NCBI GenBank assembly: GCA_021734745.1
Contig: JAIPIK010000008.1
Span: 1-47,474 of the forward strand
Source of the DNA: Candidatus Altimarinota bacterium
Lineage (GTDB): Bacteria > Patescibacteriota > Minisyncoccia > Phycocordibacterales > UBA5272
Direction: 5' to 3'
Length of the DNA stretch: 47,474 nt
In this document: positions 1-47,474 of the stretch, piece by piece
Numbering within the stretch: position 1 is the stretch's first letter
Layout of the letters: each line of letters starts with the position of its first letter
Program-made: the position numbers and the translations under genes
Notes under the pieces: generated by a model
Database searches by the model: none
Told to the model about the DNA's origin: nothing
What the model saw: the letters and a program-made list of their open reading frames with translations, nothing else

Positions 1-1
1 T

Positions 2-3000
2 ACTATTGCAGGTGGTGGTGCTATTACTACAACTGGTGGCACAGGTGGTGGTTATAGTGCTGGTACTGGAGGAGGTGGTCGTATCGCACTTTACTATAAT
101 ACGAAGACATACACGGGAACAGTAACAAGTACTGGGGGTAATGCGGGGACAATATACGAAGAAACCCCTAGACCTTTTCTTATTAGTCCAACATCTGCGG
201 CCGTCACATATAATAGTGCGGTACTTGGAGCAACTATAGTTTTAAGTGGCTCTACAGTTACAACCGAACGCGGTACATGTCTAGGAACCTCTCCATTACC
301 AACAGGTAATTGTCTTGCAGAAGGAGCTACATCAACAGGAGCTTTCACTCATTTACGTACTGGACTCTCAGAATCAACAACATACTATTACCGTGGTTAC
401 GCAACTAATTCAAATGGAACAAGCTATTCACCAGACGGAACATTTACAACAGATGTTAGTAATAAGATTATAAACTCAAACACTACTTGGGAAGCAGGAA
501 CATATAATTATGTTAGTGTAACCGTTACTAATGGTGCCACCCTCACCCTAAACTCCACCACCACTGGCACCGGCCTCACCGCAACCGGAACAGGAGTCAC
601 CATCAACGCAACCAACATCACTATTGACGCAGGCTCTTCTATCTCTGCGAATGGGAAGGGGTTCACAGGTAACAACGGACCAGGTAAAGGAAATTCAGCA
701 GGTTGTACAGCAACAGGATCGGGTGGAGCCGGCCACGGTGGAACAGGAGGAAACTCCGGAGGAGTAACTTACGGATCTAGTACACAACCAACAACTCTCG
801 GTTCCGGAGGAGGCTCTAACTGTGCAGGTGGAGGAGGTGGTGGTGGGGCTATTAAAATTATTGTGTCTGGAACATTCATTAATAATGGTTCAACCACAGC
901 AAATGGTAACAGTGCAACAAGTTATGACGCTGGTGGTTCAGGAGGAAGTATCTGGATTGATGCTGGAACAATTGCAGGTAGTGGCGCAATAACCGTAAAT
1001 GGAGGAAGTGGTTATGACGCTACTCACGGAGGTGGAGGAGGAGGAGGTCGTATTGCTCTCTATTACGACACCTATACATATACAGGAACTACTACTGCTG
1101 CAGGAGGAGGAATTAGTTCGTATAGTGGTGGTGCTGGTACGGTGTATAACAAAGACAAAGCAGGTCTAGGAAACCTCACAATCGCAGGCGGCGGCGCAAC
1201 CCGCATTATCTCTGGAGAAACAGGAATCGACTCACTCAGCATCTCTGGAGGAAACACTACTACTTTCACATCAGGAGATTATACATACGGAATACTCACT
1301 ATTAGTGGCAGTGGTAATACAGTTACATTAAATAGTATATACACATCTAGTTCGACATTAAATATTGGCTCTGGAAGTACTTTAAATGTGCCTGCAGGTG
1401 ACTGGAGTTCTCTAACTACAATCACAGGTGGTGGTAACTTTATACTTGCTTCTGGAAGTAGTACATTCTCAACTTTAAATATTACAGGCACATCCACCCT
1501 CACCCTCAACTCCACCACCACCGGCACCGGACTCACTGCAACCGGAACAGGTGTCACCATCAACGCAACCAACATCACAGTTGATGCTGGTTCATCGATC
1601 TCTGCGAATGGAAAAGGGTTCACCGGTAACAACGGACCAGGTAAAGGAGCTTCACAAGGTTGTACCAATAATCTTTCTGGTGGAGCAGGTCACGGAGGTA
1701 CAGGAGGTAATACAGGAGGTATCACTTATGGATCAAGTACTGAGCCAGTTACACTTGGTTCTGGAGGAGGGTCAAACTGTGGAACAGGTGGAACAGGAGC
1801 TGGTGCAATGAAATTCGTAGTATCTGGAACATTTACTAACAACGGATCAACTACTGCAAATGGTAATAGTGGGATAAGTTGGGATGGGGGTGGTTCTGGT
1901 GGAAGTATTTGGATTGACGCAGGAACAATAGCAGGTAGTGGTGCAATAACTGCAAATGGTGGTCATGGTGGCTATGGTACTACGGCTGGAGGTGGTGGAG
2001 CAGGAGGTCGTATCGCACTTTACTACAACACCAAGACACTTACTGGAACGACAACTACTACAGGAGGAATAGGTCGTGCACCTGATGCTGGGGCAGGAAC
2101 AATCTATCTCTTTTCAAGAGCTCCAACATTAGAAACTCCAACAGTGTCATCAATTACTTACACTACTGCTACATTCGGAGCGACAATAACTTTAAGTGGT
2201 TTGTCTGTGATTACCGACCGTGGAACATGTTGGGGAACTACCGCTTACCCTACATCAAACTGTCTATCTGAAGGAGCTACATCAACTGGTGTATTTACTC
2301 AAGCACGGTCAAGTCTTCCAGCAGGAACGCTCATCTACTACAGGGGGTATGCCACAAACTCATACGGTACAGCTTACTCACCAGATGGTTCAACAACAAC
2401 AATATCTTATTCTGTGCCTACTTTTGCTACTTCAACTATTATCACAGAAACATTACCACAAGGTATTGTTATCTCACCAGACGGTACTTCTGTATATGTA
2501 ACAAATAATACTAGTAACACTGTTTCTCAATACACCCGCAGTACATCAACAGGGGATATAACTGCGCTCGCTACATCAAGTATAGTAACTGGAACTGGTC
2601 CTCGAGGAATAGCAATTTCTCCAGATGGAGCCTCAGTATACGTAACTAATGACACAAGTAACTCCATTTCTCAATACAGTCGCAATACTTCAACAGGAGA
2701 GTTAACTGTACTTTCACCAGCAACAGTTAGTTCAAATGGTGTCTTCCCAAGAGGTATTATTGTATCCTCAGACGGTGCATCTGTATACGTAACTAATTAT
2801 AATTCTACAAATACAGCAATGTTCAGTAGAAATGTTTCAAGTGGACTACTTACTGCGTTAGGTGTAGCTACTACCACAACAGGAGCGAACCCTCGCGGAA
2901 TAGCAATTTCTCCTGACGACACATCGGTGTATGTAACTAACAGTGGAAGTAATACTGTTTCTCAGTATAGCCGTAATCTTTCAACAGGAGACCTTACTTT

Positions 3001-6000
3001 ACTCGCCACATCAACAGTGGTATCAGGAATGAGTCCTATAGGAGTAGTCGTTTCTCCTAATAATGATTTTGTATATGTAACTAACAATGCAAGCAATACT
3101 ATTTCTATTTTCACACGAGATATTTCAGTCGGATTCCTTACACTATTATCAAGCTCAACAATACAAACAAATATTCCTCCATCTGATATAAATATCACAT
3201 CAGATGGCACTTCTGCGTATGTGGTAAATAGTTCGGACAATACGATCTCTCAGTATAGTCGTGATGTATTAACAGGAACACTTAATACACTTAATACGTT
3301 AACAATTACAACAGGAGGAAGTGAACCATACGGGGTATTCATTTCTGCAGACGGGCTATCAGTTTACACGACTAATTCATCATCAAGTAATATTTCTAAA
3401 TATAGTAGAAATACATCAACAGGGGAACTAACCCCACTTGGTACTCCGATGGTTTCATCTACAACACCAACACAAGCTACATTTACAATTGCAATTGTTT
3501 CAGACGGTGACTCAACAATTACAGCGCGAGGAACATGTTGGGGAACCACTGCAGCTCCGGTTACAAACTGTCTTGCTGAAGGTGGGACAGCAACGGGCAC
3601 CTTTTCACAAACTCGCACAGGTCTAACTGCTAGTACTACATATTATGTTAGGGCATATGCTACCAACGGAGTCGGAACTAGTTATTCGGCAGATAGCATA
3701 ATTACTACACCAAATATATCTGACCCAACACAGGTAACACTTTCAGCTGCTAGTGGTCAAATAACAACATCATATGTTACACCGAATGATGCTAACCTTA
3801 ATAGTATTGTAGTACTCAAATCAACTTCTCCTTTTTATAGTGCTGAGCCACTTTCATATGCTACTTGGAACCCCGCAGATAAAGGCAGTGGTGTGACACT
3901 TTCTAATGGTAATTTGACTTGGACTTCTCCAGCTAATTATCTTAACGCTAGTGCGCGTGCGACCATAGGTAAGTCATCAGGTAAGTGGTATTGGGAGTTC
4001 AGAGCTGACTCAGGTACTTCACGATACCATATGATAGGTATTGCAGATGCGATTGCCGATATCAACACTGGTCTTGGTGGTACTGATCCTACTGCATGGA
4101 CTTATTATGCACAGGAAGGACGTACGTTCCATGTGGGGCGTGACTTATATTGGGATACATGGACTAATGGCGACATCATAGGTATTGCTATGGATATGGA
4201 TGCTGATATTGTCTACTGGTATAAGAATAATGTTCTACAAGGGTCATACACAGGTATTACAGGCACAATGTATCCACTTGTTGAGAATGCTTGGACACAG
4301 AGTAGCGTAGGTACTGCTAATTTTGGAGCAACAGCATTCGTATATCCAGTGCCATCAGGATATAATGCTGGAGTCTATAGTGGTGGCGTTTCAGTAGTAC
4401 CTACCAATGGAACCACATATACAGTTGGGGACACTATCGGATCAGCAACAGTTGCATGTATTGATACGACTGTCACATCTTTGACCTCTGATTCTTGTGT
4501 AACTACTGGATTAACAGACGGTACTCAATATTATTTTAAAGTTTTTGCCAAAAATAATAGTAATAATTATTCACAAGGAGTATTTCCATTAGGATCTCCT
4601 GCGACACCTAGTAGTGTTACAAGTATTGCAAATGGTTCAGATCCGGTAAGTGTCACGATTGCACCAGGAGGAACAGCAACATTCGTAGATTCCTTTACTC
4701 TCCAAACATCAACAACTACCGATGTTATTTCTTCAATCACAGTTGCACTTGCGAATGCATCATCTACAAAATTAATAGAAATTACAGATGATACTGGCAC
4801 TACTGTATATGGGTCAACAACGAACCCAACAGGAAACACTGCAGTGATTGCTCTTAATATGAATACCCTCACTGCGGATATCACTTCTACACAATATAAG
4901 ATACGCATAACACCAAAAACACAAACGGAGTTGCCGGTAGGTGTTCTCGGTACACTATATCCTGTTACTGCATATGTTTCTTCATGGGCTGGTACAAAAA
5001 TAAAGTCTGGTGCAGATACTAGTTCGGCTACGGTGACAATTGATAACTTGCCACCTGGAGTAATAACTAGCGATAGTATTACTCAAGGTAGTACAAGATT
5101 AACATTTAACTATACATTACCTATTGATTCGGATCTTAGTAGTGTTGTTATACTTGTGAGTACAAGCACTGCAGTAACAAATGTTCCTGTAGATGGAATG
5201 ACTTATACATCAGGTGATGCAGTGGGGGCAGATACTGTAGGTTGTGTTGATATTGAAGGTACTCCATCAGGATTAAGTTCATGTGTGGTTAGAGGTTTAG
5301 TAAACGGAACATCGTATTATTTCAAAGTATTTACAAGTGACACTAAAGGTAACTATTCCCAAGCAATGACACCTGCTGATTCTCCAGCGACACCAAATGT
5401 TTTGTTAACATCAGTCAGAATTGCATCATATCTATTAAGAAATGATGACGGTGGTGAGTCAGTGGCCACTAATGCACTCCCAGAGAATACATCTAATCCA
5501 AGTAATTTTATTCTTGGAGATAAAGTTAGAATTAGATTTACAGTCTCAAATGAAACAGCTTTATCAACTACTAAGTCATATCAAATAGAATATGCTACAG
5601 GAACATGTACGGCAGCGTGGACTGCAGTACCAAGAAGAGTCGACACAAGGAATCAGCCGTGGAGAATTGATCCATCTACATATGTTGCTAATAGTGCAAC
5701 AACATCTCATTTAGCAAGTATGAGTGTTCCAGTTGGGAAAACATTTACATCCGGCAGGGTTCAGACATTTAATAAAATATCTCAACCTATAACATTGCTT
5801 AATGGTGAGTATACAGAGATTGAATTTTTATTACGCTCAACATCTAATCTAGTAACAGGTACTACATATTGTCTCAGATTAACAAATTCAGGAGAGGATT
5901 CTGACTTTATCTATTCAAGTATTCCACAGATTATGGCTGTGTCATCAATATATAGAAACCAGGCAGGTGGTGGAGGTGGTGGAGGTAGTAGTGCTGGTGT

Positions 6001-6481
6001 TATTCGTATAGAAGAAAATGCAATAGCTACGACTACGGTCACAGGAGGTGGTGTAAGCGATGTTCTTGCTACAAGTACTTCAGTCGAAATAGTTGCTCCA
6101 CCAGATGCACAACAGTCAACTACTACTCCTACAAGAAGAAGAGGTGGAGGAGGTAGTGTTGGGCTACTTGGAGATGATATTAATCTTGTATATAACTTCA
6201 CCGATTCGCAAGTTCTAGGAGAAACATCTGCTCCTATATGTACAGATATGAAGCGCCACATGGAATATGGTAGAGATGATTCTACTACTCAAGGAGAAGT
6301 ATCACAATTACAATTTTTCTTAAAGCAAAAAGGATACTTCAATTACAAAGTAACTGGTAACTATTTTGAGATAACAAGAGAGGCGGTTAAAGGATTCCAA
6401 AGAGATAATAACTTAATCATTTCAGGTATAGCAGGTAAAATTACCAGAGAGAAGATGAGAGAAGTTGGGTGTGTGAAATAG
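2..6481 (+). CDS. Giant repeat-rich surface protein, 3' part only
   Basis: The reading frame is open from base 2 with no stop, so the gene begins before the window; an ATG-like codon near 863 is internal. At least 2159 residues are visible. In order: Gly/Thr/Ser-rich repeats predicted to form a beta-helix (to about nt 2110), Cys-containing Fn3-like modules (nt 180-455, 2125-2405, 3445-3715; motif CWGTT...NCL.EG.T.TG), YVTN-type beta-propeller repeats (ISPDGTSVYVTN, nt 2410-3440), a SPRY domain (about nt 3880-4340), more Fn3-like modules, a Gly-rich linker, and a C-terminal peptidoglycan-binding fold (residues with QLQFFLKQKGYF and AVKGFQRDN). I infer an exported adhesin or stalk-like protein attached to the wall by its C-terminus. 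No anchor or signal peptide can be judged because the N-terminus is missing. Ligands are unknown. Confidence 0.85.
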   Translation, partial: TIAGGGAITTTGGTGGGYSAGTGGGGRIALYYNTKTYTGTVTSTGGNAGTIYEETPRPFLISPTSAAVTYNSAVLGATIVLSGSTVTTERGTCLGTSPLPTGNCLAEGATSTGAFTHLRTGLSESTTYYYRGYATNSNGTSYSPDGTFTTDVSNKIINSNTTWEAGTYNYVSVTVTNGATLTLNSTTTGTGLTATGTGVTINATNITIDAGSSISANGKGFTGNNGPGKGNSAGCTATGSGGAGHGGTGGNSGGVTYGSSTQPTTLGSGGGSNCAGGGGGGGAIKIIVSGTFINNGSTTANGNSATSYDAGGSGGSIWIDAGTIAGSGAITVNGGSGYDATHGGGGGGGRIALYYDTYTYTGTTTAAGGGISSYSGGAGTVYNKDKAGLGNLTIAGGGATRIISGETGIDSLSISGGNTTTFTSGDYTYGILTISGSGNTVTLNSIYTSSSTLNIGSGSTLNVPAGDWSSLTTITGGGNFILASGSSTFSTLNITGTSTLTLNSTTTGTGLTATGTGVTINATNITVDAGSSISANGKGFTGNNGPGKGASQGCTNNLSGGAGHGGTGGNTGGITYGSSTEPVTLGSGGGSNCGTGGTGAGAMKFVVSGTFTNNGSTTANGNSGISWDGGGSGGSIWIDAGTIAGSGAITANGGHGGYGTTAGGGGAGGRIALYYNTKTLTGTTTTTGGIGRAPDAGAGTIYLFSRAPTLETPTVSSITYTTATFGATITLSGLSVITDRGTCWGTTAYPTSNCLSEGATSTGVFTQARSSLPAGTLIYYRGYATNSYGTAYSPDGSTTTISYSVPTFATSTIITETLPQGIVISPDGTSVYVTNNTSNTVSQYTRSTSTGDITALATSSIVTGTGPRGIAISPDGASVYVTNDTSNSISQYSRNTSTGELTVLSPATVSSNGVFPRGIIVSSDGASVYVTNYNSTNTAMFSRNVSSGLLTALGVATTTTGANPRGIAISPDDTSVYVTNSGSNTVSQYSRNLSTGDLTLLATSTVVSGMSPIGVVVSPNNDFVYVTNNASNTISIFTRDISVGFLTLLSSSTIQTNIPPSDINITSDGTSAYVVNSSDNTISQYSRDVLTGTLNTLNTLTITTGGSEPYGVFISADGLSVYTTNSSSSNISKYSRNTSTGELTPLGTPMVSSTTPTQATFTIAIVSDGDSTITARGTCWGTTAAPVTNCLAEGGTATGTFSQTRTGLTASTTYYVRAYATNGVGTSYSADSIITTPNISDPTQVTLSAASGQITTSYVTPNDANLNSIVVLKSTSPFYSAEPLSYATWNPADKGSGVTLSNGNLTWTSPANYLNASARATIGKSSGKWYWEFRADSGTSRYHMIGIADAIADINTGLGGTDPTAWTYYAQEGRTFHVGRDLYWDTWTNGDIIGIAMDMDADIVYWYKNNVLQGSYTGITGTMYPLVENAWTQSSVGTANFGATAFVYPVPSGYNAGVYSGGVSVVPTNGTTYTVGDTIGSATVACIDTTVTSLTSDSCVTTGLTDGTQYYFKVFAKNNSNNYSQGVFPLGSPATPSSVTSIANGSDPVSVTIAPGGTATFVDSFTLQTSTTTDVISSITVALANASSTKLIEITDDTGTTVYGSTTNPTGNTAVIALNMNTLTADITSTQYKIRITPKTQTELPVGVLGTLYPVTAYVSSWAGTKIKSGADTSSATVTIDNLPPGVITSDSITQGSTRLTFNYTLPIDSDLSSVVILVSTSTAVTNVPVDGMTYTSGDAVGADTVGCVDIEGTPSGLSSCVVRGLVNGTSYYFKVFTSDTKGNYSQAMTPADSPATPNVLLTSVRIASYLLRNDDGGESVATNALPENTSNPSNFILGDKVRIRFTVSNETALSTTKSYQIEYATGTCTAAWTAVPRRVDTRNQPWRIDPSTYVANSATTSHLASMSVPVGKTFTSGRVQTFNKISQPITLLNGEYTEIEFLLRSTSNLVTGTTYCLRLTNSGEDSDFIYSSIPQIMAVSSIYRNQAGGGGGGGSSAGVIRIEENAIATTTVTGGGVSDVLATSTSVEIVAPPDAQQSTTTPTRRRGGGGSVGLLGDDINLVYNFTDSQVLGETSAPICTDMKRHMEYGRDDSTTQGEVSQLQFFLKQKGYFNYKVTGNYFEITREAVKGFQRDNNLIISGIAGKITREKMREVGCVK
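541..2112 (+). repeat. 957-bp in-frame tandem repeat inside the giant surface gene
   Basis: Bases from about 544 to 1155 recur at about 1501 to 2112 with a constant offset of 957 bp, equal to 319 codons: CACCCT(A/C)AACTCCACC occurs at 544 and 1501, and GT(G/A)TCTGGAACATT at 863 and 1820. A further diverged copy of the Gly-rich part lies at 1-170. Some blocks are clearly richer in G+C than the surrounding gene and almost identical between copies, which points to recent duplication or gene conversion. Confidence 0.8.
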
Positions 6482-6549
6482 TCTAATAGATTATAATAAG
6501 TTTAGATTAAACACTATAGTATTTATCAAAAAATGATAGAATGTATATT

Positions 6550-7020
6550 ATGGATAATAACCAAGTAGAAAGTGTTGAGGAAATAATTAATAACGAATCT
6601 CCTAATACAACACAGGAGGATTCTCATGTTGTTAATAAAAAAAATAAACAGAGGAGGGTAAAAAGAATCATACTCTCGCTATTTATTATTTCATTATTTT
6701 TTATAGTTACTACTATATATTCACAGTATCAGGTTTACTCCCTTAAGAAATTAGGAATAATAAAAGTTCTACCAGCTAGTGGTGTACCATCAACAACAGA
6801 ACAGATAATTAAAGCAGTTTCTAGACATATTTTACTTCCAGACACAATCCCACAAGTTGCAGCAGTACAGGATGCAAAAAAATTAAGTACATCCCAAACC
6901 TTTTTTAAAGATGCAATAAATGGCGATGTTGTATTGGTATATAAAACAGTAATCATTATATATAGACCTTCTCAAGATATAGTGGTTGCGATGGGTGATA
7001 TTCCAGAGGAAATTAAGTAA
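6550..7020 (+). CDS. Single-span membrane-anchored protein of unknown function
   Basis: 156 residues from the ATG at 6550. An ATG at 6541 is also in frame, but a TAGAAT box at 6537-6542 lies 7 nt before 6550, the spacing seen at several other starts here, so I prefer 6550. An acidic, Asn-rich N-terminus is followed by a basic stretch (KKNKQRRVKR) and one hydrophobic segment (about residues 44-62), giving an inside-to-outside anchor. The extracytoplasmic part has the pattern LLPDTIPQVAAVQDA...FFKDAINGD..L.Y...IIIYRPS, which I recognise as recurring in hypothetical proteins of Parcubacteria without a known role. It follows the giant surface gene by about 70 bp on the same strand. Confidence 0.75.
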   Translation: MDNNQVESVEEIINNESPNTTQEDSHVVNKKNKQRRVKRIILSLFIISLFFIVTTIYSQYQVYSLKKLGIIKVLPASGVPSTTEQIIKAVSRHILLPDTIPQVAAVQDAKKLSTSQTFFKDAINGDVVLVYKTVIIIYRPSQDIVVAMGDIPEEIK

Positions 7021-7022
7021 TT

Positions 7023-7052
7023 TACCCAAAAAGACAACTTACAATTTTGGGT
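7023..7052 (+). terminator. Weak hairpin after the preceding gene
   Basis: ACCCAAAA and TTTTGGGT can pair across a 13-nt loop just after the stop codon at 7020. No long T tract follows, so it is only a possible transcription end. Confidence 0.35.
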
Positions 7053-7155
7053 ATAACGTGAGTATGACAAATGTTATTATTTGTGATAAAATACTATTTG
7101 TTATAAATTGTATTTGGTATCAAAACCGTACAAAATTTACAACAGTAACCAAAAC

Positions 7156-7252
7156 AGTTTGCTGGTAGTTAAAATAAAATATGCCGCTTTAGCTCGAGAA
7201 GCTTGGCTTCGAAGATGTCAAAAGTTAGCAAATTTTTGACCCGGTTGGTAGA
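7156..7252 (+). pseudogene. Interrupted 5' copy of the tRNA-Thr gene
   Basis: The 40 bp at 7156-7195 match 7271-7310 with a single difference; they hold the leader (AGTTTGCTGGTAGTTAAAAT) and the tRNA-Thr 5' end GCCGCTTTAGCTC. In this copy the D-arm is broken after GCTC by about 48 nt that contain two hairpins (GAAGC-TTG-GCTTC and GTCAAAA...TTTTGAC). The D-loop sequence then resumes as GTTGGTAGA at 7244-7252, and homology ends. No anticodon arm follows. It cannot give a normal tRNA alone. Confidence 0.7.
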
Positions 7253-7297
7253 ATATTAAAATGTTCACATAGTTTGCTGGTAGTTAAAATAAAATAA

Positions 7298-7373
7298 GCC
7301 GCTTTAGCTCAGTTGGTAGAGCAACGGTTTTGTAAACCGTAGGTCCTCAGTTCGAATCTGAGAAGCGGCTCCA
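7298..7373 (+). tRNA. tRNA-Thr (anticodon TGT)
   Basis: A complete cloverleaf: acceptor GCCGCTT/AAGCGGC, D-arm GCTC...GAGC, anticodon arm ACGGT-TTTGTAA-ACCGT with anticodon TGT, T-arm CTCAG-TTCGAAT-CTGAG, discriminator T and an encoded CCA at 7371-7373. It lies between a broken 5' copy of itself and a 3' fragment of itself. The cognate synthetase gene thrS is at 22940-24706. Confidence 0.95.
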
Positions 7374-7492
7374 ATAATAAGCGGAGCTTATTATAGTGAC
7401 TCTTCAGTAAGACAACCGCTTGTCTTACGACAGATTCGAATAGGGGTCGCGAGGTCTATATTTCGAGTTTATGAGAAATTGACCTTGTGACC
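7374..7492 (+). other. tRNA-Thr 3'-linked inverted structured element
   Basis: Directly after the CCA: a 9-bp hairpin with a GGA loop (7374-7394); a 9-bp hairpin GTAAGACAA-CCGC-TTGTCTTAC (7407-7428); then CAGATTCGAA (7431-7440), the exact complement of the tRNA T-arm strand TTCGAATCTG (7351-7360). A long stem follows: GGTCGCGAGGTC (7445-7456) pairs over 12 bp, with G-U pairs, to GACCTTGTGACC (7481-7492), and an inner helix ATTTC/GAAAT encloses the loop GAGTTTATGA. The same order recurs after tRNA-Arg (46520-46639). The T-arm complement could also pair with the tRNA 3' fragment that follows at 7492. Function is unknown. Confidence 0.7.
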
Positions 7493-7520
7493 GAGTCTGA
7501 GAAGCGGCTCCAATAATAAG
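7492..7520 (+). pseudogene. 3' fragment of a tRNA-Thr gene
   Basis: This copies the end of tRNA-Thr including CCA and the flank AATAATAAG, with one difference (GAGTCTGAG for GAATCTGAG). No 5' part is attached. Together with the 5' fragment at 7156-7252 it brackets the intact tRNA. Confidence 0.75.
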
Positions 7521-7577
7521 TTAAATTCTTATTATGATGGTATTAGAATAATACTCATCCATACTTACAACTTATAT

Positions 7578-8270
7578 ATGATAGATACGAAAAAATATAT
7601 CTTTACGTTTCTAATTACTTCAACGATATTCGTGACTACTTTCTTCATGTCTACATTTTTTTCTAACAAAAGAGTGGAGAGTGTAAAATCTATTCAAGAT
7701 ACTATCGCTATAGATATTCTTTCTAGCGAGACACAGTTCGACTTACTCAAAGAAGTGCCATGCTCAAATGTAGGAGATACAATTCTTTCTGCTGAACTTT
7801 CAGAATTAGGTAACAAGCTTTCTCACACTGAGACTGATCGCGGTGAGACAGATGACGATGTTATATATTTGAAAAAATATTATTCACTTTTACAAATTAA
7901 AGACTATTTACTCTCCAAAAAATTAGTAGAGAAATGTGGTGTCGGTAAAAAGCCAGTATTCATTATTTATTTTTATTCTAATCAAGGAGATTGTCCTGAA
8001 TGTGGTAGAGAAGGATATGTTCTTACTCGTCTAAAAGAAATTTACCCAGACTTAAGAGTATATTCATTTGACTATAACTTATCACTCTCCGCCATTGATT
8101 CAATGAAGAAAATTTATAAAATAAAGTCAGAACTTCCTGCTATTATAATAGAGGATGAAACATACACAGGTTTTCAGTCATTAGAGGATTTGAGTGCACT
8201 TTTGCCAGATACATTAAAAATGTCTACAAGTACAATAACTACTTCTTCAAGTACTAAAGACAATAAATAA
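7578..8270 (+). CDS. Membrane-anchored protein with a thioredoxin-like CxxC motif
   Basis: 230 residues. One N-terminal hydrophobic segment (about residues 8-27) anchors it. Two thirds along is a strand followed by YSNQGDCPECGREG, then a helix, RVYSFDYN, and LPAIIIEDETYTG; this order and the CPEC pair resemble a thioredoxin fold with the cis-Pro region at LPAI. The C-terminal tail is Ser/Thr-rich. I infer an extracytoplasmic redox or thiol-binding protein. It could be a non-catalytic thioredoxin-like domain, since the CxxC is not the usual CGPC or CPHC. It is followed after 9 bp by the glycosyltransferase gene, so the two may be co-transcribed. Confidence 0.7.
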   Translation: MIDTKKYIFTFLITSTIFVTTFFMSTFFSNKRVESVKSIQDTIAIDILSSETQFDLLKEVPCSNVGDTILSAELSELGNKLSHTETDRGETDDDVIYLKKYYSLLQIKDYLLSKKLVEKCGVGKKPVFIIYFYSNQGDCPECGREGYVLTRLKEIYPDLRVYSFDYNLSLSAIDSMKKIYKIKSELPAIIIEDETYTGFQSLEDLSALLPDTLKMSTSTITTSSSTKDNK

Positions 8271-8279
8271 TATTTTACT

Positions 8280-9539
8280 ATGGAGAATATTTTACAAGGG
8301 TTAATGTATCCATTTTTATTTTTATCAATGTATTTTCAGATATTTCTCTTAATGTCTTTTTTTGAAAATCGCAAGAAAATAAAAGAGGAAGAATTCTTTG
8401 AAACAGAACATTACCCAACAGTCACAGTTGCTGTGCCGTGTTGGAATGAAGAAAAAACACTTGCGGCAACGTTAGATTCACTCCTGTCCCTTAATTATCC
8501 AAAAGAGAAGCTGTATATTATTGTGGTTGATGATGGTAGTAGAGACGGGACATTTCAAATAGCACAAGAATATGAAAAAAATAATCCACAGCAAATCAAA
8601 GCATTAACAAAATCAAATGGAGGTAAACATACTGCAGTTAACTTAGCTCTAGCACAATCAAAAGCAGATTTATTTGGATGTCTAGATGCAGACTCTTTCG
8701 TATCGCCAGATTCACTTAAAATTATAGTTTCATATTTTAATAAAAATAATAAAGTGATGGCAGTTACACCGTGTATGCATATTCGTAATCCAAAATCTCT
8801 AATTCAGAGAATGCAAGCAATTGAATACTTGATGGGAATTTTTCTAAGAAAGGCATTCGGGCAATTAGATGCTATTCAAGTTACACCTGGACCATTTTCA
8901 ATTTTTCGTAAAAGTGTTTTTGAAACCATAGGAAATTATCGCAAAGCACACAATACCGAAGATTATGAAATTACCCTTCGTATGCATAAGCATCATTTGA
9001 AGATTGCGAACGCTCATAAAGCACTTGTGTATACAATTGGACCAGCCACGGTTAAGGGGTATTTTTTTCAGCGACTTAGATGGGTTCGTGGATTTCTTGA
9101 GAACTCACTAGATTATAAAGAAATATTTTTCAAAAAAGAATATGGTAACTTCGGCATGTTTACTCTACCAGTCGCATTCACTTTTGTTTTTTATGGACTG
9201 TACGTAGCTTTTTTCATGTTGTATATATTTGTTTCCCATTGGGTAGGGGTAGTAGAGAGGTGGCTTGCTGTCGGCATTCATCTAAGGGTTCCGATTTTTG
9301 ATTTATTTTATTTTAGCACCACCACTATTACATTTATTGGTATGGTGATGTTTACCATGTTTCTACTCGTGTTATATATAGCGAACATTCTTACTGATGA
9401 TAAGCAAGAATTTTATCGCAATTTCCCTATATATTTTTTCTTCTATCCTATTTTTATCCCATTTATTCTCGGAAGATCAGTGTTCGACACACTAACTAGT
9501 AGAAAAAATGAGTGGGTGTTGCAGGATAATAAGAAGTAA
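8280..9539 (+). CDS. Membrane family-2 glycosyltransferase (PgaC/cellulose-synthase-like)
   Basis: 419 residues. It begins with a transmembrane segment, continues with a GT-A domain showing VVDDGSRDGT (nucleotide binding), DADSF (DxD-type metal site), TEDYEITLR (catalytic Asp region) and QRLRWVRG (QxxRW of processive enzymes), and ends with about three transmembrane segments. This is the arrangement of poly-N-acetylglucosamine, hyaluronan and cellulose synthases, which extend a polysaccharide from UDP-sugars and pass it through the membrane. The product cannot be read from sequence. No accessory polysaccharide genes are adjacent; the upstream neighbour is a membrane thioredoxin-like protein. 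Confidence 0.85.
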   Translation: MENILQGLMYPFLFLSMYFQIFLLMSFFENRKKIKEEEFFETEHYPTVTVAVPCWNEEKTLAATLDSLLSLNYPKEKLYIIVVDDGSRDGTFQIAQEYEKNNPQQIKALTKSNGGKHTAVNLALAQSKADLFGCLDADSFVSPDSLKIIVSYFNKNNKVMAVTPCMHIRNPKSLIQRMQAIEYLMGIFLRKAFGQLDAIQVTPGPFSIFRKSVFETIGNYRKAHNTEDYEITLRMHKHHLKIANAHKALVYTIGPATVKGYFFQRLRWVRGFLENSLDYKEIFFKKEYGNFGMFTLPVAFTFVFYGLYVAFFMLYIFVSHWVGVVERWLAVGIHLRVPIFDLFYFSTTTITFIGMVMFTMFLLVLYIANILTDDKQEFYRNFPIYFFFYPIFIPFILGRSVFDTLTSRKNEWVLQDNKK

Positions 9540-9617
9540 AAAATGTAATGTTTATTTTACAATGTAGAGATTTTATCGTTTTTATATCATAGCTATTTTG
9601 TGATAGAATTAGAACAT

Positions 9618-9989
9618 ATGGAATTTAAAGAACCACAAAAGCAAACAAGAAATGAGGAGAATGAAGAAACAGGCGAGTGGTTTGTTTTAGGAGATGTGAT
9701 GTTAGATGTAAATAATGCAATGTCCGTTGGTTCAATTAGAGATTTGTTCTATCACACAACATATTTTGGTACTTTTGACGAAACAAAAATTTATGAGACA
9801 AATATAGATACAATTGTTGGCCTAATGGAGGATGTTAAGCATGCAGATAATGAAATGGTTAAAGCTTCAATCTATATAAAAATTGGGGAAAAAATACATG
9901 AATTGCCAAATAAAACTGAATTACAAAAAATGACAGTTACAAAAATAAGAGAACTAATTCTCGTAGAGATGTTTAAAAAAAGTGAATAA
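9618..9989 (+). CDS. Small acidic protein of unknown function upstream of pheS
   Basis: 123 residues from the ATG at 9618; a TAGAAT box at 9604-9609 ends 8 nt upstream, which argues against the in-frame GTG at 9600. The protein is soluble, with a charged N-terminus (KEPQKQTRNEENEE) followed by predicted mixed alpha/beta (GEWFVLGDVMLDVNN). I do not recognise a family. It ends 5 bp before pheS, so it probably heads the pheS-pheT transcript. Confidence 0.65.
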   Translation: MEFKEPQKQTRNEENEETGEWFVLGDVMLDVNNAMSVGSIRDLFYHTTYFGTFDETKIYETNIDTIVGLMEDVKHADNEMVKASIYIKIGEKIHELPNKTELQKMTVTKIRELILVEMFKKSE

Positions 9990-9994
9990 ATTAT

Positions 9995-10756
9995 ATGCAA
10001 GGACACATACATCCAATTACACTCTCAATAGTTAAGATATCTGACATTTTTTCTAAGATGGGTTTTGATACCGTAGACGGCCCGGAACTTGAAGATGAGT
10101 GGCATAATTTCGATGCGTTAAATGTTGCAAAAGATCATCCATCTAGAGATATGCAAGATACTTTTTGGATTAAAAATAAAAAAGGAGTAGATAAGTATGG
10201 GGAAGAAACAGGTTATGTGCTTAGAACTCATACGAGTAATATGCAAATTCATACAATGGAAAGGTATGTAAAAGATGATTTAAATTTTCCAATTGCTATT
10301 GCATGTCCAGGAAAAGTTTTTCGTAATGAAGCAACTGATGCAACTCATGAAGCTCAATTTCATCAGATCGAAGGATTTTATGTTGGTAAGGACGCGTCAT
10401 TATCAATGATGGTTGGTGTTATGCAAAAACTATTTTCAGAATTTTTTGAAACAGAAACTGTGATTCGCTTAAGATCGTCATATTTTCCATTTGTGGAACC
10501 GGGAAATGAATTTGATATGCAGTGTTTTAAGTGTAAAGGAAATGGATGTAATATCTGCAAACAAACAGGTTGGATCGAAATTGGAGGAGCAGGAATGGTA
10601 CATCCGAAAGTATTAGAAGCTGGAGGAATTAATCCGAATGAATACAGAGGTTTTGCTTTTGGTTGTGGTATAGACCGCATGCTAATGCTTAAATATGGGA
10701 TTGATGATGTTAGGCTTCTGTATAATGGTGACCTTAGAGTGGTAAATCAATTTTAA
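9995..10756 (+). CDS. pheS: Phenylalanine-tRNA ligase alpha subunit, short form
   Basis: Catalytic subunit that charges tRNA-Phe with phenylalanine, working as a heterotetramer with PheT. At 253 residues it begins at the class II core (GHIHPIT, then GPELEDEWHNFDALN) and lacks the roughly 85-residue N-terminal coiled coil that binds tRNA in typical PheS. Motif 2 (PGKVFRNEATDATHEAQFHQIEG) and motif 3 (GFAFGCGIDRMLMLKYG) are present. Between FPFVEPG and GMVHP there is a four-Cys knuckle, CFKCKGNGCNICK, absent from E. coli PheS but known in other bacterial lineages; it probably binds zinc. pheT follows after 3 bp. Confidence 0.95.
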   Translation: MQGHIHPITLSIVKISDIFSKMGFDTVDGPELEDEWHNFDALNVAKDHPSRDMQDTFWIKNKKGVDKYGEETGYVLRTHTSNMQIHTMERYVKDDLNFPIAIACPGKVFRNEATDATHEAQFHQIEGFYVGKDASLSMMVGVMQKLFSEFFETETVIRLRSSYFPFVEPGNEFDMQCFKCKGNGCNICKQTGWIEIGGAGMVHPKVLEAGGINPNEYRGFAFGCGIDRMLMLKYGIDDVRLLYNGDLRVVNQF

Positions 10757-10759
10757 TAT

Positions 10760-13168
10760 ATGAAATTTTCTAAATCATGGCTACAAGATTATATCGTTGA
10801 AAAACTTCCTGAAGACGGGGTTATTGCTGATACCTTGAACAAGAAGGCTTTTGAAGTTGAGGAAATTTTAAAATTAGACAATGATACTGTTTTTGATATT
10901 AAAGTTCTTCCTAATAGAGCGCATGATGCCCTTGGTCATCACGGAATGGCATATGAACTTTGCTCATGTTTTGGGTATACATTTAATAAGAGTATGGATA
11001 AAAAAACCATTGATTTTATTGATAAGCATATTACCTCACCAAGCGTGGCTATTGATGACGAGTCGTCATGTACAAGATTCATGAGTATTAGAATTGATGG
11101 TGTAGTAGTTGGGGAAAGTCCAGAGTGGTTAAAGAAAAGAATGGAATCCATAGGTCAACGTAGTATTAACAATATAGTGGATGCTACTAATTATGTTCAA
11201 TTCGCACTCAATAAACCGATGCATGCATACGATGTCAGAAGTGTGAAAGGTATACTTCGTGCACGTTTTGCAAAAAGTGGAGAGACATTGAAAACTTTAG
11301 ATGAAAAAGATTTAACATTAGATGAAAAGACACTTGTTATTGCTGATGATGAAAAGGTGCTCGGTCTTGCAGGAATAAAAGGTGGTAAATTTAGTGGGAT
11401 TCAATCTGACACAACTAGTATTTTATTAGAAAGTGCTAACTTCGAGCCAACCTTAATTCGTAAAACATCTCAGAAGTATGGACTACACACCGATGCATCT
11501 AAGAGATTTGAAAACGGTATTGCTAACTCACTTGTTATAGTTGGTTTGTATGCAACAGCTAATCTTATAAAAGATATATGTAAAGATGTACAAGCAAGTG
11601 AACCAACTGATATATATCCTAATAAAGATGTTTCTTATCATGTTGGAATATCTTGTCGTGAACTTAATGATATTTTAGGTACTAAATATACAGCAGAAGA
11701 TATCTCGAAAACTTTAAAGCAAATGTCTCTTCCTTTTGAGATTATTATTCCAGAAAAATACATAAAAGAAACTTACGAAACACTAGTTGGAGCTGTATAT
11801 AAGAATCCTTCAAGCATGAGGCGAGATGCACCAAGAGCCTTTAGTTGTTCGTCACTTATTAGTTATCTTTATAAAGGAATATGGATGCCAAGTATTTCAA
11901 TTGATAAATATGTTTTTTCAAAAAAAATAACAAAAGAGGAACTTTCTTTCGGTGACCTTATTTTTACAAATTCTGGTGAAGGGAAAATTAGACACGAATC
12001 AGAAGAATTCTTGCGTGGTACAAAAGTAAAAGATGGCATTGATCATGTAGGAATGTATTGTGGTAATAATGAAGTTATACATTCGACGAAAGTTCATGGT
12101 GTTGTAACCATAGAATCATTAGATAATTTTGCAAAAGGAAGGGCTGTTGTGGGTTATGGAAGAGTAACAGATTATTTAAACGAAGAAAGATTCGTTGTTC
12201 GTGTTCCATCAGTACGATTAGATATTCGTATTAAAGAAAATCTAGCAGAAGAAATTGGTCGTATCTTAGGATATGAAAAACTATCACCTACTCTCCCACA
12301 GCTTAACCGCGTTGGCATTGTTCACAAGAGAATGTTTTATGAAAATAAAATTAGAGAGATATTATTTGAGCACGGCTTTAGTGAAGTGATGACATATACA
12401 TTTGGAAACAAAGGCGAAGTAGAGTTAGTAAAAGGCCTCGCAGATGATAAAGAAAAGTTGCGTACAAATCTTGGAGATGGATTAGTTCAGTCTATTGCAC
12501 TGAATATATACAATGCTCCAATTTTGGGTCAAAAAACTATTAAAATTTTTGAAATAGGAAATGTTTTTGGAAATGGTTCAGAAGTAAGACATCTTTCACT
12601 TGCAATTGATGATGGTACTAAGAAAAGCAGTTTCACTGAAGAAGTGGATATGATTCTCGCAGAAATTAAAAGAACTTTAAGACTAAACGCGACGGGGGAT
12701 AGTGTCGCGTCGCCCGACCAAACAAAGCTTGGTTTAGGGATTAAAGAGATTGAATACAAAACAATTTCAGTGAAGCCTTACGTAATAGAGTTGGATTTTG
12801 ATGCACTTATTAGTGAGTTACCTGAGTTAGATATTTATGAGGCACCAGTATTTTCAAATTTACCACTAGTTAATTACAAATCAGTCTCATCTTATCCATT
12901 TATTACTCGTGATATTGCTATGTGGGTACCTGATACTATCACATGGGAGGATATCAATTCTCTTTGTGTTGAAGTACAGAATCCTATCGTTACTCGTATT
13001 GATCTTTTTGATACGTTTTCAAAGGAAACAGAAGGTATAAAGAAAACATCTTACGCTTTCCGTTTAGTATTCCAAAGTTATGATAAGACATTAACTGATG
13101 AAGAAGTTAACAAAATGATGGAACCATATTACGAAGTATTTAAAGGTAAAGGATACGAAATACGATAA
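10760..13168 (+). CDS. pheT: Phenylalanine-tRNA ligase beta subunit with an inserted NlpC/P60 domain
   Basis: Beta subunit of PheRS, 802 residues. The EMAP-II-like tRNA-binding domain is missing: the N-terminal helix runs straight into the B1 part. B3/B4, the editing core (ATNYVQFALNKPMHAYD), is at about 105-255. B5 starts at about 293 (CRELNDILGTKYTAEDI) and resumes at ERFVVRVPSVRLDI near 476. In between, at about 330-475, is an extra domain with NlpC/P60 signatures: FSCSSLISYLYKG (Cys363), IDHVGMYCGNNEVIHS (His429 and His441, 12 apart as in Spr). The C-terminal anticodon-binding-like domain begins near SYPFITRDIAMW. A 55-bp palindromic insert encodes residues 642-659. Peptidase activity is inferred, not shown. 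Confidence 0.93.
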   Translation: MKFSKSWLQDYIVEKLPEDGVIADTLNKKAFEVEEILKLDNDTVFDIKVLPNRAHDALGHHGMAYELCSCFGYTFNKSMDKKTIDFIDKHITSPSVAIDDESSCTRFMSIRIDGVVVGESPEWLKKRMESIGQRSINNIVDATNYVQFALNKPMHAYDVRSVKGILRARFAKSGETLKTLDEKDLTLDEKTLVIADDEKVLGLAGIKGGKFSGIQSDTTSILLESANFEPTLIRKTSQKYGLHTDASKRFENGIANSLVIVGLYATANLIKDICKDVQASEPTDIYPNKDVSYHVGISCRELNDILGTKYTAEDISKTLKQMSLPFEIIIPEKYIKETYETLVGAVYKNPSSMRRDAPRAFSCSSLISYLYKGIWMPSISIDKYVFSKKITKEELSFGDLIFTNSGEGKIRHESEEFLRGTKVKDGIDHVGMYCGNNEVIHSTKVHGVVTIESLDNFAKGRAVVGYGRVTDYLNEERFVVRVPSVRLDIRIKENLAEEIGRILGYEKLSPTLPQLNRVGIVHKRMFYENKIREILFEHGFSEVMTYTFGNKGEVELVKGLADDKEKLRTNLGDGLVQSIALNIYNAPILGQKTIKIFEIGNVFGNGSEVRHLSLAIDDGTKKSSFTEEVDMILAEIKRTLRLNATGDSVASPDQTKLGLGIKEIEYKTISVKPYVIELDFDALISELPELDIYEAPVFSNLPLVNYKSVSSYPFITRDIAMWVPDTITWEDINSLCVEVQNPIVTRIDLFDTFSKETEGIKKTSYAFRLVFQSYDKTLTDEEVNKMMEPYYEVFKGKGYEIR
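12683..12737 (+). repeat. 55-bp in-frame palindromic element, pheT copy
   Basis: Outer arms CTAAA/TTTAG enclose a hairpin ACGCGAC/GTCGCGT with loop GGGGGATAGT, the block CGCCCG, and a second hairpin ACCAA/TTGGT. It encodes residues including ASPDQTKLG. The same plan and length occur in murD at 18272-18326 with different but still paired stem bases. It is far more GC-rich than the surrounding gene. Confidence 0.8.
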
Positions 13169-13255
13169 AGTTTTATAAAATAATAAATATTTACATACAC
13201 ATCATCGTGTGTTAGTGTGTATTATAGGCAGTACTACTAAAAAAGGAGAGATATA

Positions 13256-13837
13256 ATGTTGAATAAATTTGATCAGAGATTGATAGATTTTTTCACTATG
13301 ATTTGTTGGTGGACAGAGGTGAAATGGGAAAAGAATAATTTATGTTGGGCATATCATACGAATATCATTGCCCACATATCTTGGTTTTTCTTTTTTACTT
13401 TTGCTTTGATTCAAGTTATGAAAACTGGAAGCCAATTATGGGTATTTTTCTTCTCAATTTTTGTTGCGATTTCTGGCTTCACTCTTTGTTTAAAAGTTAT
13501 CTTTCAAAGAAAAACAATTGACCACTATTTCCTAGTAATTTTTCCTCAAGGATCACCAAACCCGTGTAGGTTTTTGAAGGAAAAGATTTCTGACAGAAAA
13601 GGTTGGGTATATAGTGCATTATTAGTTTACATTGCTTATTTAATTCAAGATGTTTCTAAGTATGCAGAATATGAATCGATGTGGATTTTTTCGTTCTACA
13701 CCACGTTAATCTTTTCTTTCTTCTTCGAGTATTTAATGGCTTGCGACTCAATGCCGCCAGAGGAAAAAGCAAAAAGGAAAGCAAGGGTTGAAGAATGGAA
13801 TGGAAATCTTCAACCAATTCGAATTTCAGGCAATTAG
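13256..13837 (+). CDS. Multi-span membrane protein of unknown function
   Basis: 193 residues with about four hydrophobic segments (HISWFFFFTFALIQV, WVFFFSIFVAISGF, WVYSALLVYIAYLI, WIFSFYTTLIFSFFF), a Trp-rich N-terminal part and a charged C-terminal tail (PPEEKAKRKARVEE). I recognise no family. Unlike most genes here it has a good ribosome-binding site, GGAGAG about 6 nt before the ATG, and its own upstream region of about 85 bp. It ends at a strong terminator, so it is probably a single-gene unit. Confidence 0.75.
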   Translation: MLNKFDQRLIDFFTMICWWTEVKWEKNNLCWAYHTNIIAHISWFFFFTFALIQVMKTGSQLWVFFFSIFVAISGFTLCLKVIFQRKTIDHYFLVIFPQGSPNPCRFLKEKISDRKGWVYSALLVYIAYLIQDVSKYAEYESMWIFSFYTTLIFSFFFEYLMACDSMPPEEKAKRKARVEEWNGNLQPIRISGN

Positions 13838-13847
13838 GTTCATTTGT

Positions 13848-13881
13848 AAGTCGGTCGCGTAATCGCGACCGACTTTTTGTT
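13848..13881 (+). terminator. Rho-independent terminator
   Basis: AAGTCGGTCGCG (13848-13859) and CGCGACCGACTT (13864-13875) form a perfect 12-bp stem with loop TAAT, followed by TTTTG. Confidence 0.9.
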
Positions 13882-13887
13882 TTGTAG

Positions 13888-13893
13888 TATAAT
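13888..13893 (+). promoter_or_regulatory. -10 box TATAAT of a probable leaderless transcript
   Basis: TATAAT lies 6 nt before the ATG at 13900 and just after a terminator. A start point about 7 nt after the box would fall at the ATG itself. No clear -35 hexamer is visible; the terminator occupies that place. Confidence 0.65.
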
Positions 13894-13899
13894 AGAAAT

Positions 13900-14469
13900 A
13901 TGAAGTTACCAGTCCCTTATTACTCACAATTTGTAGATATACAAGACCCATTTTGGATGTTACGAGCATGTGGTGGAACTTGTTTGAAAATGGTCGCTGA
14001 ATATCACCTACCTACCGGTATTCCGAATAGGGAGGGTATTGTAGTTCCAGATATTCTTTCACTATGTAATGAAGCAAAAGAGCGTGGTGGGTATGATATG
14101 CAGAATGGTTGGGTCCATGATTATTTAGTAAATAAAGCAAAGGAATTAGGATTACAAGCTCATAGGTCAGAAGGACTAACTAATATCACTGATGAAATAA
14201 TTGCATCATTGGACGCAGGTAATCCGGTTATAGTTTCTGTTGAAAAAAGAGTGCTTGAGCAAACTCGTTTTCATTTGATCGTTATTGTTGGTTACGAAAA
14301 AGAAGACAATGTATCAGAGTTAGTAGATAGTTTTAAATTAAAATCTAATAGTTGTTTCTATTATCATGAGTCAGAATCAACTGATAAAGAACGTGGGCAG
14401 TATCGTACATGTGATGTGGAAACATTCATGAATTATTGGAGAGGTAAGGCAATTTTTATTTCAAAATAA
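13900..14469 (+). CDS. C39-like papain-fold cysteine peptidase family protein
   Basis: 189 residues. It opens with the family pattern LPVPYYSQ, then ACGGTCLKMVAEY, where Cys24 is the likely nucleophile, and a later FHLIVIVGYE with His125 as the likely base; a SFKLKSN segment corresponds to the region where an Asp/Asn usually completes the triad. This matches the peptidase C39-like group (double-glycine-leader protease fold, also found without transporters). No signal peptide is visible, so it would act in the cytoplasm. It is 4 bp from the downstream YvcK gene. The substrate cannot be inferred. Confidence 0.8.
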   Translation: MKLPVPYYSQFVDIQDPFWMLRACGGTCLKMVAEYHLPTGIPNREGIVVPDILSLCNEAKERGGYDMQNGWVHDYLVNKAKELGLQAHRSEGLTNITDEIIASLDAGNPVIVSVEKRVLEQTRFHLIVIVGYEKEDNVSELVDSFKLKSNSCFYYHESESTDKERGQYRTCDVETFMNYWRGKAIFISK

Positions 14470-14472
14470 TAT

Positions 14473-15447
14473 ATGAAAAAAATTGTAACAATCGGAGGTG
14501 GTACAGGAAGTTATACAGTTTTAAGAGGTTTAAAGAACTATGATGATATAGAAATATCAGCGATAGTTTCTATGGCTGACGATGGTGGCTCTACTGGAGT
14601 ACTAAGAGATGAGCTCGGAGTACTTCCACCAGGGGATGTTAGACAGTGTCTACTGGCTCTTTCTCTGCATGGTGATACTGTGCGAAAGCTTATGGGTTAT
14701 CGCTTTGAAGAAGGAACACTTAAAGGTCACACATTTGGGAATATATTACTTGCCGGTTTGGAAAAGACCGCAGGTTCTTTTGTAAAAGGTGTTGAAATAG
14801 CATCTGATATTTTAAAAATAAGAGGAAGGGTAATTCCAGTAACTGAAGATATAGCTTGTCTTGTAATTACATTAGAAGATGGAACGCAGGTGTTTGGTGA
14901 AAACAATATAAATCATTCAGATATTCAAGCTGTTGGTGTAAAAAAAGTCTCATTTAAGGAGTCAGTTAGAATAAATGAACACGCAAAGCTAGTCATACTT
15001 GAAGCAGATCTTATAGTTCTTGGTCCAGGAAATTTTTATTGTTCTTTAATGCCAAATCTTATTGTTGATGGCTTTAAAGAGGCTATTAAAGAATCAAAAG
15101 CAAAAATAGTGTTGCCAATAAATCTTACAAATAAAAAGGGGCATACGTTATTTTTTGATGCTAGTGATTACTTGAATGAAATTGAAACTATTTTGGACAA
15201 AAAAGTTGACTATATTTTTTGCAATAATGAGTTACCTTCAGATGAGCAAGTTGAGATGTATAAAATGGAAGAAGGGGACGGGGTTATGGTTTTAAATGAT
15301 TTACTTAGCGACGAGAGGTTAATTTCTGTTTCGGTACTTTCTCATGAAATTGTGGAGCAAAATAAAAGTGATAAAGTGGCCAGCGCTCGAAGTTACATTC
15401 GTCATGATAGTACTAAAATAGCAGAAGCAATACATAATTTACTATGA
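14473..15447 (+). CDS. yvcK: YvcK/CofD-family protein (gluconeogenesis factor type)
   Basis: 324 residues. Signature motifs are TIGGGTGSYTVLRGLK at the N-terminus and SMADDGGSTGVLRDELG with LPPGDVRQCLLALS, typical of YvcK rather than of true CofD. In Bacillus, YvcK binds UDP-GlcNAc and is needed for correct cell-wall synthesis on gluconeogenic carbon sources. Here it lies directly upstream of murC and murD, which fits a wall-related role. The stop codon overlaps the start of the next gene by 4 bp (ATGA), so the two are translationally coupled. Confidence 0.9.
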   Translation: MKKIVTIGGGTGSYTVLRGLKNYDDIEISAIVSMADDGGSTGVLRDELGVLPPGDVRQCLLALSLHGDTVRKLMGYRFEEGTLKGHTFGNILLAGLEKTAGSFVKGVEIASDILKIRGRVIPVTEDIACLVITLEDGTQVFGENNINHSDIQAVGVKKVSFKESVRINEHAKLVILEADLIVLGPGNFYCSLMPNLIVDGFKEAIKESKAKIVLPINLTNKKGHTLFFDASDYLNEIETILDKKVDYIFCNNELPSDEQVEMYKMEEGDGVMVLNDLLSDERLISVSVLSHEIVEQNKSDKVASARSYIRHDSTKIAEAIHNLL

Positions 15448-16025
15448 AAATAATTTTTGATTTTGATGATGTAATATTCGACACACAGTCTTTTAAACAG
15501 AAGGTATTTTCAGGGTTAAATTCTTGTGGAGTTGACAGTGAAGTTGTTAAGGGTTTGTACGGTAGTCATCGTAGGTTATTTAACCCAAGTAGTATTTACA
15601 GAGACGTAGTAGTTATTTCAGGTAAAAATATATCAGAAGAAAAAGTCAATGAAGCAATAGATAATCTATTTCAAGATATTGGTAAATATATTGATAAAAG
15701 AATTACTGACATTATATATAGTACTGGCAAAGATAATTGTTTTATTTTAACAGCGGGTGATGAGGATTTTCAGAGATTAAAAATACAAAATTCATTAGAT
15801 AAAAGTGTCATAAATAATGAGCACGTAATTTTTGTTAAAGATAATAAAGACAGCAAAGTAAAAGAAATTTGCGAGAAATATCCTAATGAGTCAATAATTT
15901 TTGTTGATGACAAAAATGAACACATAAATGAAGTTGCAGCTCTTAACCTTAAAAACCTATATCCCATACTTTACAATAAAGACGGTTTCGATATTTTATC
16001 TTCAAAAATAAGAGAATTATCATAA
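15444..16025 (+). CDS. HAD-superfamily hydrolase-like protein
   Basis: 193 residues. Motif I is FDFDDVIFDT (Asp6 nucleophile, Asp8), motif II is ILTAGDEDF, and the acidic motif IV is IIFVDDKNEHINE, giving a Rossmann-like HAD core with an alpha-helical cap between. Most such enzymes are phosphatases of small metabolites; the substrate is not evident. It overlaps the YvcK gene by 4 bp and precedes murC by about 25 bp. Confidence 0.8.
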   Translation: MKIIFDFDDVIFDTQSFKQKVFSGLNSCGVDSEVVKGLYGSHRRLFNPSSIYRDVVVISGKNISEEKVNEAIDNLFQDIGKYIDKRITDIIYSTGKDNCFILTAGDEDFQRLKIQNSLDKSVINNEHVIFVKDNKDSKVKEICEKYPNESIIFVDDKNEHINEVAALNLKNLYPILYNKDGFDILSSKIRELS

Positions 16026-16049
16026 ATGTGATATTATTCTTGTATTATT

Positions 16050-17309
16050 ATGTCTTTAAAGGATTACAAGTATGTGCATTGCATAGGAATAGGGGGTATA
16101 GGATTATCAGCTATTGCCAGATATTGTAATGCCAATGGTGCAAAAGTAACTGGGTCAGATAGCGGAGCAACACGTATTACTGATGATTTGCAGAGTGAGG
16201 GTATAATTGTATACATAGGTCACAATGCAACTAATCTTGCACAAGAAACTAATCTTCTCATTTATAGTATTGCTGTTAAAGATAATAATCCTGAATTAAA
16301 ATTAGCAAAGGAAAGAGGAATTATGTGCATGACATATCCTGAAGCATTAGGATTATTAACTAAGGAGTACACAACAATAGCAGTATGTGGCACTCATGGA
16401 AAAACAACTACAACGGGAATGGTGACTTCTATGTTAAAAGGTTGTGGAATTAATCCTACAGTTATTATTGGAAGTTTATTGTCCGAAGGTGGAACTAATT
16501 TTATACAAGGAGACAGTGAATATCTGGTTGTTGAAGCTTGTGAGTATAAGCGTTCATTTCTTAATCTTTATCCAAAACATATAGTTGTTACAAATATTGA
16601 TGAAGATCACCTAGACTATTACAAAGACTTAGAGGATATTAATAGTGCATTTCAATCATTTGCTGATAAATTAGAAGATGGTGGGTTACTTATAACCCAT
16701 AACGATGTTTCTCTTAATACATTAGGTAAAAAAGTAAATGCAGATGTTGTAGATATTAATCAAATAGAGCTTTCAGTATTAGGCGAACATAATAAAAGAA
16801 ATGCACAATTAGTTCTTGCTTTATCTAGTGAACTGGGATTTTCAGATGAAAAGGCTCGCGCTGGACTGAATGCATTTACTGGTACATGGCGTCGTCTTGA
16901 GTATAAGGGAACACAAAAAGGTGCAATCATGTATGATGACTACGGACATCATCCAAGAGAAATAATGGCCACACTAGAAGCACTTCGTGAAAAATACACA
17001 TCAGGAAAATTCAAATTGATAGTTGTTTTTCAACCACATTTATTTTCACGAACAAAATTATTATTAGATGATTTTTCAAAAGCATTCACTCTTGCTGATA
17101 AGATTTGTGTTCTACCGATTTATGCAGCTCGCGAAAAAGATGATGGAAGTATTTCATCTCATGATTTAGTTGAAAAGACTGATAATGCTATTTATATGGA
17201 AAGTTTTGATGAAGTAAAAAAATACATTGATAAAAATTGTCATTCAGGAAGTGTAGTGCTAACTATTGGTGCAGGAGACGTTTACCTTATTCATAATCTA
17301 TTTGTATAA
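16050..17309 (+). CDS. murC: UDP-N-acetylmuramate-L-alanine ligase
   Basis: 419 residues; cytoplasmic ATP-dependent ligase that adds the first amino acid of the peptidoglycan stem peptide to UDP-MurNAc. The N-terminal Rossmann motif GIGGIGLSAIA is followed by the ATP loop VCGTHGKTTTTGM, the Mur ligase residues EACEYKRSF and TNIDEDHLDYY, and the C-terminal YDDYGHHPREI with QPHLFSRT, all diagnostic for MurC. It is slightly shorter than E. coli MurC (491). murD follows after 4 bp. Confidence 0.95.
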   Translation: MSLKDYKYVHCIGIGGIGLSAIARYCNANGAKVTGSDSGATRITDDLQSEGIIVYIGHNATNLAQETNLLIYSIAVKDNNPELKLAKERGIMCMTYPEALGLLTKEYTTIAVCGTHGKTTTTGMVTSMLKGCGINPTVIIGSLLSEGGTNFIQGDSEYLVVEACEYKRSFLNLYPKHIVVTNIDEDHLDYYKDLEDINSAFQSFADKLEDGGLLITHNDVSLNTLGKKVNADVVDINQIELSVLGEHNKRNAQLVLALSSELGFSDEKARAGLNAFTGTWRRLEYKGTQKGAIMYDDYGHHPREIMATLEALREKYTSGKFKLIVVFQPHLFSRTKLLLDDFSKAFTLADKICVLPIYAAREKDDGSISSHDLVEKTDNAIYMESFDEVKKYIDKNCHSGSVVLTIGAGDVYLIHNLFV

Positions 17310-17313
17310 TTTT

Positions 17314-18714
17314 ATGATTAAAGAACTCTATTTATCATATTTTGAGAATAAGAAAGTAACTGTAATGGGATTAGGGCTTCTTGGTCGCGGTATAGGGGAT
17401 ACAAAATTTTTAGCAGAAAATGGTGCGGATATAATTGTAACCGACAAAAAAACAAAAGAACAATTAATGTCTTCCTTAGAATCTCTAAAAAATAACATAG
17501 AGGAACCCTATGTAAATATAAAATATATATTAGGTGAACATAGGTTAGAAGATTTTGAAAATAGAGATTTTATTTTAAAAGCCGCTGGAGTACCGTTCGA
17601 TAGTGAATATATAGAGCACGCTTGTTCAAATAAAATACCTGTATATATGTCAGCAGCATTAGTATGTGATATTGTCATGAAAGAATTACCTGATGTTGTA
17701 ATAATCGGAGTGACTGGAACAAGAGGAAAGAGTACTACAACAGAAATGATTGCTCATGTATTGCGAGAAAACGGCAGTAGAGTCCATCTTGGTGGAAATA
17801 TTCGCGGTGTTGCTAATCTTCCATTATTAGATGAAATTGAAGATGGAGATTTTCTGGTACTAGAATTAGACTCATGGCAGTTACAGGGATTCGGTGATAT
17901 GAAAATCAGCCCACATATTGCAGTCTTCACTAGTTTTATGGATGACCATATGAATTATTATAAAAACGATAAAGAATTATATTTTAATGACAAAGCAAAT
18001 ATTTATCGCAATCAACACGCTGGTGACGTATTGGTCGCAAGTGCCCAAGCAAGTAGTGAGATTATTATGCGAGGGGAGAGAGTCGCGATTCTTGTACCAG
18101 AACAACAACATTTTGATATGAAATTAATTGGTGAGCATAATCAAGTCGCGGGTGGTCTCGCATATGAGGTTGCTTCACAGTGTGGATTAGATGATGAAAG
18201 TATTCGCAAATCACTAGCAACATTTTCTGCAGTACATGGGCGTCTTGAAGATATGGGATTATTCCAAAAGGCTAAAACCACCATGGGTAGAGATGTTGGT
18301 TCGCCCGACTCAAAAAGTGAGTTTAGGGGTGTAAGAGTATTCAATGATAATAATGCTACAACCGGTGATGCGACCAACATAGCATTAGAATCTGTAAACA
18401 ACACTTTTAATAAAAAACCTATTCTAATAATCGGTGGAACAGACAAAGGTTTACCAATAGATGAATTAGAAAAATGTTTACAGAAAAAAACAAAAGCAGT
18501 TATATATTTATCAGGAACTGGAACAGACAGAATTTCTCTTAATAAGGAATATAAATATGACAAGCTTTCAGACTGTATTTCGAAAGCTTTTGAATTATCG
18601 GAAGAAGGGGATATTATTCTTTTCTCACCAGCTTTTGCATCATTTTCTAAGTATTTTAATAATGAATATGAAAGGGGTGACGAATTCGTGAAAGAAGTGC
18701 AAAAATATGCCTAA
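17314..18714 (+). CDS. murD: UDP-N-acetylmuramoylalanine-D-glutamate ligase
   Basis: 466 residues from the ATG at 17314, 4 bp after the murC stop; an upstream in-frame codon would overlap murC. It adds D-Glu to UDP-MurNAc-L-Ala. Motifs: VMGLGLLGRG, ATP loop GVTGTRGKSTTTEM, ELDSWQLQG, FMDDHMNYY, and NDNNATTGDA, the MurD-specific region. Between GRLEDMGLFQ and GVRVFNDNN, where most MurD proteins have only a few residues, this one has about 18 extra residues encoded by a palindromic DNA element. They fall in a surface loop next to the substrate-contact segment, so activity is probably preserved. Confidence 0.93.
   Translation: MIKELYLSYFENKKVTVMGLGLLGRGIGDTKFLAENGADIIVTDKKTKEQLMSSLESLKNNIEEPYVNIKYILGEHRLEDFENRDFILKAAGVPFDSEYIEHACSNKIPVYMSAALVCDIVMKELPDVVIIGVTGTRGKSTTTEMIAHVLRENGSRVHLGGNIRGVANLPLLDEIEDGDFLVLELDSWQLQGFGDMKISPHIAVFTSFMDDHMNYYKNDKELYFNDKANIYRNQHAGDVLVASAQASSEIIMRGERVAILVPEQQHFDMKLIGEHNQVAGGLAYEVASQCGLDDESIRKSLATFSAVHGRLEDMGLFQKAKTTMGRDVGSPDSKSEFRGVRVFNDNNATTGDATNIALESVNNTFNKKPILIIGGTDKGLPIDELEKCLQKKTKAVIYLSGTGTDRISLNKEYKYDKLSDCISKAFELSEEGDIILFSPAFASFSKYFNNEYERGDEFVKEVQKYA
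18272..18326 (+). repeat. 55-bp in-frame palindromic element, murD copy
   Basis: It has the same plan and length as the pheT copy: outer arms CTAAA/TTTAG, first hairpin AACCA/TGGTT with a loop containing GGGTAG, the block CGCCCG, second hairpin ACTCA/TGAGT. The second stem differs from the pheT copy (ACCAA/TTGGT) by paired changes on both sides. The core TCGCCCGAC is read in the same frame in both genes as Ser-Pro-Asp. Confidence 0.8.
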
Positions 18715-18802
18715 AATCCCTTTGAAATTGGATGTTAAATAGCACCTTTTCCACTTTCTTTTTTGCTCTAAAAATGTTATAATTAAAGGATTAATTCCTT
18801 AG

Positions 18803-20899
<2,097 letters not shown>

Positions 20900-20911
20900 G
20901 TCATAAATCAC

Positions 20912-21000
20912 GAAGCTACTTTGTCGTACTAAAAATTTTATTCGGTCAATGTAGGTCTACTACATCTCTCTTATAAAATTTTTGTACTTCGCGTATCTTC
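20912..21000 (+). other. Post-stop stem-loop element, copy 1 (after gyrB)
   Basis: Outer helix GAAGCTAC/GTATCTTC with one mismatch; joint TTTGTC on the 5' side and TTCGC on the 3' side; long helix GTAC-bulge-AAAAATTTTAT (20926-20941) with ATAAAATTTTTGTAC (20973-20987); then TCGGTC and an apical hairpin ATGTAG-GTCTA-CTACAT. The same plan with other bases follows typA at 40645-40731. No T tract follows, so it does not look like a simple terminator. Confidence 0.7.
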
Positions 21001-21090
21001 ATCAATTTTTTACCTAAATAAGTTAAGGTCATTCTTGTTTAGTTTTTTATATTCACTACCATCAAATAATATGTGTTGTATACTAAATTA

Positions 21091-21828
21091 ATGAGAAAAG
21101 AAAATACCACTCAAATACTACTGCTTACTATTTTTGTTATTTTTTCGTATGTGTATTTTAAATTACCTCAAGCAATCCCTCAAGTAGATAAAATTTATAT
21201 TACAATTACAACTTTTTTCTTTTCTATATTCACTGGTTTTTTTGTTTCTCAGCAAATGTCGAGATACTCAAAAATCCGTTCCGTAATAAGTAATTTTGAC
21301 GGCAGAATGTCAGGTATTTATAGAGCTTCAGAAAATATAAGTAAGGATGTAATGGATAGTATCGGAAAAATAATTTCAAAGCATTATAAAAAAATGATGA
21401 AGGAGGGAGAGTGGAATTATCATTTAACCCATAAGTCCAACACTATGGCAAGTATACATACTATCCTTGAAGAAAAAGTTGGTGATGCAAAAGTTGAAGG
21501 ATTGCGTGCACAGGCACTCGGTAAAGTTCTTAATAATTTATCTGATTGTGAAGTGTCACGAAAGAGTATGGTTATGTTGTATCAAGAAAGAATACCCGCA
21601 TTTCAGTGGTTCATTATTACTTTTTTTATACTTGTACTTATCCTCGTCGTCAGCGCAATTCCTTCACAAGGACTTATTCTTGAAAGTATATTAAAGTCCG
21701 CCTTCTGTGTTTCCATTTTATCTGTCGCTAGTATTTTGTATCACTTAGATAATTTACACTTATTCGAGGATTTCATTGGCGAAAATTCTGCGCAAGATGT
21801 TTTAGATTTAATAAAAGGGAAGAAGTAG
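21091..21828 (+). CDS. Four-span membrane protein, possibly bestrophin/DUF4239-like
   Basis: 245 residues from the ATG at 21091; the TATACT box at 21079-21084 ends 6 nt before it, which rules out the earlier TTG. Two transmembrane segments near the N-terminus (ILLLTIFVIFSYVYF and ITITTFFFSIFTGFF), a long helical cytoplasmic middle (about residues 66-175), and two near the C-terminus (WFIITFFILVLILVV and SAFCVSILSVASILY). The layout, two plus two spans around a helical domain, resembles DUF4239/bestrophin-like proteins, but I see no decisive motif. Confidence 0.7.
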   Translation: MRKENTTQILLLTIFVIFSYVYFKLPQAIPQVDKIYITITTFFFSIFTGFFVSQQMSRYSKIRSVISNFDGRMSGIYRASENISKDVMDSIGKIISKHYKKMMKEGEWNYHLTHKSNTMASIHTILEEKVGDAKVEGLRAQALGKVLNNLSDCEVSRKSMVMLYQERIPAFQWFIITFFILVLILVVSAIPSQGLILESILKSAFCVSILSVASILYHLDNLHLFEDFIGENSAQDVLDLIKGKK

Positions 21829-21880
21829 ATCCGTAAAAGATATTGATTTTTATGGGTTTTCGTGTTATAATATTTTTCTT

Positions 21881-22393
21881 ATGAAATGGGTAATTTTTAC
21901 AGGAACATGGCGTCTTACGAATAAGGAGGTGGAAAATGATGTCAGGCTTGCTGCAAGGCAGGTTTTTGAAAATGGTGATGGATTAGTAACGGGTGGAGCA
22001 ACTGGTGTTGACTATTTTGCTATGGATGAATTCCTAAAACTAAATCCAGAATGTACTCGTATAAGAATTTTTATACCTGCCCGATTAGACCACTTTATTG
22101 AAGACTATAGAAAAAACTGGAAGAATGACCCAGTTACTAACATTGATATTGATAATATTGCTTTCGTATTGAAATTAATAAGAGAAAGAAATCCGAGTGC
22201 TGTTTTTGAAGTAAGAAAAGATAGTGGAGATATTACTCAAGACGAATATGATTTAAGACACAATGAAGAAGTGACTTTTTCAGATGAGGTCTACGCTTTT
22301 CAAGTGAACAATAGTACTGGAACAGGAGATACAATTAATAAAGCAAAAGCAGCTGGTCTACCAGTTACTTTACATAAACAATATACAATTTAA
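21881..22393 (+). CDS. SLOG-domain (Rossmann-like nucleotide-binding) protein
   Basis: 170 residues. It opens with WVIFTGTWRLTNKEVENDV and has GLVTGGATGVDYFAMDE, the glycine-rich signature of the SLOG superfamily (LOG, DprA and YspA-like proteins), followed by IRIFIPARLDHF and, near the end, VYAFQVNNSTGTGDTINKAKAAGLPV, the second ligand-binding segment of such folds. These proteins bind nucleotide-type ligands; the reaction here is unknown. A TATAAT at 21866-21871 lies 9 nt before the start, giving almost no leader. Confidence 0.75.
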   Translation: MKWVIFTGTWRLTNKEVENDVRLAARQVFENGDGLVTGGATGVDYFAMDEFLKLNPECTRIRIFIPARLDHFIEDYRKNWKNDPVTNIDIDNIAFVLKLIRERNPSAVFEVRKDSGDITQDEYDLRHNEEVTFSDEVYAFQVNNSTGTGDTINKAKAAGLPVTLHKQYTI

Positions 22394-22468
22394 ATTATTG
22401 TAAATTTGTTTTTTACTTGTACATTTGTTAGTGTTTAATCATGTTCTTTATTCATATTGGAGATTGAA

Positions 22469-22891
22469 ATGTTATCTGACGTGACAAGATATGAGGTATT
22501 AATTTCTGAAGCATTACGAGCAGTTAGTTCAGTAGCTAACAAAGAGAAATCTCTAAAGAGAGCCAAAGCGCTTCTTGAAAAAATAACAAAACCATTACTT
22601 GAAGTTTGCAAAAAATGTTTAGATAGAGTGGTTGCTGACTTCAATAGCCATGGAGGTTATTATTATCAGGTAGCTGTAGTCGGTATTTCAATTAATTTTC
22701 AAGACGAAACAATTTCAGTAGGATTTGAACTACGTAGTCTAACTTGTGAACTCGATGAAACTTTCGATAAAGATGATTACGATACTCTTTTCAGTAGTTT
22801 AAAGCCTCATGTTGATGAAGAACTTAAAAAAATAGGCACACCTTTTAAGTTCAGCTCTTTTAGTGTTCCTAATAGTTATTATTCAAAATAG
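22469..22891 (+). CDS. Small soluble protein of unknown function
   Basis: 140 residues from the ATG at 22469, chosen because GGAG lies 6 nt upstream; a TTG at 22457 is in frame but would swallow that site. An alpha-helical, Lys-rich N-terminal half (about residues 1-55) is followed by a beta-rich part (YYYQVAVVGISINF and ISVGFELRSL) and an acidic segment. I recognise no family. It stands alone, with its own upstream region and a terminator after it. Confidence 0.7.
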   Translation: MLSDVTRYEVLISEALRAVSSVANKEKSLKRAKALLEKITKPLLEVCKKCLDRVVADFNSHGGYYYQVAVVGISINFQDETISVGFELRSLTCELDETFDKDDYDTLFSSLKPHVDEELKKIGTPFKFSSFSVPNSYYSK

Positions 22892-22896
22892 TTTCT

Positions 22897-22926
22897 AAAA
22901 GCGAGTCGCAAGATTCGCTTTTATAT
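22897..22926 (+). terminator. Rho-independent terminator between convergent genes
   Basis: AAAAGCGAGTC (22897-22907) pairs with GATTCGCTTTT (22912-22922) across a GCAA loop, with one G-U pair, followed by T-rich sequence. It lies between the preceding plus-strand gene and the 3' end of thrS on the minus strand and may serve both. Confidence 0.85.
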
Positions 22927-22939
22927 TTTCCTATTATCT

Positions 22940-24706
22940 CTATTTCTTATTCTTAATTTCCTCGCTTAACTTATCAACTAATTCACTTATTTTCATTTCA
23001 CCGATTTTACCAGCTGTACGGTGCTCCAATGTAATTGTTCCATTTGTAACTTCCGCATCACCAATAACTGCCCAGTATGGAGTTTTCATTTCGCGAGTGT
23101 TACGAATTTTTTTACCGAGACCTTCTCTCGTGTTGTCTAACTTCATACGAATGTTTGCACCATCGAGTGCTTCATATACTGTTTTTGCATGTTCATGATG
23201 TGCATCAGAAATTGGAAGTATTGTAATTTGATTCGGTGATAACCAGAGAGGGAAGTTGCCTGCGAAGTGCTCTATCATTACACCCATGAAGCGCTCAAGT
23301 GAACCAGAAATAGCGCGATGTATAACAACAGGTCTCTCTTTCTTTCCTTCATTATTAATAAAATGTAAATCAAATCGTTCAGGTAGATTGAAGTCACATT
23401 GTATTGTTGCTAATTGCCATTCACGACCAATCGCATCTTTGAACATAAAGTCTAGCTTCGGTCCATAAAATGCAGCTTCTCCTTCAACTCTTTTATAATT
23501 AAGTCCATTTAATTTTGCTGCCTCTTCTAGTGAGCTTTCTGCTATGTCCCAAACTTCATCAGTTCCAAGATATTTACTCTTATCATCACCTCGTACTGAC
23601 CACGATACCCAGTAACCATCCATCATCCCCATGGTTGTGTAGAATTCTTTAATTATACTTACAATAGTCGATACTTCTTCTTTGATTTGTTCTTGTGTGC
23701 AGAATAAGTGGCCATCATCTTGTGTAATAGCTCTCACACGTAATAGTCCTCCTAATTGACCTGACTTCTCATCTCTATACACTGTTGCAGGTTCGAAGTA
23801 TCTAACAGGCATATCACGATATGAAAATTGATTGTCAGCAAATATTTGCATATGATGAGGACAGTTCATTGGCTTCACACAAAAGTCTTCTTTACTAGTT
23901 GCTCCCATTACATGGAACAAGTTCTCACTGTACTGTGCCAAATGTCCCGATTTCTCATATAAATCTTTTTTTGTAAGATGGGGTGTCCATACTCGAGAGT
24001 ATCCTTTCTTTGAGTGTAATGACCATAGATAGTCTTCGATTTCTTTTCTAATTATCATTCCATTTGGTTGAAGGAGGGGCAAACCTGCACCAACTAGATT
24101 AGAAGTAGTGAAGAGTTTGAGTTGCGCACCAATAATACGGTGGTCACGCTTCTTTGCTTCTTCTTGCTGTGTTATGTATGCATCTAGTTCTGCTTTAGTT
24201 TCGAAAGCCAGTCCATATATACGAGTAAGCATTGGTTTTGTTTCATCTCCTCGCCAGTATGCGCCAGCTAAGTGTGAAAGTTTGAATGAATCATTTGAAA
24301 TTTCTTTTGTACTATCAACATGCGGTCCTTCGCAAAGGTCAAAAAAATCTTCACCAGTATAATATAAAGTTACATCTTGTCCTTTAGTTTTTATACCATC
24401 AATTAATTCTAACTTAAAAGGATTTAATTTAAATAAACCTTCAGCAACTCCGGGTGTAATAGTCTCAACTTTGAAACTTAAATTACGTTTAAGAATTTCA
24501 CGCATTGTTTTTTCTAACTTTGGCAAGTCTTCTAAAGTTGGCTTTACGCCTTCCACAAAATCAATATCGTAATAAAATCCTGTATCAGTCACCGGTCCAA
24601 TGGTTGGAAGAGAATGAGGAAAATTATGCTTTATAGCCATTAATAAAACATGTGCTAGTGAGTGACGCTTTTTAAATAGTGTTGATTGGTCTACGATGTT
24701 TGACAT
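22940..24706 (-). CDS. thrS: Threonine-tRNA ligase lacking the TGS domain
   Basis: 588 residues; charges tRNA-Thr, whose gene is at 7298. It starts directly at the N2 editing domain: KRHSLAHVLL has the HxxxH pair and DLCEGPHVDST the downstream Cys/His. The catalytic core has the zinc ligand in KPMNCPHHM, motif 2 in VYRDEKSGQLGGLLRVR with TQDDGH, and motif 3 in HRAISGSLERFMGV. The C-terminal anticodon-binding domain is complete (QITILPISDAH onward). The usual TGS domain of about 60 residues is absent, which shortens it relative to E. coli ThrS (642). It is the only long minus-strand gene in the window and lies opposite lemA. Confidence 0.95.
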   Translation of the reverse strand: MSNIVDQSTLFKKRHSLAHVLLMAIKHNFPHSLPTIGPVTDTGFYYDIDFVEGVKPTLEDLPKLEKTMREILKRNLSFKVETITPGVAEGLFKLNPFKLELIDGIKTKGQDVTLYYTGEDFFDLCEGPHVDSTKEISNDSFKLSHLAGAYWRGDETKPMLTRIYGLAFETKAELDAYITQQEEAKKRDHRIIGAQLKLFTTSNLVGAGLPLLQPNGMIIRKEIEDYLWSLHSKKGYSRVWTPHLTKKDLYEKSGHLAQYSENLFHVMGATSKEDFCVKPMNCPHHMQIFADNQFSYRDMPVRYFEPATVYRDEKSGQLGGLLRVRAITQDDGHLFCTQEQIKEEVSTIVSIIKEFYTTMGMMDGYWVSWSVRGDDKSKYLGTDEVWDIAESSLEEAAKLNGLNYKRVEGEAAFYGPKLDFMFKDAIGREWQLATIQCDFNLPERFDLHFINNEGKKERPVVIHRAISGSLERFMGVMIEHFAGNFPLWLSPNQITILPISDAHHEHAKTVYEALDGANIRMKLDNTREGLGKKIRNTREMKTPYWAVIGDAEVTNGTITLEHRTAGKIGEMKISELVDKLSEEIKNKK

Positions 24707-24807
24707 ATCCTTATATACTACCAGAAAATAATGTTTTTGTGGAGCTATTTGATTGTAAAAATATAGAATGATTCACTTGACTTTATGTGGGGGTTTTGTA
24801 CTATTGA

Positions 24808-24862
24808 GTAACTAGCCAGACTTCCTGTATAGAACACTGAAATAAACAGTTTGGCAAGTAAC
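24808..24862 (+). promoter_or_regulatory. Hairpin upstream of lemA
   Basis: GTAACTAGCCAGACT (24808-24822) and AGTTTGGCAAGTAAC (24848-24862) pair over 15 positions with two mismatches and one G-U pair, with a 25-nt loop. It ends 14 nt before the lemA start, in the only long intergenic stretch before that gene. It could be a leader RNA or a protein-binding palindrome. Confidence 0.5.
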
Positions 24863-24876
24863 CTAATTTAATTTTT

Positions 24877-25437
24877 ATGACACCACTTTATATTTTTATT
24901 GGAATTGCAGTTGTTCTCGTGCTTGTTATTATTGGAATGTATAACGGCCTCATACGGTCACGTCTTCATGTTAAGGAAGCATGGGCAGATATTGATGTAC
25001 AACTAAAACGTCGCTTTGATCTCATTCCTAATCTTGTAAGTACGATTAAGGGGTCAACAAATTTTGAAACTTCAACTCTAGAGAAAGTAGTAGAGGCGCG
25101 TGCTAAGGCGATGCAAGCAGGTACTCCAGCTGAACATGGAGTTGCTGAGAATCAATTAACCGGCGCACTAAAGAGTATCTTTGCACTTTCAGAAAATTAT
25201 CCAGACTTGAAATCAAATCAGAACTTCTTGTCTCTTCAGAGTGAACTTGCAGATACAGAAAACAAGATTCAAGCCGCTCGTCGTTTTTATAACGGTAATG
25301 TTGTTGAATATAATACAAAGATACAAACAGTACCGACAAACATAATTGCCAAAATGTTTTCATTCGTTGAATCAGAATTCTTTGAGCTTGGGGAAGGGGA
25401 ACAAGCCGCAAAGCAACCGGTGGAAGTAAAATTCTAG
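24877..25437 (+). CDS. lemA: LemA family protein
   Basis: 186 residues. One N-terminal transmembrane segment (YIFIGIAVVLVLVIIGMY) precedes the helical family core with SRLHVKEAWADIDVQL and KRRFDLIPNLVSTIKG, then SENYPDLKSNQNFLSLQ and ARRFYNGNVVEYNT, all hallmarks of LemA. The function is poorly known; LemA genes often neighbour M48 peptidases, as here with htpX 98 bp downstream, and the pair is thought to act in membrane-protein quality control. Confidence 0.93.
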   Translation: MTPLYIFIGIAVVLVLVIIGMYNGLIRSRLHVKEAWADIDVQLKRRFDLIPNLVSTIKGSTNFETSTLEKVVEARAKAMQAGTPAEHGVAENQLTGALKSIFALSENYPDLKSNQNFLSLQSELADTENKIQAARRFYNGNVVEYNTKIQTVPTNIIAKMFSFVESEFFELGEGEQAAKQPVEVKF

Positions 25438-25459
25438 ATAAACAGTTAAAAGTTTTTAA

Positions 25460-25516
25460 AGTTCATAAAGTTAAAAGTAAATACATGAATGCGTTTACTT
25501 TACAGACTTTATAACT
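25460..25516 (+). promoter_or_regulatory. Hairpin between lemA and htpX
   Basis: AGTTCATAAAGT (25460-25471) pairs with ACTTTATAACT (25506-25516) with one bulge, and inside it AAGTAAA pairs with TTTACTT. No T tract follows. It may be an RNA processing or stability element within a lemA-htpX transcript. Confidence 0.5.
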
Positions 25517-25534
25517 TCTAACTTTATAAACTCT

Positions 25535-26449
25535 ATGACTCTCTATACACAACAATCAACTAATGTAAGAAAAACTTGGTTCCTTATGACAGGTTTTCTT
25601 CTTTTGGTTATAGCTATTGGTTTCGCATTATCATACTGGTACGGTAATTCAATGTTTCTTTATTTTGCTATCGGAGTGAGTTTGCTTACAAACGTTGGAG
25701 CATATTGGTTTTCAGATAAGCTAGTTCTTTCTATGGCTAATGCAAAGAGAATTGAATCGAAAGAAGATTATCCAGATTTGTGGAGGACGATGGAGAATCT
25801 TTCTATTACAGCAGGCCTTCCAATGCCTAAGTTGTATATTATTGATGACCCAGCACCGAATGCATTTGCTACAGGAAGAAATAAAAATCATTCAGTAGTA
25901 GCAGTTACAACGGGCCTACTTGCACTTCTAAACAAATCAGAATTGGAAGGTGTACTTGCGCATGAGTTATCACATATAGGTAACAAAGACATGTTAATAC
26001 AAACTGTAGTTGTTGTATTCGCAGGAATTATTTCATTGATAGGGAATATGGCATTTCACTTATCCATGTTTGGAGGCCGCGACAGTGATAAAAAGAATCC
26101 AATTCTAATGATTGTGGGTTTATTAGCAATTATACTTGCTCCAATCGCCGCCACAATAATAAAACTCGCCATCTCGCGTCAGCGTGAATTTCTAGCTGAC
26201 GCAACAGGGGCTCTTATTACTCGTTATCCTGATGGTCTTGCTTCAGCGCTTCAAAAAATTAGTAATTTTCATCAACCGATGAGAGTGCAGAATAATACTA
26301 TTGCCCATCTTTTTATTTCTGATCCGTCTGGTATTAATGATGAGTCTGAGGCACGTAAACATGAGAAAGTTTCTTTTGTTCAAAAAATGTTCATGACTCA
26401 CCCTCCTGTGCAAGAAAGAGTTGATGCTCTTATGGGGAAGAAGAGATAA
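25535..26449 (+). CDS. htpX: M48-family membrane zinc metalloprotease, HtpX-like
   Basis: 304 residues. Two N-terminal transmembrane segments (WFLMTGFLLLVIAIGFAL and MFLYFAIGVSLLTNVG), the active-site helix LAHELSHIGNKD (HExxH), two further hydrophobic segments, and the third zinc ligand in REFLADATGA. HtpX proteases cleave misfolded membrane proteins on the cytoplasmic side. The conserved N-terminal segment MPKLYIIDDPAPNAFATGRN is complete. The length is normal for the family. It probably shares a transcript with lemA. Confidence 0.95.
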   Translation: MTLYTQQSTNVRKTWFLMTGFLLLVIAIGFALSYWYGNSMFLYFAIGVSLLTNVGAYWFSDKLVLSMANAKRIESKEDYPDLWRTMENLSITAGLPMPKLYIIDDPAPNAFATGRNKNHSVVAVTTGLLALLNKSELEGVLAHELSHIGNKDMLIQTVVVVFAGIISLIGNMAFHLSMFGGRDSDKKNPILMIVGLLAIILAPIAATIIKLAISRQREFLADATGALITRYPDGLASALQKISNFHQPMRVQNNTIAHLFISDPSGINDESEARKHEKVSFVQKMFMTHPPVQERVDALMGKKR

Positions 26450-26531
26450 TTGTTTTTGGTGAATATATTTAGATGTTAGGTAATTTTCACATGTTATACT
26501 TTATCTATTCAAAACATTAACAATTTCACAT

Positions 26532-26921
26532 ATGATATTTATTGAATTTATTTTAGGAGCTATCGTAACTCTCGTCGTTGCAGGTTGTTACATTATTGCA
26601 ATTGCGTTTACTGTCTGGATGATGATAGACGCTGGTAAGCAGGACAGATTTTGGTGGCTTGTCCTTATTATAGGTGTGCCAGTTATTGGGCCAGCTGTCT
26701 ACTATTTTACCGAAAAGAAACATGGTTATTATAAGGCACCAGTTCACCATATTCATAACAGTGAAACTGAAGAGCAACATGAAAAATCACCTAAGAAAAA
26801 GTCTGTTCGTAAATCAAAAATAATTACAGAAAGTGATGAAGAGAGTAAAGGCGAGATTAAACACGAAGAAGAAAAGGTTACTCCAAATACTGATGAAGTC
26901 AAAGAAGTTTCAAAAACATAA
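26532..26921 (+). CDS. Small membrane protein with a PLDc_N-type N-terminus and charged tail
   Basis: 129 residues. Two transmembrane segments separated by MMIDAGKQDRFWWLVL, ending GVPVIGPAVYYFTEKK; the pair with W/F-WW and PxxGP resembles the short PLDc_N domain found at the N-terminus of cardiolipin synthases and in small stand-alone proteins. The remaining 75 residues are hydrophilic and strongly charged (KSPKKKSVRKSK, then Glu-rich), with no phospholipase HKD motif, so this is not an enzyme. Confidence 0.75.
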   Translation: MIFIEFILGAIVTLVVAGCYIIAIAFTVWMMIDAGKQDRFWWLVLIIGVPVIGPAVYYFTEKKHGYYKAPVHHIHNSETEEQHEKSPKKKSVRKSKIITESDEESKGEIKHEEEKVTPNTDEVKEVSKT

Positions 26922-26940
26922 CTATAACTAAAGTTTAATA

Positions 26941-26970
26941 AAAACATATTCACAATAATGAATGTGTTTT
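26941..26970. terminator. Bidirectional terminator
   Basis: AAAACATATTCA pairs with TGAATGTGTTTT across CAATAA, with T-rich sequence on the plus side and the A-rich arm giving T residues on the minus side. It lies between convergent genes. Confidence 0.75.
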
Positions 26971-26973
26971 TTA

Positions 26974-27198
26974 TTAATGGTATAAATATTTTCCTATTTC
27001 AGTTAGAGTGGCTTCTGGATCTATTTCAAATTTTTCTATTAAATCAGGATGAGCATCAAGTGTTTCTCTAAAAGTAACAGCGTGTAGATTAATAAAATCG
27101 TCAATTGACTCACTGTGTGATTGAGCTAATTTTATCTGCATCATATTTGCAATAAAAACTGATTTATCAAGGGTTGGTATATTTTCTAAATGTTCCAT
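26974..27198 (-). CDS. Small acidic protein of unknown function
   Basis: 74 residues, soluble, helical by appearance (ANMMQIKLAQSHSESIDDF...EKFEIDPEATLTEIGKYL). I recognise no family. Support for it being real: an uninterrupted frame with ordinary composition, a GATAAT-like box shortly upstream of the ATG on the minus strand, and convergent placement against a bidirectional terminator. Confidence 0.6.
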   Translation of the reverse strand: MEHLENIPTLDKSVFIANMMQIKLAQSHSESIDDFINLHAVTFRETLDAHPDLIEKFEIDPEATLTEIGKYLYH

Positions 27199-27278
27199 AT
27201 ATATTAATTATCTCAAATTTTAATTAATAATCAAAACAAAACAATGTGATATAATTGCATGGTATTTATTAAATAAAC

Positions 27279-27315
27279 GGAGAGGTGGCAGAGCGGTTTA
27301 ACGCACTAATTTGTT
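27279..27315 (+). pseudogene. 5' half of a tRNA-Ser-like gene
   Basis: GGAGAGG (acceptor), TG, a D-arm of class II type (GCAGAGCGGTTTAACGC) and the start of an anticodon stem (CTAAT). The matching 3' half begins only at about 27516, beyond a complete second tRNA-Ser. The acceptor halves would pair (GGAGAGG with TCTCTCC). Confidence 0.7.
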
Positions 27316-27391
27316 CCCGATTTTTTAAATTGTAATCAATTTGTTAAAATCGCAATCCAGGACAAAGTAAAGTTTCTTTTATTTTTAAAGC

Positions 27392-27478
27392 GGAGGGTTC
27401 GCATAGTGGTCTAGTGCACTACCTTGGAAAGGTAGCAACGGGGTAACCTGTTCGAGGGTTCAAATCCCTCACCCTCCG
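27392..27478 (+). tRNA. tRNA-Ser (anticodon GGA)
   Basis: 87 nt with a class II variable arm. Acceptor GGAGGGT/ACCCTCC, anticodon arm CTACC-TTGGAAA-GGTAG (anticodon GGA), variable arm ACGGG-GTAA-CCTGT, T-arm GAGGG-TTCAAAT-CCCTC, discriminator G; no CCA encoded. It is enclosed by an inverted repeat ACAAAGTAAA (27362-27371) / TTTACTTTGT (27496-27505) and, outside that, by the two halves of another tRNA-Ser-like gene. Confidence 0.95.
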
Positions 27479-27509
27479 CTTTGAAAATAATTAGTTTTAC
27501 TTTGTATCG

Positions 27510-27563
27510 GAGAAAGGTAGCGTGCAGGCAACTGCACCGAGGGTTCGAATCCCTCTCTCTCCG
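27510..27563 (+). pseudogene. 3' half of a tRNA-Ser-like gene
   Basis: It contains the 3' strand of an anticodon stem (AAAGGTAG), a class II variable arm GTGCAG-GCAA-CTGCAC, a perfect T-arm GAGGG-TTCGAAT-CCCTC, the acceptor strand TCTCTCC and discriminator G. The flank CGCTTTGAAAA repeats the flank of the intact tRNA-Ser. Its acceptor complements the 5' half at 27279. Confidence 0.7.
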
Positions 27564-27647
27564 CTTTGAAAACAAGTAAGTCTTTATAGTATTTATTTAT
27601 ATTTTTACTATACAATTATCACCATTTAGTGTATTTTGTATATAACT

Positions 27648-28379
27648 ATGAACAATGCGGTACGTATAGAAAATTTAGAGAAAGTATATCGAGATACAAA
27701 AAATAAAAAAGTTCTACACGGTATTAATTTAACAATACCCAAAGGGCAGTTTTTTGGTTTACTTGGTCCAAATGGTGCAGGTAAAACAACTATAATTAGC
27801 TGTATTACAGGAGTGTCTAGTCCAACAAAAGGAAGTATTTTGATATTCGGTAATGATGTAGTTTCTGATTATCGTGAAGCGCGTGCTTGTATAGGTGTTT
27901 CTCCACAAGAATTCACTATTGATACTTTTCAAACCGTCGACGAGATACTTGACTATCAAGCAGGTTTCTTTGGTGTGATTGGTTCTAAAATGAAAGAGCG
28001 TAGAGAAGAGATGCTTATTAAATTCGATTTAGTTTCTCACAGGGATAAGAAGTTCCAATTTCTTTCAGGAGGACTTAAGAGGAGATTAACATTAGCTAAA
28101 GCTATGATGCATAATCCGGATGTACTTATATTAGATGAGCCAACTGCAGGAGTAGATGTGGAGACCCGTAGAACTCTATGGAAATTTTTAAGAGAACTTC
28201 ACAAGGGAGGAAAAACAATTATTTTAACTTCTCATTATTTAGAAGAAATAGAAGAGTTATGTGAGAGGGTAGCAATTATAAAAGATGGAGAAATTATTAT
28301 TGATGACACTGTTAGTAATTTAACTAAAGATAAAAAGCTAGAAAAAGTTTATCTAGAAGCTGTAGGACACATTGATTAA
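27648..28379 (+). CDS. ABC-2 type exporter, ATP-binding protein
   Basis: 243 residues from the ATG at 27648; a TTG at 27636 is in frame but less likely. Walker A GLLGPNGAGKTTI, Q-loop SPQEF, signature LSGGLKRRLTLAKAM, Walker B VLILDEPTAGVD and switch His in LTSHYLEE are all present, so it should hydrolyse ATP. It is of the DrrA/CcmA-type ABC-2 subfamily that pairs with a separate permease, here 5 bp downstream. Substrates of such exporters include drugs, lipids and polysaccharides; none is indicated here. Confidence 0.93.
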   Translation: MNNAVRIENLEKVYRDTKNKKVLHGINLTIPKGQFFGLLGPNGAGKTTIISCITGVSSPTKGSILIFGNDVVSDYREARACIGVSPQEFTIDTFQTVDEILDYQAGFFGVIGSKMKERREEMLIKFDLVSHRDKKFQFLSGGLKRRLTLAKAMMHNPDVLILDEPTAGVDVETRRTLWKFLRELHKGGKTIILTSHYLEEIEELCERVAIIKDGEIIIDDTVSNLTKDKKLEKVYLEAVGHID

Positions 28380-28384
28380 AATAT

Positions 28385-29155
28385 ATGACAATAAATTGGA
28401 TAGGATTTTATACATTAATAAGAAGAGAAGTAGGTAGAACAAGGCGCGTCATAGGGCAAGCACTTGTTGCGCCGATGGTTACTGCGTCATTGTATATTTT
28501 TGTATTCGGTTATGTCATTGGTAGTAAAATAGAACTAATTGAAGGAATTAAATATATTAATTTTGTATTTCCGGGGATATTTGCAATGAACATTATTTTG
28601 GCAGTATTCGGAGCAACGTCCTTCTCTACATTCTTCATGAAGTTCCAAAAGACAATTGAAGATTTGTTAACGTTACCAATATCATACACAGAGCTAGTCT
28701 TATCTCTTATCATGAGTGGTATTGTAAGGGCATTTGTAATTTCTGTGGCATTATCAATTGTTGCTGTAATTTTTGGAGTTGCAACGATTGTACATCCACT
28801 TATTTTGTTTCTATATATAATTCTAGTCAGCGTTTTCTTCGGTCTTCTTGGTGTTGTAATTGGTATATGGGCGGACAATAGCTTTGAAAAAATTGGAATG
28901 GCTACAAATTTTATCTTGACACCGCTTACATTTTTGGGCGGAGCCTTTTATTCAGTACATATGCTTCCAGAAAATCTTCAATTTTTAGTTTCATTTAATC
29001 CCATTTTTTATGTAGTTGATGGCATACGTTATTCACTTACCGGTTATCATGAGAGTTCACTTTTACTCGGAGTGGGTGTGTTAGCATCTCTATCTCTTAT
29101 AACTCTAACGATTTGTGTGTATATATTTAAAACTGGTTGGAAATTACGAGCATAA
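28385..29155 (+). CDS. ABC-2 type exporter, membrane permease
   Basis: 256 residues with about six transmembrane segments and the conserved ABC-2 region FVFPGIFAMNIILAVFG near residue 60 and LTPLTFLGGAFYSVHMLP near residue 180 (F-x-G-x-F/Y-x-x-x-x-LP). It partners the ATPase encoded immediately upstream; as half-transporters two copies of each would form the pump. The gene ends 1 bp before the SpoU methyltransferase start. Confidence 0.9.
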   Translation: MTINWIGFYTLIRREVGRTRRVIGQALVAPMVTASLYIFVFGYVIGSKIELIEGIKYINFVFPGIFAMNIILAVFGATSFSTFFMKFQKTIEDLLTLPISYTELVLSLIMSGIVRAFVISVALSIVAVIFGVATIVHPLILFLYIILVSVFFGLLGVVIGIWADNSFEKIGMATNFILTPLTFLGGAFYSVHMLPENLQFLVSFNPIFYVVDGIRYSLTGYHESSLLLGVGVLASLSLITLTICVYIFKTGWKLRA

Positions 29156-29156
29156 T

Positions 29157-29627
29157 ATGAAAATTGCAGTATTAGACAATTTGCGTTCAGTTTATAATGT
29201 TGGGTCTATTTTTCGTACAGCAAATGCGGTCGGCATAGAAAAGATTTATCTTTGTGGTACAACACCAACACCACTCGATAAGAAAGGAATAAGAAGAAAA
29301 GATTTTGCGAAAGTCGCACTTGGTGCTGAAGATACAGTTATATGGGAATATTGTGAAAGTGCTATCGAGTGTATAAAAAAATTAAAAGAAGATGGTTATT
29401 ACATTCTGTCTCTCGAACAAGACAAGAATTCTGTAGATTATAAAGAGGTGAATATAAAAGACAAAGAAAAAATTGCTTTTGTAATTGGTAGTGAAGTAGA
29501 TGGAATTAATCATGAAATAGTAAAAATGTCTGATGTTATTGCAGAAATTCCAATGTTAGGTACAAAAGAATCGCTAAATGTAACAATTGCATTTGGCGTA
29601 GCTGTTTATCGTATTTTAGGGGTGTAG
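29157..29627 (+). CDS. SpoU-family RNA 2'-O-methyltransferase
   Basis: 156 residues from the ATG at 29157, just after the permease stop codon. SPOUT knot motifs: NLRSVYNVGSIFRTANA (motif 1), FVIGSEVDGI (motif 2) and IPMLGTKESLNVTIAFGVAVY (motif 3), the TrmH/SpoU type using S-adenosylmethionine. This size lacks an extra RNA-binding domain, so it is closest to the short TrmL/TrmH-like enzymes that methylate tRNA ribose; the target nucleotide is not evident. It is in an apparent operon with the ABC exporter but need not be functionally linked. Confidence 0.9.
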   Translation: MKIAVLDNLRSVYNVGSIFRTANAVGIEKIYLCGTTPTPLDKKGIRRKDFAKVALGAEDTVIWEYCESAIECIKKLKEDGYYILSLEQDKNSVDYKEVNIKDKEKIAFVIGSEVDGINHEIVKMSDVIAEIPMLGTKESLNVTIAFGVAVYRILGV

Positions 29628-29684
29628 GGATAAGTTAAAAAATACATAAAATTCTATAGTATACTTAAATAAAACTAAGAATAC

Positions 29685-32600
29685 ATGGAAGAAAATCAAG
29701 AAAAAAAGGAAGATGTTCTAAATAGCATCTGGGATCATTTTAAAAAAGAAGAAGGAGTTATTTTGTCGTTGTTTGCTTTGATGATTGTATTTATGATGGG
29801 TAATAAACTTATAGATATTTATGCTGCGGACCCAGTTCCAGAATTAGTGAAGGTGATAAACCCACAACCAAGAGGTGGTGGCGGTAGTGATTTTATAGAA
29901 GTTGGTGGTATTACTTATTTTGTTGGTGGCAATGAAACATATGGTGAAGAATTATGGAGAACAGATGGCACCGCGAATGGTACAGTAATGGTTAAAGATA
30001 TAAGGGTAGGGTACAGAAGTTCACAGGTTTCAAACTTAACTGATGTGAATGGGGTATTATTTTTTACAGCAGATGATGGAATAAATGGTTCTGAACTATG
30101 GAAATCAGATGGTACAGAAGTAGGTACAGTGATGTTATCAAACAGACTAGATAGTAACAGTTTTAATTTTAGCTCTGCAGTTGTTAATGGTGTTCTGTAT
30201 TTCAGCACAGATGACACTTCTACTGGAGATGAGCTTTGGAGATCAGATGGAACAGTAGATGGCACACATATTTTAAAAGATATTAATCCTGGAGTTGCAG
30301 GTTCTGCGGCAAATTTTCCATTTGTAATTAATAATACTTTATACTTTTTCGTAAATACTGATGGTACAAATTATAATGCACTCTACACTTCAGATGGAAC
30401 CGAAATTGGAACAACTATAGTTGTGTCTGATATTGGTGTGGGTAGTTATGATAAAATTGTTATTAATAATATTCTTTATTACAAAGGGTATTATTCTGGT
30501 TTTGGCACAGAGCTTTGGAAAACTGATGGTACTGCTTCAGGTACAGAAATGGTGAAAGATATAAGTATTGGAAACAGTGGTTCACTTGATTCAAATATCG
30601 GTAGATTAATTGACGTTAATGGCACATTATTTTTTACTGCTGATGATGGAATAAATGGTCTTGAGCTATGGAAATCAGACGGTACAGCTTCTGGTACTGA
30701 AATGATTGTAGATCTTACCCCTGGTGCTGGTTTTAGTTACATTCAAAATGGAGTTGTTTTAGGTGATTCATTATATTTTGCTTTTGACGATGCAATAAAT
30801 GGATATGAGTTATGGAAATCAGACGGCACTGCAAGTGGTACAGTTATTGTAAAAGATATTAATCCTGGAGTTGCAGGTTCCATAGTAGAGAACCCTTTAG
30901 TTCTTAATGGTGTATTATATTTTATTGCTAACGATGGAATAAACGGAAATGAGCTTTGGAAATCAGATGGAACAGAAGGGGGGACTATTATGGTACAAGA
31001 TATAAATATCGGAGATACGGGGTGCAGTGGTTGTTTTTATCAGGCAGGTAATTATTTATATTATCCATTTAATGATGGAGTTCATGGAATAGAGACATGG
31101 AGAACAGATGGAACATCAAATGGTTGGTCATTTATTAAAGACATAGACGAGTCTTTTTTCTCAAACTCCTCACCACGTTACTTAAAAGTATTTAATAATA
31201 ATTTTTATTTTACAGCAAACGATGGAACAAATGGTAGCGAATTATGGGTATCTGATGGTACAGAAGGTGGCACTCAGATGCTAAAGAATATAAATGCTGG
31301 AGGTGATTCTATTTCTGGAGATCCTAATTTTTTAATTTCTAATAATATATTATATTTTATAGCAGATGATGGAGTTAGTGGTACGGAGCTTTGGAAAACA
31401 GATGGCACAGAATCAGGTACAATTTTGGTAAAAGATATTACATCTGGTGCTAATGGCTATGTTGAACAAGATTCATTAATCGATTTTAATAATAATGTAT
31501 ATTTTAATTCTGGTGATGATGGTACATATGGTTATGAACTTTGGAAATCAGATGGCACAGAAGTGGGTACGGTAATGGTTAAAGATATTAATCCTATCGG
31601 TAGTTCAGGGCCGTCTAATTTTGCTGTGTATAATAATGTTTTATATTTTTCCGCATCTGATGGTGTAAATGGTACTGAACTCTGGAAATCAGATGGTACA
31701 GCCTCTGGTACAGAAATGATTAAAGATATAAACTTAAGTGATAGTTCATCCCCTGATAATTTAATTGATATAAATGGCACATTATATTTTTCTGCTGATA
31801 ATGGTATAAATGGTACTGAATTATGGAAATCAGACGGGTCAGCATCCGGCACTGAAATGGTAAAAGACATTAATGGTTCTTACGGTTCTAATCCTCAGTA
31901 TTTTATTAATATTGATGGAGTTCTTTTCTTTGTAGCAAATAATGATGTAAATGGTGATGAATTATGGAAGTCAGATGGTACAGAAATCGGAACGGTTATG
32001 GTAAAAGATATAAATCCTGGTGGTGGTGGTGCAAATATTAGTGATTGGAGACATTCGCGAATGGTTAATTTAAATGGTAATTTATTATTTAATGCAGATG
32101 ATGAGGTGAATGGTAAAGAACTTTGGAAATCAGATGGCACTGAAGTGGGTACGGTTATGGTAAAAGATATAAATCCAGGCTATTTTAGTTCTTGGCCAGA
32201 AGAGTTTAGAGTTATTAATGGCGTTTTATATTTTAATGCGGATACAGAGCAATATGGTGAAGAATTATGGAAAACCGATGGTACAGAAGTTGGTACTATT
32301 ATGATAACTGACCTTGCTGTAGGTGGAGAAGATTCTGAACCAGAGGATTTAATTAATTTTAATGGTGATTTATACTACACTGCTGATGATTATATAAGTG
32401 GTCAAGGTATTTGGAAACTTAGTCTAGGTGCTGTTACCCCAACTACATATACTTTATCTTACTCGGCAAATGATAACGGCACTATATCAGGTTCCTCAAC
32501 TCAAGTAATAACAAGCGGTGGAAATGGTACAGAGATAAGTGCAGTACCAGATGAAGGATACATGTTCGTATCTTGGAGTGATAGTTCGACATCAAGTACA

Positions 32601-33404
32601 AGGACGGATACAAATATAACAGCGAACCTAACTCTTACAGCTACTTTTGCTACGAGTACCGCAACATCAACACCAGAAGTAACAACTTTCACTAGTGGTG
32701 GAAGTTACTTTGTTAATGTATTGTCTGCTACTTATACAAAAGTAGTCTCAAATAATAAAGATACAAAAACTGATGAAAAAGAAAATAAATCAAATAATGT
32801 CACAGCAACAACATCAGATAGAAAATTAGTAATAGCTCGTATTAACTCAGAAGCTGACCTCACGGCTTTAGCTAGTAAAAGCAGTAAAAAAGAAATTCAT
32901 GAAATTAGAACGACTAATTTTGATGAAAAAGAGAAAATAGTAACAATTACTATTGGATTAGTTCCACAGACGTTTACCTTTAAACTAAAAGATAAAACGG
33001 AGATTGATTTAGATAATGATAATATACCAGATATATTATTCGAATTCGTTAACATATTTACAGACAGCCCCGTATATATAGTTAGATCATTATTAGATGA
33101 GAATCGTATACCAGCATCATTAGTAAGTGTTGCAACAACAACCTATATATTTAATCGTGATTATAAAATAGGCATGATAGGAGAAGATGTAAAAGAATTG
33201 CAGAAGTTTTTGAACAATAATGGTTTTATATTAAAACAAAGCGGTATTGGTTCTAAAGGTAGAGAAAGCATCTTTTATGGTTATTATACATATAAGTCAG
33301 TTATGAATTTTCAGGAAGCTAATGACATATATCCTGCATCAGGATTCTTTGGACCAGTTACAAGAGATTTTATCAACAAAAATTATGTTGAGATTAGTAG
33401 ATAG
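29685..33404 (+). CDS. Large surface protein of ELWxxDGT repeats with peptidoglycan-binding C-terminus
   Basis: 1239 residues. A signal anchor (VILSLFALMIVFMMGNKL, about residues 26-43) leads into roughly twenty repeats of about 45 residues with the pattern G-ELWKSDGT-x-x-GT-x-MVKDI...L..ING.LYF.A.D, probably beta-propeller blades (about residues 60-910). Then comes an InlB-B-like repeat domain (LSYSANDNGTISG...GYMFVSWSD, about 920-985), a charged linker, and a C-terminal peptidoglycan-binding domain (VKELQKFLNNNGF...SVMNFQEAN...TRDFINKNY). The ending parallels the giant protein at 2-6481, so both may be fixed to the wall in the same way. A folate-type gene follows 19 bp downstream but seems unrelated. 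Confidence 0.85.
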   Translation: MEENQEKKEDVLNSIWDHFKKEEGVILSLFALMIVFMMGNKLIDIYAADPVPELVKVINPQPRGGGGSDFIEVGGITYFVGGNETYGEELWRTDGTANGTVMVKDIRVGYRSSQVSNLTDVNGVLFFTADDGINGSELWKSDGTEVGTVMLSNRLDSNSFNFSSAVVNGVLYFSTDDTSTGDELWRSDGTVDGTHILKDINPGVAGSAANFPFVINNTLYFFVNTDGTNYNALYTSDGTEIGTTIVVSDIGVGSYDKIVINNILYYKGYYSGFGTELWKTDGTASGTEMVKDISIGNSGSLDSNIGRLIDVNGTLFFTADDGINGLELWKSDGTASGTEMIVDLTPGAGFSYIQNGVVLGDSLYFAFDDAINGYELWKSDGTASGTVIVKDINPGVAGSIVENPLVLNGVLYFIANDGINGNELWKSDGTEGGTIMVQDINIGDTGCSGCFYQAGNYLYYPFNDGVHGIETWRTDGTSNGWSFIKDIDESFFSNSSPRYLKVFNNNFYFTANDGTNGSELWVSDGTEGGTQMLKNINAGGDSISGDPNFLISNNILYFIADDGVSGTELWKTDGTESGTILVKDITSGANGYVEQDSLIDFNNNVYFNSGDDGTYGYELWKSDGTEVGTVMVKDINPIGSSGPSNFAVYNNVLYFSASDGVNGTELWKSDGTASGTEMIKDINLSDSSSPDNLIDINGTLYFSADNGINGTELWKSDGSASGTEMVKDINGSYGSNPQYFINIDGVLFFVANNDVNGDELWKSDGTEIGTVMVKDINPGGGGANISDWRHSRMVNLNGNLLFNADDEVNGKELWKSDGTEVGTVMVKDINPGYFSSWPEEFRVINGVLYFNADTEQYGEELWKTDGTEVGTIMITDLAVGGEDSEPEDLINFNGDLYYTADDYISGQGIWKLSLGAVTPTTYTLSYSANDNGTISGSSTQVITSGGNGTEISAVPDEGYMFVSWSDSSTSSTRTDTNITANLTLTATFATSTATSTPEVTTFTSGGSYFVNVLSATYTKVVSNNKDTKTDEKENKSNNVTATTSDRKLVIARINSEADLTALASKSSKKEIHEIRTTNFDEKEKIVTITIGLVPQTFTFKLKDKTEIDLDNDNIPDILFEFVNIFTDSPVYIVRSLLDENRIPASLVSVATTTYIFNRDYKIGMIGEDVKELQKFLNNNGFILKQSGIGSKGRESIFYGYYTYKSVMNFQEANDIYPASGFFGPVTRDFINKNYVEISR

Positions 33405-33423
33405 ATAATTATTTTTATTAAAT

Positions 33424-33768
33424 ATGGATATTGTATTTATAAAAAACTGCAAAGTATTAGCCAAGCATGGATATTATAAAGAAGAGCATGCTAAAGCTCA
33501 GAATTTTATTGTGAGTGTTTATGCAAAAATAGATACTAAGGAAGCGGGTGGTAGTGATGATTTGAAAAAGACTTTGAATTACGAGCACATAAGAAAATAT
33601 ATTTATGAAGTATTGGAACAGAGTCCTCGTAGTTTAGTGGAGGCACTTGCTTCTGAAATAGCTGACAAAGTTCTCAAGCATGACGTAGTATCTGTTGAAG
33701 TTGAGATAGAGAAACCAGATGTGTGGGGAGATTGTATTCCAGGAGTGAGGATAACAAGACGTAAATAA
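33424..33768 (+). CDS. folB: FolB-like dihydroneopterin aldolase family protein
   Basis: 114 residues, close to the usual 120. Recognisable family features are the N-terminal MDIVFIKNCKVLAKHGYYKEEHAKAQNFIVSV, the central TLNYEHIRKYIYEVLE and SLVEALASEIADKVL, and the end VEVEIEKPD. FolB acts in folate synthesis, converting dihydroneopterin to 6-hydroxymethyl-dihydropterin. No other folate genes are in the window, and many Patescibacteria lack the pathway, so this may serve another pterin reaction (FolX- or QueD-related use is possible). Confidence 0.8.
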   Translation: MDIVFIKNCKVLAKHGYYKEEHAKAQNFIVSVYAKIDTKEAGGSDDLKKTLNYEHIRKYIYEVLEQSPRSLVEALASEIADKVLKHDVVSVEVEIEKPDVWGDCIPGVRITRRK

Positions 33769-33770
33769 AA

Positions 33771-33806
33771 AATCACGACCAATTTCTAAGGTCGTGATTA
33801 TTGTCA
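33771..33806. terminator. Terminator between convergent genes
   Basis: AATCACGACC (33771-33780) and GGTCGTGATT (33790-33799) form a 10-bp stem across a 9-nt loop. It lies between folB and the convergent zinc-ribbon gene and could act in both directions. Confidence 0.75.
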
Positions 33807-33813
33807 TTTTTGA

Positions 33814-34128
33814 CTAAATCAGATTGCAATTACTACACGGATTATTTTCTGCAAGTTTAAAAGATGTTGCATTATTTTTGTTATGTTTGTGTCCACAATA
33901 TTGACATCGTCCTGTTCCTGCACCAACACGTTCACAATTTGGGTTGTTTTCCTTGCGCATTTTTTTAAATCTTTCTAAGGTTGCAGGCTCAAAAGGTTTT
34001 TTATTTGGTCCAGAAAAATGATTTGCGTAACCAATATCCTGACTCATGTTTGTTTTTAGAAAATAACCCGCAAACATGAAAAGAAAGGCTATTGCAGAAA
34101 CAATAAATACAGCATTCACAGCATCCAT
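33814..34128 (-). CDS. Membrane-anchored zinc-ribbon protein of unknown function
   Basis: 104 residues from the ATG at 34128 (minus strand), chosen because GGGGAGAG lies about 7 nt upstream; an ATG 9 codons earlier is in frame but ignores that site. One N-terminal transmembrane segment (VFIVSAIAFLFMFAGYFL), a Lys/Asn-rich middle, and a C-terminal ribbon with Cys pairs in GRCQYCGHKH and NPCSNCNLI plus a nearby NCERVG. It probably binds zinc. No family recognised. Confidence 0.75.
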   Translation of the reverse strand: MDAVNAVFIVSAIAFLFMFAGYFLKTNMSQDIGYANHFSGPNKKPFEPATLERFKKMRKENNPNCERVGAGTGRCQYCGHKHNKNNATSFKLAENNPCSNCNLI

Positions 34129-34218
34129 AGTGTACTCTCCCCAAAAGTTAATCAATGTGCAATCTGCTTAAGATTCTACCCGTTTCAATTTTTATGTCAA
34201 TCAATTATAATCAAATAT

Positions 34219-34947
34219 ATGACAATATCTAAAATTAAAAGAGGGCTTCGTTTATATAAAACAAAAGAAAGAGCAGAAGTTAATGCTTGGTTTTTTAAGA
34301 CAGGTAAAGGTCAATATGGAGAAGGTGATATTTTTTTGGGAGTTACGGTGCCTGATATTAGAAAGGTGGTCAAAAGTTTTTTTAGTGAATTAACATTGAA
34401 TGATGCAGTAGAATTATTGCAATCAAAGTATCACGAAGATCGACTCGCAGGATGTATATTAATGGTTGAATTATTTAAGATTGCGACGAAAAATAATAGC
34501 ATAAAAGAACAAAAGAAAATATACACGACATATTTAAATAGCACCAGTAGAATAAATAATTGGGACTTGGTTGACTTATCTTGTAAAGATATTGTCGGTG
34601 AATACTTGTATAAGGTGCGACCTTGTATTGTTGTTTTGTATAAATTAGCAAAATCTAAAAGTTTATGGGAAAGACGAATTGCTATTGTATCCACTTTTGC
34701 ATTTATTAAAAAAGGGGAACATAAAGATACTTTTGCCATATGTGAAGTATTAATGAATGATAAAGAAGATTTAATGCATAAAGCATGCGGGTGGATGCTT
34801 CGTGAGGTGGGTAAAAATTGTGGTATCGAAACCTTAAACATTTTCTTGGAAAAATATGCAACTAAGATGCCTCGCACCATGCTTAGATATGCAATTGAGA
34901 GACATCATCCAGTGGAGAGGGTAAAAATTTTAAGGAAAAGTAAGTAA
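34219..34947 (+). CDS. AlkD-like DNA alkylation repair protein (HEAT-like)
   Basis: 242 residues, all helical. Family features: GVTVPDIRKVVKSFF near residue 43, INNWDLVDLSCKDIVGEYL near residue 112, SLWERRIAIVSTFAFIKKGE, LMHKACGWMLREVGK, and the ending MPRTMLRYAIERHHP. AlkD glycosylases remove bulky or cationic alkylated bases without flipping them; the Trp-Asp of NWDLVD and the Trp of GWMLREVG correspond to the catalytic cleft. A TATAAT at 34206-34211 ends 7 nt before the ATG. No other repair gene is adjacent. Confidence 0.9.
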   Translation: MTISKIKRGLRLYKTKERAEVNAWFFKTGKGQYGEGDIFLGVTVPDIRKVVKSFFSELTLNDAVELLQSKYHEDRLAGCILMVELFKIATKNNSIKEQKKIYTTYLNSTSRINNWDLVDLSCKDIVGEYLYKVRPCIVVLYKLAKSKSLWERRIAIVSTFAFIKKGEHKDTFAICEVLMNDKEDLMHKACGWMLREVGKNCGIETLNIFLEKYATKMPRTMLRYAIERHHPVERVKILRKSK

Positions 34948-34989
34948 AACACTACTGTGTATAAGAAATTGAGGATTTGTTATGGTTAT

Positions 34990-35311
34990 GATAGAGTTAT
35001 AGTGTAGGTTGTAGGTAAAGCTCATTCGTTTCTTAACAATAACAAGGAGGCAAAGATGAAGAAACTCATCGCTGTTGCTCTCGCTGCTTGATACGGTTCC
35101 GACGTCAAAGCATCATGGTTAAGTCCATGGAGCAACCAGTTTCAAAAAACATCTTAACAACATAGGGAGAGTTCAATGCGACGACAATCCAATACCAACT
35201 GAGCTGTCGGCCAGGATAGGGAATATAATGTTCTTTCTCAGGAGAACACAAGTTATATTCTTGAGGTCCACTCTTAATCAAAAAACCCCGAAGACGAAAG
35301 TCTTCGGGGTT
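34990..35311 (+). ncRNA. Structured RNA with a tmRNA-like tag sequence (candidate tmRNA)
   Basis: No long reading frame, a local rise in G+C and a strong terminator at the end suggest an RNA gene. At 35050-35091 a short frame reads GCA AAG ATG ... GCT GCT TGA, giving AKMKKLIAVALAA and a stop, exactly the kind of Ala-started, ALAA-ended degradation tag carried by tmRNA. After it, CATGG/CCATG (35114-35129) and TTAAG/CTTAA (35119-35157) can form an H-type pseudoknot, as tmRNA has after its tag. However, I could not find the tRNA-like ends or a T-arm, and AAGGAGG 8 nt before the ATG would also suit a short peptide gene. The 5' end is not defined. Confidence 0.45.
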
Positions 35312-35323
35312 TGATATTTTTTG
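35284..35323 (+). terminator. Strong hairpin terminator
   Basis: AACCCCGAAGAC (35284-35295) and GTCTTCGGGGTT (35300-35311) pair over 12 bp around a GAAA tetraloop, followed by TGATATTTTTT. Confidence 0.85.
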
Positions 35324-35340
35324 TGATAAAATATAACACT

Positions 35341-37353
35341 ATGAAAACAACTACAATACCTCTAATACAAAAAGATTTTGACTGGGTGAAAATGACACCA
35401 GCTTTAATGAAAAAAACTGCTGACGCATATCTCGAGCATAAGAAAATTACCTACAAGGAAATAAAAGATATTCTTCCAGAGAATAGAACATACCTAAATA
35501 CACTTTATGCACTTGAAAGATGTGATGATAAGTTCGAATCATTTTTCAGTAAGATGGGGTTACTCTCAGAAGTATCAACAAAAAAGGAAATTCGTGATAA
35601 AGCACATGAAGTAGCAACAGATTTATCAGAAAAATTGGTAGATATAGAATATGACAGAGATTTGTTCATATCACTTTGTGAATATTACGAGGGAAATTTT
35701 CCAGATGAAAAGAAGTCACTACGTAAAGAAGATATCAAGTTACTTGAAGAAACATTAAGAGAGTATCGACGCATGGGGTTTGATTTACCGACAGAAAAGC
35801 AAAAAAGACTAAAAGTTTTAATGAAGAAAGTATCAAAGTTATCGATTGCTTTTCGTCAGAATATAAATGACTATCAGGATTATATTCTATGTACACAAGA
35901 AGAACTTTGTGGATTATCAGAGAGATTCATTTCTACATTACCTAAGCATACAGATGGTAGATATATTGTGTCACTTCAATATCCACATATAGGTCCATTT
36001 ATGGGAGAAGCAGATAATCGTGATAAGAGAAAAGAATTAGCTGAGAAAAACTTAAAGAAAGGTGGTGTAAAAAATCTAAAAGTTATCGAGGAGATTGTAA
36101 AGTTACGTCATGAAATTGCGACTATTTTGGAGTATAAGCATCATGCTGATTTTAGAACTGAAAATCGTATGGCAAAGAGTGGAAAGAATGCTGAAGATTT
36201 TCAGAATTCACTTTTAAAAACTTTGGTCCCACTTGCAAAAAAAGATAGAGAAGTGTTGAGCGCTCATGCAAAAACATTAGGTATAAAAAAATTGGAGCAT
36301 TATGATATTGGTTATGTAGCTACACATCTTAAAAAGAAAATGTATGACCTAGACCCAGAAACAGTTAGAGCGTACTTCCCACTTGACCACGTAAGACAAG
36401 AAATGTTCAAGTTGTGTGAAAATCTTTTCTCAATTTCTATAAAAGAAATTCCTGCAAAACTCTGGCATAAAGATGTGAAGATGTACCAGATAAATGATAA
36501 AGGTGAGAGTAAAGGTGCTTTAATAGGTTATTTTGCTATGGATTTATTTCCAAGAGAAGGGAAGTTTGGTCATGCTTGCATGGTTGATGTTGTTGTTTCT
36601 CATGAGATGGAGTATAAGACAGAAGAGTATCTAGCACCTTTTTCTACAATGATATGTAATTTTCCTACACCAACAAAGAAAGTTCCTTCATTGTTATCAA
36701 TAAGTGAAGTCGAAACTATTTTCCACGAATTCGGTCATTTACTTCATATGACACTTACTCGTGCAAGATTGGAATCACAAGCTGGAGCAAGTGTTGCGTG
36801 GGATTTTGTGGAGACACCTTCTCAAATTATGGAGAACTGGGTGTGGGATAAAGAAGTAATGAGTAAGTTATCAAAACACTATGTAACAGGCAAGCGTATA
36901 CCATCTGCAATGATTGAAAGAATCATTAAAGGTAAAACATTTCAGAATGCCTATTTCTATACAAGACAACTTATACAAGGTAAATTAGATTTGGACTTGC
37001 ATACAGGTAAAGTTAAAGATGCTAGCGCGGCGTATCGCAAGATGAATAAACTGTACTTCAATATTGTTCTACCAGAGAAAGAGACATTGTTCCCAGCAGG
37101 CTTCGGTCATCTCGTTGGATATGATGCTGGTTATTACTCATACCTATGGGCATTGGTATATGCATGTGATGCATTCGAGAGTTTCAAAACAAAAGGGAAT
37201 AAAAATGTAATGACAAATAAAGAAGTGGGAATGAGATGGAGAAAAGAAGTTCTTGAAAAGGGAAGTAGTGAAGACGAAATGAAACTTATCAAAAACTTCT
37301 TAGGACGAGTACCGAATCAGAAGGCATTTTTGAAGGAGGTTATCGGGAAATAA
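35341..37353 (+). CDS. M3-family oligoendopeptidase (thimet/PepF-like)
   Basis: 670 residues from the ATG at 35341; an upstream in-frame codon at 35311 lies inside the terminator. The zinc site is TIFHEFGHLLHMTLT (HExxH) with the following Glu in FVETPSQIMENWVW, the arrangement of thimet oligopeptidase, Dcp and OpdA (M3A). The remaining sequence is the helical channel domain with the substrate-contact region GHLVGYDAGYYSYLWALVYACD. No signal peptide is visible, so it would degrade short peptides in the cytoplasm. It ends at a hairpin terminator. Confidence 0.93.
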   Translation: MKTTTIPLIQKDFDWVKMTPALMKKTADAYLEHKKITYKEIKDILPENRTYLNTLYALERCDDKFESFFSKMGLLSEVSTKKEIRDKAHEVATDLSEKLVDIEYDRDLFISLCEYYEGNFPDEKKSLRKEDIKLLEETLREYRRMGFDLPTEKQKRLKVLMKKVSKLSIAFRQNINDYQDYILCTQEELCGLSERFISTLPKHTDGRYIVSLQYPHIGPFMGEADNRDKRKELAEKNLKKGGVKNLKVIEEIVKLRHEIATILEYKHHADFRTENRMAKSGKNAEDFQNSLLKTLVPLAKKDREVLSAHAKTLGIKKLEHYDIGYVATHLKKKMYDLDPETVRAYFPLDHVRQEMFKLCENLFSISIKEIPAKLWHKDVKMYQINDKGESKGALIGYFAMDLFPREGKFGHACMVDVVVSHEMEYKTEEYLAPFSTMICNFPTPTKKVPSLLSISEVETIFHEFGHLLHMTLTRARLESQAGASVAWDFVETPSQIMENWVWDKEVMSKLSKHYVTGKRIPSAMIERIIKGKTFQNAYFYTRQLIQGKLDLDLHTGKVKDASAAYRKMNKLYFNIVLPEKETLFPAGFGHLVGYDAGYYSYLWALVYACDAFESFKTKGNKNVMTNKEVGMRWRKEVLEKGSSEDEMKLIKNFLGRVPNQKAFLKEVIGK

Positions 37354-37359
37354 ATAAAA

Positions 37360-37382
37360 ATCACATGCATTACGCATGTGAT
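37360..37382. terminator. Hairpin terminator after the M3 peptidase gene
   Basis: ATCACATGC (37360-37368) and GCATGTGAT (37374-37382) form a 9-bp stem with loop ATTAC. It overlaps the 3' end of the convergent small gene. Confidence 0.65.
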
Positions 37383-37603
37383 TCAAGCAAAGGACACTTG
37401 TCATTTTCTCTCTTTTGAAATAATTGTGGAAACTCTCGTGACGCCTTTAAAAGCTTTTGAGCGGCGAGTGGGTCATAGATGCTTACCTCATCACGGTGTA
37501 TTGCAATATGACGAAGCTCAGCATCACTTGGTTTCCTTTCTGAAAGATCATAGATACTCGGCACGGTATTTCTCCTTGTTTGTGTGTCATATAAAGAATA
37601 CAT
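37370..37603 (-). CDS. Small charged protein of unknown function
   Basis: 77 residues on the minus strand, hydrophilic (PSIYDLSERKPSDAELRHIAIHRDEVSIYDP, split here only for description, then KLLKASREFPQLFQKREN). The opposite plus-strand frame over the same bases gives a Cys/His-rich protein of less natural composition, so I prefer this one. No family recognised; no clear ribosome-binding site. Confidence 0.55.
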   Translation of the reverse strand: MYSLYDTQTRRNTVPSIYDLSERKPSDAELRHIAIHRDEVSIYDPLAAQKLLKASREFPQLFQKRENDKCPLLESHA

Positions 37604-37743
37604 AAGTTAGTCTTTGTTGTAAAGCATATAATAAAACTCAAGTATCAAAGTATATTTGTGAAATTGTTGTCAAATATGAGTAAATTTGTAATTTAATTTA
37701 AGAGTGGTAGGATATGTTCATCGCATGTTCTTTGGGGGTCACC

Positions 37744-37908
37744 ATGAACGAATTTTTCTATTATTTAGTCATTGTAAATCTCGGCTCATTTATGTTGATG
37801 ATTATGACATCGGGTACTACGAGAAAATTTTTTGCAAAAGTTTGGGGAGCTGTATTTACCATATTCTTAATAATAATTTTTATTATGGTAAAAAGTGGAC
37901 AATTGTAA
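37744..37908 (+). CDS. Small two-span membrane protein
   Basis: 54 residues from the ATG at 37744, preceded by GGGGGTCACC; an ATG at 37714 would add ten residues. Two hydrophobic segments (YYLVIVNLGSFMLMIM and VWGAVFTIFLIIIFIMV) with a short basic turn (TTRKFFAK). No family recognised. The coiled-coil gene follows 42 bp later, and the two may share a transcript ending at 38229. Confidence 0.55.
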   Translation: MNEFFYYLVIVNLGSFMLMIMTSGTTRKFFAKVWGAVFTIFLIIIFIMVKSGQL

Positions 37909-37950
37909 TAATTTCTATAACTCGTAACAAAACTACGAAAAGGTGACAAT

Positions 37951-38169
37951 ATGGAAAGAGTGAAAAGGAGTCATGAAAATAGGAGAGAAGAAAAAGCTCG
38001 CTTATATGAGGAACTTGTAAAACAGCACAATAAAAAAGTTGCGAGACTAAAGGGTGAAATATCCGAAATACAAAAAAGTCACATACTTGAGAATTCCGAA
38101 TCTCTGCAAGCAACTTTAGCAAAAAAACAAGCAGAATTGAGAACTTTATCACGAGGTGGTATTACATAA
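37951..38169 (+). CDS. Short coiled-coil protein of unknown function
   Basis: 72 residues, almost wholly helical and highly charged (VKRSHENRREEKARLYEELV, then KKVARLKGEISEIQ and LQATLAKKQAELRTL), with heptad-like spacing of Leu/Ile. AGGTG lies about 6 nt before the ATG. No family recognised; length and composition suggest a dimerising or RNA/protein-binding helix. Confidence 0.65.
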   Translation: MERVKRSHENRREEKARLYEELVKQHNKKVARLKGEISEIQKSHILENSESLQATLAKKQAELRTLSRGGIT

Positions 38170-38182
38170 GCATAGTCAATAT

Positions 38183-38229
38183 ACACGCTAGACACTTTAA
38201 TTTTCATGAAGTTGATAGCGTGTTTTTAT
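38183..38229 (+). terminator. Rho-independent terminator
   Basis: ACACGCTA (38183-38190) pairs with TAGCGTGT (38216-38223), with an inner ACTT/AAGT pairing, followed by TTTTATTT. Confidence 0.8.
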
Positions 38230-38259
38230 TTGGTTATCTATTTTATTGAAATAATAGCA

Positions 38260-38291
38260 TTGACGTACTTCCATTTTTTGTGTGGTATAAT
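38260..38291 (+). promoter_or_regulatory. Promoter with repeated upstream block, copy 1
   Basis: TTGACG (38260-38265) opens a 23-bp block that ends at 38282 and is repeated without change at 38727-38749 upstream of typA. A perfect TATAAT is at 38286-38291, 6 nt before the ATG at 38298. The spacing between the two boxes is 20 nt, longer than the usual 17, so the block may be an operator rather than a plain -35 element. Confidence 0.65.
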
Positions 38292-38297
38292 AGAGTA

Positions 38298-38675
38298 ATG
38301 GAAGACGAAGTAGTAGAAATTATTGAAAAAATAAAACCTACCCCATCATTTTTTGTTTGGTTAATTCAAAGAGTTGGTTATTTTATATTGTGGATAGGAT
38401 CTTTCGTTGTTGTTAGTTTCTTAGGGGTATTTTTTATAGCTAACTTTGGAGGATTTGTAGCGCTTATTTTTGTTATTGTTGGAAGTTTTCTTTTTTTGAG
38501 ATATTTAATTAATAGTTTTGATGATAATTCTGTAATAACAGAAGAAATAAAAAAAAGTTGGTATGATAAAGTTTATTCAGATAAACAGTTAGCGTTTATT
38601 ATTTTTTTCTTATTATTTGTTACGGAAATGTGTTGGTTATATATTTCATTAATGAATTCCTTCCCCCATAATTAA
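38298..38675 (+). CDS. Membrane protein of unknown function
   Basis: 125 residues from the ATG at 38298; the GTG at 38280 lies upstream of the -10 box and cannot be the start if that promoter is used. An acidic N-terminus (MEDEVVEIIEKIKP), two adjacent transmembrane segments (FILWIGSFVVVSFLGVFF and FVALIFVIVGSFLFL), a charged loop, and a C-terminal segment (LAFIIFFLLFVTEMCWLYI). No family recognised. It shares an identical 23-bp upstream block with typA. Confidence 0.7.
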   Translation: MEDEVVEIIEKIKPTPSFFVWLIQRVGYFILWIGSFVVVSFLGVFFIANFGGFVALIFVIVGSFLFLRYLINSFDDNSVITEEIKKSWYDKVYSDKQLAFIIFFLLFVTEMCWLYISLMNSFPHN

Positions 38676-38726
38676 TAAGAATATTGTTTATTTTTACTAA
38701 TTAGGAAGTTTTAAGATGTCTACAGG

Positions 38727-38764
38727 TTGACGTACTTCCATTTTTTGTGCTATTGTGCTATACT
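38727..38764 (+). promoter_or_regulatory. Promoter region of typA with repeated upstream block, copy 2
   Basis: The 23-bp block beginning TTGACGTACTTCCA at 38727-38749 is identical to the one at 38260-38282. Downstream, TATACT at 38759-38764 is the best -10 candidate, leaving a leader of about 80 nt before typA. Confidence 0.55.
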
Positions 38765-38765
38765 T

Positions 38766-38807
38766 CAGACACTTTAGACATGCGTCTGTTCCCCTTATTT
38801 TTAAGGG
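38766..38807 (+). promoter_or_regulatory. Two leader hairpins upstream of typA
   Basis: CAGAC (38766-38770) with GTCTG (38784-38788), and CCCTTA (38792-38797) with TAAGGG (38802-38807). The leader is unusual in a window where many genes have almost none. No known riboswitch motif was seen. Confidence 0.4.
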
Positions 38808-38851
38808 AAAACGGCGCACATTTTAGTTTATACATTTTATCAAATATTTAT

Positions 38852-40639
38852 ATGCAACAAGAAATTCGTAACATCGCCATAATCGCCCACGTGGACCATG
38901 GTAAAACAACTCTTACAGATGCACTCATGCAACAGTGTGGTGTTGGTGTCGAAGGTCAAACAATGGACTCAAATCCAATGGAAAAAGAACGTGGCATAAC
39001 AATTACTGCGAAGAATACTTCAGTTCCGTATAAGGGTGTAAAAATAAATATACTAGATACTCCAGGTCACGCTGACTTTGGTTCAGAAGTAGAGCGTGTT
39101 TTACGTTCTATCGATTGTGTGCTTCTCGTTGTTGATGCACAGGAAGGTCCAATGCCTCAGACTCGTTTCGTTCTCAAAAAATCTCTTGAGTTAGGTATTA
39201 AGCCAATTGTTGTTATAAATAAAATTGATAAGCCTGCTGCAGATGCAAAGAAAGTTCACGATGAGGTTTTCGAACTATTCATGGAACTCGGGGCGAATGA
39301 AGAGCAACTTGATTTTACTACAGTATATTCAATTGGACGTGACGGTGTTGCCATGAAGAATCTTGATGATGAAAGAAAAAACTTAACTCCACTTCTTGAT
39401 ATTATTTTGGAAAAAGTTCCAAAAGCAACTGGAGATATTAATAATCCATTCTGTGCGCAAGTGTTCAATCTCGCGTATGATAATTTCCTTGGACGTATGG
39501 CAATCTGCCGTGTATATGATGGAGTCGCAAAAGTCGGAGAAGAAGTAACAGTCAAAAAGCCTACAGGCGAAACAAGAAAAGGTAAGATTACGAAAATGTT
39601 TACATTTAATGGTATTGCAAGAGTAGACGCTCCTACTGCAGAGGCGGGAGATATTGTTATGATTGCGGGATTTTCAGATATTTTTATTGGTGAAACATTT
39701 ATCAAGAATGAAAGCCAAGAAGCACTTCCTGCAATTCACATTGACGAACCAACAATTGCGCTTAACTTCCTAGTTAATGACAGTCCGTTTGCAGGAAAAG
39801 AAGGTAAGTTCGTAACGGGTCGCCAAATTCGTGATCGTCTAGAAAAAGAACTTGAAATAAACGTTGGTCTTCGTGTCGATTTTGATATGGATAAATATTT
39901 AGTTTATGGTCGTGGAGAACTTCACATTGGTGTTCTTCTAGAAACAATGCGTCGCGAAGGTTATGAATTACAAGTGTCACAACCACAAGTTATTTTTCAT
40001 GAAAAAGATGGTGTAAAAGAAGAACCATATGAAGAGCTTGTGATTGACGTACCAGTAGAATCTTCAGGTGTTGTTATGGAAAAGCTTGGACGAAGAAAAG
40101 CAATAATCACAGACATGTCAGAAAAGCATGGTGTTAATCGTATTAAGGCAGATATTCCAACAAGAGGATTACTAGGATATCGTGGTGAATTCGTTATTGA
40201 TACGAAAGGTCTTGGAATTTTATCTGCAAGATTTAGTAAGTTCGGCCCATATGCTGGTTCAATAACTCGTCGCCCAGTAGGTTCTATGACATCAATGGCA
40301 GCAGGTAAGTCACTTGCATTCTCATTGTGGAATCTACAAGACAGAGGAGTTATTTATATTCTTCCAACAACAGAAGTATATGAAGGTATGGTTATTGGTA
40401 ATACATCAAAAGGTGAAGAGATGATGGTTAATCCAACAAAAGGAAAGCAACTTTCTAACATGCGTTCATCAGGTGCTGATGAGGCGATTGTTCTTGTGCC
40501 AGCATGGGAGATTAGCGTCGAGCGTGGATTAGAAATCATGAACGCAGATGAATACCTAGAAGTGACACCAAAGTCAGTACGTTTACGAAAGCAACTATTG
40601 ACTGAGAGCGAGAGATCAAGATCAGGTAGAAAGTCATAA
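38852..40639 (+). CDS. typA: Ribosome-associated GTPase TypA/BipA
   Basis: 595 residues from the ATG at 38852 (QQEIRNIAIIAHVDHGKTTL), which aligns with the normal family start; an upstream frame extension lies in the leader. G motifs: AHVDHGKTTL (G1), RGITITAKN (G2), LDTPGHADFG (G3), VINKIDKPAAD (G4). The body has the two elongation-factor-like domains and the TypA C-terminal domain (RGLLGYRGEF, and KSVRLRKQLLTESERSRSGR). TypA/BipA binds the ribosome at the elongation-factor site and helps large-subunit assembly, particularly under stress or cold. Confidence 0.95.
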   Translation: MQQEIRNIAIIAHVDHGKTTLTDALMQQCGVGVEGQTMDSNPMEKERGITITAKNTSVPYKGVKINILDTPGHADFGSEVERVLRSIDCVLLVVDAQEGPMPQTRFVLKKSLELGIKPIVVINKIDKPAADAKKVHDEVFELFMELGANEEQLDFTTVYSIGRDGVAMKNLDDERKNLTPLLDIILEKVPKATGDINNPFCAQVFNLAYDNFLGRMAICRVYDGVAKVGEEVTVKKPTGETRKGKITKMFTFNGIARVDAPTAEAGDIVMIAGFSDIFIGETFIKNESQEALPAIHIDEPTIALNFLVNDSPFAGKEGKFVTGRQIRDRLEKELEINVGLRVDFDMDKYLVYGRGELHIGVLLETMRREGYELQVSQPQVIFHEKDGVKEEPYEELVIDVPVESSGVVMEKLGRRKAIITDMSEKHGVNRIKADIPTRGLLGYRGEFVIDTKGLGILSARFSKFGPYAGSITRRPVGSMTSMAAGKSLAFSLWNLQDRGVIYILPTTEVYEGMVIGNTSKGEEMMVNPTKGKQLSNMRSSGADEAIVLVPAWEISVERGLEIMNADEYLEVTPKSVRLRKQLLTESERSRSGRKS

Positions 40640-40644
40640 ATCGT

Positions 40645-40731
40645 CCACTTACTTTGTTGAGTGAAGTTTTTATTCGTCGTCGTACACTCTAGTACGCCTT
40701 CTCATAAAAACTCCACTCGCCTCGTAACTGG
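40645..40731 (+). other. Post-stop stem-loop element, copy 2 (after typA)
   Basis: Outer helix CCACTTAC/GTAACTGG with one mismatch, joint TTTGTT and GCCTC, long helix GAGTGAAGTTTTTAT (40659-40673) with ATAAAAACTCCACTC (40704-40718), then TCGTC and apical hairpin GTAC-ACTCTA-GTAC. It shares its plan and the single-stranded bases TACTTTGTY and TTCG with the element after gyrB, while the helices differ in sequence yet still pair. It starts 6 nt after the stop codon. Confidence 0.7.
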
Positions 40732-40770
40732 AGAAATTTCAGACTTTCGGATACATCCAATGCAATACGT

Positions 40771-41301
40771 ATGAAAAAAAATAAATACCATCAAAAACTG
40801 AAAGCAAAAGCATTTGAAGGAACTAAGAATAAAATTTTCTCAGTAATAATTATTGTGTTGTTTTTCTTTATAGGAATGTATGGGTACCGTTGCTTATCTG
40901 AAAAAGTTTGTGAAGTAGAATCTTTCAATAGATTTGTTCGCCATGATGTAACTATTTCTACCCCACACGGTGCAATTGTTGCTGAAGTTGCAGATACAAG
41001 AAGCTCTAGGGAGCTTGGTCTATCTGGTAGGGAATCAATGAAAGAAAATGAAGGACTTCTTTTTATTTTCGATACACCAGGTAGATATGGATTCTGGATG
41101 AAGGATATGATTTTCCCACTGGATATTCTTTGGATAAATCAAAATGGTATTGTTGTAGAAATAGAACGAAATGTTACTCCAGAATCATATCCGAAGACAT
41201 ATATTAATGCATCACCTGCAACTTATGTGCTTGAATTGAATGCTGGTATTGCAGAAAAGCAGGGACTATTTATTGGCTCAAAAGTAAAGATAATTGAATA
41301 A
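40771..41301 (+). CDS. DUF192 family protein, membrane anchored
   Basis: 176 residues. A basic N-terminus and one transmembrane segment (FSVIIIVLFFFIGMYGY, about residues 24-40) precede a DUF192 domain: VTISTPHGAIVAEVADTRSSRELGLSGR (domain start with the RxxGLxxR pattern), MKENEGLLFIF, RYGFWMKDMIFPLDILWI and PATYVLELNAGIAEKQGL. The domain is common and structurally a small beta-barrel; its role is unknown, though it is often exported. The start follows the structured element after typA by about 40 bp. Confidence 0.9.
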   Translation: MKKNKYHQKLKAKAFEGTKNKIFSVIIIVLFFFIGMYGYRCLSEKVCEVESFNRFVRHDVTISTPHGAIVAEVADTRSSRELGLSGRESMKENEGLLFIFDTPGRYGFWMKDMIFPLDILWINQNGIVVEIERNVTPESYPKTYINASPATYVLELNAGIAEKQGLFIGSKVKIIE

Positions 41302-41325
41302 AAGTCATATTGTAGCGCGCTACTC

Positions 41326-41415
41326 GACTTACTTATATTACTCGTTGCCAAGCTCGAATTTGCTAATTCGTAGTCGCCGTACTGGTTGTACGTCTTCCTA
41401 AACATCACGTAAGTC
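41326..41415 (+). other. Possible third post-stop stem-loop element (after the DUF192 gene)
   Basis: GACTTAC (41326-41332) pairs with GTAAGTC (41409-41415). Inside are CGAATT-TGCT-AATTCG and an apical hairpin GTAC-TGGTT-GTAC flanked by TCGCC and GTCTTCC, resembling the apical part of the copy after typA. The long middle helix is not preserved, so membership is uncertain. Confidence 0.4.
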
Positions 41416-41535
41416 CAAGTCTTCGTATCACATCCACAATCTGACTTCTCTTAATGTATCAAAGTTTGGTAATAATAAAGAAAGATTGATATCTTCTAGC
41501 GTATCCCAACACATCTTTACTTAATAACAGTAATA

Positions 41536-41566
41536 TTGTTTACTTTTTTATTAGAAGGAATATAAT
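41536..41566 (+). promoter_or_regulatory. Promoter of the structured RNA gene
   Basis: TATAAT at 41561-41566 with TTGTTTACT just upstream (41536-41544); TTTACT gives a 16-bp spacing. Transcription would begin near 41573, at the 5' arm of the RNA's closing helix. Confidence 0.7.
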
Positions 41567-41571
41567 GTTTG

Positions 41572-41820
41572 TAGACCTGAATATCTCTCACCGCTGATCT
41601 CGCTGAACAATGCACCTTATGTGTAAAAGTGGGAATGATAAAAAGAGATTAAAGGGGGTGCGAAAGCATAGCCCAGACCAAAGGCTAAGAGGTAGAATTA
41701 ATACACTCGATGCATTGGATAGTGCCAACAGACTACGCGAGTACAGTCTTTGGGTAAAACACTATGGTAAGGTCTAACGTATTTCAAGTTCGTCTACTTA
41801 GGTAGACGAACTTTTTGTTT
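41572..41820 (+). ncRNA. Stand-alone structured RNA of unassigned class
   Basis: About 205 nt framed by its own promoter and a terminator (AAGTTCGTCTAC/GTAGACGAACTT, 41786-41813, then T5). The ends pair (TAGACCT 41572-41578 with AGGTCTA 41770-41776). Internal pairings include ATCTCT/AGAGAT (41583/41644) crossing GCACC/GGTGC (41612/41657), which would be a pseudoknot; TTGG-CCAA and ACTCG/CGAGT hairpins in the 3' half; and CCCAGAC with GTCTTTGGG. There is no tRNA-like end, no SRP tetraloop region, and no long ORF. Size and a closed long rod would suit 6S RNA, but I cannot assign it. Confidence 0.6.
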
Positions 41821-41850
41821 TTATAATTTACATTGCCCTAATTTAAAAGA

Positions 41851-41880
41851 AAAGAGCGACATCTTTCGATGTCGCTCTTT
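41851..41880. terminator. Terminator of rnpB (bidirectional)
   Basis: AAAGAGCGACATC (41851-41863) pairs perfectly with GATGTCGCTCTTT (41868-41880). On the minus strand it is followed by TTCTTTTAAATT, so it ends rnpB transcription; the plus strand reading is also T-rich. Confidence 0.85.
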
Positions 41881-41888
41881 TATCTTTT

Positions 41889-42229
41889 GTTCTACCTATA
41901 AGCCGAATTCTGTCCGTGTGGTTACCCACACTGTGTAATCATGTATCTGGGCGTATTGTTACCAGTACGCTCAAGCGACACTTCCGTATTACTACGGACA
42001 CGGTCTTGCACACACGTAAGGATTTAGCCGTTTCAATTTTGCCTTTCGACAAACATATTCCCGAAGGAACCCTAGTCTTTCGACATTGGCGTCACTGCTC
42101 GCACCTCTATGATTGCTCACGACGGGGGTTACCCGCTACGCTTTCTATCACATTGTAATAGATATGTGTTCGGACTTTCCTCCCTCGCTATTAGTATTTC
42201 AAATAGAAAGAGCGATTACCCAGTAGAAC
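41889..42229 (-). ncRNA. rnpB: RNase P RNA
   Basis: 341 nt on the minus strand. The ends pair as P1 (GTTCTAC at the 5' end, GTAGAAC at the 3' end). The universal conserved regions are present: GGAGGAAAGTCCGAACA near the 5' end, GAGGTGCGAGCAGTGACG in the specificity domain region, and ACAGAATTCGGCTTAT near the 3' end. It cleaves the 5' leader from tRNA precursors. A bidirectional terminator follows. Confidence 0.95.
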
Positions 42230-42330
42230 AGATGTAACAATACAACGAAATTAAATAAAAAGCAATCTATCTCATTTATAATATATGTTATGTTTGATTT
42301 TCCTTCTGTTTAACTTTCTTTTTTGGTATT

Positions 42331-43614
42331 ATGAAGTACATGATTATTAAGAACTCTTTGCTTCTCGCAATTTTTAGCATATTGTCAGTTCTTATGGGTA
42401 TTGTGCGAGATAGATTACTCGCAACTAGTGTTGGTATCGGGTCCACACTTGATATTTATAACGCCGCATTTCGTTTACCTGATTTTTTGTATGCGATGTC
42501 ACTTGCTTTTGTTACCGCAGGAACAGTGGTTCCATTTCTTACTATTGAAAACAAAAATGGAGACATTATAGATTCGCGTCATAAATTTTCATCCATCTCA
42601 CTTTTCTTTGCAGGAATGGCGTCACTAATCGGAGTGGTAATCGTAATCACTTTACCGATGTATGCACATTTAATCGTACCAGGATTTACGCCTGAGCAAT
42701 TATCAATATTTATTAGTGTCACTAGAATACTCATGATTCAGCCGATAATTCTAGGTATCACTTCTTTAATTTCTTGTTTTGCACAGATGAAGAATCATTT
42801 TGTTTTGTACGGTATCGCACCATTAGGATATTCTTTTGGAATTATTTTTGGAATAATATACCTATTCCCAGTTTATGGTGTTCATGGACTTATTTATGGT
42901 GTAATTATTGGAGCAATTATTTCTTTCTTTATTCAGGTGTGGTCTTTACGTGGAACAAGAATGATAGAAGTATTACCATACTTTTCCTGGAAACACATCA
43001 GAGAATTATTCAAGTTATCTTATCCAAGGACAGGTGTAAACATTCTTACTCAATCACGAAATATATTTTTCACAGCATTCGCAACTACGCTCGGTCCTGG
43101 AGCATTATCTAGTTTTTTATTCGCACAAAGAATTACTGATGCAGTACAACAAATTATTCAGCAAAGTGTAACTACAGCAAGTCTGCCAGTATTATCAAAA
43201 GAGTTCGTCGAGAATCGTTTCGAAGAGTATAAACATGTAATAAAAAAATATGTGCTTGTTCTCGGAGCAATAGGGTTTTTTGCATCTTCGGCAATTTTCT
43301 TTTTACAAGATTATTTAATTGTTCTTTTGTATGGAAATACGGAATCACATTCCCTCATCGCTTTCTTTTTGATTGGATTTCTGATTGCATTACCACTTCA
43401 GATGATGATTGGGTATTTTACAATTGGATTGTATTCAGCAAAAGACACAAAAAGCGTTTTTTATTCTAATTTTATTTCTACAATTACTGCTGTATTAACA
43501 TGTTATTCAACTGTACATTTAGGAAACATTAGTCTTGTATATAGTGTGGTAGTAATGGCACTAGTAAATTTCATCTTCATCTTCATTTTTTACACAAAGA
43601 AGAAATTAGTATAA
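42331..43614 (+). CDS. murJ: MurJ/MviN-type lipid II flippase family protein
   Basis: 427 residues with about twelve transmembrane segments. The N-terminal signature LSVLMGIVRDRLLATSVGIG and AAFRLPDFLYAMSLAFVTAGTVVPFL is typical of MurJ (the Arg in GxVRxRLLA and the AFRLPNxLRxL-like segment). It is about 80 residues shorter than E. coli MurJ, mostly at the C-terminus. MurJ flips the wall precursor lipid II across the membrane; with murC and murD in the same window, a cell-wall role is likely. A related polysaccharide flippase cannot be excluded. Confidence 0.87.
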   Translation: MKYMIIKNSLLLAIFSILSVLMGIVRDRLLATSVGIGSTLDIYNAAFRLPDFLYAMSLAFVTAGTVVPFLTIENKNGDIIDSRHKFSSISLFFAGMASLIGVVIVITLPMYAHLIVPGFTPEQLSIFISVTRILMIQPIILGITSLISCFAQMKNHFVLYGIAPLGYSFGIIFGIIYLFPVYGVHGLIYGVIIGAIISFFIQVWSLRGTRMIEVLPYFSWKHIRELFKLSYPRTGVNILTQSRNIFFTAFATTLGPGALSSFLFAQRITDAVQQIIQQSVTTASLPVLSKEFVENRFEEYKHVIKKYVLVLGAIGFFASSAIFFLQDYLIVLLYGNTESHSLIAFFLIGFLIALPLQMMIGYFTIGLYSAKDTKSVFYSNFISTITAVLTCYSTVHLGNISLVYSVVVMALVNFIFIFIFYTKKKLV

Positions 43615-43667
43615 TTCGGCTTTTCTTTTGAAAAATAGTCTTTTTCGTGTAGTATTAGAAGGATATT

Positions 43668-45470
43668 ATGGAAACTCGTAACTTTTCGATTATAGCTCAT
43701 ATTGACCATGGAAAATCTACTCTTGCAGATAGATTGCTTGAGGTTACATCAACTGTTGATAAGCGTCACATGAAAGAACAAGTTCTTGATTCAATGGAAC
43801 TTGAGCGTGAGCGTGGTATAACAATTAAAATGACGCCGGTACGAATGGATTATGTTTCAAAAAACGGAACACCTTTTATTCTTAATTTAATAGATACTCC
43901 GGGTCACATTGATTTTTCATATGAAGTATCACGCTCACTTCGCGCAGTTGAGGGTACATTACTTCTTGTTGACGGCACTCAAGGTGTACAAGCACAAACT
44001 CTTACCACCCTTGAAATGGCAAAAGAGACTGGTCTCACAATTATTCCTGTAGTAACAAAAATAGATAGCCCACTTTCTCGAGTAGATGATGTGAAGGCAG
44101 AAATAATGGAACTAATTAATTGTGAGGAAAAAGATATTCTTGCCGTATCTGGTAAAACTGGCGAAGGTGTAAAAGAATTAATTGAAGAAATAATTGTAAA
44201 AATACCATCACCAAAAAGTGAATTCGTTGATGAGAAAGGAAATCAAACCCGTGCTCTTATTTTTGATTTTGAATATAGTAATCACATGGGGGTTATTCTC
44301 TATGTTCGTGTTCTTGATGGGAGTATTAAAGCAGGGGATTCATTACTGTTCACACAATCAAATCACAAATTTATAATTCGCGAGGTTGGAACTTTTTCAC
44401 CAGAGAAAAGAGAAAAGAAACAAGTTTTGGCTGGAGAGATTGGTTATATTGTAACTGGAATAAAAGAGCCGGGAATTGCTCGTGTTGGAGACACTGTAAC
44501 TACATCATCACGACCACTTCCTGCTTTCCCTGGTTATGCAGAACCTGTACCGATTGTGTTCGCATCTGTTTATCCTGAGAGTCAGGATGAATTCGATGAT
44601 TTAAGAAGTTCACTTTTTAAATTAAAATTATCCGACTCATCGTTAACCTTCGAAGAAGAATCTTCTGGTGCATTGGGTCGTGGTTTTCGTTGTGGATTTC
44701 TTGGAATGCTCCACTTGGAAATAATAACTGAAAGGCTTCGTCGTGAGTTTAACCAAGAATTAGTTGTTACAACACCATCTATTACTTATGAAGTTACTCT
44801 CAAAAACGGTGAAGTAGAAATGGTATACACCCCAATACATTTCCCAGATCACGGGCAGTGTATCTCTGTTCGTGAGCCATGGATTTTATTGACCATTATT
44901 ACCCCTCATGACTATGTAAGCCCACTTATGCAGCTTTTCCCACCACATGAGGCCACAGTGTCAAATTTGACTGATTGGGGGCATGATAGAGTGCGAATTA
45001 CCTTAGAAATGCCACTTCGTGAGCTCATGCGTAACTTTTTCAACGAAGTAAAGTCAGCTTCAAGCGGTTATGCCTCCATTGTTTATGAACCAATGGAAAT
45101 GAGAACGGCGAATGTTACCAGACTAGATGTTTATGTTGCAGAAGAAAGAGTGGCTGCTTTTTCACGCGTTATACCAGAATATCGTGAGCGTGAAGAGTCA
45201 GAAGAAGTAGTTGAAAAATTAGAAAAAATTCTTCCTTCTGAAATGTTTAGAGTTAAAATACAAGCATATGTAAAAGGACGCATCATTGCATCTCGCACTA
45301 TTGCTCCTATGAAAAAGGATGTTACTGGACATTTGTATGGTGGGGATATTACGAGAAAGATGAAATTACGTGAGAAACAAAAACGTGGTAAAGATAGAAT
45401 GGAAAGAGAAGGTAAGGTGCATATATCACATGACACATTTCTTACAATGATGAAACCAGGGGAGAAATAA
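43668..45470 (+). CDS. lepA: Translation elongation factor 4 (LepA)
   Basis: 600 residues, the normal length. G motifs AHIDHGKSTLADRLLE, RERGITIKM, IDTPGHIDFSYEVSRSL and VVTKIDSP. The LepA-specific C-terminal domain is complete, with YVKGRIIASRTIAPMKKDV and TGHLYGGDITRKMKL followed by a Lys/Arg-rich tail. LepA is a membrane- and ribosome-associated GTPase thought to act on stalled or initiating ribosomes. It ends at a terminator shared with the convergent small gene. Confidence 0.96.
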   Translation: METRNFSIIAHIDHGKSTLADRLLEVTSTVDKRHMKEQVLDSMELERERGITIKMTPVRMDYVSKNGTPFILNLIDTPGHIDFSYEVSRSLRAVEGTLLLVDGTQGVQAQTLTTLEMAKETGLTIIPVVTKIDSPLSRVDDVKAEIMELINCEEKDILAVSGKTGEGVKELIEEIIVKIPSPKSEFVDEKGNQTRALIFDFEYSNHMGVILYVRVLDGSIKAGDSLLFTQSNHKFIIREVGTFSPEKREKKQVLAGEIGYIVTGIKEPGIARVGDTVTTSSRPLPAFPGYAEPVPIVFASVYPESQDEFDDLRSSLFKLKLSDSSLTFEEESSGALGRGFRCGFLGMLHLEIITERLRREFNQELVVTTPSITYEVTLKNGEVEMVYTPIHFPDHGQCISVREPWILLTIITPHDYVSPLMQLFPPHEATVSNLTDWGHDRVRITLEMPLRELMRNFFNEVKSASSGYASIVYEPMEMRTANVTRLDVYVAEERVAAFSRVIPEYREREESEEVVEKLEKILPSEMFRVKIQAYVKGRIIASRTIAPMKKDVTGHLYGGDITRKMKLREKQKRGKDRMEREGKVHISHDTFLTMMKPGEK

Positions 45471-45474
45471 ACAT

Positions 45475-45503
45475 AAAAAGCGATACTAAAGGTATCGCTT
45501 TTT
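45475..45503. terminator. Bidirectional terminator after lepA
   Basis: AAAAAGCGATAC (45475-45486) pairs with GTATCGCTTTTT (45492-45503) with a 5-nt loop; T runs are present on both strands. Confidence 0.9.
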
Positions 45504-45522
45504 ATGTTCGATTTGGTAGTAA

Positions 45523-45633
45523 CTATTGAATAAACGCAATCAATGAGAATCCAACCATTCCAATTATTGTAAGCACAGATACAACTGCCCAGATTCGGTG
45601 AACTATTTTTCTATTTCTTGAATTAAAAATCAT
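45523..45633 (-). CDS. 36-residue single-span membrane peptide
   Basis: On the minus strand, an ATG at 45633 opens 36 codons ending in TAG at 45523. The product has a basic start (MIFNSRNRKIVHR) and one transmembrane segment (VVSVLTIIGMVGFSLIAF). Convergent with lepA and ending at the same bidirectional terminator, it fills an otherwise empty 150 bp. Tiny proteins of this kind (basic start, W, then one span) occur in Parcubacteria next to unrelated genes; the role is unknown. Confidence 0.6.
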   Translation of the reverse strand: MIFNSRNRKIVHRIWAVVSVLTIIGMVGFSLIAFIQ

Positions 45634-45695
45634 ATATGTTTTACCTGATTACTCTTAAATGAGTGTGGTATTATAGATATAATACTAGCAATTTT

Positions 45696-46082
45696 ATGAA
45701 AGAATATCAACAAAAGCACATGATCAGAACTCTCGTATATTCGAGAGTTACTATTGTTGTATTGTTTTTATTAGTTATATTGTTACTTAGGTCCATTATG
45801 GAGCTTAATGATAAACGTATAGAAGTTGCAAAGCTTAGAAATGATTCCATGGTTGAAAGAAAAATTTTAACTGATAAAGTTTCAATTGCTCAAAAACAAA
45901 GTGATGATATTTCAACAGATAGGGGCTTTGAATCATATGTAAGAACAACTTATCCGGTTGTAAAAGAAGGTGAAGGAGTTATTGTTGTTTATGATGGGAA
46001 TAAAAGTCCTGTTAGTCAGGTTAGGGCAGATATGAATGTATGGGAAAAATTGATTGTATTGTGGCAAAACTTAGTAAAATAA
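45696..46082 (+). CDS. FtsB/DivIC-like septum formation protein
   Basis: 128 residues from the ATG at 45696; TATAAT at 45678-45683 lies 12 nt before it, excluding the GTG at 45663. A short cytoplasmic start, one transmembrane segment (TIVVLFLLVILLLRSI, about 16-31), a coiled coil (ELNDKRIEVAKLRNDSMVERKILTDKV), and then GFESYVRTTYPVVKEGEGVIVVYD, matching the F/YxEExARxxLxLVKPGExxV region of FtsB/DivIC proteins. These link divisome components in the periplasm. The C-terminus ends with a hydrophobic WEKLIVLWQNL. Confidence 0.8.
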   Translation: MKEYQQKHMIRTLVYSRVTIVVLFLLVILLLRSIMELNDKRIEVAKLRNDSMVERKILTDKVSIAQKQSDDISTDRGFESYVRTTYPVVKEGEGVIVVYDGNKSPVSQVRADMNVWEKLIVLWQNLVK

Positions 46083-46123
46083 TAAATTTGTTTATCATTT
46101 TTATTTTGTTATACTAAAAATAT

Positions 46124-46369
46124 ATGGAAACAAAAAAAGTAGAAATTTATAGTACAGAGACATGTCACTTTTGTCATATGGCAAAAGATTGGCTTACCTC
46201 AAAAAATGTTCCGTTTGTAGATTATAATGTTGGTAGTGATGTTGAAAAAAGAAAAGAAATGATGGAAATAACAGGACAGCTCGGAGTTCCAGTTATTAAA
46301 GTCGGTAATGAAGTCATGATTGGATTTAATCAAGATCAACTAGCGAAGATTCTTGAAATAGCAGAATAA
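46124..46369 (+). CDS. Glutaredoxin-like protein
   Basis: 81 residues. Active site TETCHFCHMAKDWL (CxxC), then the fold elements VPFVDYNVG, TGQLGVPVIKVGNEVMIGF with the cis-Pro in GVPV, and a final helix. Length and pattern match the short glutaredoxin/NrdH-type group, which transfer electrons to reductases or reduce disulfides. Since glutathione is usually absent in such bacteria, a thioredoxin-reductase-like donor is likelier. TATACT at 46110-46115 ends 8 nt before the ATG. Confidence 0.9.
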   Translation: METKKVEIYSTETCHFCHMAKDWLTSKNVPFVDYNVGSDVEKRKEMMEITGQLGVPVIKVGNEVMIGFNQDQLAKILEIAE

Positions 46370-46389
46370 TTTTTAAATTGATTGGTATA

Positions 46390-46428
46390 AAGAATAAGCT
46401 GCACATATATGTGCAGCTTATTCTTTGT
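46390..46428 (+). terminator. Perfect palindromic terminator
   Basis: An 18-bp perfect palindrome (arms 46390-46407 and 46408-46425; AAGAATAAGCTGCACATA and its complement), followed by TTTG. It separates the glutaredoxin gene from tRNA-Arg. Confidence 0.75.
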
Positions 46429-46447
46429 GGTAGTATATGAATTACTT

Positions 46448-46519
46448 GCCCTCGTAGTTCAATGGATAGAACAATCCCGTCCTAAGGGATTAATGTGGGT
46501 CCGATTCCTGCCGAGGGCA
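46448..46519 (+). tRNA. tRNA-Arg (anticodon CCT)
   Basis: 72 nt. Acceptor GCCCTCG/CGAGGGC, D-arm GTTC...GAAC, anticodon arm ATCCC-GTCCTAA-GGGAT (anticodon CCT), T-arm GTGGG/CCTGC with two wobble pairs, discriminator A; CCA is not encoded. The T-loop reads TCCGATT rather than the usual TTCGATT, so the normally invariant position 55 is C. Confidence 0.9.
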
Positions 46520-46655
46520 CAAAAATAAGCGAAGCATTTTTGTGCACTTGGAGCACGACAACTGCTTGTCGTGCATCAGGAGTCGGATAGGGGTCGTGAG
46601 GTTTATATTTTGAGTTTACGAAAAATAAACCTTGTGACCGAAAATGTACTCGTGT
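46520..46655 (+). other. tRNA-Arg 3'-linked inverted structured element
   Basis: ATTTTTGTGC (46536-46545) complements the tRNA end GCACAAAAAT (46517-46526), and ACTTGG continues against CCGAGG with one mismatch. Next is the hairpin GCACGACAA-CTGC-TTGTCGTGC (46553-46574), then CAGGAGTCGGA (46577-46587), complementary to the tRNA T-arm strand TCCGATTCCTG (46500-46510) with one G-U pair. GGTCGTGAGGTTTAT (46592-46606) pairs over 15 bp, with three G-U pairs, to ATAAACCTTGTGACC (46625-46639), around the loop GAGTTTACGA. The layout matches the element after tRNA-Thr. Confidence 0.75.
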
Positions 46656-46692
46656 TTCCTGATGAAATTACAAAAGATGCTATACTTTTATT

Positions 46693-47061
46693 ATGTCATC
46701 AAAACAAATGAACAATGAAGAAAAATTAGAAGCTATTTATCAAATGACAATAGAGAATAATGGGGTGTTGCGTGTAGTACGTAGACAGCAATATATTTCT
46801 ACTGCAATTAGATTAATTTATTTGACTATTATTCTTGGGTCACTTGGTGCAACTTATTATTTTTTGCAGCCAGTAATTAGTCTTATTTCTGAGAATTCTG
46901 GAAAGATAGAAGAGTCTATTAATGAGTTTGATAAATTACGTAATCAGTTACCAGAAGCTGGAATGATTAATCAATTCATGGATAATTTGAAGAATATTAA
47001 AGCAGGAGGTACTGATCAAAACATGCCAGACGATGGTGTTATTTCTCCCGCTACACAGTAG
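46693..47061 (+). CDS. Single-span membrane protein of unknown function
   Basis: 122 residues. A charged N-terminal helix (KQMNNEEKLEAIYQM), a basic patch (RVVRRQQY), one transmembrane segment (LIYLTIILGSLGATYYFL) and an amphipathic C-terminal part (ISENSGKIEESINEFDKL) ending in a Gly/Pro/Asp-rich tail. TATACT at 46681-46686 ends 6 nt before the ATG. No family recognised. It sits between tRNA-Arg and tRNA-Phe. Confidence 0.7.
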   Translation: MSSKQMNNEEKLEAIYQMTIENNGVLRVVRRQQYISTAIRLIYLTIILGSLGATYYFLQPVISLISENSGKIEESINEFDKLRNQLPEAGMINQFMDNLKNIKAGGTDQNMPDDGVISPATQ

Positions 47062-47137
47062 TTGCACACTCCTTCCTGTTACTGTTTTTTTATGATAGAA
47101 TTTAGAGATTGATATTATTTTATCAAGTTAGAAATAT

Positions 47138-47210
47138 GCTGGGATAGCTCAGTTGGTAGAGCATTTGCCTGAAGAGCAAAGGGTCCCCAGTTCGAGCCTG
47201 GGTCCCAGCA
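47138..47210 (+). tRNA. tRNA-Phe (anticodon GAA)
   Basis: 73 nt. Acceptor GCTGGGA/TCCCAGC, D-arm GCTC...GAGC, anticodon arm TTTGC-CTGAAGA-GCAAA (anticodon GAA), T-arm CCCAG/CTGGG with loop TTCGAGC, discriminator A; CCA is not encoded. Its 3' end is the first part of a perfect 64-nt palindrome. The charging enzyme is encoded by pheS and pheT at 9995-13168. Confidence 0.95.
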
Positions 47211-47265
47211 CATAATACAAAAAGCAACATCTTAAGATGTTGCTTTTTGTATTATGTGCTGGGAC
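47202..47265 (+). repeat. Perfect 64-nt palindrome joining tRNA-Phe to the next RNA
   Basis: The 32 nt at 47202-47233 are exactly complementary to 47234-47265, with no loop. The left arm holds GTCCCAGCA, the end of tRNA-Phe; the right arm holds TGCTGGGAC, the beginning of the downstream structured RNA. The middle (AAAAAGCAACATCTT and its complement) would also serve as a terminator in part. Confidence 0.9.
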
Positions 47266-47474
47266 AGTACGACGCCTGCGCGTCGTACGACAGGCGAGAA
47301 AGTCCGGAATATGTTTTGCAAGCATGCAAAACAACTTACTCGCGTGTCCTGCGTGGACGCAGGAATGCCCCATGGCGTAAGCCTGTGGGATGAACGCGCC
47401 ACTCACACCTTAGGTGTGAGCAAACAGCAAAGCTGTTTGAAACCTTAATCTGAAAGATTAAGGGGCGATAATGC
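47256..47474 (+). ncRNA. Highly structured RNA, cut by the window end (RNase P-like 5' motifs)
   Basis: A dense series of perfect hairpins with no convincing ORF: GTACGACGC-CTGC-GCGTCGTAC, GTTTTGC...GCAAAAC, TCCTGCG-TGGA-CGCAGGA, GGC-GTAA-GCC, CTCACACC-TTA-GGTGTGAG, CAAACAG...CTGTTTG, CCTTAATC-TGAA-GATTAAGG. GAGAAAGTCCGGAATATG near 47296 resembles conserved region I of RNase P RNA, and a helix CGCGT/ACGCG closing two hairpins resembles P7-P9. But a complete canonical rnpB exists at 41889-42229, so this is either a second, RNase P-related RNA or an unrelated structured RNA. Confidence 0.5.

Follow-up and report, generated by a model that had tools for sequence, protein, structure and literature searches.

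A short GG-flanked palindromic element, probably mobile, within conserved protein and RNA genes of Paceibacteria

Selfish DNA lying within essential protein genes is best known as a peculiarity of Rickettsia and Wolbachia. The palindromic elements of these bacteria (RPEs in Rickettsia) are short, stand in frame in conserved genes, occur also in RNA genes including tmRNA, and have no known mobiliser (PMC2229807). RPE-4-type inserts are found in pheT, in the gene for DNA polymerase III alpha and in a tRNA-modification gene, and orthologous sites can carry different RPE types (PMC3767692). Intragenic REPs have been described in uvrB/uvrA, tRNA synthetases and tRNA-modification genes (PMC3733652). 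The GC clusters (GC42) and double-hairpin elements of fungal mitochondria are palindromic units of approximately 40 nt which use a 2-nt target (AG), are mobile and merge with one another, without any proven transposase (PMC4478555). As for IS607, its overlap dinucleotide is GG (PMC4058570).

The element described here has the family consensus GG-CTAAA-(stem 1)-TCGCCCGA-(C stem 2 G)-TTTAG-GG and measures about 44-93 bp. Like RPEs, it forms in-frame palindromic inserts in conserved genes and lies in RNA genes including tmRNA; however, RPEs are described as families of 100-150 bp with sequences of their own, whereas here the stems vary freely and the arms, the junction and the GG flanks are fixed. 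With REPs (GTAG and CGTC super-families, with RAYT) it shares a hairpin set beside a short invariant unpaired motif, and similar intragenic host genes, RPEs and intragenic REPs likewise striking pheT, uvrB and tRNA-modification genes. Nevertheless, it bears no GTAG or CGTC tag (its constant parts being CTAAA, TCGCCCGA and TTTAG), comprises two hairpins per unit, duplicates GG and is unlinked to Y1 genes. GC42 has conserved stems and variable loops, whereas the present element has variable stems with a fixed junction and fixed arms, is bacterial and occurs within coding sequence. The GG crossover dinucleotide recalls IS607, but the element has neither genes nor long ends, nor any association with serine recombinases. 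By analogy, it would work like RPEs, intragenic REPs and mitochondrial GC clusters, and no common descent is claimed. It stands apart from these known kinds in that its junction and ends are fixed while its stems are interchangeable, that GG is duplicated, that it is present at RNA-gene 5' ends and that it is confined to one bacterial group; the papers searched contained no earlier description of such an element in Patescibacteria.

Two copies are present on the forward strand of the window, i.e. the whole stretch of 47,474 nucleotides analysed here. The original prediction placed 55-bp modules in frame in pheT and murD, which was confirmed, their boundaries being refined to 12681-12739 and 18270-18328 when the flanking dinucleotides are included. 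The first copy (flanks GA ... GG; R1 match of 52.9 bits, E 8.3e-10 in its own genome) lies inside pheT (phenylalanine--tRNA ligase beta, 10760-13168; TIGR00472, 411.5 bits, above cut-off). Its 5' outer arm CTAAA (12683-12687) pairs with the 3' outer arm TTTAG (12733-12737), and between them stand hairpin 1 (12688-12709, CGCGAC/GTCGCG with the 10-nt loop GGGGGATAGT), the junction TCGCCCGA (12710-12717) and hairpin 2 (12718-12732, CCAA/TTGG with a 7-nt loop), both helices being supported by covariation. The second copy (flanks GG ... GG; R1 match of 53.8 bits, E 5.2e-10 in its own genome) lies inside murD (17266-18714; TIGR01087, 251.1 bits, above cut-off) and shows the same succession: CTAAA (18272-18276), hairpin 1 (18277-18300, ACCA-C-CAT/ATG-T-TGGT with one mismatch and an 8-nt loop, as read from sequence and fold), TCGCCCGA (18301-18308), hairpin 2 (18309-18321, CTCA/TGAG with a 5-nt loop) and TTTAG (18322-18326). 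Taken alone this pair is weak evidence, since neither copy folds significantly better than its shuffles when considered singly (z -1.4 and -1.1 for pheT and murD, respectively). The genome holds four copies, the other two being degraded: one is antisense at the end of a small gene reading like rpsR, and one is located outside long reading frames. The string TCGCCCGA occurs five times in the 960-kb genome of the window, the three occurrences besides pheT and murD being unrelated. Evidence from the whole family makes it certain that the two modules belong to a genuine element family.

The PheT protein of this genome (10760-13168) also contains an NlpC/P60 domain (aa 358-412) between its B3/4 and B5 domains; several congeners align end to end over this region, but for G002, G004, G005 and G008 the alignment is confined to its two flanks, and the domain appears to be missing. 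Elsewhere in the window, a perfect 32-bp palindrome (47202-47265) overlaps the end of a tRNA gene, a 62-bp direct repeat with 85% identity (7433-7494 and 46580-46641) is found approximately 60 bp past a tRNA gene at each of its two positions, and a single long reading frame holds thirteen imperfect repeats of about 144 nt (29892-32316), an arrangement reminiscent of surface repeat proteins.

Alignments of 18 pheT and 16 murD sequences, including those of the window's genome, revealed the insert in this genome only: it is absent from all 17 other pheT and all 15 other murD sequences, the outcome anticipated for an inserted module. Close congeners are constant in length at the pheT site, and the net insertion is 57 nt, i.e. 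the core of 55 plus 2 (one GG); examples in typA and iscS follow the same rule of core plus 2, as judged by residue count. In tandem arrays, neighbouring units overlap by exactly GG, and the corresponding junction TTTAGGGCTAAA was retrieved 21 times (versus 0-3 for control strings). GG is found on the 5' side of 180 and on the 3' side of 182 of the 191 distinct copies collected. The insertion lengths and the tandem arrays sharing one GG thus indicate insertion at GG, with GG left on both sides. In rsmA, two genomes share an occupied site, beside a CC(GG) step, but their copies point in opposite directions.

Within open frames, 76 of 78 copies keep the frame (length 2 mod 3), whereas copies outside open frames are distributed 40:36:37 among lengths 0, 1 and 2 mod 3. 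Copies are read in either of the two stop-free sense frames, 39 in one and 20 in the other, and also on the antisense strand; the third sense frame would read TAA. The sense strand is favoured in open frames, with 59 copies versus 16 antisense (expected 43.5:31.5, p = 2e-4). A conserved peptide was rejected on account of this use of two sense frames and of the antisense strand. Accordingly, the Ser-Pro-Asp core pointed out in the original prediction does exist in both pheT and murD, but the peptide is incidental.

The constant parts of the family are near invariant, CTAAA being exact in 178, TCGCCCGA in 172 and TTTAG in 170 of the 191 copies, although these figures are somewhat inflated as copies with more than one change per constant part were excluded from the set. 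In 12 genomes the left-half pattern gave 68 matches versus 0 for a reversed control. Both stems vary at every pair save the first pair of stem 2. Covariation reached 0.694, whereas shuffles gave 0.136 and slid structures did not exceed 0.114, and 98.8% of pair cells are paired (70% in shuffles), so that the change of stems with pairing kept, proposed from two copies, holds family-wide. Loops are mostly 3 nt long, with GAA the commonest; the GGG reported in the loop of hairpin 1 is missing from most of them, and the pseudoknot supposed to join it to CCC is unsupported. The centre (TCG-CC-CGA) and the tandem junction (TTTAG-GG-CTAAA) each form an inverted repeat around a dinucleotide (CC and GG, respectively), and the 5-bp CTAAA/TTTAG ends, together with the duplicated GG, provide the terminal inverted repeats and the target-site duplication of a MITE. 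Selection on an RNA helix should lead to a preference for G-U pairs. Among 1305 anchored stem positions, 1259 (96.5%) are Watson-Crick, 17 are G-T, 17 are A-C and 12 are others; this equality of G-T and A-C argues for a DNA palindrome instead of an RNA helix, and the RNA-level structure implied at the outset is not borne out.

As expected from the original prediction, a covariance model (built from 40 copies) recovered more copies in the window's own genome and in its relatives, with matches in 73 of the 397 genomes of the order. After fuller scoring, the richest genomes display 25, 20 and 15 matches, a few of which are the same copy on the opposite strand. Among approximately 85 000 species genomes of the GTDB genome collection, a strict exact pattern was detected in 77 stretches. 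All informatively named matches are affiliated to Paceibacteria/Parcubacteria (Nomura-, Taylor-, Zambryski-, Harrison-, Kaiser- and Wolfe-bacteria, among others), the remainder being labelled only 'bacterium' or 'Patescibacteria'; as far as found, the family is thus restricted to Paceibacteria. The exact pattern was not found in viral contigs, and a phage origin was rejected on this ground. With a loose pattern applied to 197 relatives, the right half of the matches was a hairpin of different sequence each time. Arms differ among most copies within one genome, G036 and G303 being genomes with similar copies. Related genes can also carry quite different stems at the same site, as observed in uvrB, tsaD, the metG C-terminal domain, leuS, argS and miaA. 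Such copies are either old insertions whose hairpins were rewritten while remaining paired, or repeated hits. The uvrB site is common to three families and shows the variant arm TATAG in all three, which favours, for uvrB, an old insertion with rewritten hairpins.

Among the host genes identified with NCBIfam, pheS is occupied at four positions in several genomes and murD at four positions in four genomes; others include pheT and murE; argS, leuS, ileS, the metG C-terminal domain, mnmA, miaA, tsaD, dusB, fmt and def; and typA, efp, prfB, rnr, rsmA, rsmI, uvrB, polA, topA, dnaG, pcrA, recR, smc and secA. Judged without a background rate, this set looks enriched for tRNA-related and conserved genes. 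RNA genes are entered as well: the element abuts tRNA and tmRNA 5' ends, and is also found inside inserts of 23S rRNA genes. Among 111 copies outside open frames, 22 stand in sense at a tRNA gene 5' end, and in 16 cases the flanking GG marks the exact start of the tRNA. A tmRNA is present at 13 element-bearing loci, its 5' end meeting the element where coordinates were compared. In all, about a third of the non-coding copies abut tRNA or tmRNA 5' ends. These starts are a tiny share of the approximately 13 300 GG/CC sites available outside genes per 800 kb, which points to targeting or strong retention.

Copies in insert-bearing 23S rRNA regions were noted at L205:685-745, L230:1543-1600 and L214:1501-1560, L230 also matching a group I intron. 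A group I intron lies within a 16S rRNA gene at L042:1625-2143, with an element copy on the same contig, and a match to the LOOT RNA family (L299:1378-1504) is located just beside another copy.

Several explanations in terms of RNA were considered. The element could be a structured RNA, i.e. a processing or regulatory signal or a small ribozyme acting in tRNA and tmRNA leaders next to the RNase P cut and merely tolerated in mRNAs. Its exact placement at tRNA and tmRNA 5' ends, the sense bias in genes and the invariant junction within a three-way-junction layout would all be accounted for. However, the stems show no excess of G-T over A-C (17:17), about one-fifth of the open-frame copies are antisense, and the distribution is patchy (73/397). 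Moreover, no Rfam model matched the element in the window, and the three copies in L104 were without a match even at E <= 10; we regard this reading as quite improbable. The same 5' ends and sense strand could reflect retrotransposition, i.e. RNA-mediated copying into tRNA, tmRNA and mRNA sequences, for which we see only a slim chance: of 22 genomes searched, no more than 11 yielded a reverse transcriptase, G045 with its 25 matches has none, and the RNA-wobble signature is lacking. Short hairpin inserts in conserved genes also evoke an intron or a translational-bypass (byp) element, removed or skipped at expression, yet a removed insert would need neither the frame kept by 76 of 78 copies nor a stop-free read frame, which leaves this possibility barely conceivable.

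Two known transposase types were also weighed as mobilisers. A REP-like sequence could be moved by a Y1 transposase (HuH, IS200/RAYT-type) acting on single-stranded DNA hairpins, since REPs, too, combine a hairpin with a short unpaired motif that is conserved (PMC3733652). Y1 genes are indeed found in 64 of 73 element genomes versus 183 of 324 others (p = 2e-7), but this association may reflect general mobile-DNA load. The surroundings of 37 Y1 loci, mostly from element-bearing genomes, contained no element; G349 (12 matches) and G405 have no Y1, and the REP tags are missing, so that we hold this origin to be improbable. The GG duplication and the inverted repeats around GG and CC would instead suit a passenger of an IS607-type serine transposase, in which a circular intermediate formed by crossover at GG would yield tandem arrays. 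This seems highly unlikely to us. Resolvase domains show no association with element genomes (56/73 versus 225/324, p = 0.26, IS607 not being separated from large serine integrases), the rich genomes G349, G405, G065, G061 and G035 have none, no element was seen at eight serine-recombinase loci, and no long form with these ends was found. The Y1 and serine-recombinase associations are uncorrected for phylogeny. Serine recombinase, Y1 transposase and reverse transcriptase were all rejected as required partners, each being missing from some rich genomes. A search for an autonomous parent with the same ends found none, the left halves in 12 rich genomes belonging to short elements. By inspection only, an integron attC was rejected because its core motifs do not fit, as was a TIGR array, the element units holding palindromes, not spacers, without the box C/D pattern (PMC12045711).

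The probable explanation is therefore a very short, non-autonomous, non-coding and mobile palindromic DNA element which targets GG, is comparable to the RPEs of Rickettsia and is mobilised in trans by an unidentified enzyme. The further copies, the absence of the insert from orthologues and the pairing kept by changing stems support the likeness to Rickettsia and Wolbachia repeats initially put forward. The mobile unit would be the core CTAAA-hairpin 1-TCGCCCGA-hairpin 2-TTTAG plus one GG, inserted at a GG dinucleotide so that GG remains on both sides. In genes, as the frame statistics show, only frame-keeping insertions survive, and the element is thus translated as a loop of roughly 15-25 residues, whose presence in the mature protein is an inference. 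Watson-Crick-only pairing, mostly 3-nt loops and the conserved junction and ends suggest that it is as DNA that the hairpins matter; the mobilising enzyme probably recognises them either in folded single strands or in cruciforms. Arms at one site may change completely and yet stay paired, presumably via hairpin-templated copying in replication or transposition, and the concentration at tRNA and tmRNA 5' ends would imply targeting or strong retention there.

Several observations nonetheless stand against a mobile element of this kind. No transposition was seen and no enzyme was identified; arms mostly differ within a genome, unlike in ordinary MITE bursts; the uvrB sites with the same TATAG arm across families could reflect long retention instead of mobility; and a plain GG target explains neither the excess at tRNA and tmRNA 5' ends nor the sense bias. 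A bolder proposal, which we make only tentatively and consider rather unlikely, is a new class of mobile DNA. Its sequence would be inherited at the junction and ends alone, whereas hairpin-templated copying would rewrite the arms, and a GG-specific mechanism matching no known transposase family would direct it to the 5' ends of RNAs that RNase P processes (tRNA, tmRNA).

In any case, an independent-looking system now appears across Paceibacteria in aminoacyl-tRNA synthetases, Mur ligases, tRNA-modification and repair genes, and at tRNA and tmRNA 5' ends. With many copies in many species and site-wise presence or absence, the origin of protein inserts, the evolution of hairpins and the choice of targets become testable, and these inserts call for masking when Paceibacteria genomes are annotated or their proteins modelled. 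The gene classes hit suggest that palindromes have a common route of entry or survival there, and in the very small bacteria of Paceibacteria (Parcubacteria) essential genes have been entered without being broken.
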